A stretch of DNA of 64,000 nt from Limnothrix sp. RL_2_0 (GTDB taxonomy: Bacteria > Cyanobacteriota > Cyanobacteriia > Cyanobacteriales > MRBY01): contig JAAUPR010000014.1 in NCBI GenBank assembly GCA_012033055.1, forward strand, positions 1-64,000. Reading direction: 5' to 3'. The notes below the pieces were generated by a model. The model was not told where the DNA came from, searched no databases, and saw nothing but the letters and a program-made list of their open reading frames with translations. Each line of letters begins with the position of its first letter. The first letter of the stretch is position 1. Shown here one piece after another: positions 1-64,000 of this stretch. The translations under genes were made by a program, and so were the position numbers.

Positions 1-140
1 TTTTTGGACAAGATTATGGGCATTAGTGAAATAGAAGAGGCAACATTAGGATGGAGGAAAAGATGAACTGTCCAGAATGATCCTCAGAGTAGAGCGGTTA
101 ATTTGTAGAAGTTGGGCGATCGCCCCTATGATGCCCCAAG

Positions 141-169
141 AAAAAACCGATTGGCATAAAACCAACCGG
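141..169 (-). terminator. Rho-independent terminator of the EF-G gene
   Basis: Read on the minus strand, an 8-bp stem (CCGGTTGG / CCAATCGG, one G-U pair) with a 7-nt loop is followed directly by six T. It lies about 45 nt beyond the EF-G stop codon and is oriented to end that transcript. Confidence 0.8.
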
Positions 170-213
170 CAATTTTAACTTATTTAATTCTTCACCAAGT
201 AACGCCTAAAAAC

Positions 214-2304
214 TTACTTAGACTTCGCTTCAGCACGCTCTTTCGCTTCCTTAATGACTTCCTCAGCCACATTTTTAGGACAAGGCGCATAATGGTTAAA
301 TTCCATGGAGAACTGACCACGACCCGAAGTCATAGTCCGAAGATCACCGATGTAACCGAACATTTCACTCAAGGGCACTTCTGCTTTGATGCGCGCGCCA
401 GTAGAAGAAGCGTCTTGGCCTTGGATCATGCCACGGCGGCGGTTAAGGTCGCCAATAACATCACCAACATAATCGTCGGGTGTGAAGACATCCACCTTCA
501 TAATCGGCTCAAGGATTTGGGGGCCAGCCTTAGGGATGGACTGACGGTAGCCACTCTTTGCTGCAATCTCAAAGGCGATCGCCGAAGAGTCAACAGGGTG
601 AAAACCACCATCAGTGAGTGTTACTTTCAGATCAACACAAGGGAATCCAGCAAGAACCCCCTTATCAATCGACTGCTCAAAACCCTTCTGAACCGCAGGC
701 CAAAATTCGCGGGGTACATTACCACCAGTCACCTTCGACTCAAACTGGAAGCCAGAACCCTGCTCGCCCGGTTCGACGATATAGTCGATCTTACCGAACT
801 GACCAGAACCACCAGACTGCTTCTTGTGAGTGTAACTGTCGCTGAATACTTTCGTGATGGACTCACGGTAGGCGACCTGAGGCTTACCCACTTCAACTTC
901 AACACCATAGGTACGCTTCAAAATGTCCACCTTAATGTCTAGGTGAAGCTCACCCATACCCTTGATAATAGTCTCGCCACTATCAATGTCAGTTTCCACT
1001 TGGAAGGAAGGATCTTCTCGCATCATTTTGCTGAGTGCCACACCCATCTTCTCGTTACCACCCTTATTAGTCGGGGAAATTGCAATCGAGATTACAGGAT
1101 CAGGGAAAACCATCGCTTCCAGCGTAGCAGGATGATCTTTATCACAGAGCGTATGACCTGTTTGGACATTCTTCATACCGACAATGGCAATAATGTCACC
1201 AGCCTGCGCCGTGTCAATCTCTTCGCGAGAGTCAGCATGCATTTCTACCATCCGACCAATACGCTCAGTTTTACCTGTAGCCATATTGAGGATACTGTCA
1301 CCTTTGTTGAGCGTACCAGAGTAAATCCGCGTGAAAGTTAGCGCACCAAAACGGTCGTCCATAATCTTGAACGCCAAAGCCCGGAAAGGCTTCTCAGGAT
1401 CAACAATTGCGTAGCTACCAGTAGGCTTACCCTCTTCATCCGTTTCAGGCTGGGGGTTCACCTCCATGGGGTTCGGCAGATAGTCAATAACCGCGTCTAG
1501 AACGAGCTGTACACCTTTGTTTTTGAAGGAAGAACCACAATAAGTAGGGAAGAAAGCCAGCTTACGAGTACCAGTCCGAATACAGGACTTAATCTGATCG
1601 ATGGTTAGCTCTTCACCTTCGAGGTACTGCTCCATGAGGTCATCGTCTTGCTCTACAGCGGTTTCGATGAGCATCTCGCGGTATTCTGCAACTTTTTCCT
1701 TCATGTCTTCGGGGACATCTTTAATCTCGTAGTTCAGGGGATCCATCGAATCATCCCAGAGCCATGCTTTCTCTGTGAGAAGATCAACGACACCGGAAAA
1801 TTCTTCTTCTGTACCGATGGGGAGCACCATCACGAGGGGACGGGCATCCAAAATTGTGTCAACTTGATTGACTACTTTGTAAAAGTCTGCGCCGAGACGA
1901 TCTAGTTTATTAACATAAATAATCCGAGCAACTTTGGAGTCGTTAGCGTAGCGCCAGTTGGTTTCGGATTGGGGCTCTACACCGCCGGAACCACAAAATA
2001 CGCCGACACCGCCGTCGAGCACTTTTAGCGAACGATAAACTTCGATGGTGAAATCAACGTGACCGGGGGTATCGATAATGTTGAGTTGGTGTTCTTTCCA
2101 AAAGCAACTTGTCGCAGCGGATTGGATTGTAATGCCGCGCTCTTGCTCTTGCTCCATGAAGTCGGTGGTGGCTGCGCCTTCGTGCACTTCGCCGATTTTA
2201 TGGATTTTTCCGGTTAACTTCAGGATACGCTCGGTGGTGGTGGTTTTACCTGCATCGACGTGAGCGAAGATACCGATATTACGATATTTGGTCAGGTCTT
2301 TCAT
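214..2304 (-). CDS. fusA: Elongation factor G (paralogue type)
   Basis: A 696-residue ribosomal translocation GTPase. It has the G1 loop AHVDAGKT (residues 14-21), a switch RGIT, DTPGH and NKLD, followed by EF-G domains II-V, so it is complete. It catalyses GTP-driven movement of tRNA and mRNA during elongation, or ribosome recycling. It stands alone with no rpsL, rpsG or tufA beside it. NKLDRLGAD replaces the usual NKMDR-type G4 region, and [10 protein letters not shown] also differs from canonical EF-G. Both traits suggest one of the extra EF-G copies cyanobacteria carry (the Synechocystis sll1098 type) rather than the str-operon copy; that subgrouping is inference. The start is ATG at 2302-2304 with no strong Shine-Dalgarno (SD) sequence. 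Confidence 0.93.
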
Positions 2305-2628
2305 AAGTTTATGTTCGCTCTATAAAATTTAAGTACTACTATCTACTGGGGTGGACACTTGGGGTGTTGGCTTAAAGGTACAGGCAAACTTTTCTCGGAC
2401 TGTTTAGAGCACTGCTTCAGGCTGGGAAAGTTTGAGGGTAGCAATTAAAACACTACTTGTATTATAAGTGTCACTAATGGGGTTTTGTATAAGCCGTGGA
2501 TTTTGCTCTGGGAGAACTGTATCTTTGGCGTCAGCAAAGATTATTAAAATCCTTGTGGGCCGCTATGGCAACATTACAGATTGTAAATTATCTTGAGTGC
2601 AAGTTAAAAGTGCCTAGGGTAGGAATGG
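2305..2628. other. Divergent intergenic region
   Basis: 324 nt between the divergent EF-G and zinc-ribbon genes. On the minus strand there is a TATAAT at 2461-2466 that could be a -10 box for EF-G, but no good -35 match lies upstream of it. I see no RNA gene and no convincing ORF here. Confidence 0.4.
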
Positions 2629-3042
2629 GTGGCGATCGCCGCACTGATTAGACTTATGCCAGAGAATCCAAAGGATATAGATATACATGCTCTAGCGCGG
2701 GAAATGGGCGCGGAGCCAAGGGTTAAGGGGAAGTCGGCTGGGTCATCAGACTCAGATGGGTTGCAGGTAAAGCTAGAAAAGTTGACGGAAAAATATGATC
2801 GTTTATATACGTTAAGTCGGGCAACGTGGGAGCTAGTACGGGAGAGTACGGAGCTAGAGGAGGAAGACTTGATCCAACGGGTAATCACCTTAGAGGCTCA
2901 GAAAAATATCGCGACAAAACCAAAGGCTTCTCCTTGTCCGGACTGCGATCGCCCTCTCCAGCGTATTGAAGGGAAGCATAATAAATGCATCTATTGTGGC
3001 TACATTCAAGAATTTACAAGTCCTTTTGATAAGTTGCTTTAG
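2629..3042 (+). CDS. Small zinc-ribbon protein of unknown function
   Basis: 137 residues from GTG 2629; an in-frame ATG at 2656 is an equally possible start, and neither has a clear SD. The N-terminal half is charged and helical, with a likely coiled coil around residues 44-95. The C-terminus carries one CPDC...CIYC pair spaced like a zinc ribbon, ending in an aromatic tail. I do not recognise a named family. A structural zinc site is the only functional statement I can support. It precedes the Uma2-type gene by 63 nt and may share its transcript. Confidence 0.7.
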   Translation: MAIAALIRLMPENPKDIDIHALAREMGAEPRVKGKSAGSSDSDGLQVKLEKLTEKYDRLYTLSRATWELVRESTELEEEDLIQRVITLEAQKNIATKPKASPCPDCDRPLQRIEGKHNKCIYCGYIQEFTSPFDKLL

Positions 3043-3105
3043 GCGATCGCCCCACCGATAACCTCTTTTACAATAGACTTACCGCCCTGACGGAGATAAG
3101 AAACC

Positions 3106-3831
3106 ATGGTTGCTGCCATTTCTCAGCGCATTACTTGGGAAAAACTTCCCGACGATTACCCCCTTCCCGATGACCCTGTGGACAATATCAATCAACCCAT
3201 TCTCGCCGCGGCCCTAACCGAAAGTTTGCAACAGGCCGGAAAATTATCTGACCAAAATCTGACCCCCAGTAATTACGGCATCTGCGCTACCCTCGACGGC
3301 AAAATGGTAGTCAAAGCACCAGACTGGGCATTTATTCCGCAAATTACAGTCCCTCGCGATGAAGTGACCCGCAGTTACACACCCCAATTGCAAGGAGACA
3401 TTCCGTTAATGGTGCTGGAGTTTTTATCCGACACTTCAGAGACAGAATATTCATCGAAAGCGACTTACCCACCGGGAAAATGGTTTTTCTACGAACAAAT
3501 TCTCAAAGTGCCCTATTACGGATTATTTGAGCCAAACGAGGGTCAGCTAGAACTCTATAAACTGGACGAAGCGGGTCGGTACGTTTTAGTGCAGCCAAAC
3601 GAGGAGGGACATTTTGCCATTCCTGAAATTGAGTTGTCCTTGGGCACTTGGCAAGGAAATTGGTCAAATCTTGCGGGCTATTGGCTCCGGTGGTGGGATG
3701 CCCAGCAAAATTTATTACTCTGGGGTTCTGAAGCTGCTGAATTAGCGACAAAAAAAGCTGAATTAGCAAATGACAGGGCGGAACGTTTAGCGGCACAATT
3801 GAGGGCGGCTGGCATTGAACCGGAGATCTAA
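3106..3831 (+). CDS. Uma2-family (DUF820) putative restriction-endonuclease-fold protein
   Basis: 241 residues. The core has the Uma2 pattern: a PDW motif in KAPDWAFIP (about residue 75), VLEFLS with the acidic residue of a PD-(D/E)XK fold, and a downstream K/Y/VPYYGLFEP segment. The C-terminus is an Ala/Glu/Arg-rich helix (AAELATKKAELANDRAERLAAQ), common in cyanobacterial members. The family is expanded in cyanobacteria. A nuclease fold is predicted, but no cellular role is established. The start ATG at 3106 fits the family N-terminus. The next gene begins 6 nt after its stop. Confidence 0.85.
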   Translation: MVAAISQRITWEKLPDDYPLPDDPVDNINQPILAAALTESLQQAGKLSDQNLTPSNYGICATLDGKMVVKAPDWAFIPQITVPRDEVTRSYTPQLQGDIPLMVLEFLSDTSETEYSSKATYPPGKWFFYEQILKVPYYGLFEPNEGQLELYKLDEAGRYVLVQPNEEGHFAIPEIELSLGTWQGNWSNLAGYWLRWWDAQQNLLLWGSEAAELATKKAELANDRAERLAAQLRAAGIEPEI

Positions 3832-3837
3832 ATTAGT

Positions 3838-4588
3838 TTGAATAGTCTGAAAAATCTAGATCATATTCGCATTATCGTTGTCGAACCGGCGGGGGCGTTA
3901 AATGTTGGTTCGATCGCCCGTGCGATGAAAAATATGGGCTTGTCACAACTTGTTCTCGTCAATCCCCGGTGTGATTATTTGGGGGAGGAGGCTCGGCTAA
4001 TGGCGGTTCATGCAGCGGATTTACTTGAGAAAGCAACGGTTGTTGATACTTTGGTGGCGGGTTTAAAGGGGTGCAAGAAGGCGATCGCCACGACTGGATT
4101 ACTGCGAGATTTACCGATAAAAGTGGAAACCCCGAAGCAAGCTTTACCTTGGGTGTTAGCAGACGAAACCCCCAGCGCAATTATTTTTGGACGCGAGGAT
4201 CATGGTCTGAGTAATGTGGAATTAAACCATGCCCAGCGATTGGTCTGTATTCCCACAGCAGATGAATATACTTCCCTTAATCTGGCGCAGGCGATCGCCG
4301 TTTGTTGTTACGAACTCCGCAGTCTCAGCCAAACCGAGAATCCTGTACCGGTGGCTCCCCCCCTCAGATCTCGTCGATCTCGATGCCCTCGAAGGCTATT
4401 ACCAAAACCTAGAAACCCTGCTGCTAAAAGTGGGATATCTACAACCCCACACCGCCGAGGCGCGTATGGCAAAATTTCGCAGTCTTTATAATCGAACCGG
4501 TTTGAGCAGTGCAGAAACAGCGATGTTGCGGGGCATTCTCCGGCAAGTAAACTGGGCGATCGCCAATCCAGATAAACTATCTAATTAG
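3838..4588 (+). pseudogene. TrmH/TrmJ-family RNA methyltransferase, frameshifted
   Basis: A SpoU/SPOUT 2'-O-methyltransferase. Frame 1 (from TTG 3838) gives VEPAGALNVGSIARAMKNMG, FGREDHGLSN and IPT..EYTSLNLAQA, the SAM-knot motifs. Just after PVAPP the frame becomes a non-homologous Arg/Ser/Pro tail, while the +1 frame continues with a normal helical C-terminal domain (SDLVDLDALEGYYQNLE...) to 4588. The switch lies in a run of seven C at 4357-4363. Removing one C gives a continuous 249-residue protein, the usual TrmJ length. This is either a real slippage mutation, phase variation, or a base-call error. There is no good ATG/GTG; the TTG lies 6 nt after the Uma2-gene stop, suggesting coupling. 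Confidence 0.85.
4357..4363 (+). repeat. C7 homopolymer at the TrmJ frameshift
   Basis: Seven consecutive C where six would restore the reading frame of the methyltransferase. Such runs are mutable in vivo and are also a common source of sequencing error. Confidence 0.9.
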
Positions 4589-4593
4589 TTCAC

Positions 4594-7500
4594 TTAGTGC
4601 GCAGCAATATAGTTTTCGAGGAAAAGATAAACCTCTTGTAATGCCTCATCAATTAGTACTTCAAGGATTTTGATTCGCACCAGATCTTTGTTGACGACAG
4701 CCGTTTCAATCGCCTGACACCACTGGGGAATGTCGTTAACACTCGCCGAAGCCACAGAACCTTTGAGGCGATGGACATGGTAAGTGATTTGTTCAAAATC
4801 TTCAGCGGCGATCGCCACCCGTAACCCTGCAAAATATTGCGGCAAAAAAGTCAGCAGCTTCGCAAACATCTGTTTCTGAAAAGCCAAATTCTCACCATAA
4901 AACAACTTTAAACGCTCTAGATCAATCACTGTTTCGGCTTCACTGCCCCGACTAACCATTGGCCTGTCATTAAGCTTTGCCTCACTAACCAGTTCCTGTG
5001 TATCGGTCTCAGCCGTTATCGGTGGAAGCTCCATTGGTTGCAAAATTCGCTCTAACACTGTTTGAATCGAGGCAATAGTGGTTGGCTTCGAGATGTAGTC
5101 ATCCATCCCCGCCGTAATACATTTATCGCGATCGCCTTCCATTACATTTGCCGTCATCGCCACAATCAGTTGATGCTCCCCTTCCGCTTCTCCCTCACGG
5201 ATTCTTTCCGTTGTGCTGTAGCCATCCAGTTCCGGCATGAGACAATCCATTAAGATCAAGTCATACTTTTCTGTCTTAAGTCGCTCCAAAGCGATGCGAC
5301 CATTTTCAACACAATCAATGTCTTCAAAGCCAAGAATATTTAACTGATTTTGGATCACCGTCTGGTTCACCACAGCATCTTCCACAAGGAGAATCCGAAA
5401 TATGGACGATCGCCCCATTGTCTTCGTGAAACTATCCGCAAAAGTTGTCCCATCCTCAATCTGCTCTTGGGTGAAACTATCCTGCTGCAAACAATTAAAT
5501 AAACTCTTCTGCTGCAACGGTTTGAGAAGATGACGAATCCTTTGTGCCTGTAGCCATTCCCGTAGGAAGGGGTAGTCAATGCTCGAAATCAAAATCACAA
5601 CTTTCTCCAAGGGTAAAAGCGGCTGCAATCTTTGCAATACTACCTGAATTGACTTCTGAGCCGAGAGAATGGGGAGAGCCAGTAACACCAAATCATATTT
5701 TTTTTCCTGTTCCAGAATGACTAACCCTTCGACAAAGTTCCCGCAGCTCTCCACTTCCATACCGCAGGCCGTAAGATACTCATTGACGATATGCTGAGAT
5801 TTGTCGTGGGAGTCAATCACTAAAATCTTCTGGGTTGGTAACTCTGGAAAGCTGGCGATCGTATCTAAACGGTCTAATACTGCCGTAAACCAAAATGTTG
5901 AGCCTTGTCCCCATGTACTCTCGATGCCGATAGAACCGCCCATCATCGTGGTAAGTTGCTTGGCGATCGCCAGCCCCAAACCCGTGCCCCCATACTGACG
6001 AGTCGTAGAAGGATCCACCTGAGAAAACGAGCGGAATAACTTCTCCTTATCCTCCGGCTTAATACCAATGCCCGTATCAATCACCTCACAACGAATCGTC
6101 ACCTGATCCGCCGTTTGAGATGTCTGCATAACGCGAATTTCTACAGAACCTGATGCCGTAAACTTGATGGCATTGCCCACAAGATTTGTCAAAATTTGCC
6201 TTAACCGTACCGCATCCCCCATCAGCACTTGGGATAATTGAGGATCAACGAAAGTTAATAATTCGACTTTTTTATGGTGCGCAGCAAAGGCCAACAATTC
6301 AGCCACCGCCTCCACACATTCCACCAGATCTAGGGGCATGGATTCGAGGGTCATTTCCCCAGCCTCTAACTTTGAAAAATCCAAAATGTCATTAATCAAC
6401 GAGAGTAAATGTTCCGCACTATTATTGAGGGTTTTGACAAAATCCTGTTGCTGAATATTTAGGGGAGTGGTGTGTAAAAGCTCCGCAATGCCGATGATGC
6501 CATTCATGGGAGTGCGAATCTCGTGGCTCATGTTGGCGAGGAAGCTGGACTTCAGGCGGGATGCTTCGATGGCGGCCTCTCTACCTTTGACGAGATCTTG
6601 AATATTTTGTGCAACGATGATAATGCCACCGACTTGATCTGCGGTGTAATACCATGGTTGCATCGTCCATTTGAGGTAATGTTTGGTGCCGTCGGGCTGG
6701 ATAAAACAGTCCTCATCACGGGCAACTATTTCCCCAGCTAAGGCGCTTTGGATATTGGCACGATATCGCTCTGGTAAATCGACAAAAACATCGAAATGCG
6801 ATCGCCCCACCAGAATTTCATCCCCCAGATTGTAGTCCTTCAACCACTGCTTACTATGGGCAATGTAATACATATTGGTATCGCACATCGCCATGGCCAC
6901 GGGCATATTTTGAATCAGTTGGCGCAGTTGGCGACGTTCCTGTTCAAGGGCTTTGTCTGCGAGTTTTCGGTCAGTGACATCGAGTATGACTCCTTCTAAA
7001 CAAGTAACTTGATTTTCTAGGTCAAATAGAGCTGTACCTTGCTCATACACCCAGCGAATATTACCATCGGCACACAGTACACGATATTCATCCTTATAAG
7101 TAGAACTGGTCGGTGTGATCTCTTCTAATTCAAACTGGAGGGAAGTGCGGTCATCAGGGTGAATGATTTCGTTAAATGCACGAATACGATTGTCTAAGAA
7201 ATCTGTGGCGGGGTAGCCTGTGAGTTGTTCGATGCCATTGGAAAGGAATTGCATTGTCCATTGTTCATCTGGTAGGCAACGGTACACAACCCCCGGCATA
7301 TTGACGACTAAACTCCGGAAGCGTTCTTCGCTATTGCGTAGGGCTTCTTCGACGATGCGGCTTTCAGCGATGCGTTCTTCGAGTAACTGATTACTGGTGG
7401 CGATCGCCTGGGTGCGTTCTGTGACCTTGGCCTCTAATTGATTGTTGATTTCGGCAAGCTGTTGGTTGGCGCTGGCTAGATCTGCACGGGCATATCTCCG

Positions 7501-8343
7501 CTCGATTTCGGCTGCCGCACGGGAAGCAAAAATAGCGATTAGTGTGGTTGCCTGTTCCCGATCGATAGTCGATTCGTAATGGTATACGCGCAATGTGCCA
7601 ATGGATACGTTGTTGCGGTCGGTGATGGGAAAATTAATGTAGCTGGTGAATGTGTTTTCTGCGGTGGTAATGTCTTGGACTTCTGCGATGATTGGCAAAG
7701 ACTGTTCACGAAATTTTGGGTTTCGCCATGAGGCAAGGGTTTGGGTTGTCCCAGTTTCTGTGATTTGCACCTGTAGAACATCGAGGGTGATCGCCAAATT
7801 TTCCACAAGGGCAGGGAAAAAATCATCACCCGTTACTGATGCCGTACCTTGAATAATACGATTTATCAAAGCTTCTGTTTTTTGGCGTTCTTGAATCTCG
7901 ATTTGGAGTTGCTGATTAATTTCTTCAAGGGCTTCTGGACTTTTTAAGGCTAAGAACATTGGCAACAGACTGAAAAGTTCCATCGCCGTGTAACAAGAAA
8001 TCAAAGCTGTGATCGCTTGCTCGATACCTGTCACCCAATAAATAGGAAACCAGAGTGTCACAATTTCTAATAAGTGTCCAAAGCCACAAGCGACGATAAA
8101 TGCGCCAAATAGGACAAATACCCGCGAGAATGGCATATCTTGCCGCTTTCTAACGAAATAGATGAGCATGACCGGGATCGAAAAATAGGCGATCGCAATC
8201 AAGAGATCCGAAATTAGATGCAGCGCAACCAAAGGCGTTTGCCATAGATAACAACTACCGTGGGGCATATACATTTGACCCCCTAACGGCAATAGATGCC
8301 AGAAGTTTCCAGCTATGGACAAAAGATTTGGCATTATTCTCAT
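4594..8343 (-). CDS. Hybrid histidine kinase with ethylene-receptor-like sensor domain
   Basis: 1249 residues. Residues about 35-130 hold three membrane helices with D46 in helix 1 and C86...H90 in helix 2, within [12 protein letters not shown]. This matches the Asp, Cys and His of plant ETR1, where the Cys/His bind the Cu(I) that holds ethylene. Then follow a GAF-like region (160-280), a coiled coil (285-345), PAS (about 345-460), PAS (about 470-590), HisKA with phospho-acceptor H607 in MSHEIRTP, an HATPase (N-box about 724, DTGIGI 756-761), a first receiver (about 838-953) lacking the acceptor Asp (LLALPI), a complete receiver (D1033, K1086) and an Hpt domain (H1191 in HRLKG). A complete phosphorelay on one chain. 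Synechocystis SynEtr1 is the known cyanobacterial precedent for the sensor. The output partner is not visible here. Confidence 0.93.
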
Positions 8344-8710
8344 ATCGATTTCTGGTGTTTCTTCTTAAAATTCAGATTGAATAACTCTTGGCGATTGACA
8401 TTCATATATACAAATCCGTCCTTAGACATATCTACAAGGAAAAGCACTCATACTAAAGATGGATTGCAAATTAATGCTCGATTAATTCTTACGCAAAAAA
8501 AACAAACTGCTGTTACAAAACGTCGAAAATGTAAAAAAAAACAAAATTTTTCTGCTTGGTTAATATTTTCCTATCAAAGGACTGAATCCGTTTGGGGTAG
8601 GGGAAATGAACTGCAAAGATTGATAATCTAGGCGATCGCCAGACACTTTAGGCATAATTGAGGCATAATTTTTGCATTGTCCCCAGTTTTATTTGATTTA
8701 GGAGTTACCA
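8344..8710. other. Divergent intergenic region with a short direct repeat
   Basis: 367 nt, A/T-rich, between the hybrid kinase (minus) and the beta-lactamase-like gene (plus). The only structure I see is an adjacent direct repeat of AGGCATAATT (about 8651-8672), 40 nt before the GTG start, which could be a regulator site. No RNA gene was recognised. Confidence 0.4.
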
Positions 8711-10042
8711 GTGGTTGGGAAGTCCCGTCGTTTCAAACGTAAAAAGAAATCTTCGCAGGCCTCCCCAGATTCCGACCTCAAAGTTGTTTCACTGGCCTCC
8801 CATCGTCGGCCTAAACCAAAGCCTCCCAGTAGTGGCTCAGCAGCCCCACCCCGTCGCAAAAACAAGCCTCCCAATATACCCAACGCTCCATCCCGCCCCC
8901 CAAGAAGACGGACAACAAAAAAAGTGGCGGCAAAAAGAAGACCCACCGCACGCCATAACCGCCGCTTCCGCCTCAACTTACCAAAGCCTATCTTGTATCC
9001 CTTGCGATTTCTGATCGTTGGGGTTGGGATTGGCGCTTTTATTGGCACCGTTCTCGCTATTTCCAATTCCCGTCCGTACATTAAGGTGACCCAAGATGTC
9101 TCTAAACGGGGCGAAGAGATGAGTATGGAAAATACCTCTCCTTTGCCGTTGAAAACCCCTCTCACGGCTCTCCGGGAAGATGTAACCCAGGCGATCGCCG
9201 CCGCCGAAGAATTAGACGCAGCCCTATTATTTGTAGACCTTGACAGTGGCGAATATTTAGACGTTGCCGCATCCAGACCCATACCAGCCGCCAGCACAAT
9301 CAAAATCCCGATCCTCGTGGCCTTTTTTGAAGCCATTGACCAAGGCAAAATTCAACTTGATGATTCTTGGACAGTCACAGAAGAGGTGATTGGTGGTGGT
9401 TCCGGCAACCTGCAATACAAAGCAAAAGGTAGCCAATTTTCCGCCCTATTTACCGCATCAGAAATGAGCATCAATAGCGATAACACCGCCACGAATATGG
9501 CGATCGAGCAATTAGGAGGCCAAGAGGCTTTGAACCTCCGCTTTCAGCAATGGGGCATGAAACAGACCCAAATCAATAATCTTTTACCTGACCTAGACGG
9601 CACAAACATCACAACAGCCAGTGATCTTGCCTATCTACTTGCCCGCATTAACCAAGGCGATATTCTTTCCACCCGTTCCCGCGATCGCCTGATGCGAATT
9701 ATGGGAGCCACAGAAAACGACCGACTATTACCCCAAAGCCTAGGCGCTGGCGCAGAGATTGTACACAAGACCGGCGATATCGGCTTTATCATCGGTGATG
9801 CAGGCATTATCGACATGCCCAACGGCAAACGCTACGTTGCCGCCATCTTTATTGAGCGCCCCTACAATGACCCCAAGGGCAGAGACTTACTGCACAACAT
9901 TGCCAAGAAATTTTATCAATATCTCGAACAAGCCCAAAAGCCAGAAACTCCCACCGAGCTGGAATTACCGCCCGATTCGGAAGCTTTCCTCAAAACAGCT
10001 TTACTCTCGACCGCATCTACTCACCCCGATGAAAAAAACTAG
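8711..10042 (+). CDS. Membrane-anchored class A beta-lactamase-like serine hydrolase
   Basis: 443 residues. Residues 1-90 are very basic and Pro-rich (cytoplasmic), followed by one membrane helix (97-117) and an exported beta-lactamase-fold domain. Active-site motifs are visible: S195-TIK (SxxK), S256-D-N (SDN) and K353-TG (KTG). I do not see a clear Glu166 loop, so real beta-lactamase activity is doubtful; cyanobacterial members are usually annotated as beta-lactamase2-family proteins of unknown substrate. The start is GTG 8711, chosen because AGGAG (8700-8704) lies 6 nt before it. The last four bases overlap the dnaN stop on the other strand (shared CTAG). Confidence 0.88.
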   Translation: MVGKSRRFKRKKKSSQASPDSDLKVVSLASHRRPKPKPPSSGSAAPPRRKNKPPNIPNAPSRPPRRRTTKKVAAKRRPTARHNRRFRLNLPKPILYPLRFLIVGVGIGAFIGTVLAISNSRPYIKVTQDVSKRGEEMSMENTSPLPLKTPLTALREDVTQAIAAAEELDAALLFVDLDSGEYLDVAASRPIPAASTIKIPILVAFFEAIDQGKIQLDDSWTVTEEVIGGGSGNLQYKAKGSQFSALFTASEMSINSDNTATNMAIEQLGGQEALNLRFQQWGMKQTQINNLLPDLDGTNITTASDLAYLLARINQGDILSTRSRDRLMRIMGATENDRLLPQSLGAGAEIVHKTGDIGFIIGDAGIIDMPNGKRYVAAIFIERPYNDPKGRDLLHNIAKKFYQYLEQAQKPETPTELELPPDSEAFLKTALLSTASTHPDEKN

Positions 10043-11223
10043 TTGCGAATCTGTACCGGCATAATGAGATAAGTCATTTTCATGGCTCCCAGTGGCGTAA
10101 AAATAACAGGTTGATTATTCTCATTGAGCTGCATCTGAATTTCATTACTCGGCAAAGCCTTGAGACCATCAATCAAATATTTCACGTTAAACGCAATTTC
10201 GATACTGTCCCCAGTCACCTGAGCCGCCAAGGCCTCTTCGCCGCTGCCCACATCCTGAGCTTCTACAGATAAATGGAGCTTTTGTTCAGTCGCGTCAATA
10301 CGAAATTTGACAATATTATTTTTCTGATCAGCCAACACAGCTACCCGTTCAATACTACTAATGAGACTGCGACGTTCTAAGGTCACTTGGCGATTAAATT
10401 GTCGGGGAATGAGTTGGTGGTACGCCGGATAAGCCCCTTCCAATTTACGACTGGTGAGGCGTTGATGGTTAAGTTCAAAAATCACCTGACCTTCATCTAA
10501 ATTGAGATCCACTAAGTCGGCTTCATTGGCGGTGGTTAGCATCCGTTCTAGCTCCCGTAAAGCCCGTGCCGGAATTGTCAAAGCAAAATCTTCTAGCTCT
10601 GGTGTCGGCAATTTCCCTGCCTGATCCGCGTCTTCTTCGCTTTGGGCCTGATCACTCGTTTCCACAAGGGCGAGGCGATGGCCATCCGTTGCCGCAAATT
10701 CTAAACAGTCTTGCTTATGGGTGAGGTGAACCCCTGTTAAAACTTGCTTCGTTTCGTCGGGACTCGCGGCAAAAAGTACGCCACCCAATCCTTCACTAAG
10801 GGCGATCGCCGGCAACATCAACTTTTTCCCATCCCGAATAGTCGGCAACTCAGGAAACTCATCCGAACCCATACCCCGAATTTGAAAACGCCCCGCCGCC
10901 GCCGTCAACATCACCAAAGCATCCCCCTGATCCAAAGACTCCAGAGGACAACTCAAAGTCACCTCCCCATCCGGTAGCCGAGACACAATATCATTCAGCA
11001 ACTTGGCCGGAATGGTCAACGTGCCCCCCTCCAGAACCTGCGCCGGAAAACTCGTCCGAATCCCCAAACTCAAATCAAATGCCGTTAACTGAATCTGATG
11101 ACGATCCGCATCTGCCGTGACCATAACATTTCCAAGAATCGGATGAGTGGGGCGCGAAGGCACAGCACGACTCACAAGAGATAGTTGACTATTCAGATCA
11201 CTTTGGCTGCAAACAAACTTCAT
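10039..11223 (-). CDS. dnaN: DNA polymerase III beta subunit (sliding clamp)
   Basis: 394 residues, starting MKFVCSQSDLNSQLSLVSRAV and ending MPVQIRN, the typical beta-clamp termini (clamp C-termini carry a conserved hydrophobic-Pro-hydrophobic-R segment). Three repeated clamp folds fill the length. A short acidic insert (about 195-215, SEEDADQAGK) sits in the middle domain. It forms the ring that tethers the replicative polymerase and recruits repair and mismatch factors. It is not next to dnaA or recF here. I see no TTATCCACA-type DnaA box cluster upstream, so there is no support for an origin at this site. Confidence 0.96.
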   Translation of the reverse strand: MKFVCSQSDLNSQLSLVSRAVPSRPTHPILGNVMVTADADRHQIQLTAFDLSLGIRTSFPAQVLEGGTLTIPAKLLNDIVSRLPDGEVTLSCPLESLDQGDALVMLTAAAGRFQIRGMGSDEFPELPTIRDGKKLMLPAIALSEGLGGVLFAASPDETKQVLTGVHLTHKQDCLEFAATDGHRLALVETSDQAQSEEDADQAGKLPTPELEDFALTIPARALRELERMLTTANEADLVDLNLDEGQVIFELNHQRLTSRKLEGAYPAYHQLIPRQFNRQVTLERRSLISSIERVAVLADQKNNIVKFRIDATEQKLHLSVEAQDVGSGEEALAAQVTGDSIEIAFNVKYLIDGLKALPSNEIQMQLNENNQPVIFTPLGAMKMTYLIMPVQIRN

Positions 11224-11606
11224 TACTTTTCCCAGAGATCTTCAAGCAGAGCAGATAGATTTTACTACAACATTCTCAAGAACGCCCCAGCCTAACTCAA
11301 ATTACCGAGATCCATCCCAAGATAGATTTTTCACCATCGATATTAAGTACGGTGATCACTAGTGCAAAATAAACAATCCCACCAGAATTCCTGCTGTACA
11401 ATTATCATTAGTAGGGAGCAAAAAATCTTATTTCGTTCTTCGCACAGCTAGCCCCACGGCGACCAGTTCCCCGGATCTAGCAGCAAAGATTTTGCCCTAC
11501 ACTTCAGTTGATGTTGTCATTTCCCTTTTGATGACAAAGTTGAAAAAACTTTCTAACTTAGCTGAAAATTCCACTAAAAAAGATAGCAAGATAAAAACGA
11601 AAATTC
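11224..11606. other. Divergent dnaN/cp12 intergenic region
   Basis: 383 nt carrying the upstream signals of dnaN (minus) and cp12 (plus). Apart from the inverted repeat listed at 11514-11537, I find no confident promoter hexamers, RNA gene or ORF. Confidence 0.4.
11514..11537. promoter_or_regulatory. Perfect inverted repeat upstream of cp12
   Basis: TTGTCAT - 10 nt - ATGACAA, a perfect 7-bp inverted repeat whose right edge lies 69 nt before the cp12 ATG. The spacing places the half-sites about one and a half helical turns apart. It could be an operator for a dimeric regulator or an RNA hairpin in the leader. It is not followed by a T-run, so it is not a terminator. The regulator is unknown. 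Confidence 0.45.
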
Positions 11607-11828
11607 ATGACTAACATCCAACAACAAATCGAAAAAGAACGCCAAGCAGCCAGAGAAGTATGTAGCACTGACGGCACCTCTGGTGAATGTGCAGCAGCTT
11701 GGGACACAGTAGAAGAACTACAGGCTGAAGCGTCCCACCAACGCGAAAATGAACCCAAGAAAAGCCCCCTTGAAAAATTCTGTGACGAAAATCCCGATGC
11801 AGACGAATGCCGTCTCTACGAAGACTAA
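11607..11828 (+). CDS. cp12: CP12, Calvin-cycle redox scaffold protein
   Basis: 73 residues with the CP12 signature: an N-terminal cysteine pair (C19, C28), the AWDTVEEL core (31-38), and a C-terminal LEKFCDENPDADECRLYED with C59 and C68. CP12 is a conditionally disordered protein. When oxidised by disulphides in the dark, it bridges glyceraldehyde-3-phosphate dehydrogenase and phosphoribulokinase into an inactive complex; thioredoxin reverses this in light. All four cysteines are present, so both the PRK and GAPDH arms should work. It stands alone, 383 nt from dnaN. No SD is obvious. An inverted repeat upstream may regulate it. Confidence 0.96.
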   Translation: MTNIQQQIEKERQAAREVCSTDGTSGECAAAWDTVEELQAEASHQRENEPKKSPLEKFCDENPDADECRLYED

Positions 11829-11999
11829 TACATTGCTAACCCAGCAATTAATCCGTTTATTTCAAGCATAACTTGGCTTAAAACAGCATTGTTCCCAATC
11901 TTTGTTGACGCCAAGTTTCAAAGCAGTGGTTCGCCCTAGCGTGCCGCTGCTTTGTCTTGTGTATACTGAGAAAATTAAAAAACTACCCCTAGTGAAGTT

Positions 12000-12593
12000 A
12001 TGGATGAAACGCTTTTTCGGCAGTTGGCATGGATAGATTATCGTCTTGCTGTAATTTTTACAGTACTAATACCTATTGGGCTCTTGATCTGGAGTTTCGT
12101 CGCGAAAGTGGAGTCGATGCAACGGTTGTTGGGTATTTACTGGAAAGTCGCTAGTTTGTTGATGATTACGGTTTATCTGATGATTCCGAGCTGGTCTGTG
12201 GGTTATTTGACGGGGCTTTTGGCGAGAATTTTAATTCCTGTTAGTCTGTGGTTCTGGATTGATCTAAATGAGGAAATTCGGGATCAACCGGCAAGCAAGC
12301 TCAAACTCTGCTTTACATCTTGGCGCTGGGCAATGACAGCCTATTGTACGGTGGGGGCTTTGATTAATGTACCTTTTGTCTCCTGTGCTTTTTCGGCAGC
12401 GACGCGACAGGGAGTCTATTGTCAGGTGTGGTTAGAAGCGCCAACTCGTTATCAGCAGCTATTCCATAGCAATTCTTCGCCGGGGTTTTTAGGTTTCTTG
12501 GGAGCGTCTGGCTTAGTGGTTTATGGGGTTTATTTGGCTTCATTTTTGGCGTTTCGTTTAGCTCGTCAAGGTCGTATTGCGATTGAACAGTAG
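12000..12593 (+). CDS. DUF3177-like multi-pass membrane protein
   Basis: 197 residues with about five hydrophobic helices (around 17-37, 48-65, 68-86, 110-130 and 165-185). The N-terminal LFRQLAWIDYRLAVIFTVLIP and the Trp-rich middle match my recollection of the cyanobacteria-restricted family DUF3177. No enzymatic motif is visible and the function is unknown. The start ATG at 12000 follows a weak GTGAAG. The tRNA-Phe gene lies 76 nt downstream on the same strand. Confidence 0.75.
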   Translation: MDETLFRQLAWIDYRLAVIFTVLIPIGLLIWSFVAKVESMQRLLGIYWKVASLLMITVYLMIPSWSVGYLTGLLARILIPVSLWFWIDLNEEIRDQPASKLKLCFTSWRWAMTAYCTVGALINVPFVSCAFSAATRQGVYCQVWLEAPTRYQQLFHSNSSPGFLGFLGASGLVVYGVYLASFLAFRLARQGRIAIEQ

Positions 12594-12669
12594 TGACTGG
12601 GAAAATCTTTGAGAGAAAAGGCTTGTCAATCAAAATTTCCTTTGCTATAGTAGATTTTGTGCGCAAAAC

Positions 12670-12742
<73 letters not shown>

Positions 12743-12757
12743 CTTTATGGCACTTGT

Positions 12758-12787
12758 AAAGAGAGTTCACTTCGGTGGGCTCTTTTT
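12758..12787 (+). terminator. Terminator after tRNA-Phe
   Basis: A 9-bp stem (AGAGTTCAC / GTGGGCTCT, two G-U pairs) closed by a TTCG tetraloop and followed by a T5 tail. It lies 16 nt after the tRNA end. Confidence 0.9.
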
Positions 12788-12898
12788 GTGTATGGGTGTG
12801 TGGGTAAGTTTATTGAAAAAAATAACTCGGTAATTATTGACTGGGTTATCGGGGTTTTACACTGGGAATGTTATTTGGCGAAGTCTTGAGGTTTTAGT

Positions 12899-12973
12899 GT
12901 GAGTGTTTTAACAATTTTGGCGGCGATCGTCATAGTTTTTGTCTTGCTCATGTTGCTCAAGAAGGATGTTTAG
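12899..12973 (+). CDS. Candidate 24-residue single-helix membrane peptide
   Basis: GTG-initiated ORF encoding MSVLTILAAIVIVFVLLM followed by LLKKDV. It is almost entirely one hydrophobic helix with a positively charged C-terminal end. GAGG at 12888-12891 sits 7 nt before the GTG, a good SD. Its stop overlaps the lysC stop on the opposite strand by 4 nt. Cyanobacteria use many such mini-subunits in photosystems, cytochrome b6f and NDH-1, but this sequence matches none I remember (PsbT, PsbX, PsbY, Psb30, PetG, PetL, PetN, PsaI, PsaM). The ORF is short, so it could still be chance. Confidence 0.4.
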   Translation: MSVLTILAAIVIVFVLLMLLKKDV

Positions 12974-14784
12974 GCGGGCACTTCGATTTTGGCAGTTCCA
13001 GCTAGGTCAAAGGCATCGTGGACAAGCTTGAGGGCTTGCTTGCCTTGGGCTTCGGGAACAACGCAGCTGATTTTGATTTCTGAGGTGGTGATCATTTGAA
13101 TATTAATACGGTCATCGGCGAGGGCTTGGAAGAATTTTGCGGCTACGCCGGGGGCGCCGATCATGCCTGCTCCGACAATACTCACTTTGGCGATCGCCGG
13201 ATTGACTTCTATTTCCCCAAAACTCATCCGTTCAGCAATACCGGATAGGGCAAGGCGAGCGGCCTCTGCATCCCCTTGGGCGACGGTAAAGGCAATATCT
13301 CGGGTGGATACCCCATTCAGCACCCGACAACGCTGGGATTGGATAATCATGTCCACACTGATATTCTGCTGGGCGAGGAGAGAAAAGATCTTGGCTGCCA
13401 TACCGGGATGGTCGGGTACATGGCGAATGGCAAGTTGGGCTTGTTTGAGGTCGAGGGCAACACCGCGCACAGGGGGATGATTCGCGTGGCTAAAGGCGGC
13501 GGGAATAATGGTCATCGGTGAAGAGGCAATTTCAAATACGTCGCAAAGGGTGGCGATCGCCCGGTCACAGTCTTTTTGCAGAATGACGCAGCTGACTTTC
13601 ACTTCCGATGTCGAGATCATTTCAATATTAATCCCCGCATCGGCCAAACTTTGGAACATGGTCGCAGCAATACCCGGACGGCCAATCATCCCCGCACCGG
13701 AGATCGTAATTTTGGCAATATCAGCCGCCGTCATCACCGCCACGTCATCTAAATTTTGGCTAGTTCCCTCACAAAGAGTTGGGGCGATCGCCTCCGCAAT
13801 AGCCTGAGCCTGCTGGGCTGCATTTTCCGTCACCGTAAAAGCAATATCATTACTATTGCCATCGTGAATAGACTGAATAATTAAGTCCACATCCACATTG
13901 CGAGCCGCAATTTCCCCGAATAATTTCGCAGCAACACCGGGGCGATCAGGGATATGCAACATGGCAATGCGCACCTGATCCGAATCAAACGCCACACCAT
14001 CGACAGCCTTCGCGATTTCTAAATTAACGAGGGGACGATCCTCCACAGGAACAGACATGACTTGGGTGCCCGGATCATCTGTCCAGCTTGACCGCACCGC
14101 AAGGGGAATGCCGTAATTTTTGGCAATTTCTACCGCTCTAGGGTGCAATACTTTCGCGCCGAGACTGGCTAATTCCAACATCTCATCGGACGTGACTTCC
14201 GGCATTAACTGAGCTTCCGGCACAATGCGCGGGTCGGTACTGAGAATACCTGGTACATCGGTATAAATTTCACAACAGGATGCCTTTAACGCAGCGGCGA
14301 TCGCCACAGCAGAAGTATCCGAGCCCCCCCGTCCCAAAGTCGTAATTTCTAGATCATTACCAGTACTGACCCCTTGGAAGCCCGCCACAACAATCACCTG
14401 ACCACGATTGAGATGACGATGTAAACGATCCGTTTTAATTTCGAGGATACGAGCGCGACTATGCTCCGCCTCCGTCACAATGCCCACCTGAGCCCCCGTG
14501 AGAGAAACAGCAGGTTGCCCTAATTCCTGTAGCGCCATACTGAGCAAAGAAATCGAAACCTGTTCTCCCGTCGAGAGCAACATATCCATTTCGCGGCGGT
14601 TGGGATTTGTACTAATCGCATTCGCCAATTGCACCAAAGTATCCGTTGTTTTACCCATGGCGGAGACCACCACCACCAACTGATTACCTGCTTGGACTCG
14701 TTTGTAAATTCGTTGGGCCACAGCCTGAATTCTTTCTACTGAACCCACCGACGTGCCGCCGTACTTCTGCACAATCATTGCCAT
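12970..14784 (-). CDS. lysC: Aspartate kinase with duplicated ACT domains
   Basis: 604 residues. The amino-acid kinase domain starts MAMIVQKYGGTSVG with the KYGGTS substrate loop (7-12) and runs to about residue 245. It is followed by four ACT modules (about 265-335, 350-415, 443-510, 525-595) arranged as two similar pairs. Each pair has VGAGM/SGAGM and a TSE-(I/V)K(I/V)SC signature. The enzyme phosphorylates L-aspartate, opening the lysine, threonine, methionine and isoleucine pathway. The ACT pairs bind the feedback inhibitors Lys and Thr. Doubling of the ACT pair to about 600 residues is the usual cyanobacterial form. The start is ATG 14784. Monocistronic, convergent with the small ORF at 12899. 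Confidence 0.95.
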   Translation of the reverse strand: MAMIVQKYGGTSVGSVERIQAVAQRIYKRVQAGNQLVVVVSAMGKTTDTLVQLANAISTNPNRREMDMLLSTGEQVSISLLSMALQELGQPAVSLTGAQVGIVTEAEHSRARILEIKTDRLHRHLNRGQVIVVAGFQGVSTGNDLEITTLGRGGSDTSAVAIAAALKASCCEIYTDVPGILSTDPRIVPEAQLMPEVTSDEMLELASLGAKVLHPRAVEIAKNYGIPLAVRSSWTDDPGTQVMSVPVEDRPLVNLEIAKAVDGVAFDSDQVRIAMLHIPDRPGVAAKLFGEIAARNVDVDLIIQSIHDGNSNDIAFTVTENAAQQAQAIAEAIAPTLCEGTSQNLDDVAVMTAADIAKITISGAGMIGRPGIAATMFQSLADAGINIEMISTSEVKVSCVILQKDCDRAIATLCDVFEIASSPMTIIPAAFSHANHPPVRGVALDLKQAQLAIRHVPDHPGMAAKIFSLLAQQNISVDMIIQSQRCRVLNGVSTRDIAFTVAQGDAEAARLALSGIAERMSFGEIEVNPAIAKVSIVGAGMIGAPGVAAKFFQALADDRINIQMITTSEIKISCVVPEAQGKQALKLVHDAFDLAGTAKIEVPA

Positions 14785-15400
14785 GGTGCTGCCCCTTATC
14801 TCCGCAAACTAACAGGTTTCACTTTCCAGTATGTTGGAAAATTGAAAATACACTGTATCAAATCCTATCGACTTTTCTGATCGATCCTTCACATTCCGTT
14901 GTTTTCAGAGATTACGTCAATGTTCCCAAGATTGTTGATTTCTTGCTAGGAAAAGCCGTAACCATGAGGTTTTTCAGGCAAAAAGCGTGATTTTTGATAC
15001 TGTCTGATGTCACCGTTTGGCGATCGCCTTAGCCCAGGTAGTCAGAAATAAAAACAAAAAAAATCTTAAATAACTTGTTTTTCTCTGCTCTTTACCCCAT
15101 AATGAGTCACTCAGTAGTGCTATACATTTTGTAATGTTTGGCATCAATACTAAAAACGACCATCAATTGTTTCCAATCAAAATAACGGCAAATATTGTTT
15201 TTTTGTTTATAAGCAAGTGGTTTCCCGTTTTCAAATCAGGGCATAACAACACTGAATGACCAGTATTTCTACAGCTAAACACTATAGGCACAGTCAAAGG
15301 CGATCGCAGCATATAAAGCTTTTGACCGCCGTTTTTGTTGTTTTCAGCCGCCCATTTTTTAATTTTTCTATGAATACAACTAACCTATAGGAGGTTTTTC
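14785..15400. other. 616-nt divergent intergenic region
   Basis: A long A/T-rich spacer between lysC (minus) and the RRM protein (plus). It contains no convincing ORF or tRNA. A perfect SD (AGGAGG, 15390-15395) marks its right end. Genes for cyanobacterial RRM proteins can have long leaders linked to cold induction, so part of this may be 5' UTR. I could not fix a promoter by eye. Confidence 0.45.
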
Positions 15401-15859
15401 ATGTCTATTCGTTTATACGTCGGTAATTTACCCAAGGATGTCGTCGAAAAGCAGGCGCTCACCGAGTTTTTTGCTGAAGCTGGCGAAAATGCAAGCACCA
15501 AAGTTATCAAGGATCGCAAAACTGGCAAGTGTCGTGGTTTCGCTTTCGTGACTGTTCCTACTGACGAAGAAGCTGACGCATTCATCGCGAAGTACAACGG
15601 GCAATCTTTCATGGACAGTGAACTCAAAATCGAGAAAGCACTACCCCGTGAAAAGACTGAGGAGAAGCCCGAAGGCGCAGCGAGTTCTGTTCCTGCTCCT
15701 ACAAAGGGTGGCGCAAAGCGCAGTAAGCAACAACGCGGCGGCAAGAAGACTACTTCCTACAGCAGTGGTGGTTCTGGTGCGGCTCAGCCTGATCCTCGTT
15801 GGGCTAGCGAACTCGAAAAACTCAAGGAAATGCTCCAAAAGCAGACTACAAACGTCTAA
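15401..15859 (+). CDS. rbp: RRM-type RNA-binding protein
   Basis: 152 residues. One RNA-recognition motif (1-82) carries RNP2 LYVGNL (5-10) and RNP1 KCRGFAFV (43-50), with aromatic residues at the RNA-contact positions. A flexible Gly/Lys/Ser/Pro linker follows, then a short C-terminal helix (ELEKLKEMLQKQ). Cyanobacterial Rbp proteins bind single-stranded RNA. Several are cold-induced, and some help localise photosynthesis mRNAs to thylakoids. The C-terminal tail is longer than in the minimal Rbps. The very strong SD AGGAGG, 5 nt before ATG, suggests high expression. The terminator at 15880 makes it monocistronic. Confidence 0.93.
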   Translation: MSIRLYVGNLPKDVVEKQALTEFFAEAGENASTKVIKDRKTGKCRGFAFVTVPTDEEADAFIAKYNGQSFMDSELKIEKALPREKTEEKPEGAASSVPAPTKGGAKRSKQQRGGKKTTSYSSGGSGAAQPDPRWASELEKLKEMLQKQTTNV

Positions 15860-15879
15860 TTGGCGCGAGTATAAATTTT

Positions 15880-15911
15880 TCCTGCTGCATCCTTTGTGGC
15901 AGGATTTATTT
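15880..15911 (+). terminator. Terminator of the RRM protein gene
   Basis: A stem of up to 10 bp (TCCTGCTGCA / TGTGGCAGGA with wobbles) and a 5-nt loop, followed by TTTATTTTG, 20 nt after the stop codon. Confidence 0.75.
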
Positions 15912-15956
15912 TGTCTAGGAATTGTGAATTAAACAAAATTGACGGAGGGAGAAATC

Positions 15957-16661
15957 ATGGATGCAGTAACGGTGATGAAACAAGAGGTGGGTCGCGCGGC
16001 GGCAGCTCTCGTGGAGTCTAATACGATTGTGGGTTTGGGCACTGGTTCGACTACGGCTTATGCGATTCAGTTTATCGGCGATCGCCTCGCGGCTGGTGAG
16101 ATCGAAAATGTGGTGGGGATTCCCACTTCTTTTCAGGCGGAAGTTTTAGCGAAACAGTACAAAATTCCCCTCGTTGGTCTGGATGTGGTTGATCATATTG
16201 ATTTGGCGATCGATGGGGCGGATGAAGTTGACCCTGACAAAAATTTGATCAAAGGCGGCGGCGCGGCTCACACTCGTGAAAAGGTGGTGGATGCCCTAGC
16301 TCATAAATTTGTCGTCGTTGTTGATAGCGGCAAGATGGTGGATAGTCTTAACTCTACTTTTCTCTTGCCCGTAGAGGTAATTCCGATGGCGATCGCCCCT
16401 GTGACTCGTCAGCTTGAAGCATTGGGAGCAAAGGCTGAATTGCGGATGGGTGTTCGTAAGGCTGGCCCCGTTGTGACCGATGAAGGCAACCTTGTGCTGG
16501 ATCTCAAATTTGAAAATGGGATCACTGATCCGGCGGCTTTAGAAAAAACGATTAACAATATTCCCGGTGTGCTAGAGAATGGTTTGTTTGTCGGCGTAGC
16601 GGATTTGATTCTAGTGGGTGAAATTATTGATGGTAAGCCCCAAGTTCGGGAAGTATCCTAA
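15957..16661 (+). CDS. rpiA: Ribose-5-phosphate isomerase A
   Basis: 234 residues from ATG 15957. The SD GGAGGGAG (15944-15951) lies just before this ATG, so the in-frame TTG at 15939 is not the start. Diagnostic motifs are [17 protein letters not shown] (catalytic Asp) and [11 protein letters not shown] (catalytic Glu and Lys). RpiA interconverts ribose 5-phosphate and ribulose 5-phosphate in the Calvin cycle and the oxidative pentose phosphate pathway. Full length for the family. A strong terminator follows, so it is transcribed alone. Confidence 0.96.
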
Positions 16662-16698
16662 GCGTTTAGCCCCAATTTAATTTATAAGTTAGTGATTA

Positions 16699-16724
16699 AT
16701 CCTCCAAATTTTGGGGGATTTTTT
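16699..16724 (+). terminator. Terminator of rpiA
   Basis: Stem ATCCTCCAA / TTGGGGGAT (one G-U pair) with a 3-nt loop and a T6 tail, 37 nt after the rpiA stop. Confidence 0.9.
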
Positions 16725-16831
16725 GTGGCGATCGCCCCTCTATGTTTACGCTAAATCAGCCTCAGATTATTCAACATTGCCAGAATTCATTACAATTCAA
16801 AGCACACTTTAGATGGATAATTTTTCACCCA

Positions 16832-17515
16832 GTGTTTACCGGATTGATTCAGGCGTTAGGTACGGTTAAAGCTCTTGGCGGCGATCGCTTTGAAATTGGC
16901 GTAATGTCCCATGGGGCGGCGCAAATCATGCATGACCTAGAGCTAGGGGATAGCGTGGCGGTGGATGGCGTATGCCTAACGGTGGAGACGCTTTTGGAAC
17001 AGGGATTTATCGCGACAGCTTCTCCAGAAACCTTAAGCCGCACTACCCTCGGCAAGGCAGTAGAGCGTTCAGAATTGGTCAACATTGAAACGTCATTACG
17101 GGTGGGCAGCAAAATCGGCGGACATTTCGTCACAGGTCACGTGGACAGCATTGGGGCGCTAGAAAAATCGATCCAAACTGCTAAAGCGTGGGAAATGTGG
17201 TTCACCTACGACAAAGCGAATGAAGATACTTGGTGGACAAATATCGCGCCTTGCCTTGTGTCAAAGGGGAGTATCGCGGTAAATGGCATTAGTTTGACGG
17301 TGGCGGACTGTGATGCTCAGGGCAATTGGTTTAAGGTGTCGGTGATTCCAGTGACCTACGACGAGACGAATTTGGTCTATCTCAAACCGGGAAGTTGGGT
17401 GAATCTAGAGGGTGATATTTTGGGTAAATATGTCCAAAAATTTGTTAGTTATCAAGGCAAACCGAAGACGGAATCAATCACGAGTGAATTTCTCGCAGAG
17501 CATGGTTACCTATAG
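16832..17515 (+). CDS. ribE: Riboflavin synthase, alpha chain
   Basis: 227 residues from GTG 16832, giving the family N-terminus MFTGLIQALGTV. An in-frame ATG exists 90 nt upstream (16742), but its extra 30 residues precede the conserved start and are not family-like. Two lumazine-binding barrel repeats are visible, each with a VDGVCLTV or VNGISLTV motif and a GHVD loop between them. The enzyme dismutates two 6,7-dimethyl-8-ribityllumazine molecules into riboflavin. No FMN riboswitch is seen upstream, and the rpiA terminator lies just before it. No SD is evident. Confidence 0.93.
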   Translation: MFTGLIQALGTVKALGGDRFEIGVMSHGAAQIMHDLELGDSVAVDGVCLTVETLLEQGFIATASPETLSRTTLGKAVERSELVNIETSLRVGSKIGGHFVTGHVDSIGALEKSIQTAKAWEMWFTYDKANEDTWWTNIAPCLVSKGSIAVNGISLTVADCDAQGNWFKVSVIPVTYDETNLVYLKPGSWVNLEGDILGKYVQKFVSYQGKPKTESITSEFLAEHGYL

Positions 17516-17576
17516 TCGCTTCAGGGGAACGTACCGCATCTAAATTTTCGAGAAAAAGAATTGAATTTCTCCGACA

Positions 17577-18524
17577 TTATTGGATAATTAATTGTTTTTG
17601 ATTGGGACTCATATTGATTTCTTTGTGACTAATTTGTGCCATCATTTTCGCAGCTTCTGGAGAGTTGGGGCGCATCCGAATTAGATAATATCCTTCCTCA
17701 TTTAATGGCTCACACAGAGTATCCTCAGTGAGTTTTTGCCAGCTTAAAGGGAAGCTTGCACGATTGTAAAAGTTTAAGTAAAAATCAAACGGAGATCGCC
17801 ACTTTTCTGGGATTTTGATTTCCAAGCTTTCCGAGGGGTCTAAACAACCAAAAAAGAATTGGGTATCCGTTGCACCGACAGGGAGAAATTCATATTGAAC
17901 AAAACTTTCTGGCAGAAAATTACGCAGTTTAAAAATAGTAAATAGGTAATAGTGGAGGCAGCGAAAATAAAAGTTTGTTTTCTGAGACAACGTTTTATAA
18001 AAGTCGTTAATCTGCGGTGAGGCCTGAAGCTCTGGAATTTCTAAATCAGTATCTGTATTTACTATTGGAAAGCAAATATTTTCTTTGGCATGATAGTAGC
18101 GTAAACCGACTGTATATTTTCCTGTTGGAAGACTGATTTTCAGTGTAGATTGGCTGGGGTCATCATTAAGCGGCGTAAAATCAGTAACTGTTTTGTAACC
18201 GGGAAAATCATAGACACAACCGACCCATGATTCTGTTGAGGCGCGAATTGTATCTAGGTTGATTGTTAATTCTTTTTCAACGGAAATAGGCCCTAATGTT
18301 CCAATTATTGCATTGGTGTTCCAGCGGGGAGCTTTTGTCATTAAAACTGATAAACTTAATGGCTTTTTGAGGAGATCTTCAGAAATAATTCGCCATTCTT
18401 TTGTATTTTTTTTGTTCCGGCTTAAATATAGGGTGTAGAGATTGCCGATGACAAATTTATTGATTTTATAAAAACTGAAAGAAAGGATGGCAAAAGGAAT
18501 TTCAAGCCACGTTTTGAGAGCCAT
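17577..18524 (-). CDS. Unknown cyanobacterial protein (DUF6208-like)
   Basis: 315 residues from ATG 18524. The longer in-frame extension to 18629 overlaps the dipeptidase gene and has no family look. An N-terminal hydrophobic helix (about 1-30, ALKTWLEIPFAILSFSFYKI) suggests a membrane anchor. The rest is a mixed alpha/beta domain rich in aromatic residues, with no catalytic motif. From memory it resembles the cyanobacteria-limited family DUF6208; I cannot assign a function. It follows the dipeptidase gene by 22 nt on the same strand and probably shares its transcript. Confidence 0.75.
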   Translation of the reverse strand: MALKTWLEIPFAILSFSFYKINKFVIGNLYTLYLSRNKKNTKEWRIISEDLLKKPLSLSVLMTKAPRWNTNAIIGTLGPISVEKELTINLDTIRASTESWVGCVYDFPGYKTVTDFTPLNDDPSQSTLKISLPTGKYTVGLRYYHAKENICFPIVNTDTDLEIPELQASPQINDFYKTLSQKTNFYFRCLHYYLFTIFKLRNFLPESFVQYEFLPVGATDTQFFFGCLDPSESLEIKIPEKWRSPFDFYLNFYNRASFPLSWQKLTEDTLCEPLNEEGYYLIRMRPNSPEAAKMMAQISHKEINMSPNQKQLIIQ

Positions 18525-18546
18525 GGTAAATTGCTGAAATGATGCT

Positions 18547-19221
18547 CTAGATTCTACCGTAATGGGCGATCGCCTTGTTTTTTTGCCATGCCCACATCTG
18601 GTCACCGTAGGAGAAATGCCACCATTCATTTTTGTGCTGTACGAAGCCTGTTTTTTCCATCACTGAGCGTAAAAGTAGGCGATTGGCATGGTATCGCTGT
18701 TCGATCGGGTTGGGAGAGTTCGCATAATAATCTGGGTGGGAGCGATCGCCGATCTCATCAATTTTACCGCCCATATCGAGGGGCTGATCATCATTTTGCA
18801 CTAGCGTAATATCCACCGCTGCGCCTGTGCTGTGGGGTGGAGGAGTCTCCACATTGTCGCTAGGAGCCGCCCAAAACCGATAGACATTTTCCCACACTTG
18901 TTTCGTCTCAGCCGCAGTCAGATGGCGATCGCCCTTCAACTCTGCGAACGTATAATCCACCATAAATTGCTGCACGGCGATGGGACGATAAGCGTCAAAA
19001 ATTTGAATACTCAGATCCCCATGAACCTTCTGTAAACAAACCTGCGCCGCAATCAAACGCTGCAACACCTTTTCCCGTAAAAAATAAGGATTCAGGCGAT
19101 CGCCATACACAGCACCCAGCGCCACATAAGGATGGGGAGTCACAATCGCAAACAGATCCGTCGGAATAGCCGTTAAAGGATCACCAGACTCAATAATCGG
19201 TATAGATTGATAAGGCTTCAT
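18547..19221 (-). CDS. D-alanyl-D-alanine dipeptidase (VanX/DdpX family, M15D)
   Basis: 224 residues with the zinc-site residues of VanX: H130 and D137 in HSTGAAVD, H202 in EWWHF, the catalytic base E199, and the stabilising R79 in DAYRP. The family hydrolyses D-Ala-D-Ala in vancomycin-resistant bacteria, and in others it recycles peptidoglycan dipeptides. With no van genes nearby, recycling or cell-wall turnover is the likely role. No signal peptide is visible, so it should be cytoplasmic. A ddl ligase making the same dipeptide lies 20 kb away in this window. Confidence 0.9.
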   Translation of the reverse strand: MKPYQSIPIIESGDPLTAIPTDLFAIVTPHPYVALGAVYGDRLNPYFLREKVLQRLIAAQVCLQKVHGDLSIQIFDAYRPIAVQQFMVDYTFAELKGDRHLTAAETKQVWENVYRFWAAPSDNVETPPPHSTGAAVDITLVQNDDQPLDMGGKIDEIGDRSHPDYYANSPNPIEQRYHANRLLLRSVMEKTGFVQHKNEWWHFSYGDQMWAWQKNKAIAHYGRI

Positions 19222-19257
19222 AGGTGGCGATGAGATAAAAACAGGTATGTCATGGAA

Positions 19258-19965
19258 TTAATCAGCAAGAGGCAAACGGCGAATAGCATCATTAGTGCCG
19301 ATCACCATCATCATTAGATTCTTATCAAGGCGTTGCTCCGGAGAAGGATTGATCTCGAAATTATCATCACTCCCCACCGCCAAAACATTCACCCCATAAT
19401 TTGCCCGTAACGATAACTCTGCTAACGTTTTACCGTGAAAGATCTCTGGAATCCGAATTTCCACAATACAGTGCTTATTATCAATATCAAATCGATCCAA
19501 AATCGACGGTCTCGTTAAAGTCATCGCCAACGCAGAACCCGCCTCATATTCCGGATACACAATCCGATCAGCACCAACCCGCTTCAGCAATTTGCCATGG
19601 ACTTCAGAAGAAGCCTTCGCCACCACATGCTCAACCCCCCCTTCCTTCACATTTAGAGTTGTTACGATACTTTCTTGGAGATAATTACCGATCGCCACAA
19701 TCACCGTATCAAATTCAAAGATCCCCGCTTGCCGCAGAGCCATAACCTCCGTAGAATCCAGCTGGACAGCATGGGAGACAATTTTTTCGGAGACCACCTT
19801 CGCCACTAATTTTTCATTAATATCCGTCCCCAGCACCTCGTAGCCCATGTCATGTAACTTTTCGCACACTGCTCGCCCAAAACGGCCTAAACCAACCACG
19901 GCAAACTGACGACTTTCTCGCTGCCGAAAGCCCTGAAACAGAAAATTCCAGTTGCGCAAATTCAC
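19258..19965 (-). CDS. ktrA: KtrA-like RCK regulatory subunit of K+ transporter
   Basis: 235 residues. The N-terminal RCK_N Rossmann domain has VGLGRFGRAV (24-33) and a following acidic strand end (TDIN), as needed for nucleotide binding. The C-terminal RCK_C domain runs from about 150 to 235. KtrA rings bind ATP/ADP and gate the KtrB membrane pore, so they control Na+-dependent K+ uptake. The ktrB gene lies directly upstream (85-nt gap, same strand), consistent with one operon. In Synechocystis the two genes are unlinked, so the pairing here is informative. Confidence 0.9.
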   Translation of the reverse strand: MNLRNWNFLFQGFRQRESRQFAVVGLGRFGRAVCEKLHDMGYEVLGTDINEKLVAKVVSEKIVSHAVQLDSTEVMALRQAGIFEFDTVIVAIGNYLQESIVTTLNVKEGGVEHVVAKASSEVHGKLLKRVGADRIVYPEYEAGSALAMTLTRPSILDRFDIDNKHCIVEIRIPEIFHGKTLAELSLRANYGVNVLAVGSDDNFEINPSPEQRLDKNLMMMVIGTNDAIRRLPLAD

Positions 19966-20050
19966 GTCTTGTCTTGCTCCGAAAATATAGGTAAGTGTGC
20001 TGAATGAGACTGGTCAAAAGACTGGTCAAAAAAAGTTGATCTTCAGGATA

Positions 20051-21385
20051 TTATCCCACGAGTAAATTTTCTTCGGGATAGTTTGTTTGGCTGGGGGGAG
20101 CCTCGCCAATTAATGCAGACATTAACAATAACACTCCGACTCGACCGCAATACATGGTGCAAATAATCACAACTTTACCAATGGCGGATAAGCTCGCGGT
20201 GATGCCTGTGGAAAGGCCGACGGTGGCAAAGGCGGAGATAACTTCAAACAAAATTTGGATCAGGTCTATTTCTGGGTTGGCGAAGGAAATAATGGCTGTG
20301 GCAATGGTGATGACGGTGGCGGAACCGAAGACTACAGCAATGGCTTTAATCACGATGTTGTAGGCAATTTCCCGGCGGTAAATGGTGACGCGATGGCGAC
20401 CCCGTAAGACTGATTTGGTGCAGTTGGCGAGGATACTGAGGGTGGTGGTTTTGATGCCGCCTCCGGTGCCGCTAGGGCTAGCGCCGATGAACATGAAGCC
20501 CATGGTGATAAAGAGTCCAGCGGTGGTCATTTGGCCGATGTCGATGCTATTAAATCCGGCGGTACGGGTTGTAACGGACTGGAACCAAGCGGCGATCGCC
20601 TTTTCCCCCCAGGTCATATTGGCCACGGTAGCGGGGTTAGCCCATTCCACAAACAGAAAGGCGATCGTCCCCAGACCAAGAAGCCACAGGGTTGTCATTG
20701 TCACCACCTCGAAATTAAGCGAAAAAGTAAAACGGCGGGTTTTCCCTTGCAACCGATGGCGTACCCAAAGATAAAACTCAATAATTACTTCATAGCCAAT
20801 CCCACCGCCGATAATCAGCATTGAGATCGCTAGATTGACAATGATTGACTCGTGATATCCCACCAGACTATTCGAAAAAATACTAAACCCCGCATTATTC
20901 CAAGCACTGATGCTATGGAAAATTGAGAGCCACAACCCCTGCGACAATCCAAAATCCTGACTAAATCGGGTGAACAATAAAAAGACCCCTGTCAATTCAC
21001 CGATTAGGGTCGTCGCCATGATGGAAATGATCAGGGTGCGTGTGCCTTGGTTGTAGGGCTGATCGAAGGATTCTTTGATAGCAAATTTTTGCGCTAAATC
21101 AAATCGCCGCCCAATCAGCAGCATCAATACGGTCGAGAGGGTCATATAGCCCAATCCACCGACTTGGATCAGTAATAAAATGATGCACTGCCCAAAGGTC
21201 GAAAAAACCGTGCCAGTATCCACCACAATTAACCCCGTCACACAGACCGCCGAAGTGGAGGTGAATAGGGCAACGAGGGGATCATTCCAAGCGCCAGAAG
21301 CCATGGAAAAAGGCAGGGTTAGCAGTAAGGCTCCGAGTAAAATAGCGCCAAGGAATCCAAGGCAAATGGTTCTGGCGATCGTCAT
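20051..21385 (-). CDS. ktrB: KtrB-like K+ transporter pore subunit (TrkH/KtrB family)
   Basis: 444 residues, strongly hydrophobic, with four pore-loop repeats. Their filter glycines are visible in SAVCVTGL, SAWNNAGFS, TTRTAGFNS and FATVGLSTG. This fourfold M1-P-M2 layout defines the Trk/Ktr/HKT superfamily. It forms the plasma-membrane K+ channel-like subunit that works with KtrA, important for osmotic stress response in salt-tolerant cyanobacteria. Start ATG 21385. Next gene downstream is ktrA. Confidence 0.93.
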   Translation of the reverse strand: MTIARTICLGFLGAILLGALLLTLPFSMASGAWNDPLVALFTSTSAVCVTGLIVVDTGTVFSTFGQCIILLLIQVGGLGYMTLSTVLMLLIGRRFDLAQKFAIKESFDQPYNQGTRTLIISIMATTLIGELTGVFLLFTRFSQDFGLSQGLWLSIFHSISAWNNAGFSIFSNSLVGYHESIIVNLAISMLIIGGGIGYEVIIEFYLWVRHRLQGKTRRFTFSLNFEVVTMTTLWLLGLGTIAFLFVEWANPATVANMTWGEKAIAAWFQSVTTRTAGFNSIDIGQMTTAGLFITMGFMFIGASPSGTGGGIKTTTLSILANCTKSVLRGRHRVTIYRREIAYNIVIKAIAVVFGSATVITIATAIISFANPEIDLIQILFEVISAFATVGLSTGITASLSAIGKVVIICTMYCGRVGVLLLMSALIGEAPPSQTNYPEENLLVG

Positions 21386-21450
21386 AGTGGTTTGCAGGGG
21401 GCGGGCAGTAGAAATCCTTCAAGGCATAGCTTAGACATATCGGTTATTTG

Positions 21451-22443
21451 TTAGGAACGAAAGGTGGCGAGGAGTTTGCGTAATTCTAATTTGAGTTGAA
21501 TCAGCAGGGGATTTTTTCTTTTTAGGGTGATATTGGGGGGATATTTTGCTTTGTAGTCGAAAAAGAAATTCACTTCTCGGAGAATCTTTTCCAATCTGGG
21601 CAGGATGGCAGCTTCGGAGTATTCATGTAATAAATGGCCTTTAGTGGAGGAGTGGAGCGGATTTTCTAGGGCTTTTAGAATGCGATCGCCGTCATATTCC
21701 ACAGAGTAAGTGCTAATTTTCTGGCAATTGAAACCGGGATCTAGATAATCGGCCAAGGCTCCGTTGACGCTCACAAAGACCTGACAACCGCAGGCGATCG
21801 CCTCTAGGGGTGGCAACCCAAACCCCTCACTAACCGCATTATTATTCCAATATTCTGCCGAGTCATAGAGATAAATTTTACTCCGATTAAACAGCTCACT
21901 GAGATCCGGCACAAACCGATTCACCACCTCCACCCGACAGCGTTTTTTTAGTTCTGGAATCAATTTTTCAAGCACATAACTCGAAGTTTTGCGGGTCTGC
22001 ACCAACACATCAATATCTCGCTCTAAATGACGATTTTGAAAAATAGGCGAAATTTGGTTCGGCAGATGAAAAATCGGATTGTTCGGCGCTTGCTGTCCCC
22101 AATAACCCATCGAATTGCGGCTAACCGTCCAAATGGGAATCGAGCTGGGCAGTCGAAAGTTGTAACCCGTACTGTGGGCATGGTAGACCACATGGTGATC
22201 CCGCAATCTTTTGACCAAACGCGGCACATCAAAGCCCCAACTGACCACAAAAATCGCCGTTTGCGGATTCAGTTGATCCAATAATTCCGGCAAAAATAGA
22301 TGGTCTGCTTCTTTCTCGCGATAGGTGACGAGGTGAGACGTTTGTATTTTTTTCGCCAATTCGTAGGTCTGGATTTCTGCGGAGAGACCACCGCTGGCAA
22401 ATTTTTTGCTCGTGCCGGGTACTAAAAAATATAGGGGACGCAT
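21451..22443 (-). CDS. Glycosyltransferase, GT4-like
   Basis: 330 residues starting MRPLYFLVPGTSKKFASGG (a Gly-rich donor loop near the N-terminus) and carrying SEGFGLPPLEAIACGC at about 205-220, the E-x7-E nucleotide-sugar motif of GT4-type retaining glycosyltransferases. No membrane span. The basic C-terminus (KRKNPLLIQLKLELRKLL) could contact the membrane. Acceptor and sugar unknown; cell-surface polysaccharide or glycolipid synthesis is likely. It precedes ktrB on the same strand by 65 nt, but I see no functional link. Confidence 0.85.
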   Translation of the reverse strand: MRPLYFLVPGTSKKFASGGLSAEIQTYELAKKIQTSHLVTYREKEADHLFLPELLDQLNPQTAIFVVSWGFDVPRLVKRLRDHHVVYHAHSTGYNFRLPSSIPIWTVSRNSMGYWGQQAPNNPIFHLPNQISPIFQNRHLERDIDVLVQTRKTSSYVLEKLIPELKKRCRVEVVNRFVPDLSELFNRSKIYLYDSAEYWNNNAVSEGFGLPPLEAIACGCQVFVSVNGALADYLDPGFNCQKISTYSVEYDGDRILKALENPLHSSTKGHLLHEYSEAAILPRLEKILREVNFFFDYKAKYPPNITLKRKNPLLIQLKLELRKLLATFRS

Positions 22444-22591
22444 AGCTGGGGAGTTCGGGAGTATCTAAAAATATACTGCTGTTGGGACTCATCACTCTGG
22501 CGATCGCCGCTAATTGATCAGCCCTGACCCATCAAAATAAATCATAAACAAAGCAGTTTTCAGAATATTCCCACATTATTAAAAGCTATTC

Positions 22592-23377
22592 TCAGCGGAT
22601 TTCACAAAAATAGTAAAGCCATTCATCGGCAGTCAAAGCACGATCATGATTATCTTTAATTTCTAAGCCACTTTGCCAAGAATAAACCTCAACATTATTA
22701 AAGCTTTTTTCTAATTGAAGCACTTGATCTTGGACGCGAATGTAATAGGTCTTAAGGCGAAAATTGTGGGATTCGTCTCTGATAATTAAATACTTTGATG
22801 AGGCTAGTTTTTTCTGCGTGATGGACAAATTACATAGTTTGAGCAAAGCTAGCATCACTAAATTTGTATAGGTGTTAAGGGGATTGAAACTGATTTTTGT
22901 TCGCCACTGAAATCCCTTTTCCATAACCTGAAGATTGTGACTAGAAAATAAAACATAGCAATTTGGTCTGCCAATACGTTTAATCTCTTGGAAAATTTTG
23001 AGGCGATCGCCATGATCTACGTAGTCAATACCGTTAAAACTAAACAGAATAAAATCGAAAGAATTGTCAGCAAATTCTGCCATATTTCTTGCGTCACCCA
23101 CAGAGAAATTGAAACGAGTCTGTGACTGTTCAAATCTTCTTTTGCACGCTTCGATCATCGCCGCAGAATAATCAATCCCGACATAGGATTTTACCAACGG
23201 TGCAAAATGTTGGGTCGTGCGACCACCACCCACGCCAATATCGAGCATATCCATGGTGGATAACTGCGGTCGTAGTCGTTCTAAAATTATTTTTTCAGCA
23301 GGTTGGAGGAGTTGAAGTTGCTCGTAATAATTGACGATATTTGCAGCGCTATAGGTTGTCTGATTCTGATTGGTCAT
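22592..23377 (-). CDS. Class I SAM-dependent methyltransferase
   Basis: 261 residues. Motif I MLDIGVGGGRTTQHF (44-58), an acidic motif II end (YVGIDYS), and a motif IV region FDFILFSFNGIDYVD. The substrate-binding C-terminal part is basic and aromatic (KTYYIRVQDQVLQLE) and does not match a family I can name. It probably methylates a small molecule or a sugar, given the neighbouring glycosyltransferase, but that is a guess. Start ATG 23377 is compatible with the usual length. Confidence 0.82.
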   Translation of the reverse strand: MTNQNQTTYSAANIVNYYEQLQLLQPAEKIILERLRPQLSTMDMLDIGVGGGRTTQHFAPLVKSYVGIDYSAAMIEACKRRFEQSQTRFNFSVGDARNMAEFADNSFDFILFSFNGIDYVDHGDRLKIFQEIKRIGRPNCYVLFSSHNLQVMEKGFQWRTKISFNPLNTYTNLVMLALLKLCNLSITQKKLASSKYLIIRDESHNFRLKTYYIRVQDQVLQLEKSFNNVEVYSWQSGLEIKDNHDRALTADEWLYYFCEIR

Positions 23378-23576
23378 GAAATTCTCATCTGTTCTCCAAG
23401 GACTAAGCAGCTCAGTGCCGTTGATGCTCTTGGAGAAAATGAGACACCAATAAATTTATGGGAAGTTTATGCACTCCTATTGTGAAAACAACTATTTAGC
23501 AGCAAAAAATATCGACTGTTACTCAGCAATAAAAACGTAATAAAACCGTCTTTTATTCAGTAAAAAATAGAACCGC

Positions 23577-23612
23577 ATTTAGTTGTGAATTTAGTTGTGA
23601 ATTTAGTTGTAA
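23577..23612. repeat. Three tandem 12-bp repeats
   Basis: ATTTAGTTGTGA repeated twice exactly and a third time with one change (final GA to AA). It sits between the two methyltransferase genes, ending 3 nt after the downstream stop position of the 23616 gene. Likely a slippage product; no function is evident. Confidence 0.85.
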
Positions 23613-23615
23613 TTT

Positions 23616-24818
23616 TTAGCTGTTGGCAAGGCTCAACATAATTAATTGCCGTTTTTGGAGCGATCGCACAGCGTCGAGGTCAAAACCTAAAGTTTGGCTA
23701 ATGTCACCAACGGTTTTCGTGCCGTCACAGGCTTCCATAAAGGCAAATTCGGCATCGGTCAGCGAAACTAATCCGTAATCGATATCAAATAATGATTTAC
23801 TAGGCCAACCGTTGAGACAGGGCTGTACTTCGGCGATCGCCCCAGCAAGGAGATCATCTGCTGACCAATCGGTGATTTCGATGGGCGGTTTTGCGAGGAA
23901 AAATTCGTAATGGCTAATGTTGGTGTCGAGGAGTTCGATCAGGCGGTAACGGGAACGCTCATCCAAATCTTTTGCCCGTTCGATTAATTCGGGTTCTTGC
24001 CCAACGAGGCGATCTAGATCCCAGAATGCTGGATTAGAAAAACCGAGGAATTCCAAACCGGAGGCATCGATCAACTCAAACAGAGTCTTAACGTTATAGT
24101 TCACTTCCTGAGGATGGACATACATATCGGCAAAGGAGGCATCACGATGATTTTCGAGCGACCACCGTTCTTTGTCATATTTCACAAGGCGACTATTTTC
24201 GGGCAGACTCCCAAAGATTTGCCGTCCCACTTTTACGCCATCGACGAAATCACCGCGTTTATCCCCCTGTAATAGGGCGATCGCCTCCTGCATCAATTGA
24301 ATTTCCCAGCGACCCAATTCCGCATAAACAAAAATATGGAACAGTCCCCCCGGCGCTAATTTTTTCGCTAAAGCCTGAATGCCCTGAATCGGATCCGGCA
24401 TGTGATGTAACACACCGACACAGTTAATTAGATCAAATTCCCCCTCCAACTCTCCCGCTTGTTCGATGGGGAGACGCTGAAACGAGACTGGCGCTTGGTG
24501 ATCTTGGCGCACACCCGACTGTTGACAACGCTTTTCGGCGACTTCTAAAGCCCCTTCACTAAGATCGATCCCCACAATTTCGGCTTGGGGATTGAGATGT
24601 AGCAAATACTCCGTGCCAACGCCTGTCCCACAGCCCGCATCGAGAATGCGAACATTTTGCCGATCCGGTTTACGACCCGTACAAAAATTGTGGGCAGACT
24701 GCCAGTGCCAGCGCCAGTTGTACCCCGGTGGCGGCTCATTCAGTAACGGCTCCGGTGGGAAAGGGTAGGCATTATAAAGATTGCGGACAGCCTGCTGACG
24801 GGCTTGGGATGAACTCAT
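23616..24818 (-). CDS. SAM-dependent methyltransferase with C-terminal extension
   Basis: 400 residues. An N-terminal YNAYPFPPEPLL segment precedes motif I ILDAGCGTGVGTEYL (about 58-72), then VGIDLSEGAL and a post-II segment NCVGVLHHMPDP typical of UbiE-like methyltransferases. Residues about 300-400 form an extra domain ending with a winged-helix-like stretch (TKTVGDISQTLGFDLDAVRSLQKRQLI), rather like the tail of some PqqD/cofactor-binding modules. I recall similar cyanobacterial proteins without a known substrate. The start ATG 24818 gives the conserved N-terminus. Confidence 0.85.
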   Translation of the reverse strand: MSSSQARQQAVRNLYNAYPFPPEPLLNEPPPGYNWRWHWQSAHNFCTGRKPDRQNVRILDAGCGTGVGTEYLLHLNPQAEIVGIDLSEGALEVAEKRCQQSGVRQDHQAPVSFQRLPIEQAGELEGEFDLINCVGVLHHMPDPIQGIQALAKKLAPGGLFHIFVYAELGRWEIQLMQEAIALLQGDKRGDFVDGVKVGRQIFGSLPENSRLVKYDKERWSLENHRDASFADMYVHPQEVNYNVKTLFELIDASGLEFLGFSNPAFWDLDRLVGQEPELIERAKDLDERSRYRLIELLDTNISHYEFFLAKPPIEITDWSADDLLAGAIAEVQPCLNGWPSKSLFDIDYGLVSLTDAEFAFMEACDGTKTVGDISQTLGFDLDAVRSLQKRQLIMLSLANS

Positions 24819-27794
<2,976 letters not shown>

Positions 27795-27860
27795 TCGTTT
27801 CTTAGCGAGTTTATCGTCAATTTTGATGCTCGCTAGTTTCTACTCAGACAATTCCAATTG

Positions 27861-27894
27861 AAAAAATCTCCTCGGGATTCTGGGGAGATTTTTT
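27861..27894 (+). terminator. Terminator of apcE
   Basis: An 11-bp perfect stem AAAAAATCTCC / GGAGATTTTTT with the T-run forming its 3' side, 66 nt after the apcE stop. It could also act on transcripts coming from the other strand. Confidence 0.88.
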
Positions 27895-27976
27895 ATTTAT
27901 TTAGATAATGTTGCAAGCTAAACTTCGGACTAATTTCAATTGGTTGACTGAAAATTGGGATGTGACCTAGCCAATC

Positions 27977-29167
27977 CTATGCCCAATCACTCTGCGATCG
28001 CTCTGCTACAACCCGCTTATAAATCACTTCCGTCTCAACCGCTAATTTCCCCCAGTTGAAACGCTTTGGCAAATCTGCATAGGCTTTATCGACCATCGTT
28101 TGGGCATAGTCGGGATGTTGGAGCACTTCGAGGATGCCCCAAGCTAAAGAACTAGCCACATTTGTATAGGTGACAATGCCTGTTTCACCATGGGTGACCA
28201 CTTCCGGCAATCCGCCAGTATTTGATACGACTACAGGTACAAGGGCGGCAAAACTCTCTAGAACAACAATGCCGAATGGTTCATATAAACTTGGAAAAAC
28301 AGCGCAGTCGGCGATCGTTTGGAATTTATCGAGGTCTTCGTCAGACATAAACCCCGTAAAATAACACTGCTTTGCAATGCCTAAATTCCAAGCCTGTTCT
28401 TGTAAATAGCCATTTTCACCGCCCCCAATAATGACAAATTTCACGGCACTACGCATCACTTCCAGAATTCGAGGTGCTGCGTTTAGTAAGACATTAACTC
28501 CTTTTTCATAGGTCATCCGCCCAACGTAATAAACAATTTTTTGATCATCGGGAGCGAAGCGGCGGCGAAATTCTTGGCGATCAAATGTTTTTGAATGTTG
28601 CTTTTTTTCAGGGCGAATACCATTAAAAATAACGTCGATTTTTTGCCATGGTGTCTGTAATGCTCGGACAAGTTCGTGGCGCATGTATTGAGTGCAGACA
28701 ATAACCCGCCATGCTTCGTTGGCTAGGTTTGTTTCTCGGCGAGAAATATATGCATGGGTGTCGGTATGAATGCCATTGTGTCGGCCGTATTCTGTAGCGT
28801 GAATAGTGGCAATCAAGGGGATTTTAAATAAATGTTTGAGGGCGATCGCCGCCTTTCCCACCAGCCAATCATGGGCATGAATGACATCAAAGCCCACCGA
28901 CCCGGAAACTAAAGTTTCCCCATAAGCCAGCATTTCAGCGTTCATCTGATCGACCCACAGAAAAAAATCATCCTGCTCCGGCACCATCACCCGATGCACG
29001 ACAATACCTTCTACTACCTCTTGAGCCGCCGCCTCTTTACTCTGGATAGTCACAAGGTGAACCTGATGACCTAACTTCACAATCTCCGGATACAACTCCC
29101 CCACATGGCGAGCAATACCACCCACAACCCTAGGGGGAAATTCCCAACTCAACACTAAAATCCGCAT
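27977..29167 (-). CDS. GT4 glycosyltransferase (glycogen-synthase-like)
   Basis: 396 residues. The N-terminus MRILVLSWEFPPRVVGGIARHV is the donor-side loop seen in glycogen synthase-like GT4 enzymes. HAHDWL (about 97-102), YVGRMTYEKG (about 220-229) and SLYEPFGIVVLESFA (E-x7-E, about 293-307) complete the GT-B fold. No membrane span. Such cyanobacterial proteins are often annotated as glycogen synthase or trehalose/mannosyl transferases; it is too short and divergent for me to call it GlgA. It lies 82 nt past the apcE terminator, convergent with apcE. Confidence 0.87.
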   Translation of the reverse strand: MRILVLSWEFPPRVVGGIARHVGELYPEIVKLGHQVHLVTIQSKEAAAQEVVEGIVVHRVMVPEQDDFFLWVDQMNAEMLAYGETLVSGSVGFDVIHAHDWLVGKAAIALKHLFKIPLIATIHATEYGRHNGIHTDTHAYISRRETNLANEAWRVIVCTQYMRHELVRALQTPWQKIDVIFNGIRPEKKQHSKTFDRQEFRRRFAPDDQKIVYYVGRMTYEKGVNVLLNAAPRILEVMRSAVKFVIIGGGENGYLQEQAWNLGIAKQCYFTGFMSDEDLDKFQTIADCAVFPSLYEPFGIVVLESFAALVPVVVSNTGGLPEVVTHGETGIVTYTNVASSLAWGILEVLQHPDYAQTMVDKAYADLPKRFNWGKLAVETEVIYKRVVAERSQSDWA

Positions 29168-29258
29168 TTACATAACTCCACAAAATACATTGCAGAAAGT
29201 AACGTTATCGACTTGAAACGAAGCGCTTAAAGAAATCTCACAGAACTCCCATTCCACC

Positions 29259-29287
29259 TGAACAAACGCTCTTGGATCCTCTACAAT
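29259..29287 (+). promoter_or_regulatory. Candidate sigma-70-type promoter of yfr1
   Basis: TGAACA (29259-29264), a 17-nt spacer and TACAAT (29282-29287), placing a start near 29294, just before the Yfr1 5' stem. Confidence 0.6.
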
Positions 29288-29293
29288 GAGAGT

Positions 29294-29386
29294 GGGCAAA
29301 AACTTATTCGATTAAGAACAAAAGTTTTTGTTCACTCCTCACACCATATTTCGTCCGAGTCGCCATAGTATTCGGACGTTTTTTTT
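29294..29386 (+). ncRNA. yfr1: Small regulatory RNA Yfr1
   Basis: Three parts match Yfr1 architecture. First, a 5' stem (CAAAAACTT 29297-29305 with AAGTTTTTG 29322-29330). Second, the ultraconserved single-stranded 11-mer ACTCCTCACAC at 29334-29344. Third, a terminator hairpin CGTCCGA / TCGGACG (29352-29358, 29372-29378) with eight T. A TACAAT -10 box lies upstream. Yfr1 is a trans-acting sRNA found across cyanobacteria, known to pair through this motif with outer-membrane porin mRNAs in Prochlorococcus. It is reported to sit near trxA in many genomes, and trxA follows here on the same strand. The exact 5' end is estimated. Confidence 0.88.
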
Positions 29387-29650
29387 GCCAAATGCAGGGG
29401 TAATAACAGAAATTGTGCCATGCAAAAGTTTTCGCAAAGGAGCTTCATAAAGCTAGTTCTTTAAGGTAATAGTCATCCCTGACGATATTTTTTAGATCCT
29501 AGCATTGCCCTACTCCCCGGCTCTAGTAAAAATTGCGAAACGCAAAATTTTCTATCATTTTGATGAATACAGATTAAGCGGGATTAGTGAGTATGCTAGA
29601 ATCCGTTAGTATTCTCAGCAACATCTTGTATTAATTAGGAATTAAGAGGC

Positions 29651-29974
29651 ATGTCAAACACTGCCGCCGTCACAGACGCGAGCTTTCAAGAAGAAGTCCT
29701 AGAGAGCGACGTACCTGTTCTTGTCGACTTTTGGGCCCCTTGGTGTGGTCCTTGTCGTATGGTTGCTCCTGTGGTAGAGGAGATTGCCGGTCAATATGAG
29801 GACAAAATCAAGGTATTCAAATTGAACACGGATGAAAATCCGGGCGTTGCCAGCGAGTACGGCATCCGTAGTATCCCCACTCTGATGCTCTTTAAGGGCG
29901 GCAAGAAGGTTGATATGGTTGTGGGTGCTGTGCCGAAAACAACCCTTGCATCGGCGATCGATAAGCAACTTTAA
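29651..29974 (+). CDS. trxA: Thioredoxin, m-type
   Basis: 107 residues with active site WCGPCRM (31-37), buried Asp (VDFWAPWC, D26), and cis-Pro in SIPTLMLF (about 75). It is the general dithiol reductant, probably reduced by ferredoxin-thioredoxin reductase in light. It regulates Calvin-cycle enzymes and releases CP12 complexes; cp12 is also in this window. AAGAGG (29645-29650) lies directly before the ATG. TATGCTAGAAT (29592-29602) may contain a -10 element. Independent of Yfr1, whose terminator lies 264 nt upstream. Confidence 0.96.
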
Positions 29975-30050
29975 GGCGATCGCCTGATTTTATTGGAAAA
30001 TGTTTTAACTAAATATTTTTTATCTACTAAGCCCTGGTCCCTGACTGGGG

Positions 30051-30518
30051 CTATTGTTTGTCTGGTGTTGAAGCACCTGGAGGTTGGGTGGCGATCGCCT
30101 TCAGCTTGGCATAGGTCTCTAACCCGGGAAAATCCGGCTGAAAAGATCGAATTTCTACAGTTTTAGTCAGTTGGGGCATCTCAGGGCTAAGTTCTTCAGG
30201 TGGTGCTGTCGATGACTCCAATTTAGAACAGATCAGCGTTTCAAAATCGGGATCAAAGTTCGTTTGTACCGCACCCTTTTTGTGCCATTGCCTCAAGATC
30301 TCTGCCACAGAAACGGTCTTGTAGCGCCCTCGATACAATGCTTCTAAAGTCGCTGGCCTTAGCCATTCAACGGGATAGGTCTGTTGCCAATGTGCGACAA
30401 CCGCAGTGGTTTCTTGTCCCCCTAGATCGAAGCCATAATGCTGGAGTAAAGCCGTCGTCTCGGCGATCGCCGCCATTATTATTTTTTCCTCCATCAAGTC
30501 CCCCGGATCTAGAGCCAA
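30051..30518 (-). CDS. Conserved-type hypothetical protein
   Basis: 155 residues. The N-terminal 90 are helical (LLQHYGFDLGGQETTAVVAHW; RPATLEALYRGRYKTVSVAEIL) and may be a small regulatory or adaptor domain. The C-terminal third is Pro/Glu-rich and probably disordered, except for FQPDFPGLETYAKLKAIA, which could be a binding peptide. Alternative starts exist at ATG 30494 and 30476; GGGGGAC and GAGGAAA precede them. Third gene of a minus-strand run (GNAT, unknown, this). I recognise no family. Confidence 0.65.
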   Translation of the reverse strand: MALDPGDLMEEKIIMAAIAETTALLQHYGFDLGGQETTAVVAHWQQTYPVEWLRPATLEALYRGRYKTVSVAEILRQWHKKGAVQTNFDPDFETLICSKLESSTAPPEELSPEMPQLTKTVEIRSFQPDFPGLETYAKLKAIATQPPGASTPDKQ

Positions 30519-30550
30519 CCCAATCTAAAGTATCAGTAGCAGATACCCCA

Positions 30551-31033
30551 TTAAATTTCAGACCGGTTTACTCGGTTCCGGACTCGCCGAACCGTTTGGG
30601 GCAACACACCAATTAAGAGAGCAAACGTTTCATCTGACAACTGAGCTGCCGTTTCGAGATCGAACCAATTTTCAAATTGATTTAAAATCACTTGCGCCCG
30701 CTGCTCTGGAATTGGTTTATCCGTGATTTGCTTCAGCAACTTTACCCATTGGCGGCGGATCAAATAAGCTTTTTGGCGTTCAGAAGATTGCCCAGGACGT
30801 AATAACGACAGGGAACCAACAGGAATAATGTCAACCACTTCTTTATCAAACAAACCACCAATAATCGCCCCGGGCCCTGCAAAATCTACATGGTAAGGCT
30901 TCCGTAAAATCAGACCATTCTTGCGGCGGGCATTAATCATCCACAATTCACCCCGTTGCAATGTGTCCAATATGTCTGGGACAGAAAGAGGTTGATGAGA
31001 ATCAGAAGATGAATTTGTAGCAGTGCTGCCCAT
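30551..31033 (-). CDS. Hypothetical protein, possible DNA- or regulator-type domain
   Basis: 160 residues. N-terminal Ser-rich tail, then a compact beta-containing segment (GELWMINARRKNGLILRKPYHV). The C-terminal helical segment ends IGVLPQTVRRVRNRVNR, with the look of a helix-turn-helix, although I cannot name the family. It starts 9 nt after the GNAT gene stops and is followed 32 nt later by the 30051 gene, so the three are probably co-transcribed. Function unknown. Confidence 0.68.
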   Translation of the reverse strand: MGSTATNSSSDSHQPLSVPDILDTLQRGELWMINARRKNGLILRKPYHVDFAGPGAIIGGLFDKEVVDIIPVGSLSLLRPGQSSERQKAYLIRRQWVKLLKQITDKPIPEQRAQVILNQFENWFDLETAAQLSDETFALLIGVLPQTVRRVRNRVNRSEI

Positions 31034-31042
31034 ATGAAAAAA

Positions 31043-31720
31043 TTAAGTTAATCTCCTTACAAAAGATGGCTCAGGAAGGATGATATCTGGCATTAATAAT
31101 ATCGAGAATTGCTCAAGACGATAAATTTTTTTGCAAAAAAGGCGGCGGGGACGCTTAAGCAGCCAAGAATTGAGGGAATTTTCCACTTGCTGCACTTCAT
31201 AACCACTACGCAAGTATAGTTGCTTTGCTGCTTCGTTATTCTCTAGAACATGTAACGCGAGGTTGCTATAGTTCCAGTAACGCACTTGTGTTTCGCAGCG
31301 TTGGAGGAGAAGACGGGCCACTCCTAAGCGGCGATAGTCAGGGTTTACGGCAAGGTTAGAAATATAGGGGAATTTGACGGGGGCGATCGCCTTCGTACGG
31401 AGATAGCGCATCGAGACTTCCACCGTGCCAACAACAACAGAAGCACGATTTTCCCGGAAACAAGCCGCAAAACAGGCATGATGAGGTTTCGGTTGCCGCA
31501 AACGATGAGATAAATCCTCATACACCCCCAAACGCAATATCGGCACAAGCAAACCCTTCAGACCCGAATAGCTGTGGAAACTATAGGTCAAGATATCCGC
31601 CAGAGGCCGAGCATCCTGAACAGTGGCAGGCCGAACCATCAAAGCATCATGATTAAAAACAGCGTTGGACAGTGGCGGTTGTTGCGTTGACCAAAGGGAA
31701 GACAGATTTGAATTCACCAA
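31043..31720 (-). CDS. GNAT-family N-acetyltransferase
   Basis: 225 residues from TTG 31720; GTG 31717 is an equal choice and an internal ATG (residue 28) begins the conserved fold. The acetyl-CoA loop is YRRLGVARLLLQRCE (about 131-145), preceded by the beta4 strand FPYISNLAVNP and followed by N-E-A-A-KQLYLRSGY, the RimI-like arrangement. It transfers acetyl from acetyl-CoA to an amine, possibly a protein N-terminus. A C-terminal hydrophobic/basic tail is unusual. First gene of the three-gene minus-strand cluster. Confidence 0.85.
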   Translation of the reverse strand: MVNSNLSSLWSTQQPPLSNAVFNHDALMVRPATVQDARPLADILTYSFHSYSGLKGLLVPILRLGVYEDLSHRLRQPKPHHACFAACFRENRASVVVGTVEVSMRYLRTKAIAPVKFPYISNLAVNPDYRRLGVARLLLQRCETQVRYWNYSNLALHVLENNEAAKQLYLRSGYEVQQVENSLNSWLLKRPRRLFCKKIYRLEQFSILLMPDIILPEPSFVRRLT

Positions 31721-32105
31721 GCCTCCGAGACGGGGATAAATAGTGGAATTGAAAACAAAATCTAATAGATTCTTATTGTGCCAATAATAAAAGCGAGATG
31801 TCGAGTCTGAATTCCTGAAAAATAAAAAATATTCGTAAAAGTCTAGCGAAAATCAATTAGATATAAGCCAAATTGCTATGATGGCCTTAGCCATATGATT
31901 ATTAGCCCTATTTTCCCGTCATCTACCATCTTTTTCAGAAACTTTTTCGTAAATCGTACGGAAACAACAGTCAAACGAAAGTTAAACTTTTAAAGACAAA
32001 GTTCTAGTAAACCCTGTAACCTGTCTTAGGCCGTCCCTAACACGGTTACTTAGACATAAGTCGGTCGATTGTAAGCTAATTGCGTCTCTCTTGGAGACCA
32101 AGTGG
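31721..32105. other. Divergent intergenic region
   Basis: 385 nt between the GNAT cluster (minus) and the cyclase gene (plus). It contains the imperfect hairpin listed at 32016-32049, close to the cyclase start. No RNA gene or ORF is recognised. Confidence 0.4.
32016..32049 (+). promoter_or_regulatory. Imperfect hairpin in the cyclase upstream region
   Basis: GTAACC (32016) pairs with GGTTAC (ending 32049). After one bulged T and one C-C mismatch, GT.TTAGG pairs with CCTAA.AC around a 5-nt loop CCGTC. No T-run follows, so it is not a terminator. It could be a 5' UTR structure or an operator, 57 nt before the ATG. Confidence 0.4.
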
Positions 32106-34306
32106 ATGAGCTTGAAGCATAATTCAAAGCCTAAAATTCTAGTTGTTGATGATGAACCAGATAATCTCGACCTGCTTTATCGCACGTTTCGTCGGGATTA
32201 TAAGGTTGTGCGCAGTGACAGTGGCCTAGAGGCCCTTGGTTGCTTGGCGCAGGAATCGGATATTGCCATCATTATTTCCGATCAGCGTATGCCCCAGATG
32301 AGTGGGACGGAGCTGCTGAAAATTGCGGCGAAAGATTATCCCGACACAATGCGGATCATGTTGACGGGCTATACCGATGTGGAAGATCTCGTCGATGCGA
32401 TTAATGAGGGTAAGGTTTATAAGTACGTAACGAAGCCTTGGGATGCAACGGAGCTAAAGGGCATCGTTGAGCAGGCTCTGGAAACCCACAATCTCTTAAA
32501 AATTCGGACGCGTGAACTGAGTCAGAGTTTACGGCGTGAGTCTCTGTTAAATTCTGTTGTCAATACGATTCGGAATCGCCGCTATGACAACCCCAATGCG
32601 TCGCCATTAAAGGATGTGCTGCAAAGTATCGTGAATACGGTGGGGGAAGTGATGGAGGTGGATGCGGCATTGATCAAGCCCATTGATCAAGAAATCAGCA
32701 TCGCATCGTCTTATTTCTTGTATCAGCGATCGCCTGTTTTAGATCCTGATCAGGTGCCATTGCCTTGGGATTCCACCCTTTGGGAAACGACTCAGCCCAT
32801 TATTATTGATGAGGTTCAGGCCCAATCAAAATTAATTGATAATGACGATAATCGTCGGGCAGCTTTTGAAGCGACTAAAATTCAATCGACGTTAATCGTG
32901 CCGTTAATTTTACAAAATGAACCGTCGGCTTTGCTGGCTCTACACCATTGCGATCGCAGCACAAATGGGCTGCTGATGAGGTGCAATTGGTGGAGATGGT
33001 GGCAGACCAAGCGGTATTGGCGATCGCCCAAGCCCGTGCTTACGAAAAAGTACAGGATCTCGCCCAGCGGGAAACACTGATCAACACCATTACCTCAGCT
33101 ATTCGGTCGAGCCTAGAGCCAGAAGAAATTTTTCGGGCCATTACTAAGCAGTTAGGCAAAGCCCTAGAAGTGGATGGCTGTGCGCTATCTCTCTGGAGCC
33201 GTCGCGACGATGTTGTGCATTGTGTGGGGCTTTATGATGCCCATGTGGATGATGATGAGGTCGTCATGCCCCAGTCGGCAGTGCCCATTGCTGATAATCC
33301 GGTACTACAGCAGGTTTTGGTTACCTTGCAGCCTGTCGTTTATAACAACATGGACGATGAGCATGATCTTGAAAAATATGACCTTCCGTTGCGCGTCCCT
33401 GCGAGGGCATTGTTGCTTGTACCAATGATTGCGGATGGGGAACTGATTGGCACGATTAGCTTGCGGCAAACAGGTGGCGAACGAAAATGGTTACCGTCAG
33501 AAATTGAATTGGCACAATCGGTAGCGTCTCAGGCGGCGATCGCCGTACAACAGTCTCGTCTTTATGAGACGACCCGTCAACAGGCAGAGCAACTGCGGGA
33601 GCGGGAGCAAAAAGTACAGCAACTCAATAAATACCTGACCGAATCCGTCCTGAAACGCTTTTTACCAGAAACAATGGTGAATAAGGCAGCTAATGGTGAA
33701 TTAGTGTTAGACCTCAGTCCGGAGCCGCGCCTCGTCACAATTCTCTTTAGCGATATCGTTGGCTTTACCCCGTTATCCACTGCCCTTGGCCCCCGCTTGG
33801 TAGCCGAATTGCTCAATGAATACCTCGAAGCCATGACTAGAGCAGTTTTTGACCATCGCGGCACTGTTGATAAATTTATCGGGGATGCGGTGTTGGCTTT
33901 ATTTGGTTCACCGGAAGAGTTGCCCGCCCACGAACAGGCTTTAAGGGCGATCGCCGTGGCCCAGTCCATGGGTAAAAACCTGACGAAACTCAATCAACAG
34001 TGGCAAGAGCGGGGCATCCTCGGCTGCGAAGGCAAGCCCGATCTATTACAGTTCCGTTGCGGCATCCACCAAGGCAATGCAGTGGTGGGAATGTTTGGCG
34101 GTGGTCAACGGTCAGACTATACGGCGATCGGCCCTGCGGTCAATATGGCTGCCCGTTTACAAGAAGCAGGCACACCAATGCATGTACTGATTTCAGAAAC
34201 TGTTGCCGAACATATCGAAGATACCCACGAACTCATCTTCCACGACGATCTCCATCTCAAGGGTATCGACGAAACGATTCGAGCCTTTTCCTTACCTTTG
34301 TCATAG
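32106..34306 (+). pseudogene. REC-GAF-GAF-adenylate cyclase, interrupted by a frameshift
   Basis: From ATG 32106 (GGAG at 32093-32096 is its SD), the chain has a receiver domain (phospho-acceptor D59 in SDQRMP, K110 in TKPWD) and a first GAF. The frame breaks at about 32952-32960 within TGCGATCGCAGCAC. The -1 frame continues without loss as the rest of GAF1 (HKWAADEVQLVEMVADQAVLA), a second GAF, a coiled linker and a class III cyclase domain (FSDIVGFT and GDAVLALFG with metal Asp residues; VDKFIGD Lys and SDYTAIG Thr for adenine). Adding one C after the HIP1 octamer (GCGATCGCC) restores a roughly 730-residue protein making cAMP under two-component control. A recent mutation or a base-call error; the downstream part has no decay. 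Confidence 0.85.
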
Positions 34307-34317
34307 AGGCACATCCT

Positions 34318-34497
34318 ATGGGTAGAAAATCTAAACTCAAAAAACAGCGCAAAGCAGATGCTAACAATGCGAGTTCGCCCCAAGCAAAAAATCAACCGAA
34401 GGGAGACATTGAGAGAATGACCCATCTTGGTTTTGGGGAACATAATCGGCTGCGATCACCAGAAGTACCAGTAGATCGTCCCGAACCTCAACTATAA
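34318..34497 (+). CDS. Small basic protein of 59 residues
   Basis: Starts MGRKSKLKKQRKADANN, with SD AGAGG (34305-34309) overlapping the cyclase stop codon; the ATG is 11 nt after that stop. This suggests translational coupling. The N-terminal third is Lys/Arg-rich and the C-terminus Pro-rich (SPEVPVDRPEPQL). No known domain. An RNA- or ribosome-binding role would fit the composition, but nothing proves it. If the upstream frameshift is real, coupling to the cyclase would still operate from the downstream frame only. Confidence 0.65.
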   Translation: MGRKSKLKKQRKADANNASSPQAKNQPKGDIERMTHLGFGEHNRLRSPEVPVDRPEPQL

Positions 34498-34502
34498 ATA
34501 AA

Positions 34503-34539
34503 AAAAATCGCCCTTATGCATTGTGCCGGGGAGATTTTT
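34503..34539 (+). terminator. Probable terminator of the cyclase gene pair
   Basis: AAAAATC pairs with GATTTTT; after a single G-A mismatch CCC pairs with GGG. The final T5 forms the tail. It lies 6 nt after the small gene and convergent with hemC. Confidence 0.55.
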
Positions 34540-34590
34540 GTTGAGAAATTATGTGTAATATTGCCCAGAAATGACGGACAAGCTTAAATA

Positions 34591-35556
34591 TTAGGAGCGA
34601 TTTGTCTCATTGATTTCTGCGAGAATTTTATCTGCCCCCTGAGCTACAGCCTTTGCAGCCAGCTCTACACCCAATTTTTCTGCATCAGCACGGCTACCAG
34701 TCACTTCATCGCGGATTAGGGTTTGACCATCAAGACTTGCCACCATCCCCACCAGGGTTAGGCGATCGCCTTCAATCGTGGTATTTACACCGATAGGAAC
34801 CTGACAGCCCCCTTCCAATTCCCGGAGAAAAGCCCGTTCTGCATAACAGCGATCGCGACTTTCTACATGTTCCAAGACGGGACGCAAAATATTTAAAATA
34901 TCTTCATCACCATCGCGGCATTCAATGCCCAAAGCCCCTTGACCTACAGCATGGAGAGAAATATCACTGGGAATACTCTGGTGGATGCGATCGCCAAAAT
35001 CTAAACGTTGTAGACCCGCCGCTGCGAGGATGATTGCATCATAATCACCAGAATCCAATTTAGCCAGACGCGTATTGACATTGCCCCGGATATCCTTAAA
35101 TTCCAGATGGGGATAATGGTGGCGCAACTGAGCCAAGCGACGCAGGGAAGATGTTCCAATAATTGCGCCTTCGGGTAGGGTGGCGAGCTGTTTGTCCTTA
35201 TGCTTTTCGTGGACGACTAGGGCATCAGCCGGGTCAACCCGTTGGGTCACACAGCCTAGCATCAAGCCTTCGGGTAAATTTGTCGGCAAATCTTTTAGGG
35301 AATGCACCGCAAAATCTGTTTCCCGCTTCAACATGCCATCTTCTAGCTCTTGGGTAAACAGACCCTTATCTCCAATTTTAGAGAGGGCAACATCAAGGAC
35401 TTTGTCACCTTGGGTTTCCATTGTCTGCACTTCAAAAGTGATGTCGGGATAAGCTTTTTGTAGTTCATCGCGCACCCAATAAGTTTGAACCAACGCCAAT
35501 TGGCTTTTGCGGGAACCAATGCGTACAGTGCGTTTCGAGGTGGTCACAGCGGTCAT
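34591..35556 (-). CDS. hemC: Porphobilinogen deaminase (hydroxymethylbilane synthase)
   Basis: 321 residues. Catalytic Asp89 in KDLPT, Arg-rich GTSSLRR and [10 protein letters not shown] cofactor-binding segments, and Cys251 in [10 protein letters not shown], the attachment site of the dipyrromethane cofactor. It joins four porphobilinogen units into hydroxymethylbilane, the common precursor of chlorophyll, haem, phycobilins and sirohaem. ATG 35556 gives the family N-terminus after a short Thr/Val leader. Monocistronic. Confidence 0.96.
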
Positions 35557-35743
35557 ATCAATAGGATTTATAACTAATCATCTTAAAATTTTGACTCAGA
35601 CTAGCGTATCGCGTTGTTTGACCTTAAACGCAGGATCCTCCGGCAGAACGGCGGGAAATGTTACAACTGTTCATATTTTAAGGAGTGTAATGGCGGGGAT
35701 TTTGGCGATCGCCTGACTGAGTTTGCCGTAAACCTTTATCTGA

Positions 35744-36214
35744 ATGTTGCCCATGTCGAAAAAAAAGATTTATCTCGCGAATCCCTACGGTTTTTCTGCC
35801 CAACAAAAAATATTGCTATTACCCCCGATCATTGAGCAATTGTCATCCCTCGGACTAGAAGTGTGGGAGCCTTTTGCCCGTAATAATCAAGTCGATTTTT
35901 CTAAATCAGACTGGGCCTATCGAGTTGCCCAAGCGGATAAAAAAGATGTCGAAGAAGCTGATGGGATTTTTGCGGTAGTCAATGGTACGCCACCGGATGA
36001 AGGAGTCATGGTGGAACTGGGGATGGCGATCGCCCTCAACAAAGCTATTTTTCTATTTCGCGACGACTTTCGCCGTTGTAGCGATAGCGAACAGTACCCC
36101 CTGAATCTGATGCTCTTTGCTGGCTTACCAGCACAGGGTTGGGAAAACTATTTTTATACATCTATCGCAGACATTACCGATCCCAGCAAATCCTTGGCGC
36201 AATGGGCACAGTGA
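35744..36214 (+). CDS. Nucleoside 2-deoxyribosyltransferase-like protein
   Basis: 156 residues. IYLANPYGFS at the N-terminus, then EEADGIFAVVNGTPPDEGVMVELGMAIAL, the PDEG..VELG signature with the catalytic Glu of family PF05014-type N-deoxyribosyltransferases. These swap the base on a 2'-deoxynucleoside or hydrolyse the N-glycosidic bond in salvage. Two in-frame ATGs (35744, 35753) are possible starts; the second gives MSKKKIYLANPY. No SD is clear. Confidence 0.85.
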   Translation: MLPMSKKKIYLANPYGFSAQQKILLLPPIIEQLSSLGLEVWEPFARNNQVDFSKSDWAYRVAQADKKDVEEADGIFAVVNGTPPDEGVMVELGMAIALNKAIFLFRDDFRRCSDSEQYPLNLMLFAGLPAQGWENYFYTSIADITDPSKSLAQWAQ

Positions 36215-36306
36215 AATCAGGCGGCGATCATCGTACAGAATAATTATGGGGCGATCGCCATTAGGTAAAACCCAAAACAGCAACACCTATTTAATCAATT
36301 AAATTA

Positions 36307-36380
36307 TGGACGTAACTGGATTCGAACCAGTGACCCCATCGATGTCAACGATGTACTCTAACCAACTGAGCTATACGTCC
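36307..36380 (-). tRNA. trnV: tRNA-Val (GAC)
   Basis: A 74-nt cloverleaf on the minus strand with acceptor stem GGACGTA/TACGTCC, anticodon stem CATCG/CGATG with loop TTGACAT (anticodon GAC, complementary to plus-strand 36344-36346), and T arm CTGG-TTCGAAT-CCAG. CCA is not encoded. Confidence 0.95.
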
Positions 36381-36525
36381 GAGTCATAAACCGTATATAA
36401 ACATAACAGTTAAAAACCTGCATGACAAGATTAAGAGTAAAAAAAATAGTCGAAGATTGCTTTATCATGGATGTTTGATTAGAATAGCATCGAATTATTC
36501 AGGCTACCGAGTCCCCCTAAGATCT

Positions 36526-37029
36526 TTGAGTCAATCCCTAAATATTCCGACCCTTGATACCTTGGCGCAAGAGCTTGCCGCAATCCAACAAACTGGATCA
36601 AAGCGCATTGCCCTTTTAGGCTCACGCCATGTCCCGATTACCCATCAACACCTGATCGAAATGATGAGCTACGCCCTTGCCCTAGGGGGAAATCGTATCA
36701 TCACTTCTGGCGCAACGGGTACAAATTCAGCCGCGATTAAGGGGGTAATGCGAGCCGACTCAAGTCTATTAACCGTCATTCTGCCCCAGAGCCTTAAGCG
36801 CCAGCCGAGAGAGTCGCGAGTTCAGCTAGAGCAAGTGGTTCATCTTGTCGAGCATGAGGAAAATGACGAGCTAGCACTCAGTGAAGCCAGTGCCCTCTGT
36901 AATAGTGAAATTATTTCCCGCTGCCAGCAATTGATTTGTTTTGCTTTCCACGACAGCGACACTTTGCTACAAACCTGTAAGGAAGCTGAAGAGCAGCGAA
37001 AACTCGTAACGCTTTTTTACTTTGACTAA
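36526..37029 (+). CDS. DprA/Smf-like nucleotide-binding protein
   Basis: 167 residues from a probable TTG at 36526 (MSQSLNIPTLDTLAQEL...). An in-frame TTG at 36457 would add 23 residues that do not look conserved. Motifs IALLGSRHVP and ITSGATGTNSAAIKGVM match the Rossmann-like core of DprA/LOG proteins. Cyanobacterial versions are often labelled DNA recombination-mediator protein A. They lack the extra domains of competence DprA, so a role in transformation is only possible, not shown. The start is uncertain because no SD is evident. Confidence 0.72.
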   Translation: MSQSLNIPTLDTLAQELAAIQQTGSKRIALLGSRHVPITHQHLIEMMSYALALGGNRIITSGATGTNSAAIKGVMRADSSLLTVILPQSLKRQPRESRVQLEQVVHLVEHEENDELALSEASALCNSEIISRCQQLICFAFHDSDTLLQTCKEAEEQRKLVTLFYFD

Positions 37030-37091
37030 TTTTTTGCTAATCCTTTAGGCTAGTGGTGTTCTATTCAATATTTACTTCATAAAGGCTTGCA

Positions 37092-37526
37092 ATGAATTTG
37101 TCTGTGTCTAGTACTTTGATCTATTCTCTGGTTGGTGCAGTGGTGCTGGTTTATGTGCCGTATTTGGCGGTTGCCTATGCGAGGGTAAGAACGTCCATTG
37201 ATGGGGGTTATGCGCCGGAGATGTTTAGTCAGCCACGGGCGATGTTGGATAAGTTACCGGACTATGCGAAGCGAGCCAGTTGGGCCCACCAAAATGCTTT
37301 TGAGGCTTTGATTGTTTACAGTGCAGCGTCTTTGTCGGCTTATGTGACGGGGGTTGATTCTCCGACTGCGATTTATGCGGCGATCGCCTTTCTTGTAGCA
37401 CGAACTTTGTACCCAGTTTTTTATATTTTAAATATCCCGACATTGCGTTCAATGATGTTTGGCATCGCTAATGCTAGCAATATTGTGTTATTTTCCCTGA
37501 GCATTGCTGCGGTTCAAAATCTTTAG
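37092..37526 (+). CDS. MAPEG-family membrane protein
   Basis: 144 residues with four hydrophobic helices (about 8-30, 68-86, 92-112 and 120-140) and the polar segment RASWAHQNAFEALIVYSAASL after helix 1, a hallmark of MAPEG (eicosanoid/glutathione metabolism) proteins. Bacterial members are often of unknown substrate, some with glutathione transferase activity. Possibly protects membranes against lipid peroxides. Followed after 68 nt by yajQ. Confidence 0.87.
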   Translation: MNLSVSSTLIYSLVGAVVLVYVPYLAVAYARVRTSIDGGYAPEMFSQPRAMLDKLPDYAKRASWAHQNAFEALIVYSAASLSAYVTGVDSPTAIYAAIAFLVARTLYPVFYILNIPTLRSMMFGIANASNIVLFSLSIAAVQNL

Positions 37527-37594
37527 GATTTGATATTTCTAGAGTTTTAGGTATTTTAAAATCAATGTTGTCTATTTGTTGGTAATTATTATTT

Positions 37595-38086
37595 ATGGCT
37601 GCTACGAATTCTTTTGATGTGGTGAGTGATTTTGATCGTCAAGAATTAGTAAATACAATTGATCAGGCAATGCGAGATATCAAGACTCGCTATGATCTCA
37701 AGGATACGAAAACAACGATTGAGTTAGGCGAAAATACCATCACAATTAATACATCTAGTGACTTTACCCTTGATGCAGTACAGACGATTTTAGTAACGAA
37801 AGCAATTAAACGTAGCCTCTCGCCAAAGCTTTTTGATTACGGCACGCCAGAGTCTGCTAGTGGGGGCAGAATTCGCCAAGAAATCACGTTGCGCAAAGGT
37901 ATCTCAAAGGATGATGCAAAGTTAATCACCAAGATGGTAAAGACCGATTTCAAAAAGGTTCAAGCTTCAATTCAAGGTGATTCTGTGCGGGTATCGAGCA
38001 AGTCAAAGGATGATTTGCAGGCGGCAATGCAGGCAATTCGTGAGCTAGATTTTCCGATGCCAATTCAGTTTAATAATTATCGTTAA
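37595..38086 (+). CDS. YajQ family nucleotide-binding protein
   Basis: 163 residues starting with [20 protein letters not shown] and ending with [24 protein letters not shown], the full YajQ/UPF0234 length and termini. The fold consists of two ferredoxin-like halves. Some family members bind cyclic di-GMP or tRNA/ATP; the role in cyanobacteria is unknown. The stop shares 4 bp with the convergent menA stop. Confidence 0.93.
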
Positions 38087-39033
38087 TAGCTGCCGGTAAT
38101 GCTCAAAAATGCTGGGTTATAGTAGGACAAAATGTAGGCGATCGCCAATAATATCCCGCTAAAAAAATGAAATTTGACCGCAAAAAATTTACTATTACTG
38201 ACCCTTTCTGGTTGGTCGTGGTGGGTACGAACATGGTTAATTAACTGAAAAGCAAAGGGGGCACTCCCAAAAGTGATGAGCATCCAAGGCGACCAAATGC
38301 CAAAAGCGATCAATCCACAGGTTAAGCCCACAACAACCACTAAGCTATAGGTTAAAATTTGTGCGCCCCGATAGGTTCCAAGGCGGACAATAGGGGATTT
38401 TTTACCGGCGGCGAGGTCGTCTTCTACTTGGTGAAAATGGGAGCAAAACAAAATAATACTAGTCGTGAGTGCAACCCAAACGGCTGAACAAAGCGCATTT
38501 ACGGATAAGCTGGCGGCTTGACTGTAGAACACGCCTAATGCAGTGATCACGTAAGCGATAAAACAGATAAATTCACCGATCCCCAAATATCCAAGGCGAA
38601 ATGGTGGCCCCTGATAGGTGTAGGCGATCGCCGCAGCAAGAGTCAGCAAACCCAATACAGTCCAATCCTGTTGCAAATAACTAATCAGGCCAATCCCTAC
38701 CATCCCCAGCAACAAAAATCCATTAGCAATCCAAAAAATCAAGTTACGATTTCCCGTCAGATTTACCACCGACGAAACCTTATTGACATCAATACCCGTA
38801 TCCGCATCAAACACATCATTACTTAAATTCATCCAAGCAATCATACAGATGGAGACCGCCAGAAAAATCCCAAAGCGCAGCCCATTGTAAAGACCCGTCT
38901 CCCCGTAAGCCGCAGCCGTTGCCACTATGACCGGCGTTATCGCTACGCTATAAATGGGCGGTTTAATCGCCGCGAACCAAAGTTTTTTACGAGAAGGTTC
39001 CGCAATAGAAGTCGGAGGATTTTCAGTAAGCAT
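38083..39033 (-). CDS. menA: MenA-type 2-carboxy-1,4-naphthoquinone phytyltransferase
   Basis: 316 residues from ATG 39033; a GTG at 39060 could add nine. A UbiA-superfamily membrane enzyme with about eight helices. The first Asp-rich motif is [14 protein letters not shown], and the second is [18 protein letters not shown]. In cyanobacteria this subgroup attaches phytyl to 1,4-dihydroxy-2-naphthoate to make phylloquinone, the A1 electron carrier of photosystem I. The [14 protein letters not shown] sequence is typical for MenA rather than the other prenyltransferases (plastoquinone, tocopherol, chlorophyll G). Confidence 0.93.
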
Positions 39034-39179
39034 ATTTTCTGAGAGAGGCAAATTCCTCACAAAAGTGTACCGTAACCTTTGCGGTTGAGCATTTTAGGAT
39101 TTGAATAAAATGAGCCTTCAATAATTGGCTGGTAAGAAGAAGGCATTGCTGAATTTTAGATTAGCTACTTACAACCAAT

Positions 39180-39206
39180 AAAAAAGAGGCTGATTTCAAC
39201 CTCTTT
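39180..39206 (-). terminator. Terminator of the Tyr/Glu-repeat gene
   Basis: On the minus strand AAAGAGG / CCTCTTT pairs with a TGA/TCA inner stem around one mismatch, then T6. It lies about 45 nt after the stop of the 39251 gene. Confidence 0.8.
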
Positions 39207-39250
39207 ATCCCTTATCTGTACTAGTACGAATTTTTTGTATAAAGATGCCT

Positions 39251-39592
39251 TTACATTTCTATACAGATTTCCTCTTCATAATATTCACCTGTCTCGGGAT
39301 CATAATATTCTTCAGATTCACAATATTCCTCAACGTAGTCATCATCATCATCTTCTACTACGTACTCTTCACAGACTTCTTCTGCGTAATATTCATCTGT
39401 TCCGGGATCATAATACTCTTCATATTCACAATATTCTTCGATGATCTCTGCTACTAATGTCTGAGGCGATCGCCCTGCCGATAATTCATCACTCTCTGGA
39501 GCCTTAGATTCTGCCGCCTGGTTAGGCAAAATTGAACAGGTCAAGGTTAAAGCGAGCGTTCCTGTTGCGATTAAGACATTTCGAAAAAACAT
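39251..39592 (-). CDS. Secreted acidic Tyr/Glu-rich two-repeat protein
   Basis: 113 residues. An N-terminal signal peptide (hydrophobic 6-22, cleavage likely near NQA|AES, residues 24-29). The mature chain is dominated by Glu, Asp and Tyr. Two near-identical blocks, residues 52-76 and 88-112 (period 36), share EEYC-x-x-EEYYDP-x-T-x-EYY-x-EE-x-C. Each has cysteines exactly 19 apart (C55/C74, C91/C110), separated by an Asp-run linker. It is exported, probably with disulphides. I know no family; calcium or metal binding, or a surface role, is possible. Followed by its own terminator. Confidence 0.8.
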   Translation of the reverse strand: MFFRNVLIATGTLALTLTCSILPNQAAESKAPESDELSAGRSPQTLVAEIIEEYCEYEEYYDPGTDEYYAEEVCEEYVVEDDDDDYVEEYCESEEYYDPETGEYYEEEICIEM

Positions 39593-39732
39593 GGATCAGA
39601 CCTTCCCATTTATACGAATAAGCTATGTTTCTTCAATAGTAAGCGAGAAAAATCATAAGCAAAATAAAGTTTCTGTTTAATCAATAAGTAAGTTTAACAA
39701 TACCTTCATGAGCAAAGTAGCTTTTGTTTTCG

Positions 39733-40785
39733 TTAACGATCTTCTAAAGCCAATTGAATAAGCTTATCGACAAGGTTATCGAAGGGAATGCCCGTATTTT
39801 TCCAAAGTTGAGGATACATACTTAGGGACGTGAAACCGGGGAGTGTATTAATTTCGTTAATCAGCACTTCGCCTGTTGCTTCCACATAGAAAAAATCTAC
39901 CCGACCAATGCCTGCACAATCGAGGGCTTGAAAGGCTTGAATGGCTGCTTCTTGAATTTTCTCGACAATATTTTCGGGTAAATCTGCCGGAATCTTCATC
40001 TGGGATTGACCGTCGGTATATTTGGTCTCGTAGTCATAAAAGTCGCTCTCAAAGGTGATTTCGCCCACCACCGATGCTTTGAGATTATCGTTACCCAGCA
40101 CGGCGCATTCTACTTCGCGGGCATTAACTCCGGCTTCGACAATGATGCGGCGATCGTATTTGGCGGCAAGATCAAGGGCTGCTTCGAGTTCGGCGCGGGT
40201 GCGCACTTTACTAATGCCGACGGATGAACCGAGATTGGCGGGTTTCACAAACATCGGGTAGTTGAGTTTTGCTTCGACGTTATCGCAAATTTTGGGGAAG
40301 ATGCAGGGGCTAGACCAGACTTCGGAACGTAATACGCCAACGTAATCGACTTGGGCTAATCCGGCTTGGGCAAAGATCATTTTCATGGCGAGTTTGTCCA
40401 TGCCTGCGGCGGAACCAAGGACGTTGCTACCGACAAATGGCTTTTCCATGAGGGTCAGTAGGCCTTGTAATGTGCCGTCTTCACCGTTGGGGCCATGGTT
40501 GATTGGGAACCACACGTCTATGCTGGGGGCTGCATCGGGGAACTGCCACCGCTGGGCGGGATCGACGGTTTCAGGTGCGTAGGATTTGCCTGTGTCGAGG
40601 ATGTTTTGGGAAAAGTCTGGGTCGTGCCAAATGCCGCTTTTGTCGATGTAAAAGGGGATTAGGTCGTATTTTTCGGGATTGTCGCCGATCTGGAAGGCTT
40701 TGGCGATCGCCTGAGCGGAGATGATCGAGACCTCATGTTCACCAGATTTCCCGCCGAAAAGTAACCCAACCCGTTGCTTTGCCAT
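39733..40785 (-). CDS. ddl: D-alanine--D-alanine ligase
   Basis: 350 residues from ATG 40785; the in-frame GTG at 40794 would add MAA. N-terminal [15 protein letters not shown] with the catalytic Glu (GEHEVS) and Ser loop, the ATP-grasp region with [19 protein letters not shown] (ATP Lys and omega loop), and C-terminal [21 protein letters not shown] with metal-binding Glu/Asn. It joins two D-Ala for the peptidoglycan pentapeptide. The VanX-like dipeptidase at 18547 would break the same product, so both must be separately controlled. Confidence 0.96.
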
Positions 40786-40814
40786 TGCTGCCACACCGTA
40801 AACATCGGCATTTA

Positions 40815-42140
40815 TTATAGGGGCAAGCGCACCCCACGGATGGCAAAGTCGAGCAGTTCCATGGGATGCCAGACTGAAATATCTTTGCCTTGTTGCTGGA
40901 GATGTTGCTGGATTTGTAGGCTACAACCGGGATTGGGGGAGGCGATCGCCTGTGCTCCAGTATTTGCCAAATTACGCGCTTTACTACTTCCTAATTCTGC
41001 TGCGATGTCTGGTTGTAATAGGTTAAACACGCCTGCACTCCCACAGCAAATATTATTGGCGATCGCCTCCCGTAACTGCACATTCGGAATTTGTTGGAGT
41101 AATTCGCGGGGTTGTGTCGAAATTTTTTGGCCGTGGAGCAAATGACAAGCATCTTGATAAACCAACGGTAATTCTGTTTCAGTAATGGCATTTAAATCTG
41201 CCGTTAAACCGATCCCCGCTAAAAATTCCTGCGCTCCTAAGACTTTTGACGCAAATTCCCGTGCTTTTTCGGCATATTCAGCATCATCCTGTAAAATTCG
41301 GCCATATTCCTTAAGCGTGTGACCACAACCCGCCGCATTAATAATGATGTAATCGAGATCTTGGTTAGCAAAACTATCGATCATCTGCCGAGCTAGGGTT
41401 TGCGCCTGTTGATCCTGACCTTGGTGGGCGGGCAATGCGGCACAACAGCCTTGGGATTGGGGAACTACCACTTCGCAGCCGTTCGCGCTCAGAACCCTAG
41501 CTGTCGCTTCATTGACTGGTGAAAAAAACAGCCGTTGCACACAACCGAGCATCATGCCGACTCGATATCGCTTTTCACCTTGGGCTGGAATTACTGACGG
41601 CAAATTTTGCTTACTTTTGGCTAAATCTATCTTCGGCAAAATCATTTCCATTGCTTCCAGCCGTTTGGAAAATTTCAGTAAACCGAGTTTTCGCACCAAC
41701 CATTGCAACCCCGAATTTTGGTAAAACCACAGTAACGGCAAAAATAATTTCAACCGCAGCGGATAGGGAAACAGACTGAAAATCAACCAGCGAAACAGGC
41801 GATCGCCCCACGACCTTGTGTAATTTCGTTCAATCTGCGATCGCATCGAAGCCAACAGTTCCCCATAATCCACCCCCGAAGGACAAGCCGATTTACAGGC
41901 CAAGCAACCTAAGCAACTGTCGAAATGCTGTACCGTTGCGGCGTTAATTTCTGCATCTCCTTTGGCGATCGCATCCATCAAATAAATCCGTCCCCTTGGC
42001 GAATCCATCTCCGACCCCAACACCCGATAACTCGGACAAGTATCCAAACAAAACCCACAGTGAACACAACTGTCGATTTCCTTTTGTTCTGGAGGGTGTG
42101 CTGTATCGAAGCCGCTTAATTTGGGTGCAGAAAGAGTCAT
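40815..42140 (-). CDS. glcF: Glycolate oxidase iron-sulfur subunit-like (GlcF)
   Basis: 441 residues. Two [4Fe-4S] motifs: C25-x2-C28-x2-C31-x3-C35P and C76-x2-C79-x2-C82-x3-C86P. They are followed by two CCG domains ([11 protein letters not shown] and [11 protein letters not shown] with associated Cys), as in succinate/heterodisulfide-type subunits. GlcF moves electrons from the flavin subunits of glycolate dehydrogenase (GlcD/GlcE), the photorespiratory step turning glycolate into glyoxylate. glcD is not here. Cyanobacterial GlcF genes are typically unlinked. Start ATG 42140. Confidence 0.93.
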
Positions 42141-42223
42141 AATTTACACAAAATACCTACAAACACTATAAAAGTTAGTGGTTGCCCAGCGAAAACCTCA
42201 GAGTAATGGGGCTCCAAATCAGT

Positions 42224-42502
42224 CTATTTTTGTTGCCATTCTCCATGGCGTTCAGCGTAGAAAGCAAGAATTTTTTCGATGTTTTGGCGATCGCCCTCAG
42301 CAAAATTTTCAGAATAGGTTATGACCATCGCCCCAATTTGACTCTGATGATAATCAAAATCTGGCGATCGCTGCGGTTCCAGCTCAACAAAGATCCCCTG
42401 CACCTGCCGGAGATGAGCCGCCACCTCACGGTATACAGCCAGAGGTAAGCCCTTGCAGATCAACTTTTCCGTAACCGTCTGTTGCAACGTACTCAATGGC
42501 AC
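42224..42502 (-). CDS. Small hypothetical protein, 92 residues
   Basis: GTG start at 42502 (MPLSTLQQTVTEKLICKGLP). A predicted alpha/beta fold: helix 5-15, helix 22-34, strands VQGIFVEL and IGAMVITYS, helix 70-88. The last residues are basic. It resembles widespread small cyanobacterial proteins I cannot name. No motif indicates function. Separated from glcF by 83 nt and on the same strand, with its gene upstream of glcF, so it may be the first gene of that transcript. Confidence 0.65.
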   Translation of the reverse strand: MPLSTLQQTVTEKLICKGLPLAVYREVAAHLRQVQGIFVELEPQRSPDFDYHQSQIGAMVITYSENFAEGDRQNIEKILAFYAERHGEWQQK

Positions 42503-42626
42503 AGTTTTACCCTCTTGAAGACCACTACAGAGGATTTTACCCCTAAAGCAGAAGCCGCCTTAAGGAGAATAAGACGACTTCAAAATTATTCAGACCCCGA
42601 ATTGATATCTGACTATCCTGTGAACA

Positions 42627-43481
42627 TTACGAACCAGAAGTACCCGCTGTTTCCGCCTTTGGACTACGGTCAGCAAGCAACGCATCTGCAACTTCCTTAT
42701 AAATCTCGATACCATACTGCTCCAGTACAACAACCGGAGAATTACGGCGGAAATCAACTCGCTTCACCTTTACCTGACCATTGGCGATCATGTCGCCGAC
42801 CTGTACATAGCGGCTAAATTCCTCGTTTGGAGCTTTCACCATGATGTTATCAACACCATTAAGCCGAATCACGCCAGTCACCTCGGTCTCCTCAGCCAGA
42901 GTTGCCTCCGGCAAAGTTGGTAACACAGGAGAAAAATCAAGTCCACCCGCACTTAAGGCATTAGCAGTGCCAGAGACGCTAGCAGCATTAGCATTCGCCC
43001 CATTATTTGCACTAGTAGTAGTAGCAGCAGTATTTGCGTTGGCTGCTGCTGTTGTTGCTGCCGCACGGGCCGCTGCCGCTCCACTACCATTCAAGCTACT
43101 TACCGCAGGGACATTTTGGACAGGAGCCGGTTCTGGGGGAGGTTCTGGGGCAAAGATTACTTGAGGGGTAATCGGAAAATCGGCGAATGGATCAGTACGA
43201 CCTTGGGCTGTCACTTTCCGTCTCGCATCAGCATCTGTTGAAGGGATAAAGACAGAGCCAGAAGCAACAGGAGTCAAAATATCGGAAGTTTCAGCGACTT
43301 CTTCGGCTGCAGCTTCGGCTTCTGGTGCTAATGCTGGAGGGATTGCGGGGGGTTGCCCTTCTCCACCGGCTTGGGGCTGCTCCGCAGGATCTTCTCCGCC
43401 ACCGCCACCAGGGAGTAATGAACAACTACCCAAGGTGAGACCTAGGGCGAGGACGGGAAAAAGAATGGGGTGTTTACGCAT
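42627..43481 (-). CDS. Lipoprotein with PilP-like C-terminal domain
   Basis: 284 residues. Signal peptide with lipobox LGSC (C20), then a Gly/Pro/Glu/Ala-rich linker, the short motif GRTDPFADFP (about 94-103), a long Ala/Asn/Thr low-complexity stretch (about 133-175), and a C-terminal beta-rich domain (about 195-270: EVTGVIRLNGVDNIMVK; VQVGDMI; VVVLEQYGIEIY). That order (lipobox, DPF, small beta domain) recalls PilP of type IV pilus assembly, but the match is too weak to call. Low-complexity Ala codons are GCA/GCT/GCC-rich. Confidence 0.7.
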   Translation of the reverse strand: MRKHPILFPVLALGLTLGSCSLLPGGGGGEDPAEQPQAGGEGQPPAIPPALAPEAEAAAEEVAETSDILTPVASGSVFIPSTDADARRKVTAQGRTDPFADFPITPQVIFAPEPPPEPAPVQNVPAVSSLNGSGAAAARAAATTAAANANTAATTTSANNGANANAASVSGTANALSAGGLDFSPVLPTLPEATLAEETEVTGVIRLNGVDNIMVKAPNEEFSRYVQVGDMIANGQVKVKRVDFRRNSPVVVLEQYGIEIYKEVADALLADRSPKAETAGTSGS

Positions 43482-43677
43482 AGCAGGAAACCTCGACGTA
43501 CGTAACGCGGAGCGGCTTGTTTAACAAAATAATAAATGATCGTGCAGAAAAAGTATGCCCAATTGACCGCATGCGAAATGCAATTTAAGTTAGGTGCTAA
43601 ATATTCAGCAGTTCACCCCCCGATCATACTCTGATTTTTTCAGAAACCAGTACTGTTTTTAAGGATTGTCAATTTTG

Positions 43678-44355
43678 ATGGTCAAATTACACCATGTTCA
43701 TCGCTGGGACTTGTCTGTGCGGGAAGCGCGGGAGATTCAGCTTAGTCTTGCTCCGTTGGTTATTAGGGAGGATCAATTCCCTGGGGCGATCGCCACTGTC
43801 GGCGGTGTAGATGCAGGCTTTGAAGATAATTTCAAAACAATTAGAGTGGCGATCGCAGTTTTGTCGTTTCCGGAACTAGAGATCATCGAAACAGTCGTAA
43901 TTCGCCGCCCAACAACGTTTCCCTATGTACCAGGATTTTTGTCGTTTCGGGAAGTGCCAGCGATTTTGGCGGGACTAGAAAAAGTGAAGTGTTTTCCTGA
44001 TTTAATCCTGTGTGACGGTCAAGGCTATGCCCATCCCCGACGCTTCGGTTTAGCTTGCCACCTAGGCGTTTTGCTAGATCATCCCACCATTGGTGTTGCG
44101 AAATCTCGTTACATCGGCACTCATTTAGAGTTATCACCAGAAAAAGGCCAGTGGGTAGAATTGCAAGACCAAGATGAAAGGATTGGTGCGGTACTCCGTA
44201 GTCGCAAAAATGTCCGGCCTCTGTACATTTCCATCGGACATCGTATTTGTCTAGAGACGGCGATCGCCTACGTACTCGCTTGCACCCCAAAATACCGCAT
44301 ACCAGAAACCACCCGCATAGCAGACCACCTCGCCTCCCATGCCCAAGACATCTAA
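43678..44355 (+). CDS. nfi: Endonuclease V (deoxyinosine 3'-endonuclease)
   Basis: 225 residues from ATG 43678; the TTGs at 43666 and 43675 are also in frame. Active residues D45 (GGVDAGF), E92 (VPGFLSFREVP), D113 (LILCDGQGYAHPRR) match the D35/E89/D110 triad of E. coli EndoV; the Tyr wedge and PYVPGFLSFRE are intact. It cuts the second phosphodiester 3' to deoxyinosine (deaminated adenine) and starts alternative excision repair. AAGGA at 43661 lies 12 nt before the ATG. Full length. Confidence 0.94.
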   Translation: MVKLHHVHRWDLSVREAREIQLSLAPLVIREDQFPGAIATVGGVDAGFEDNFKTIRVAIAVLSFPELEIIETVVIRRPTTFPYVPGFLSFREVPAILAGLEKVKCFPDLILCDGQGYAHPRRFGLACHLGVLLDHPTIGVAKSRYIGTHLELSPEKGQWVELQDQDERIGAVLRSRKNVRPLYISIGHRICLETAIAYVLACTPKYRIPETTRIADHLASHAQDI

Positions 44356-44472
44356 GCACTTAGCCCCCAAAACCGCTCAAACACAAAAATGGGAGCATTT
44401 CCCTCAAGAAACACTCCCCATGCCATCAAATACTTTTGTAGATTGAGGCACCCTACCTACAAGCAATAGACC

Positions 44473-44766
44473 CTAGTAAAGCTCTTCTTCTTGCTCAGTG
44501 ACGATAGTGAGGTCAGACTTAGGATAAGCAACACAAGTCAAAACAAAACCTTCTTTGATTTGGTCGTCATCTAGAAAAGACTGATCTTCTTGATCTACTG
44601 TGCCAGAAGTGATTTTACCAGCACAAGTGGAGCAAGCACCAGCACGACAAGAAGCAGGAATTTCATAACCAGCTTCGCCCGCAGAATCTAAAATGTACGC
44701 ATCATCAGGAGCGTCATAAGAAACTTCGCCGTTAGGAGTAACTAGAGTGACTTTATATGTAGCCAT
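44473..44766 (-). CDS. [2Fe-2S] plant-type ferredoxin (paralogue 1)
   Basis: 97 residues starting [17 protein letters not shown]. Cluster ligands C40, C45, C48 and C78 in [12 protein letters not shown] and LTCVAYP. SD GAGGAAA precedes ATG 44766; the longer ORF to 44901 has no other support. It carries one electron from photosystem I to FNR, nitrite reductase, glutamate synthase and similar acceptors. Very acidic at the C-terminus (EQEEELY). Nearly identical in layout to the next gene, indicating tandem duplication. Its differing C-terminus and acidic surface hint at a different partner or expression. Confidence 0.95.
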
Positions 44767-45121
44767 GGATATTTCCTCAGGTGTAACAGTGTTTTCTATT
44801 AAAAATTTCTTCGCAACATTTTTGGATATTAGATAGGACAATCCAAAAACGCCAGTGGAAATTGTTAAGTTATTTTTAGATGATAGGGGAAAAAAAAACA
44901 CCTTTGATCTTGCATTAGGAATGAAGTTATTCCGTGTTCATACGATAACTTTTACTTATGCTTTTTCTGGTCGAGAAAAGATGGGTCAAGAGAGGATAGA
45001 ATCCTTTGAAAAGCTTGAAACAACGGTATTATGACAAGACTCATTCGCTTCGCTTCTATTATTCTATCCTTTTAATTAACATTAACTATATTTATGCTTT
45101 GTGGGGAACGACAGGTCGCCT
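44767..45121. other. Region between the two ferredoxin genes
   Basis: 355 nt upstream of the first ferredoxin (minus). A/T-rich and without a convincing ORF or RNA gene. It should contain that gene's promoter; no clear hexamers were assigned. Confidence 0.4.
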
Positions 45122-45415
45122 TTAATAAAGATCTTCTTCTTTGTGGGTTGCGATCACACAGTCTGAGGTTGGATAAGCAACACAGGTCAAAATGTAACCG
45201 GCTTCTACTTGTTCTAGGGTTAAAAAGTTTTGGTCACTCTGGTCTACAGTCCCGGAGATGAGTTTTCCGGCGCAACTAGAGCAGGCCCCTGCACGGCAAG
45301 AGTAGGGGATATCAATACCTTGGTTTTCTGCTTCGTCGAGGATATAAGCGTCTCCCGGCACATCGATTTTGTGCTCTCCTTCTGGGGTTTGGAAGGTTAC
45401 TTTGTATGTTGCCAT
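45122..45415 (-). CDS. petF: [2Fe-2S] plant-type ferredoxin I
   Basis: 97 residues, [21 protein letters not shown]..., ligands C40, C45, C48, C78, plus an extra C86. The C-terminus HKEEDLY is the classical PetF/Fed1 ending, so this copy looks more like the main photosynthetic ferredoxin than its neighbour. The gap of 355 nt and separate upstream regions suggest the two copies are transcribed separately. Ferredoxin also reduces thioredoxin via FTR. Confidence 0.95.
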
Positions 45416-45779
45416 GGTTTATTGGAATTTTTTGAATTATATTTTGGGTGCTGTGGGGTTACTAGGTCAGAGGTTCTCGTTTAGGCTCCCGGTCAGCGGC
45501 GGCGGCTAAATTGAATTGTTTCCTGAGGCTGTGTTGTCAGGGAAAATCCCTAGGGCTATGGCATCTGGAATGGTCTTCGTTAGCGTGTTTAATATTAGCA
45601 AAACTAATGTGCCAACTCGGACGATTGATTTGGAATTGTTAATGATCGCTTGGGGAATGCCTGATTTCCCGATTTTGCGCGAATGTTATTGCATAACGGG
45701 TCATGGGGCCGGATTTGGTGTCATGGTTTTGTTGGTGGTAGTTCAGGAAGTTAGGTATGTGTGAGCAAGGAGAGTGGTA
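45416..45779. other. Intergenic region between petF and the Idh/MocA gene
   Basis: 364 nt between divergent genes. The 82-codon TTG ORF at 45516-45764 has no known motif, lacks SD and codon bias, and I consider it non-coding. A strong SD AAGGAGAG (45767-45774) marks the right gene start. No terminator or RNA gene seen. Confidence 0.4.
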
Positions 45780-46739
45780 ATGTCTCTAATTCGAGTGGGG
45801 ATTGTCGGTACGGGCTATGCGGCGCAGCGTCGGGCGGAGGCTTTTGGGGCGGATGGGCGATCGCCATTAATCGCGGTATCAGGATATCGAGAATCTTCGA
45901 CAACTTCGTTTGCGAAACAATATGGGATTGAGACGGTTTTAGATTGGCGAAAGTTGGTGGGTCGGGAAGATATTGATCTGGTGGTGGTGTGCAATATCAA
46001 CCGGGAACATGGGGCGATCGCCCGGGCTGCCTTAGAGGCTGGCAAGCATGTGGTGGTGGAATATCCACTGGCGTTGGAACCGGAAACGGCGGCAAAGTTA
46101 ATTCGCTTAGCAAACCGCAAAGGGTTGTTATTGCATGTGGAGCACATTGAACTGTTGGGGGCTCTGCACAAAAAAATCCGTGAGTATTTACCGCAGTTAG
46201 GACAAATTTTTTATGCTCGCTACATTACTCTTGCGCGGAAACGCCATGCCCTCCCCCACTGGACTTATCACCACGGCGATTATGGTTTTCCGTTGATTGC
46301 GGCTTTGTCGCGGGTGAATCGGCTGATTAATTTATTTGGGGAAGTGTTGCAGGTGACCGGTGAGGCAAATTTCCAGGCGGCGGATCTGAATGGTTATTAT
46401 CATTCTTGTCTTTGTACTGCCCAGCTCAAGTTTCAGGGGGGGACAGTGGGACATTTAATCTATGGGAAAGGGACTTCTGTGATTAAGGGCGATCGCCGTT
46501 TTACAATCTATGGTGATCGCGGCACATTAGAATTTTTAGGGAATCAAGGTACATTTACCCAAGGCAAGACCGTCGAAACAATTGAGCTAGGCAGTCGTAA
46601 AGGGGTATTCAAGCAAGATACTATTGCCGTTTTAGATTATTTGATCAACGAAAAACCGATTTACATTCAACCAGAGCAAAGTTTGTACGCACTGCAAATT
46701 GCTGACCAGATTCGCCAATCGGCTAATCGCTCACGTTAA
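45780..46739 (+). CDS. Gfo/Idh/MocA-family oxidoreductase
   Basis: 319 residues from ATG 45780, chosen because AAGGAGAG lies 5 nt upstream; an in-frame GTG at 45774 would overlap the SD. The Rossmann motif is VGIVGTGYAAQRRAEAF, and the EYPLALEPETAAKL segment follows the active-site Lys region of the family (HVVVEYPLA, where the usual EKP Lys is Tyr, residue about 96). Substitution of this catalytic Lys is notable and may indicate a noncanonical or non-enzymatic role, such as biliverdin-reductase-like proteins. It acts on sugars, inositols or tetrapyrroles in other members. Confidence 0.85.
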   Translation: MSLIRVGIVGTGYAAQRRAEAFGADGRSPLIAVSGYRESSTTSFAKQYGIETVLDWRKLVGREDIDLVVVCNINREHGAIARAALEAGKHVVVEYPLALEPETAAKLIRLANRKGLLLHVEHIELLGALHKKIREYLPQLGQIFYARYITLARKRHALPHWTYHHGDYGFPLIAALSRVNRLINLFGEVLQVTGEANFQAADLNGYYHSCLCTAQLKFQGGTVGHLIYGKGTSVIKGDRRFTIYGDRGTLEFLGNQGTFTQGKTVETIELGSRKGVFKQDTIAVLDYLINEKPIYIQPEQSLYALQIADQIRQSANRSR

Positions 46740-46823
46740 ATCTTTTATTATCTTTGGTTTGGTCTAAATAAACTCTCGATAAAATTAAGTCATTCTCTAC
46801 ATGATTGAGTCGGAGTGGTGTTT

Positions 46824-47771
46824 GTGAGTCTAAGTTTTTTGCATCGGTCTCGTGTTATCTACGGAGCGTTAGCTTTGGCGATCGCCCTTAGTAGTTGTGA
46901 TGGTGGTGGAGAAGAAAAAGACCTCGCTACCCCCACAGCCCCAGACATGCCTGTTTCCCAGACACAAGGGGAACCCCTCAGGACAGATACGACTGACCAA
47001 ACAACCCTTGATGCTGGCTCCTATTGCTATCGCACCGAAACGAAAACCCTTCAGGCGATCGCCGAATTTTTAGTCGAACCCAACAACAGCGTGACCGGAA
47101 CCCTAGAAGCCACCGTTACCGACGAAGCCAATAGCTACTACACTTCCTACGATCAACAATTTGCTGGTGTACTTGATGGTGACACCTTCAACACATCCAT
47201 CACCACGAATATTGAAGACGACGTTCAAAAATCTACAGAAACATGGACACTCAACGACAAACAATTAAGTAGCGACAGTGCCATTTTCCTCAAGCGAGTT
47301 GATTGCGAAGAAATCATTGCCATCAAAGCCAATCGCAAAGCAGTCAGCCAACCCAGTCCCAAAGCTACCGCCCCAACCCCCAAACCTTCCACCGCACCAG
47401 TCCCCAGTCAGCCCACCTCTACTCCCCCAGCTGCTCCCAAGCCAAAAGTCGCCCAAACTCCCCCACAAAAATCTCCGGCGATCGTCCAGTTCAGCAGCGG
47501 CAGTACAACAACCGTTTTACAAGGACAACTCGGCGCAAAACAGCAGCAAGTCTATTTACTAAATGCCACCGAAGGCCAAGACATGCGCATTGAAATCACC
47601 AATAAAAGCGGTGCAGCAAACTTCGATGTAGAAGTAGATAATGGCGAAGTTATCGAAGAACAATTAGCAGAATACATTGACTTCACCTTGCCTTTTAGCG
47701 GTCAATACATCATCACTGTTAACGCGGGGAATGCTGGAGCCAACTACGATTTAGCGATAAATATCCAATAG
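46824..47771 (+). CDS. Lipoprotein with PPC-like C-terminal domain
   Basis: About 315 residues from GTG 46824 (GGAG at 46812-46815; GTGs at 46815 and 46818 are also possible). Signal peptide with lipobox ALSSC. A globular N-terminal domain (DAGSYCYRTETKTLQ... to about 150) is followed by a Pro/Thr/Lys linker (about 175-215) and a C-terminal beta domain (GQLGAKQQQVYLLNATEGQDMRI...FSGQYIITVNAG) that resembles bacterial pre-peptidase C-terminal (PPC) modules. Probably faces the periplasm or outer membrane. Function unknown. Confidence 0.72.
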   Translation: MSLSFLHRSRVIYGALALAIALSSCDGGGEEKDLATPTAPDMPVSQTQGEPLRTDTTDQTTLDAGSYCYRTETKTLQAIAEFLVEPNNSVTGTLEATVTDEANSYYTSYDQQFAGVLDGDTFNTSITTNIEDDVQKSTETWTLNDKQLSSDSAIFLKRVDCEEIIAIKANRKAVSQPSPKATAPTPKPSTAPVPSQPTSTPPAAPKPKVAQTPPQKSPAIVQFSSGSTTTVLQGQLGAKQQQVYLLNATEGQDMRIEITNKSGAANFDVEVDNGEVIEEQLAEYIDFTLPFSGQYIITVNAGNAGANYDLAINIQ

Positions 47772-47815
47772 AAAAAGGACAAAATAGCTTGTCATAATTC
47801 TGTAATTCCCAGAGC

Positions 47816-47854
47816 AAAAGTTCGGTTGATCTTGGCATTAATCGAACTTTTTTT
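47816..47854 (+). terminator. Terminator of the PPC-like lipoprotein gene
   Basis: Perfect 9-bp AAAAGTTCG / CGAACTTTT stem, extended by six weaker pairs (GTTGAT/ATTAAT with wobbles), then T7. 44 nt after the stop. Confidence 0.9.
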
Positions 47855-47952
47855 AATGGATATACAAAGTAAAATTCTCAGCGTATAAGCCCAGAGTCAA
47901 GTTAAACACTGTCATCTCTATCAATACTGTCGTTCATTTTTGACGAACTTTT

Positions 47953-48981
47953 TTAATACCGAATGCGCGGATCAATTAAGGCACTCACAATATCGATCGC
48001 CAAACTGAGCACCACCACGATCGCCCCAAAAAACACCATAATGCCCTGCACCGTCGGGTAGTCCCGGAGAGAGATCGCTTGATATAAACGATTTCCTAAA
48101 CCCGGCCAAGAAAAAGTGACTTCCGTTAAGACCGCTCCCCCCAACAACGCCGCGAATGTTAGTCCCAAAACTGTAATCACTGGAATCAAGGCATTTTTTA
48201 ACGCGTGGTTCCACAAAATTTTGTTTTCTGGAATGCCCCTTGCCCTTGCAGCTTCGACGTAATCCGATTGCAATGTTTGTCGGAGATTGACCCGCACAAT
48301 TCTTTCAAAAATGCCACTGAGCAACAATCCCAATGTGCCGCAGGGTAAAACAAGATAATAAATGGCGGTTCTGAGTTGCAATAGATTTCCCGTCAAAATG
48401 CTGTCGAGGGTATACAGTCCAGAAATATTTGACGGCGGTGCAACATCAAGGGGAAACCTTGTGCCGAGGGGAAACCAGCCTAACTTCACAGAAAAAACAA
48501 GTTGCACCACCATCCCCATCCAAAACAGTGGCAAAGCGTAGGTGATGATGCCAAATAGACGACCGCCCACATCAAAGATTGTGCCTTGGCGCGAGGCGGA
48601 TAGCATGCCTACTCCCACACCAATGATAACGGCGACCATCATGCCAAAAAAGGCTAATTCTACGGTGGCGGGGAAATGTTCTTGGATTACATCCCAAACG
48701 GGTAAGCCGCGACTGGTGAGGGATGACCCTAGATCGAGCTGGAGTAGGCGGCCTAGATAGGTGATGTATTGCAGCCAGAGGGGGGCATCGAGTCCGAGTT
48801 GCTCTCGTAATAGTTGTTTGGCGGCTTCGGGGGCGCGGTTACCGAGGATGGCATCGGCTGGGTCGCCGGGGGTTGCTCTGAGTAATAGAAAGACAACGCT
48901 CACGATGGTGAAGAGCATTAGGGGCGCCAACATTAGGCGGGTGGCGATGTAGTACTGGAGAGCTTTACTGCGGGAGGACAT
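47953..48981 (-). CDS. Peptide/nickel-type ABC transporter permease (DppB-like)
   Basis: 342 residues, six membrane helices. The N-terminus has FLLLRATPGDPADAILGNRA and the C-terminal EAA-type loop DYVEAARARGIPENKILWNHALKNALIPVI, which contacts the ATPase. Ending VSALIDPRIRY is standard for DppB/OppB permeases. Partner genes (DppC, ATPases, binding protein) are absent nearby, so the transporter is encoded at scattered loci, which is usual in cyanobacteria. Substrate unknown. Confidence 0.92.
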   Translation of the reverse strand: MSSRSKALQYYIATRLMLAPLMLFTIVSVVFLLLRATPGDPADAILGNRAPEAAKQLLREQLGLDAPLWLQYITYLGRLLQLDLGSSLTSRGLPVWDVIQEHFPATVELAFFGMMVAVIIGVGVGMLSASRQGTIFDVGGRLFGIITYALPLFWMGMVVQLVFSVKLGWFPLGTRFPLDVAPPSNISGLYTLDSILTGNLLQLRTAIYYLVLPCGTLGLLLSGIFERIVRVNLRQTLQSDYVEAARARGIPENKILWNHALKNALIPVITVLGLTFAALLGGAVLTEVTFSWPGLGNRLYQAISLRDYPTVQGIMVFFGAIVVVLSLAIDIVSALIDPRIRY

Positions 48982-49174
48982 GGGCGAAAAACCAGCGTTT
49001 TGGGGTGGAACTGCTGGAAAAATTATAGGGAACTAGGGGGCGATCGCCAGATTTCTGGATATTTACTGACCATTGATGAGATGTCAAAATGTAATAAATC
49101 ATCATCGGCGATCGCCAGTAGAGCCAAGGAACTAAGCTACAATACAAGCTTGATTCACAAAGATTACACCAGTT

Positions 49175-50272
49175 ATGGGCAACAGTTTCGGGCATTTATT
49201 CCGCATTACAACCTATGGAGAGTCCCATGGTGGCGGCGTTGGCGTTGTGATCGATGGTTGCCCGCCATTAGTCGAAATTTCCGAAGCCGAAATCCAGTTT
49301 GAGCTAGATCGCCGTCGTCCCGGCCAAAGCAAAATCACAACCCCCCGCAAAGAAGCCGATACCTGCGAAATCATGTCCGGCGTTTTCGAGGGCAAGACAA
49401 CGGGTACACCCATCTCAATCTTAGTGCGCAACAAAGATCAGCGTTCCAAAGATTATTCCGAGATGAAACAAAAATATCGCCCTTCCCACGCCGACTTTAC
49501 CTACGACTCCAAATACGGCATCCGTAACTACGAAGGGGGGGGACGCTCCTCCGCAAGGGAAACTATCGGTCGGGTCGCAGCCGGGGCGATCGCCAAGAAA
49601 ATTCTCCAACAATTCTCCAGCGTCGAAATTATCGGCTACGTTAAACGCATCAAAGACTGCGAAGCCCCCAACATCGACCCCAATACCGTTACCCTAGAAC
49701 AAGTAGAGAGCAACATCGTCCGTTGTCCCGATACCGAAGCCGCCGCGAAAATGGTAGATCTTATCGACACAATTCGCCGAGATAAAAATTCCATCGGTGG
49801 CGTCGTTGAATGCGTGGCCCGAAATGTCCCCAAAGGACTGGGAATGCCCGTCTTCGATAAACTAGAAGCAGACCTTGCTAAGGGTGCAATGTCCCTACCA
49901 GCCAGTAAAGGATTTGAAATTGGTTCAGGATTTGCCGGAACCTTACTCACTGGCCATGAACATAATGATGAATTCACTATCAATGCCCAGGGTGATATTC
50001 GCACAAAAACCAACCGTTCCGGCGGTGTCCAAGGTGGAATCTCCAACGGAGAGAATATAATCCTAAGAGTCGCCTTCAAACCAACTGCTACGATTGGCAA
50101 AGAACAACAAACCGCAACCCGCGACGGCGAAGCAACAACCCTCGCTGCCAAAGGCCGCCATGATCCCTGTGTGCTCCCTAGGGCCGTCCCCATGGTGGAA
50201 TCCATGGTTGCCCTTGTACTTTGTGATCACCTCCTGCGTCATCAGGGTCAATGTAAGACACTTAATCCTTAG
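49175..50272 (+). CDS. aroC: Chorismate synthase
   Basis: 365 residues. Family motifs [16 protein letters not shown] (His17-type active residue), [17 protein letters not shown], and [15 protein letters not shown] are all intact, and [28 protein letters not shown] closes the FMN site. It converts EPSP to chorismate, last step of the shikimate pathway, using reduced FMN. Start ATG 49175. The MBL hydrolase gene starts 5 nt after its stop, suggesting coupled translation. Confidence 0.97.
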
Positions 50273-50277
50273 ACGGT

Positions 50278-51138
50278 ATGACTAAATCTGCAATTGAAGA
50301 ATTTGTTGTCCAATTTTGGGGGGTACGCGGTAGTGTACCGTCGCCCGGTTTTGGCACTATTCGCTACGGGGGCAACACCTCTTGTATCGAAATTCGTGCG
50401 GCGGGTAAACGCATTATTTTTGATGCGGGTACTGGTTTAAGGAATCTTGGCAAAGAACTAGAAGGTCAGTCAAACCTCGAATTGCACATGTGTTTTACCC
50501 ATTACCACTGGGATCACATTCAGGGCTTACCATTTTTTGAACCACTCTTTCGTGCGGGGAATCGTCTGCATGTTTATGGCCAAGTGCCGGAAGAGGTGCG
50601 TCCTATGAGCCTCAAAGAGCATTTTTATCAGCGGGTACTCCACGCTAATTCGCCTATTCCTGTTGCTCAGTTAGAGGCTGACCTAGTCTTCCATGAGTTG
50701 ACCTGTGGGGAATCTTTCAATATTGGTGATGCCGCTATTTCTACGGCCCCTCTAAATCACCCGAATGGTGCGATGGGCTACCGGGTATCTTGGCAAAATA
50801 AGGCGATCGTCTATTGCACTGACACTGAGCATTTTCCTGACCATCTCGATGAGAATATTCTCAATTTGGCGCAGGATGCGGATATTTTGGTCTATGACGC
50901 GATGTACACCGATGCGGAATACCATGATCCCAAATCGCCGAAGGTTGGCTGGGGACATTCCACATGGGAAGAAGGGGTGAAAATCACAAAGGCGGCCAAT
51001 GTACGGAAATTAGCGGTCTTCCACCACGAACCGAATCATTCGGACGATATGCTCGACAAGATTGCGGCGGATCTTGCTGAAAAATGTGATCATTCTTTTC
51101 TCGCTAAGGAAAAGGCGATCGCCAGCGTATTTGATTAG
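50278..51138 (+). CDS. MBL-fold metallohydrolase
   Basis: 286 residues. Metal ligands H75, H77, D79, H80 in THYHWDHIQG, a later His in LNHPNGAMGYR, Asp in CTDTEHF, and His in HHEPNHSD. N-terminal WGVRGSVPSPGFGTIRYGGNTSC resembles the family sometimes linked to cyclic-nucleotide or PhnP-like phosphodiesterases. It is not close enough to name a substrate. Starts 5 nt after aroC, so it is probably read on the aroC mRNA. Confidence 0.85.
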   Translation: MTKSAIEEFVVQFWGVRGSVPSPGFGTIRYGGNTSCIEIRAAGKRIIFDAGTGLRNLGKELEGQSNLELHMCFTHYHWDHIQGLPFFEPLFRAGNRLHVYGQVPEEVRPMSLKEHFYQRVLHANSPIPVAQLEADLVFHELTCGESFNIGDAAISTAPLNHPNGAMGYRVSWQNKAIVYCTDTEHFPDHLDENILNLAQDADILVYDAMYTDAEYHDPKSPKVGWGHSTWEEGVKITKAANVRKLAVFHHEPNHSDDMLDKIAADLAEKCDHSFLAKEKAIASVFD

Positions 51139-51229
51139 ACATTGAAGCCATCACAACAGGATAGCTTTCCTGCACACCAGCAAAAACGTTACAACAGATA
51201 GAGATAATTTTAGACTCTATCAATTTTTC

Positions 51230-51784
51230 ATGCTGAAATTTCTGCGTAGTGCCATCGTTTCTCTCTGTCTCGTTGCCTTACTGTTGTTCCCGGCCCACTC
51301 TGCCCACGCCCTTGGTGGAAAACAACCGGCTCTCAATGAACCCGCTCCCACTTTCACTTTGGTGGGGAATAATGGTGTCGGCGAAATAGGTGATTTTTCT
51401 CTCAGTGATTATCTTGGCCAATGGGTTGTGCTGTACTTTTACCCACAAGATTTCACCTCTGGCTGTACCCTCGAAGCTCGACGTTTTCAGCAGGATCTCC
51501 CCAAATATATTGAACGCAATGTCCAAATTCTGGGTGTCAGTGTGGATGATGTCAATTCCCATGAACAATTTTGTGATGCGGAGGGCTTGACCTTTCCTCT
51601 GCTTGCTGACAGTCAAGGCAAAGTGAGTAAAAGCTATGGTTCCTACCTGACGGGTTATGCGCTGCGCCACACATATCTCATTGATCCAGAGGGACTTTTG
51701 CAGAAAGTTTATCTCGGTGTAAACCCTGCTATCCATAGTCAGGAAGTCCTTGCAGACCTTGATTCTTTCATCGCAAATTCCTAA
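51230..51784 (+). CDS. Exported PrxQ/BCP-type peroxiredoxin
   Basis: 184 residues. Signal peptide with SAHA|LGG near residue 27, so periplasmic or thylakoid-lumenal. Peroxidatic C79 in YPQDFTSGCTLEARRF. The usual PrxQ resolving Cys five residues later is absent (Arg84), but C115 in HEQFCDAEG could serve as another resolver. TSA-fold NFLLAD region and HTYLIDPEG are present. It reduces hydrogen peroxide or lipid peroxides with thioredoxin. A secreted copy may defend the photosynthetic lumen. Confidence 0.88.
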   Translation: MLKFLRSAIVSLCLVALLLFPAHSAHALGGKQPALNEPAPTFTLVGNNGVGEIGDFSLSDYLGQWVVLYFYPQDFTSGCTLEARRFQQDLPKYIERNVQILGVSVDDVNSHEQFCDAEGLTFPLLADSQGKVSKSYGSYLTGYALRHTYLIDPEGLLQKVYLGVNPAIHSQEVLADLDSFIANS

Positions 51785-51864
51785 GCTGACCTCCCCTTGA
51801 TGGGGTAAAATCTACTGGATTAAACGCTTGTTCACATCGTTGTTTTAGCAAAGAAGATTTCTCC

Positions 51865-53163
51865 ATGATTCACGATATTTTTATGCCCGCCCTCAGCTCC
51901 ACGATGACCGAGGGCAAGATCGTCTCTTGGACAAAAGCGCCGGGGGATAAAGTCGATAAAGGTGAAACCGTTGTGGTGGTGGAATCTGATAAGGCTGATA
52001 TGGATGTGGAAACTTTTAATGCGGGTTTCCTCGCAGCCATTGTTGTGGAAGCTGGAGATGAGGCTCCTGTGGGATCGGCGATCGCCTTCGTTGCAGATAC
52101 CGAAGCAGAAATCGAAGAAGCCAAGCAAAAAGCCGCTGCCTTAAAATCCGGTGGTAGTAGCCCAGCTCCCGCCGCTGCCCCCGCACCTACTGCCGTCCCA
52201 GCTCCAGCTCCCATTGCCGCAGCACCAACCCCTGCACCTGTTGCCGCAGCCCCTGCACCCGTCGTTAACGAAGGTCGCATTATTGCTTCCCCCAGAGCGA
52301 AAAAACTCGCCAAGCAATTTAGCGTTGACCTCAAAACCGTTGCCGGATCTGGCCCCCACGGTCGCATCGTTGCCGAAGATATCGAGAAAGCCGCTGGCAA
52401 AGCACCTTCTGCCCCTGTCGCAGCGCCTGTTACTACTCCTATTGCCGCCGCGAAACCTATCGCAGCCCCTGCCCCTGTTGCCGTTACTCCGGGCGAAGTT
52501 GTTCCTCTCAATACACTTCAGCAGGCAGTTGTGCGCAACATGAACGCCAGCCTCGCTGTCCCCACCTTCCATGTGGCTTACGACATTACCACTGATGCCC
52601 TTGATGCTCTCTATAAGCAGATTAAGAGTAAAGGTGTCACGATGACAGGTCTGCTTGCTAAGGCGATCGCCGTGACCCTCCAAAAGCATCCCACTGTAAA
52701 TGCTAGCTTCGGTGACAACGCGATTAAATACAGCAGCAGCATCAATATTGCCGTAGCGGTAGCTATGCCCGACGGTGGACTCATTACGCCCGTTCTTCAA
52801 GGCGCAGACCAGATGGATATTTATTCCCTCTCCCGTGCGTGGAAAGATTTAGTTGCCCGCGCCCGCACAAAACAATTACAACCCGATGAGTACAGTACTG
52901 GCACTTTCACCCTGTCAAATCTTGGTATGTTCGGTGTCAGCAGTTTTGATGCAATTTTGCCCCCCGGACAGGGTTCCATTTTGGCGATCGGTGGTTCTAC
53001 ACCTAAGGTTGTCGCCACCGCAGACGGTATGTTTGGCGTAAAGAAATCGATGACTGTCAATATCACTTGTGACCACCGCGTAATCTACGGTGCAGATGCG
53101 GCGGCATTCCTTAAAGATTTGGCTGATTTAATCGAGAACAATACGCACTCTTTAACGCTGTAG
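51865..53163 (+). CDS. pdhC: Dihydrolipoamide acetyltransferase (pyruvate dehydrogenase E2)
   Basis: 432 residues. N-terminal lipoyl domain with lipoylated K43 in ESDKADMD, an Ala/Pro-rich swinging arm (about 95-140), a peripheral-subunit-binding domain (about 143-180, ASPRAKKLAKQFSVDLKTVAGSGPHGRIVAEDI), a second Ala/Pro linker, and a catalytic acetyltransferase core ending in CDHRVIYGADAAAFL (catalytic His). It transfers acetyl from lipoate to CoA in the pyruvate dehydrogenase complex. The gene is monocistronic; other PDH genes are elsewhere. Confidence 0.95.
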   Translation: MIHDIFMPALSSTMTEGKIVSWTKAPGDKVDKGETVVVVESDKADMDVETFNAGFLAAIVVEAGDEAPVGSAIAFVADTEAEIEEAKQKAAALKSGGSSPAPAAAPAPTAVPAPAPIAAAPTPAPVAAAPAPVVNEGRIIASPRAKKLAKQFSVDLKTVAGSGPHGRIVAEDIEKAAGKAPSAPVAAPVTTPIAAAKPIAAPAPVAVTPGEVVPLNTLQQAVVRNMNASLAVPTFHVAYDITTDALDALYKQIKSKGVTMTGLLAKAIAVTLQKHPTVNASFGDNAIKYSSSINIAVAVAMPDGGLITPVLQGADQMDIYSLSRAWKDLVARARTKQLQPDEYSTGTFTLSNLGMFGVSSFDAILPPGQGSILAIGGSTPKVVATADGMFGVKKSMTVNITCDHRVIYGADAAAFLKDLADLIENNTHSLTL

Positions 53164-53217
53164 AAATTTTAATTTGCCGTAGTTAATTAAGTAGTCAATA
53201 CAATCTACATTTGTAAT

Positions 53218-53245
53218 GCCCTTCATTTTTTGAGGGGCTTTTTTT
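53218..53245 (+). terminator. Terminator of pdhC
   Basis: 8-bp stem GCCCTTCA / TGAGGGGC (one wobble) with a T-rich loop, then T7. Position is 54 nt after the stop. Confidence 0.88.
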
Positions 53246-53280
53246 ATAGCAAAAAAACTTTTTGATCAGGAAAAGTGACA

Positions 53281-53649
53281 CTATTTTGCTAAATCTTGAC
53301 CAATCATAATGCGATGTCCGTCAATCGTTCTAATCCCAAATTCACGCATTTTCCAAGGTTCATTTTTGAGGGGTTTGGTAATCTCAGCTCCTTTTGACAA
53401 GACGGATGCATAGTATTCATCCACGTTATCAACGACAAAATAACCAAAGTAAGCATGGTCTCCCAATTCACTGGCAGGGGTTGCATCAGGGCAATATCCA
53501 GCCATAATGCGACAATTATCTTTTACAAACATTCGCCACCCCGGATCACCTATTTCGTTGACGGTAAAACCGAGAACATCGCGATAAAAGATGGCGGATC
53601 TTTCTAGATTAACGACAGCTAAAACATAGATTGTGCTCTGAATATTCAT
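53281..53649 (-). CDS. VOC-superfamily (glyoxalase/bleomycin-resistance-like) protein
   Basis: 122 residues. It begins with a betaalphabeta unit (TIYVLAVVNLERSAIFYRDVLGF) and ends with a second, GIRTIDGHRIMIGQ. The VOC pattern matches but only a few metal-ligand residues are discernible, so substrate and metal are open. Could act on a small metabolite or bind one without catalysis. No neighbour suggests a role. Start ATG 53649. Confidence 0.8.
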   Translation of the reverse strand: MNIQSTIYVLAVVNLERSAIFYRDVLGFTVNEIGDPGWRMFVKDNCRIMAGYCPDATPASELGDHAYFGYFVVDNVDEYYASVLSKGAEITKPLKNEPWKMREFGIRTIDGHRIMIGQDLAK

Positions 53650-53710
53650 GGGTGATCGCCTGCACTATTTCCCTCATTTTACAAACCTTCCAGCCCGATA
53701 TTGTGCCGAC

Positions 53711-53742
53711 AAAAAAAAAGAGACAGCCCAAGGGACTGCCTC
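53711..53742 (-). terminator. Terminator of psbV
   Basis: On the minus strand GAGGCAGTCC / GGGCTGTCTC (10 pairs, two G-U) with a CTT loop and a T9 tail. The gene stop lies 57 nt upstream on that strand. Confidence 0.88.
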
Positions 53743-53798
53743 CAGATAATTTTCAAGATGTTATAAAAAAATTTAATTTCCTAAAGACAAACTAAACA

Positions 53799-54311
53799 CT
53801 AGTTAATCTCTTTACCACCACCCCAGTAGTCGCCACGAACATTTGCTTGGACAAGTACGAAGCCGGAAACATTCTGAAGATCTTCTTCATTGTAGTTTCT
53901 CATGATGTTCCAGATGTCTGCGCGAGTTGTGTTGGGGTGAAGCTGCTCGAGATCCACTTCACTGTCGTAGGAAGTAGGGTTCTTAAGGAAGTCCACCATA
54001 GCGAGGATATTGTCGCGGCGAGGGTCTGCACCTTCAAGGTCATAGGAAGAGAGACTTACGTTGGGATTACCCTTGGTACGTCCGCTGTTGTGACACTGAG
54101 AACAGGTGCTATAGAAAAGACGCTCACCCTTAGCAACTTGCGCGTCACTAAGAACAACGGTTTCAGATTCACTGAGGTTCACAGTACGGTCTGATTCTCT
54201 CAGTTCTGTTGCATTTGCCATGCCTGTGTTGAGTTGCCAAAACAGTAAAACAAAGGCGGTGATTCCGAAAATAATTTTTTTGAGTGGGTCAATCCCCAGC
54301 ATCTTATTCAT
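53799..54311 (-). CDS. psbV: Photosystem II cytochrome c550 (PsbV)
   Basis: 170 residues. Signal peptide (14-34, cleavage after MANA), haem site C70-SQ-C73-H74, and second axial His in QLHPN (H125). PRRDNILAMVDFLKNPTSYD and WGGGKE match PsbV. Extrinsic lumenal protein stabilising the Mn4Ca oxygen-evolving cluster. The usual C-terminal IYY is replaced by EIN. Start ATG 54311, SD GAGG 6 nt upstream. Own terminator downstream. Confidence 0.93.
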   Translation of the reverse strand: MNKMLGIDPLKKIIFGITAFVLLFWQLNTGMANATELRESDRTVNLSESETVVLSDAQVAKGERLFYSTCSQCHNSGRTKGNPNVSLSSYDLEGADPRRDNILAMVDFLKNPTSYDSEVDLEQLHPNTTRADIWNIMRNYNEEDLQNVSGFVLVQANVRGDYWGGGKEIN

Positions 54312-54793
54312 GTTTTTCCTCTATACAGCAATAAAGTAATAAATCTATCTCCACTTATTTAACTGTGAAGGCAGTCCCACAGGCAAGAATTTATCGTTGC
54401 TCTAGGTATATCTCTCTACTACTTTTTGACTTGGTGATAGTTTTGGGGGCGATCGCCTGCAAACCATACTTATGATGCCATTGACGGGAATTGTTCTTGG
54501 GAAACTGTAAAAAATAGCAATGTTTTAAGGATGATTAAGGAAATCTTTGCTTTTTGTATACTTCGCTACTTTTTGCAGATATTTTTGTGATTTTTGCTAC
54601 GATTTTAGGTGAGCGGCTTGAATCACGTCTATGAGATATTTAGCTCTCTACTTTGTGTAAACCATGGAACGGCGATCGCCAGATGGAATCACGCCTAGAC
54701 GCTGGTCAACTCACTGAACTTTCTATTTTTTAACGGGATAGTGGCGTTATTGATACACCACAATTTCTTCTTGGATTACGGACTGAATGAATC
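54312..54793. other. Divergent intergenic region upstream of psbV
   Basis: 482 nt between psbV (minus) and the peptidoglycan-binding protein (plus). I see two HIP1 sites and no ORF, tRNA or terminator. It must hold the psbV promoter; it cannot be pinpointed by eye. Confidence 0.4.
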
Positions 54794-55150
54794 ATGAACA
54801 ATGCTACTTTGACTGCTCCTATCAACCGTCACGCCCTAGACTCCCTAGAGCCAGATTTTCTACAGATGGGCGATCGCGGTGAAGCGGTCAAAAATCTCCA
54901 ACAAGCATTATCTGATTTCGATTTATATCGGGGGGCACTCGATGGTGAGTTTGGTGGTAGGACAAGCAATGCTGTGTCTTTATTGCAACGGCGCTTAGGG
55001 CTAGAAGCTACTGGCTCCTTTGATCACTCGACTTGGTATGGTTTGTCCTTCTGGACGGATGAGGCGGCAACCCCAGTATCGCAGCGACGCAGTACTGGTA
55101 ACTGGACTCCTTTTCAGCGGGCAGCAAAGTTTTTCGGCTTCGGTGTTTAA
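54794..55150 (+). CDS. Peptidoglycan-binding (PG_binding_1) domain protein
   Basis: 118 residues. One PG_binding_1 fold at about 25-82: LQMGDRGEAVKNLQQALSDF, YRGALDGEFGGRTSNAVSLLQRR, then the terminal WYGL. No signal peptide is seen, which is unusual for a wall-binding module. It may be exported by another route or act in the cytoplasm. Last 30 residues are basic and aromatic. Downstream gene is convergent sirB with only 16 nt between. Confidence 0.78.
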   Translation: MNNATLTAPINRHALDSLEPDFLQMGDRGEAVKNLQQALSDFDLYRGALDGEFGGRTSNAVSLLQRRLGLEATGSFDHSTWYGLSFWTDEAATPVSQRRSTGNWTPFQRAAKFFGFGV

Positions 55151-55166
55151 AATCAGACAACATCAA

Positions 55167-55868
55167 TTAACTCTGCAAAATTTGGGCGATCGCCGCTACG
55201 CAGTCCGGTTGTGTGCCAAAGGGTTGCCCTAGATGAAATTTAATTTGCGGATAGTCTTGTTGTAACTGCTGGATCTGGGTGGCGATCGCCGCCGGGATTT
55301 TGCCAGAAAACAGAAAATAAGGCACAACACAAACCTCTGAGATACTCTCTTCGACTACCAAGGCAACCATGTCTTGTAGAGATGGCTCTGTCGCCCAATA
55401 AGCGGCTTTAGCTTGTAACGATTGGGCTAAGGCTTCGATCCTCTGATTTGCGCCTGTACGGCGGCTACCATGGGCTAATAGAATATTTTTTGCCTTAGGG
55501 TATTGCCCAAATTGTGGCTGCAAAAAAGGGGTTAATGGTCCACCGGCTCCCAAATAATCTAAAACTTCGATTTGAACGGCTGGAAATTGTGACTGTAGGA
55601 CGGCGATCGCCTCTGGAATATCCTCCCGCACATGGACACCGGGGGAGAGAAATAGCGGCAATATTTGCAGATACTGTGTTTCAGAACCCTGATGCTGAAG
55701 CAAAAATTTGCCAATCTCATCCGTGAGAGAACTGTCCGTACATTCCAAATAAGCCCCCAATACAGGCTGCTGCAATTTCATTTTCACATGTGCCATCAGT
55801 GCCGTAAATTCTTGGCAGTACACCTCGCTATAACTCCCATGCACCACCACCACCGATAATCGCTGCAT
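55167..55868 (-). CDS. sirB: Sirohydrochlorin ferrochelatase/CbiX-like chelatase
   Basis: 233 residues from ATG 55868; GTG 55874 also fits (GGAG sits just upstream of both). Two CbiX-type halves are present: the N-terminal half has VVHGSYSEVY and LFLSPGVHVREDIP, and the second has LLAHGSRRTGANQ and VVPYFLFSGKIP. Conserved His in each half bind the metal. It inserts Fe (sirohaem) or Co (cobalamin) into sirohydrochlorin. Sirohaem serves nitrite and sulfite reductases, both ferredoxin-dependent. Confidence 0.88.
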   Translation of the reverse strand: MQRLSVVVVHGSYSEVYCQEFTALMAHVKMKLQQPVLGAYLECTDSSLTDEIGKFLLQHQGSETQYLQILPLFLSPGVHVREDIPEAIAVLQSQFPAVQIEVLDYLGAGGPLTPFLQPQFGQYPKAKNILLAHGSRRTGANQRIEALAQSLQAKAAYWATEPSLQDMVALVVEESISEVCVVPYFLFSGKIPAAIATQIQQLQQDYPQIKFHLGQPFGTQPDCVAAIAQILQS

Positions 55869-56006
55869 TCCCACTCCGCCTTACTTCCTCTCTAAACAAA
55901 AATTATAAAAAGACTCGCCCCATCCCGCAGAAATTTCCCAGAACTATTCCTGAGAGAATCACCTTAAGTTACGATATGACGAGGAAAATAATGGGGGAGT
56001 TGCGCT

Positions 56007-56570
56007 GTGCAATGTCCGAAATGTCGAGAGGTTGAGCTAAGTGACGTGGTGCTAAATGGTGATCTAACCAGCTATCACTGCGAAAAATGTGAAGGGGATT
56101 GGCTGTCCGGCGAACGTTACCAAGCTTGGCAAAATACCCAAGATCGCCCCAAAATCGTCAACACAGTCCTCACGAATTTAGACGAGGTCGTGGAAGCCGC
56201 TGAAACCGATAATAAAGCCGCCCTGTGCCCAGAATGTCGCCGTTATCTCTCCCGCGTAAAAGTCCCGGTAGATCAGCCCTTTTATCTAGAGCGTTGCCCG
56301 GAATGTAGTGGTTTTTGGTGCGATCGCCGCGAATGGGATATTTTGCAAAAATTGAGCCTACACACCAATCTCGAATATATTTTCACCAGCGAATGGCAAC
56401 AGAAAGTTCGGGATCAACAGCATTCCGTCAGCGAGCGACAAGCCCTAATTCAAAAACTAGGCAAAGATCTCGCGGTAGAAGTATTTGACCTCGGCAAAAA
56501 ACTCGAAGCCAATAAAAATGGAGACTTTGCGGTGGCCTATCTTGCTCGACAAGTGACCGAAAATTCCTAG
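56007..56570 (+). CDS. Zinc-ribbon (TFIIB-type) protein
   Basis: 187 residues from GTG 56007. Four CxxC motifs form two TFIIB-type zinc ribbons: C3-C6 with C25-C28, and C74-C77 with C97-C100, each followed by a GDWL or GFWC segment. The C-terminal part is helical and charged. Such proteins occur in cyanobacteria with no assigned role, probably in nucleic-acid or protein binding. It overlaps no neighbour. Own terminator. Confidence 0.78.
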   Translation: MQCPKCREVELSDVVLNGDLTSYHCEKCEGDWLSGERYQAWQNTQDRPKIVNTVLTNLDEVVEAAETDNKAALCPECRRYLSRVKVPVDQPFYLERCPECSGFWCDRREWDILQKLSLHTNLEYIFTSEWQQKVRDQQHSVSERQALIQKLGKDLAVEVFDLGKKLEANKNGDFAVAYLARQVTENS

Positions 56571-56614
56571 GGAATGATTGCTTTTACAGAGCATTACCCA
56601 TTATTTTGCCGACA

Positions 56615-56653
56615 AAAAAGGGACTGGATCAATTAACGATTTAGCCCCTTTTT
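56615..56653. terminator. Bidirectional terminator between the zinc-ribbon and pheT genes
   Basis: AAAAAGGG / CCCTTTTT, with a CTGGATC / GATTTAG inner stem around one mismatch. It has T-runs on both strands, so it can stop both convergent genes. Confidence 0.85.
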
Positions 56654-56670
56654 AGTTGATTCTTACAGAG

Positions 56671-59097
56671 TTAACTTCTCAATGTGACCTTAAATTTTTT
56701 CACCAAAGCGTCCCGTACTTTCTGGTGAACCGGGTCAATCTCTGCGTCAGTTAACGTGCGATCGCCAGCCCGATATTTCAGACTAAAAGCCAAACTCCGC
56801 TGACCGTCCGGCGCATGTTCCCCACGATATTCATCAAACAGTTCCATGCCAACCAAGAGCTTTTTCGCCGCCTTTTGCATCGCCATTTGCATATCGCCTA
56901 CCGCCGCATCTGTACCGACAAAAAACGCCAAATCCCGTTCCACCGCCGGATAAGTCGAAAAAGTCTTAAACACAGGCACAGTTTGCGAAGGACGACTGAG
57001 TACCGATTGCAGCATTTCCAGTTTTAGCTCAAACACATACACCGCATCCATCAAATCCTTTTCCTGACGCACTTCGGGATGCACTTGCCCAAAGATGCCC
57101 ACCGGACGACCTTGCAGCCATAACGATGCCGTACGACCGGGATGAAGCATTTCGTTACTCGTATCCGGACGGTAGGAAATATCGAGATTGAGCTGGGTAA
57201 ACACCGCTTCCAAAATGCCTTTCGCCTCAAACCAAGTCATCGGCTGACCTTTGCCGCCCGTTGTCCATTTACCGTCGGGAATCAATTCACCACCCAAAAT
57301 CCCTGCGAGGGAATCCGCTTCGGCATAATCTTCCCCTTCTAGCCAAAAAATCCGACCAATTTCAAAGGCATTTAACGCGCCATTGCCACGGGCTTGATTG
57401 TAGGCAAAAGCGTCAATTAATCCGGTTAATAGTTCTTTGCGGAGGGCGGAATATTCCACAAATAAGGGATTACTGAGGGTGATGTCCGCGAGTTCTGGCT
57501 TGACAAGGGAATAGTGAACAACTTCTGTCAAACCTACACCCCGGAAACTTTCGCGCAATTTCCGATTCACTTTTTCGGCGGGGGAAAGATAGCCTGTTGC
57601 GGATTGGCTGGGCAGGGTATCGCAAAAATTATCGTAACCATAGAGCCGTGCAACTTCTTCGATGAGGTCAATTTCCCGCTCTAAATCGCGGTAACGGTAG
57701 GGGGGCACGGTCACGTCCCAAACGCCTTCGCCAGTGGATTCAAGCTGACAACCTAAGTCTGTCAAGATACGTTCGACATCGGCAAGGGGTACATCAAAAA
57801 TTTCGCCATCTTTGCGGGCATGACCCAAAATTTCATGGACACGCTGTAAACGTAATGGAATTTTCGGGCGAGCATTGGGATCTGGGCGACTGTCTTGGCT
57901 GCCACTGCTAACAACTTTGCCCCCAGCTAATTCTTCAAGGAGGGCGATCGCCCGTTGAGCAGCACGATCCAATTCAACCTGATTTACCCCCCGCTCATAA
58001 CGCGTTGAAGCCTCACTCCGCAAAGATTGAGACCGCGACGATCGCCGGACAGTTACCGGGTCAAACAAGGCAGCCTCCAACACAATATTTTCAGTGCCAC
58101 CATGGACTTCCGTCTCTTCGCCCCCCATGACTCCAGCTAGCGCAACGGGAACATCCCCCGCCGTAATCACAAGGTTTTGCTCGCCTAATTTCCGTTCCTG
58201 ACCATCGAGGGTTTTAAGGACTTCACCTTCTGTTGCAAACCGCACACCAAGGGTTACCGCGTCAGAGCCAGCCACCTGCTGCAACCGTTCCCGATCAAAA
58301 GCATGGAGGGGCTGCCCCCATTCCAACAGCACATAATTAGTGATGTCCACCACATTATTAATCGGACGAGTACCCGCCGCTTGGAGCCGGAATTTTAGCC
58401 AGTCGGGGGAAGGCTGAACTTTTAACCCCTCAATCACCGTGCCAATATATGCAGAACAAGCCTCTGGATTAGGGACGGCGATCGCCAAAGATTTATCCCC
58501 AGACTCCACCACAGGAATCTCCGGTAACCTCACCTCAACCCCCGTCAGAGCCGCCACCTCCCTCGCAACCCCCACCATACTCAGCGCATCAGCCCGATTT
58601 GCCGTCGCCGTTAGATCCAACACCACATCATCCAAGCCCAACAACGGACGCACATCCATCCCCGGCAACAGATCCCCCTGCCCAAAAATATAAATACCCT
58701 CAGAATCCTTTTCCAAACCCAACTCCGAAAGCGAGCAAATCATCCCAGAAGATTGCACACCCCGCAATTTAGTCGGCTTTAACCTCAGATCCACAGTCGG
58801 CAAATAAGTCCCCAAAGTCGCCACAGGCACAAAAATATCAGCACAGACATTCTTCGCACCACAGACAATCGTTGACAGCTCATCAGCACCAATATCCACC
58901 TGACACACACTAAGCTTATCCGCATCCGGGTGAGGCTCACGAGTCACAACCTTACCAACAACCACCCCATCAGCAAGGCTACGGCGATCTTCAATTTCTT
59001 CCACCTCAAACCCTGCAACAGTTAAGGTCTTCGCCAACGCTTCAGGCGACAGAGTAATATCAACAAATTCTTTTAACCAGTTCAGGGAAATCCGCAT
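56671..59097 (-). CDS. pheT: Phenylalanyl-tRNA synthetase beta subunit
   Basis: 808 residues. [14 protein letters not shown] start, tRNA-binding OB fold (about 40-150), B3/B4 (about 210-390), B5 helical domain with a Pro-rich start (about 405-475), catalytic-like module, and the C-terminal FDX-ACB domain (about 715-808, [14 protein letters not shown] to VTLRS). With PheS it charges tRNA-Phe, whose gene is also in this window. pheS is absent nearby, as is usual in cyanobacteria. Start ATG 59097. Confidence 0.96.
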
Positions 59098-59453
59098 TGA
59101 CTTGGGGGCATTACATTAGGGTTCAAAGAACTTATTCTAAACGTTTTCCTTCCTTTTCCCGTGGAAAACTTGCCTGCCGAGAACACCTTTTCCTCCCCCA
59201 CTCCAGATAATCCAGCCCCATCGAGAAACCACCACAGTGCTGAGACCCCTCTACAAAGGTTTAGGATTGTGGGATATGCTGTTGTTAGTATATTGAAAAA
59301 ATTGCGATTCTTTCCTGAACGATCAGTCATATCGAAACACTGGGATATGATGGAATTGCAGATAACTTTTTGATTGTCTTCAGTTATTTTCTGCCCCTAC
59401 TATTTGATCAGCCGCATTACGTGGTGATCCCACGCGACGCAAGGTGACTCTGC
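59098..59453. other. Divergent intergenic region between pheT and spkB
   Basis: 356 nt. It contains the pheT promoter (minus) and that of the kinase (plus). The only repeat I see is TGGGATATG, twice (about 59271 and 59341). AAGGTGA just before the kinase ATG may act as SD. No RNA gene or ORF. Confidence 0.4.
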
Positions 59454-61121
59454 ATGAGCTACTGTATTAATCCCGAGTGTTCTGAACCGAAAAACCTCCT
59501 TAAGGCTAGAACTTGTAAGGCTTGCGGTAGTAGCCTCACCCTTCGTGATCGCTATAAGCCCCTGAAAAGTCTCGGTCAGGGCGGTTTTGGAGCCACTTTT
59601 CTTGCTGTAGATCTCAGTCTGCCGGGTAAGCCTTCCTGCGTTATTAAACAACTCCGTCCCTCCACGACTGTGCCCCACCTCTTTCAGATGGCACGGGAAT
59701 TGTTTGAACGGGAAGCCCAAACTCTGGGTCGCATTGGCAACCATCCCCAAGTGCCACGGCTTTTAGATTATTTTGAACACGATCACCAATTTTATCTCGT
59801 TCAAGAATACGTAAAAGGCAATAATCTCCAGCAGGAAATTAAAAAGCAGGGTGTCCTCAGTGAAGCAGGCGCACGACAATTTCTGAGCGAAATGTTGCCC
59901 ATGGTGCAATATATCCACTCCCAACAAGTGATCCACCGGGACATCAAACCCGCCAACATAATTCGCAGAGAACAAGATAAAAAGTTGGTACTTATCGACT
60001 TTGGTGCGGTTAAAAATCGCGTCAATCTTGATGAGGTAGCAAACACCTCTGACCAAACTGCTTTAACTTCATTTGCCGTAGGTACACCGGGTTATGCGCC
60101 ACCGGAACAGATGGCTATGCGACCGGTTTATGCCAGCGATATCTATGCAATTGGGATTACTTGCCTCTATCTTTTGACAGGAAAATCCCCCAAAGATCTC
60201 GACTACAACCCCAATACTGGGGAGATGATGTGGGAGTCTTTTGTTGATGTCAGCAATAGTTTTGCTAGTGTCTTGCGCAAAATGTTGGAAAGTTCTGTGA
60301 AGCACCGTTATCAATCGGCTGAGGATGTCCTCAATGCCCTTGATATGGAACCTTATATGGAAAGCCTTGCCCAAGGTTTAGCTAATGGTGCAGGGGACAC
60401 AAATTTTGCGGGAACGACGGGGGGGGTGCTGGACGATAATCAGAATGATGATGACACGGGTGGGGACTCGACTTCTGCGAACTCCCGTTTGGCTATGGCT
60501 ATTCGGGCAAGGCGCGATCGCCAGAAAGGAGCGGGAACGAAGCGGGGGTTAGGTAGTCGTGCGGGTCAGGGGGGCATTACAAAAAAAAGCACCCTAAATC
60601 GCATGGCACCAGGAGCCGGGGCTAGACCTCTCAATGCTTCGAGTAAAACTTCCAGAACCAGTGGACAGAAGAGTAAAACTGGAGGATCAGCAAAGCTGAA
60701 TGCCCAAACTTTATTACATGCCTATAATAAGGGTCGTCGGGACTTCGGGCAGCAAAGTTTAATGAGCATCAGTTTGCCTCAAGCGGATCTAGCAGGTTGT
60801 ATTTTCCACCAGTCTCGTATGATGCGCGCAAACTTTCAGGGTTCCAATTTAGCGAATGCTGATTTCGGCAAAGCAAATCTGACGAACGCAAGTTTTCGAG
60901 ACGCAAACTTAGGTCGCGCTTATTTTAGTTCCGCAAATTTAAGTAATGCAGATCTGCGTGGTGCTAATTTGAGTTTTGCCTATCTTAACTACGCGATTCT
61001 CGATGGCGCAAATCTCTGCGGTGCGAACTTGACTAATGCGAAAATTACCGACGATCAGCTCAAAAAAGCAAAGACTAATTGGGCAACGATCATGCCTAAC
61101 GGTAAACGCGGTTTGTTTTAG
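59454..61121 (+). CDS. spkB: SpkB-type serine/threonine protein kinase with pentapeptide repeats
   Basis: 555 residues. A Cys motif (C4, C9, C21, C24) precedes the kinase domain, with P-loop GQGGFGAT (41-48), ATP Lys65, catalytic HRDIKPAN with D163 and DFG 182-184. A Gly/Ser/Lys-rich linker (about 310-450) follows, then about 16 pentapeptide repeats (A(D/N)LxN type, about 455-540). This order is that of Synechocystis SpkB, required for cell motility and oxidative-stress response. The N-terminal cysteines could be a redox or zinc switch. Start ATG 59454. Confidence 0.92.
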   Translation: MSYCINPECSEPKNLLKARTCKACGSSLTLRDRYKPLKSLGQGGFGATFLAVDLSLPGKPSCVIKQLRPSTTVPHLFQMARELFEREAQTLGRIGNHPQVPRLLDYFEHDHQFYLVQEYVKGNNLQQEIKKQGVLSEAGARQFLSEMLPMVQYIHSQQVIHRDIKPANIIRREQDKKLVLIDFGAVKNRVNLDEVANTSDQTALTSFAVGTPGYAPPEQMAMRPVYASDIYAIGITCLYLLTGKSPKDLDYNPNTGEMMWESFVDVSNSFASVLRKMLESSVKHRYQSAEDVLNALDMEPYMESLAQGLANGAGDTNFAGTTGGVLDDNQNDDDTGGDSTSANSRLAMAIRARRDRQKGAGTKRGLGSRAGQGGITKKSTLNRMAPGAGARPLNASSKTSRTSGQKSKTGGSAKLNAQTLLHAYNKGRRDFGQQSLMSISLPQADLAGCIFHQSRMMRANFQGSNLANADFGKANLTNASFRDANLGRAYFSSANLSNADLRGANLSFAYLNYAILDGANLCGANLTNAKITDDQLKKAKTNWATIMPNGKRGLF

Positions 61122-61261
61122 AGAAGTCTACCCAGCAATCTAATCAAGTGGCCTAAAAAATGAGCAAAAGGAAAGGAGGCGATCGCCCCCTCTATTTTTC
61201 CGATTTAAGCTTGAACATTTATTGAAAAGCATCCGAAAATACCCAGCCCAACTGATGGGAC

Positions 61262-62812
61262 TTACCCGTCGATCTTGCGATCCTGTACCCCCCGCATAAT
61301 GCGAGACAACTCACTCTTCTCATCAACAGCAATACGCGTTGGCGAACCACTAATAATTCGCTCATAATTACGGAACGAATCCTTAATATCTGGCCCTTCC
61401 ACACTAATCGAGTACTCACGGATCCCTTTATCATGCCAAGAACCACGCATCTTAAACACATTTAAAGCCCGAGACATTTCCCCGCGAATCTCCACATACT
61501 GCAACATCAGAATCGTGTCAGTAATCGTCGAAATATGGGATTCCGTAATCGAGTGAGCCCCCATAAATTGATCAGTCGTATTCGTAAAGAAACCCGTAAT
61601 CTCCTCCTGTTTCGCATACCCTGTCACACCGATCACAAACTGACGAAACGCATTATTCGTGACCCCCCGAGCCAAAGCCGAAAGAGAATCAATCGCAATC
61701 CGAGAAGGCTTAAACTCCGAAATCTCAGACTTGATCATTTGTAAATGATCCTCCAAACCAGCCGATTCAGGATAAGAGCACAACAGCTTTAACAGACCCT
61801 TCTGCTCCATTTCCTCAAAATCAATACCCCAAGACGAAGCATTACGGGATAGCTGTGCCCTAGATTCCTCATAAGCAAACAAAATTGCCCGTTCACCTTG
61901 GCGACAACCCTCCTCTAGAAACTTACTGACCAAAAGAGTTTTACCCGTGCCAGTAGCCCCCGTCGCCAAAATAATCGAATCCTTAAAGAAGCCACCACCA
62001 CACATCTTATCTAGCGTTTCCACACCCGAAGAAATACGAGCATTCGATGATCGCTGAGTTAAGCGCATGGCCCCTAACGGGAAGATATTAATCCCATCAT
62101 TCGTAATTGTGAAAGGATATTCCCCTTTCATGTGGGTTGTACCCCTCAATTTGAGAATTTCGATGGTACGCCGACGCCTTTCCCCTTCCAATACGTTCCG
62201 TAGAATAATCACATTATCCGACACGAATTCTTCTACCCCAAAACGAGCAACGGGGCCATATTCATCAAGGCGCTCCGTCGTCATAATGGATGTTACGGCC
62301 AAATATTTAAGCCGAGCAACAAGGCGAAAAATCTCCCGGCGTACCACTGGTGCTGCATCATATTGTTGAAAAACAGCCGTCACCGAATCAATCGAAACAA
62401 GCTTGGCATCATATTTTCGAATCGCATATTGGATCCGTTCGATGAGAGCGGATAGGTCAAAATTACCAACCACTTCTTGCCCGTCAGGGTCAGGGGAGGC
62501 GTCTAGGATAAACAGTTTGCCTTCATCCACTAAGCTCTGTAAGTCCCAGCCAAAACTATAGGCATTTTGAATAATATCTCTAGGAGATTCTTCGAAAGTG
62601 ACAAATAAACCAGAGTAATCAAAGTGCTTAATCCCGTGGTACAAAAATTGGATCGCGAGGAGGGTTTTCCCAGTACCAGAGGTGCCACTGACTAAGGTTG
62701 TTCTGCCGGAGGGCAAGCCTCCATGGCTAATCTCATCTAAGCCCTCAATGAGGGTGCGAATTTTCTGTACGCCTTTTATGGCTCCATTATTCTGGGACTT
62801 GGGCTGATTCAT
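61262..62812 (-). CDS. kaiC: Circadian clock protein KaiC
   Basis: 516 residues, two RecA-like domains. CI Walker A GTSGTGKT (43-50) with catalytic EE 74-75; CII Walker A GATGTGKT (285-292) with EE 315-316. The autophosphorylation pair S428-T429 in SHISTITD and nearby T423 align with S431/T432/T426 of Synechococcus elongatus. C-terminal IMRGVQDRK tail, including the A-loop (KSELSRIMRG), is the KaiA-binding segment. KaiC hexamer phosphorylation and its ATPase set the 24-h rhythm, signalling via SasA/RpaA. kaiB lies 146 nt upstream. All key residues are intact. Confidence 0.98.
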   Translation of the reverse strand: MNQPKSQNNGAIKGVQKIRTLIEGLDEISHGGLPSGRTTLVSGTSGTGKTLLAIQFLYHGIKHFDYSGLFVTFEESPRDIIQNAYSFGWDLQSLVDEGKLFILDASPDPDGQEVVGNFDLSALIERIQYAIRKYDAKLVSIDSVTAVFQQYDAAPVVRREIFRLVARLKYLAVTSIMTTERLDEYGPVARFGVEEFVSDNVIILRNVLEGERRRRTIEILKLRGTTHMKGEYPFTITNDGINIFPLGAMRLTQRSSNARISSGVETLDKMCGGGFFKDSIILATGATGTGKTLLVSKFLEEGCRQGERAILFAYEESRAQLSRNASSWGIDFEEMEQKGLLKLLCSYPESAGLEDHLQMIKSEISEFKPSRIAIDSLSALARGVTNNAFRQFVIGVTGYAKQEEITGFFTNTTDQFMGAHSITESHISTITDTILMLQYVEIRGEMSRALNVFKMRGSWHDKGIREYSISVEGPDIKDSFRNYERIISGSPTRIAVDEKSELSRIMRGVQDRKIDG

Positions 62813-62958
62813 GACTTAACGTCTTGGGGGTTAAATTGTAAGGACTATCAAAAAATCGACTTATCTTGACTCTTAATGTTCTCAGAATAGCCGTGTGAAG
62901 AAAAGGTTCTTTGGAGATTCTGGGAACGAGTAAAAGCCTAGGTTCATGAGTCTTTAGT

Positions 62959-63273
62959 TTACAGCTCACTTTCTCTCTCTAGAAATTCTTCATAGAGTAG
63001 GTCGAGGCCGATGAGCACTTTCTCGCGATCGGATAGATCGCCAATAATCTTACGCACGGGGGGAGGTAAGACTTTGGATAGGGTTGGTGTGGCTAAAATT
63101 TTGTCTTCTTCTGCTAATTGAGGGTTTTTTAAGACATCGATAACTTTGAGGGCATAAACGCCTTTAAAGTCTATTTCCAAGATATTTTTTAAGGTCTTTA
63201 AAGCGCGAACTGAATTAGGGGTATTTCCTGCGACGTAAAGTTTCAGAACATAGGTTTTTTTAAGGGGATTCAT
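62959..63273 (-). CDS. kaiB: Circadian clock protein KaiB
   Basis: 104 residues, [24 protein letters not shown] (thioredoxin-like N-terminus) and [32 protein letters not shown] (fold-switching half). It binds phospho-KaiC CI in its rare ground-state-to-fold-switched form, sequesters KaiA and promotes dephosphorylation. Length and termini are standard. It lies 80 nt after kaiA and 146 nt before kaiC. Confidence 0.98.
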
Positions 63274-63353
63274 AATCTTATTAATACGATGTGTAGTGAT
63301 GGGTGAGGTGAGTAAGGTGATAAGAATCCGAGGCCATATTTACGACAGTAATC

Positions 63354-64000
63354 CTAGTCTATCTGAAATAAAAGTTCAAAAGGTAAATCTTCGCGGGGGA
63401 TAGAGCGACGATACATCTCGCAGAGGTGGGCAACTATGTCAATTAGGGTGAGGCGATAGTCTAAAAGTATGTCTTCACTACGGCCTTCTAGTTTCAGTTG
63501 CTGGGCAAATTCGTCGATAAGTTTCATGTGAGTTTCAAGGAGGTATGAGACTGAAATATCGGCAAAAAAGGCTTGGTTTACAAATTGATCAACGGCCTGG
63601 TTGATCGGAGGCTCTTCATTAAAGTAATTAAGGATGATTTCTCGGTAATCGTTAATAAATTGCTGTTTAAACTCTTCTTGTTCTTCTGGGGAAAGATTAC
63701 GATAAAAATACTGGGGATTTCGTTTGTAATAGACTCCTAGGTATCCGAGCCGCTCCCGTAGTTTTTCGGCAAGGCGACGCTGTTGGAGAAGTAAAAATGC
63801 TTGGCGATTGTCGTTGGAGGCTGAGCTATGGGGTATGTCAAGGATCGCACAACTAGGGGCAAGGTGTAGAAAGTCGGCGATCGCCAAACCAATTTTCTGA
63901 TCGAGATTACTCCATTGATCAACGGGAAGATATTGTTCGGCGGAATGGCAATAGTATTCTGCTTCTTGATCAGATTTTTCTGGCAGTATTTTCGTTTCAG
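63354..64000 (-). CDS. kaiA: Circadian clock protein KaiA (5' part beyond window)
   Basis: The open frame runs from TAG (63354-63356) through the window edge at 64000, about 214 residues. The internal TTG at 63885-63887 is not the start: the codons before it continue without stop (...LPVDQWSNLDQKIGL). The C-terminal four-helix KaiC-binding domain is visible (about the last 110 residues, VSYLLETHMKLIDEFAQQL..., LLDYRLTLIDIVAHLCEMYRR). A linker precedes it, and part of the N-terminal pseudo-receiver probably also lies in the window. KaiA stimulates KaiC autophosphorylation by holding its A-loop. Full KaiA is near 300 residues, so about 85 residues are off the edge. Confidence 0.95.
   Translation of the reverse strand, partial: ETKILPEKSDQEAEYYCHSAEQYLPVDQWSNLDQKIGLAIADFLHLAPSCAILDIPHSSASNDNRQAFLLLQQRRLAEKLRERLGYLGVYYKRNPQYFYRNLSPEEQEEFKQQFINDYREIILNYFNEEPPINQAVDQFVNQAFFADISVSYLLETHMKLIDEFAQQLKLEGRSEDILLDYRLTLIDIVAHLCEMYRRSIPREDLPFELLFQID

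What the first reader, a model, noticed from the sequence alone, without database searches (positions are those of the whole stretch)
39251..39592. Secreted protein with two Cys-Tyr-Glu repeats of period 36
After a signal peptide, the chain is essentially two copies of EEYC-EEYYDP-T-EYY-EE-C with cysteines spaced 19 apart in both. The composition (Glu, Asp, Tyr, four Cys, no Lys in repeats) is extreme and I know no family with this. Dense Tyr/Glu could chelate metals, form a redox or dityrosine crosslinked surface layer, or coat a mineral. It has its own terminator, so expression is independent.
Basis: seen in the sequence. Interest (0 to 1): 0.65.

Follow-up and report, generated by a model that had tools for sequence, protein, structure and literature searches.

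The report
Orphan secreted protein, two Cys-clasped hairpins
A cyanobacterium carries a small, extremely acidic, probably exported protein made of two near-copies of a cysteine-clasped beta-hairpin, whose core almost spells the designed mini-protein chignolin, and no relative of it was found in any collection searched.

Summary
On the MINUS strand, 39592-39251 encodes 113 aa: an export-signal-like N-terminus, a linker, then two 29-residue repeats 36 residues apart (19/29 identical; best of 2000 shuffles 15). The Cys pairs (55/74, 91/110) are 19 apart in both. Predicted mature charge is about -33. Silent changes exceed amino-acid changes between the repeats (dS 0.88, dN 0.22), so the protein reading seems to be under selection.

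No family, solved structure, plasmid, phage or viral contig matched, and no sampled cyanobacterial genome did, including the five others held from its genus. An exact motif scan of 84,980 species found nothing else.

New here: AlphaFold2, given only this sequence, builds each repeat as a beta-hairpin (pLDDT about 90 at the core) in a register that puts its two cysteines opposite each other. The core YYDPETGEYY is 8/10 identical to the chignolin variant CLN025 (YYDPETGTWY). The host has a VKOR-thioredoxin fusion that could form disulfides.

Best explanation: an exported, lineage-specific, polyanionic protein of two disulfide-clasped hairpins that binds cations or a positively charged partner. 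The fold is fairly well supported; the function is inference. The locus differs in all five relatives, suggesting a rearranged site and a young gene.

The parts
39251..39592 (-). CDS of the orphan protein, 113 aa, ATG start, TAA stop at 39253-39251
   Evidence: composition and repeat statistics; dS 0.88 versus dN 0.22 between repeats
39512..39592 (-). signal-peptide-like N-terminus, residues 1-27 (MFFRN-VLIATGTLALTLTCSIL-PNQAA); cleavage site uncertain; Cys19 is not in a canonical lipobox (Thr at -1)
   Evidence: read directly from the sequence; no signal-peptide program was available
39449..39511 (-). linker, residues 28-48, low AlphaFold confidence (disordered-like)
39356..39445 (-). hairpin 1, residues 50-79, Cys55 and Cys74 facing each other, turn D62-P-G-T-D-E67
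   Evidence: AlphaFold2 strands 51-62/67-78 and 50-62/67-79; register sum 129 puts C55 opposite C74
39329..39355 (-). acidic spacer, residues 80-88 (EDDDDDYVE)
39257..39328 (-). hairpin 2, residues 89-112, Cys91 and Cys110 facing each other, turn D98-P-E-T-G-E103; core YYDPETGEYY
   Evidence: AlphaFold2 strands 89-98/103-112 in both models; register sum 201
39601..39607 (-). Shine-Dalgarno-like GGGAAGG, 8 bases before the ATG
   Evidence: sequence
39183..39206 (-). intrinsic-terminator-like stem-loop followed by a T-run
   Evidence: 1 found, 0.7 expected by chance

Best explanation
A lineage-specific protein, exported to the periplasm, cell surface or thylakoid lumen. After cleavage of the signal peptide it consists of a flexible linker and two beta-hairpins, each closed by a chignolin-like DPxTx turn between paired tyrosines and clasped by one disulfide (C55-C74, C91-C110) made by the host's VKOR-thioredoxin oxidase. 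The disulfide holds a strand pair that would otherwise be pushed apart by Glu/Asp repulsion, so the hairpins display dense carboxylates and tyrosines. The most likely function is binding of hard cations (Ca, Mn, Fe(III)) or of a cationic partner at the cell envelope. Sequence, repeats, composition and absence of relatives in the searched collections are shown; the fold is predicted; disulfides, export and function are inferred.
For: Repeat far above chance. Excess of silent over replacement changes between repeats (Fisher p 0.035). Two AlphaFold2 runs, full length and mature, give the same two hairpins and register, with pLDDT block means of about 90 around the hairpin cores. Cysteines fall exactly opposite each other in both, at what should be a non-hydrogen-bonded pair, the site favoured for cross-strand disulfides (established knowledge). 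Repeat 2 core is 8/10 identical to CLN025 YYDPETGTWY (sequence from PMC10444755); 0 of 20000 shuffles reach 8. Mature charge about -33, pI about 4. Host VKOR domain (E 5e-34) in a 330-aa ORF that also carries a WCPHC thioredoxin-type motif.
Against: AlphaFold2 ran on one sequence with no alignment and may have seen chignolin-type structures; pTM is only 0.25-0.26, so the hairpins are not predicted to pack together. The chignolin resemblance was noticed after the fact. Export rests on reading the N-terminus by eye. No expression, disulfide or ligand data. Cation binding is inferred from composition only. The dS/dN test rests on 21 differences.
Confidence: 0.45

Rival explanations
1. Polyanionic decoy: an exported acidic protein that soaks up cationic peptides or proteins (antimicrobial peptides, bacteriocins) or mimics a polyanion.
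For: Charge about -33 in 86 residues, no positive residue after Arg41; lineage-specific distribution as expected of conflict-related genes.
Against: No defence or bacteriocin gene was recognised next to it; the neighbours are menA-like, ddl and glcF-like housekeeping genes (named by reading).
Confidence: 0.15
2. Structural or cross-linked surface protein: tyrosines are oxidised to dityrosine or the chains are disulfide-polymerised into a coat.
For: 13 Tyr in 65 residues, in facing pairs (Y60/Y69, Y61/Y68, Y96/Y105, Y97/Y104).
Against: The strong negative charge opposes packing without cations; only two repeats; each Cys already has an intrachain partner in the model; no oxidase next to it.
Confidence: 0.12
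3. A recent or de novo ORF with little or no function, created by duplication of a GAA/TAT/GAT-rich stretch at a rearrangement breakpoint.
For: No relative anywhere searched; the menA-like and ddl genes that flank it are apart in all five same-genus genomes; unusually skewed composition.
Against: Silent changes exceed replacements between repeats (dS 0.88, dN 0.22); conserved Cys, turn and register in both copies; Shine-Dalgarno-like site and signal-like N-terminus.
Confidence: 0.2
4. A secreted peptide precursor whose two repeats are cut into two copies of a disulfide hairpin peptide that acts outside the cell.
For: Two near-identical cysteine-clasped units separated by an acidic spacer after a signal-like region.
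Against: No protease, transporter or modifying enzyme recognised nearby; no dibasic or other clear processing site between repeats; known hairpin peptides of this sort are mostly cationic, this one is strongly acidic.
Confidence: 0.08

Closest known systems
Chignolin / CLN025 (designed 10-residue mini-protein, PDB 5AWL)
   Same: YYDPETGEYY of repeat 2 matches YYDPETGTWY at 8 of 10 positions; same predicted turn, and the two Tyr pairs face each other as Y1/Y10 and Y2/W9 do.
   Different: Natural, longer, closed by a facing Cys pair, Trp replaced by Tyr, highly acidic. Chignolin is an artificial peptide, so common descent is not implied.
Disulfide-clasped beta-hairpin peptides (tachyplesin, protegrin type; from general knowledge)
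   Same: Hairpin closed by cross-strand cysteines; small and exported.
   Different: Those are cationic membrane-active peptides; here the charge is about -33, with one Cys pair per hairpin and two hairpins per chain. No sequence relation tested or claimed.
CBM_14, peritrophin-A chitin-binding domain (PF01607)
   Same: Only Pfam profile listed, with Cys and aromatic residues in loosely similar order (E 0.12, 12.9 bits).
   Different: Far below the 22.1-bit cut-off; as generally described it has six cysteines in three disulfides, which this protein lacks.
AFFinger p17 (3wkn chain E, PDB entry)
   Same: Contains YDPETGTW / YYDPETGTW stretches that align to the turn.
   Different: E 1.8; only the short turn matches. 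An engineered construct by its name (my reading).

Membership tests
CBM_14 / peritrophin-A (PF01607) | profile score at or above Pfam's curated cut-off | tested here: not met
   12.9 bits against 22.1
CBM_14 / peritrophin-A (PF01607) | six conserved cysteines per domain | tested here: not met
   four Cys in the whole mature chain
Chignolin-like beta-hairpin (fold class, not a homology family) | DPxTx turn with facing aromatic pairs on two antiparallel strands | tested here: met
   sequence and two AlphaFold2 models; predicted, not measured
Disulfide-clasped beta-hairpin | two cysteines directly opposite each other across the strands | tested here: met
   register sums 129 and 201 put C55/C74 and C91/C110 opposite; predicted, not measured
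Disulfide-clasped beta-hairpin | the disulfide is actually formed | not testable with these tools
   host has a VKOR-thioredoxin fusion, which only makes it possible
Sec-exported protein | signal peptide with n-, h- and c-regions and a cleavage site | tested here: inconclusive
   read by eye: MFFRN, 17 mostly hydrophobic residues, PNQAA/ESKA; no predictor was available
Bacterial lipoprotein | lipobox with Ala, Gly or Ser just before the Cys | tested here: not met
   T-L-T-C19: Thr at -1 (sequence)

The most novel reading that the evidence does not exclude
A young, lineage-specific bacterial gene that has arrived at a minimal autonomous fold: a natural disulfide-clasped chignolin-like hairpin, used twice as a polyanionic cation-binding module outside the cytoplasm.
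Probability: 0.25. Interest if true: 0.65.

Novelty: new variant of a known kind. Interest (0 to 1): 0.42.

Why it matters
If right, it is a natural counterpart of one of the most studied designed mini-proteins, and shows how a new gene can gain a stable fold with very few residues by adding one disulfide across a strong turn. The single repeat is about 29 residues, so the fold claim is cheap to test by synthesis and NMR. It would also be a compact polyanionic scaffold for studying cation binding. If only the sequence claim holds, it is one more orphan exported protein with unusual composition.

Tried and rejected
Known family: Pfam, NCBIfam, PHROGs and PDB sequence searches negative. CBM_14 rejected (below cut-off, too few Cys). 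Paralogues in the own genome: two weak matches (E 0.08 and 0.22); the first is a DprA-like frame without the motif, both taken as chance. Relatives by protein, repeat profile and DNA motif: none. Structure search in PDB: best E 0.57, TM at most about 0.25, meaningless for isolated hairpins. RNA element or DNA tandem array in place of a protein: no Rfam match, no tandem array over the gene at score 30. A TATAAA box at 39609-39614 with TTGAAG 16 bases further up was considered as a promoter and set aside, since transcription would start inside the Shine-Dalgarno-like site.

Full report
What is there. The stretch 39251-39592 encodes a 113-residue ORF on the minus strand. The window is cyanobacterial (it carries an ApcE-type phycobilisome linker at 25116-27794, by reading) and belongs to a 4.1 Mb genome held with five others of the same genus. 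The protein starts with a signal-like stretch MFFRN-VLIATGTLALTLTCSIL-PNQAAESKA, continues with a linker and ends in two repeats: EIIEEYCEYEEYYDPGTDEYYAEEVCEEY (residues 49-77) and DYVEEYCESEEYYDPETGEYYEEEICIEM (85-113). They are 36 residues apart and share 19 of 29 residues. In 2000 shuffles of residues 28-113 the best such self-match was 15. The predicted mature chain carries about -33 charges.

Is it a gene. Between the two repeats there are 7 silent changes over 13.5 silent sites and 14 replacements over 73.5 sites, dS 0.88 and dN 0.22 (Fisher p 0.035 on rounded counts). So the repeats seem to have been kept for the protein they encode since they duplicated. A Shine-Dalgarno-like GGGAAGG lies 8 bases before the ATG, and a terminator-like hairpin about 45 bases beyond the stop, the latter not above chance. 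Promoter-like sites are at chance level, so co-transcription with the upstream ddl gene, which ends 140 bases away on the same strand, is possible.

Where it is found. Nothing related in the five other same-genus genomes even at E 10, in 60 relatives, in about 380-390 genomes of the class by motif and by repeat profile, in plasmids or phages, viral contigs or the contigs of 84,980 species. The bare core YYDPxTxx[YF]Y without the cysteines is also absent from 60 relatives. An exact motif is strict, and diverged relatives could escape it; the profile and protein searches cover that only for the class. Sister strains of the same species were not available, and metagenomes were not searched.

The locus. 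In the window the gene lies between a menA-like gene (38083-39060) and ddl (39733-40794). In all five relatives those two genes are far apart or on different contigs; alignment of the window to them stops at both edges of this intergenic stretch. The site is therefore a rearrangement point, and the orphan has no counterpart beside either gene in the relatives.

The fold. AlphaFold2 on the single sequence gives strands 51-62/67-78 and 89-98/103-112, with block pLDDT about 90 around the hairpin cores and low values elsewhere. A second run on residues 28-113 gives the same pairs (numbering shifted by 27). In this register C55 faces C74 and C91 faces C110 (sums 129 and 201). Counting from the turn, where D62/E67 should be a hydrogen-bonded pair as in chignolin, the cysteines fall on non-hydrogen-bonded pairs, which is where cross-strand disulfides fit best (established knowledge; not measured). 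The core YYDPETGEYY is 8/10 identical to CLN025, YYDPETGTWY (PMC10444755); no shuffle of 20000 reached 8. The comparison was made after a weak PDB match to a YDPETGTW stretch drew attention to it, so it is a lead that the models then supported, not an independent test.

How it may work. The host encodes a VKOR domain in an ORF that also carries a thioredoxin-type WCPHC motif, the type of enzyme that makes disulfides outside the cytoplasm. The clasp would hold together strands rich in Glu, leaving carboxylates and tyrosines exposed. Binding of hard cations, or of a cationic partner, is the simplest use of such a surface. This last step is inference from composition.

Verdict. Observation confirmed; 'no known family' supported; function open. 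The report adds a testable fold, a reason for the cysteine spacing, and evidence that the gene is lineage-specific and sits at a rearranged site.

Noticed in passing
38083-39060 and 39733-40794: menA-like and ddl genes flank the orphan here but are apart in five same-genus genomes, so this intergenic stretch is a rearrangement breakpoint.
   Followed up: partly
42627-43481 (-): Lipoprotein-like ORF with a clear lipobox (LGSC) and a long Ala/Asn/Thr-rich low-complexity middle; its N-terminus (LALGLTLGSCSLLPG) loosely resembles that of the orphan (LALTLTCSILPN).
   Followed up: no
window, 73-aa ORF beginning MTNIQQQIEKERQAAREVCSTDGTSGECAA: A CP12-like ORF (by reading), the second most Glu/Asp/Tyr-rich ORF of the window.
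   Followed up: no
L008 (G004:C1:2682556-2683596): One same-genus genome carries a second, 44% identical ddl-like gene about 3.7 kb from its menA-like gene.
   Followed up: no
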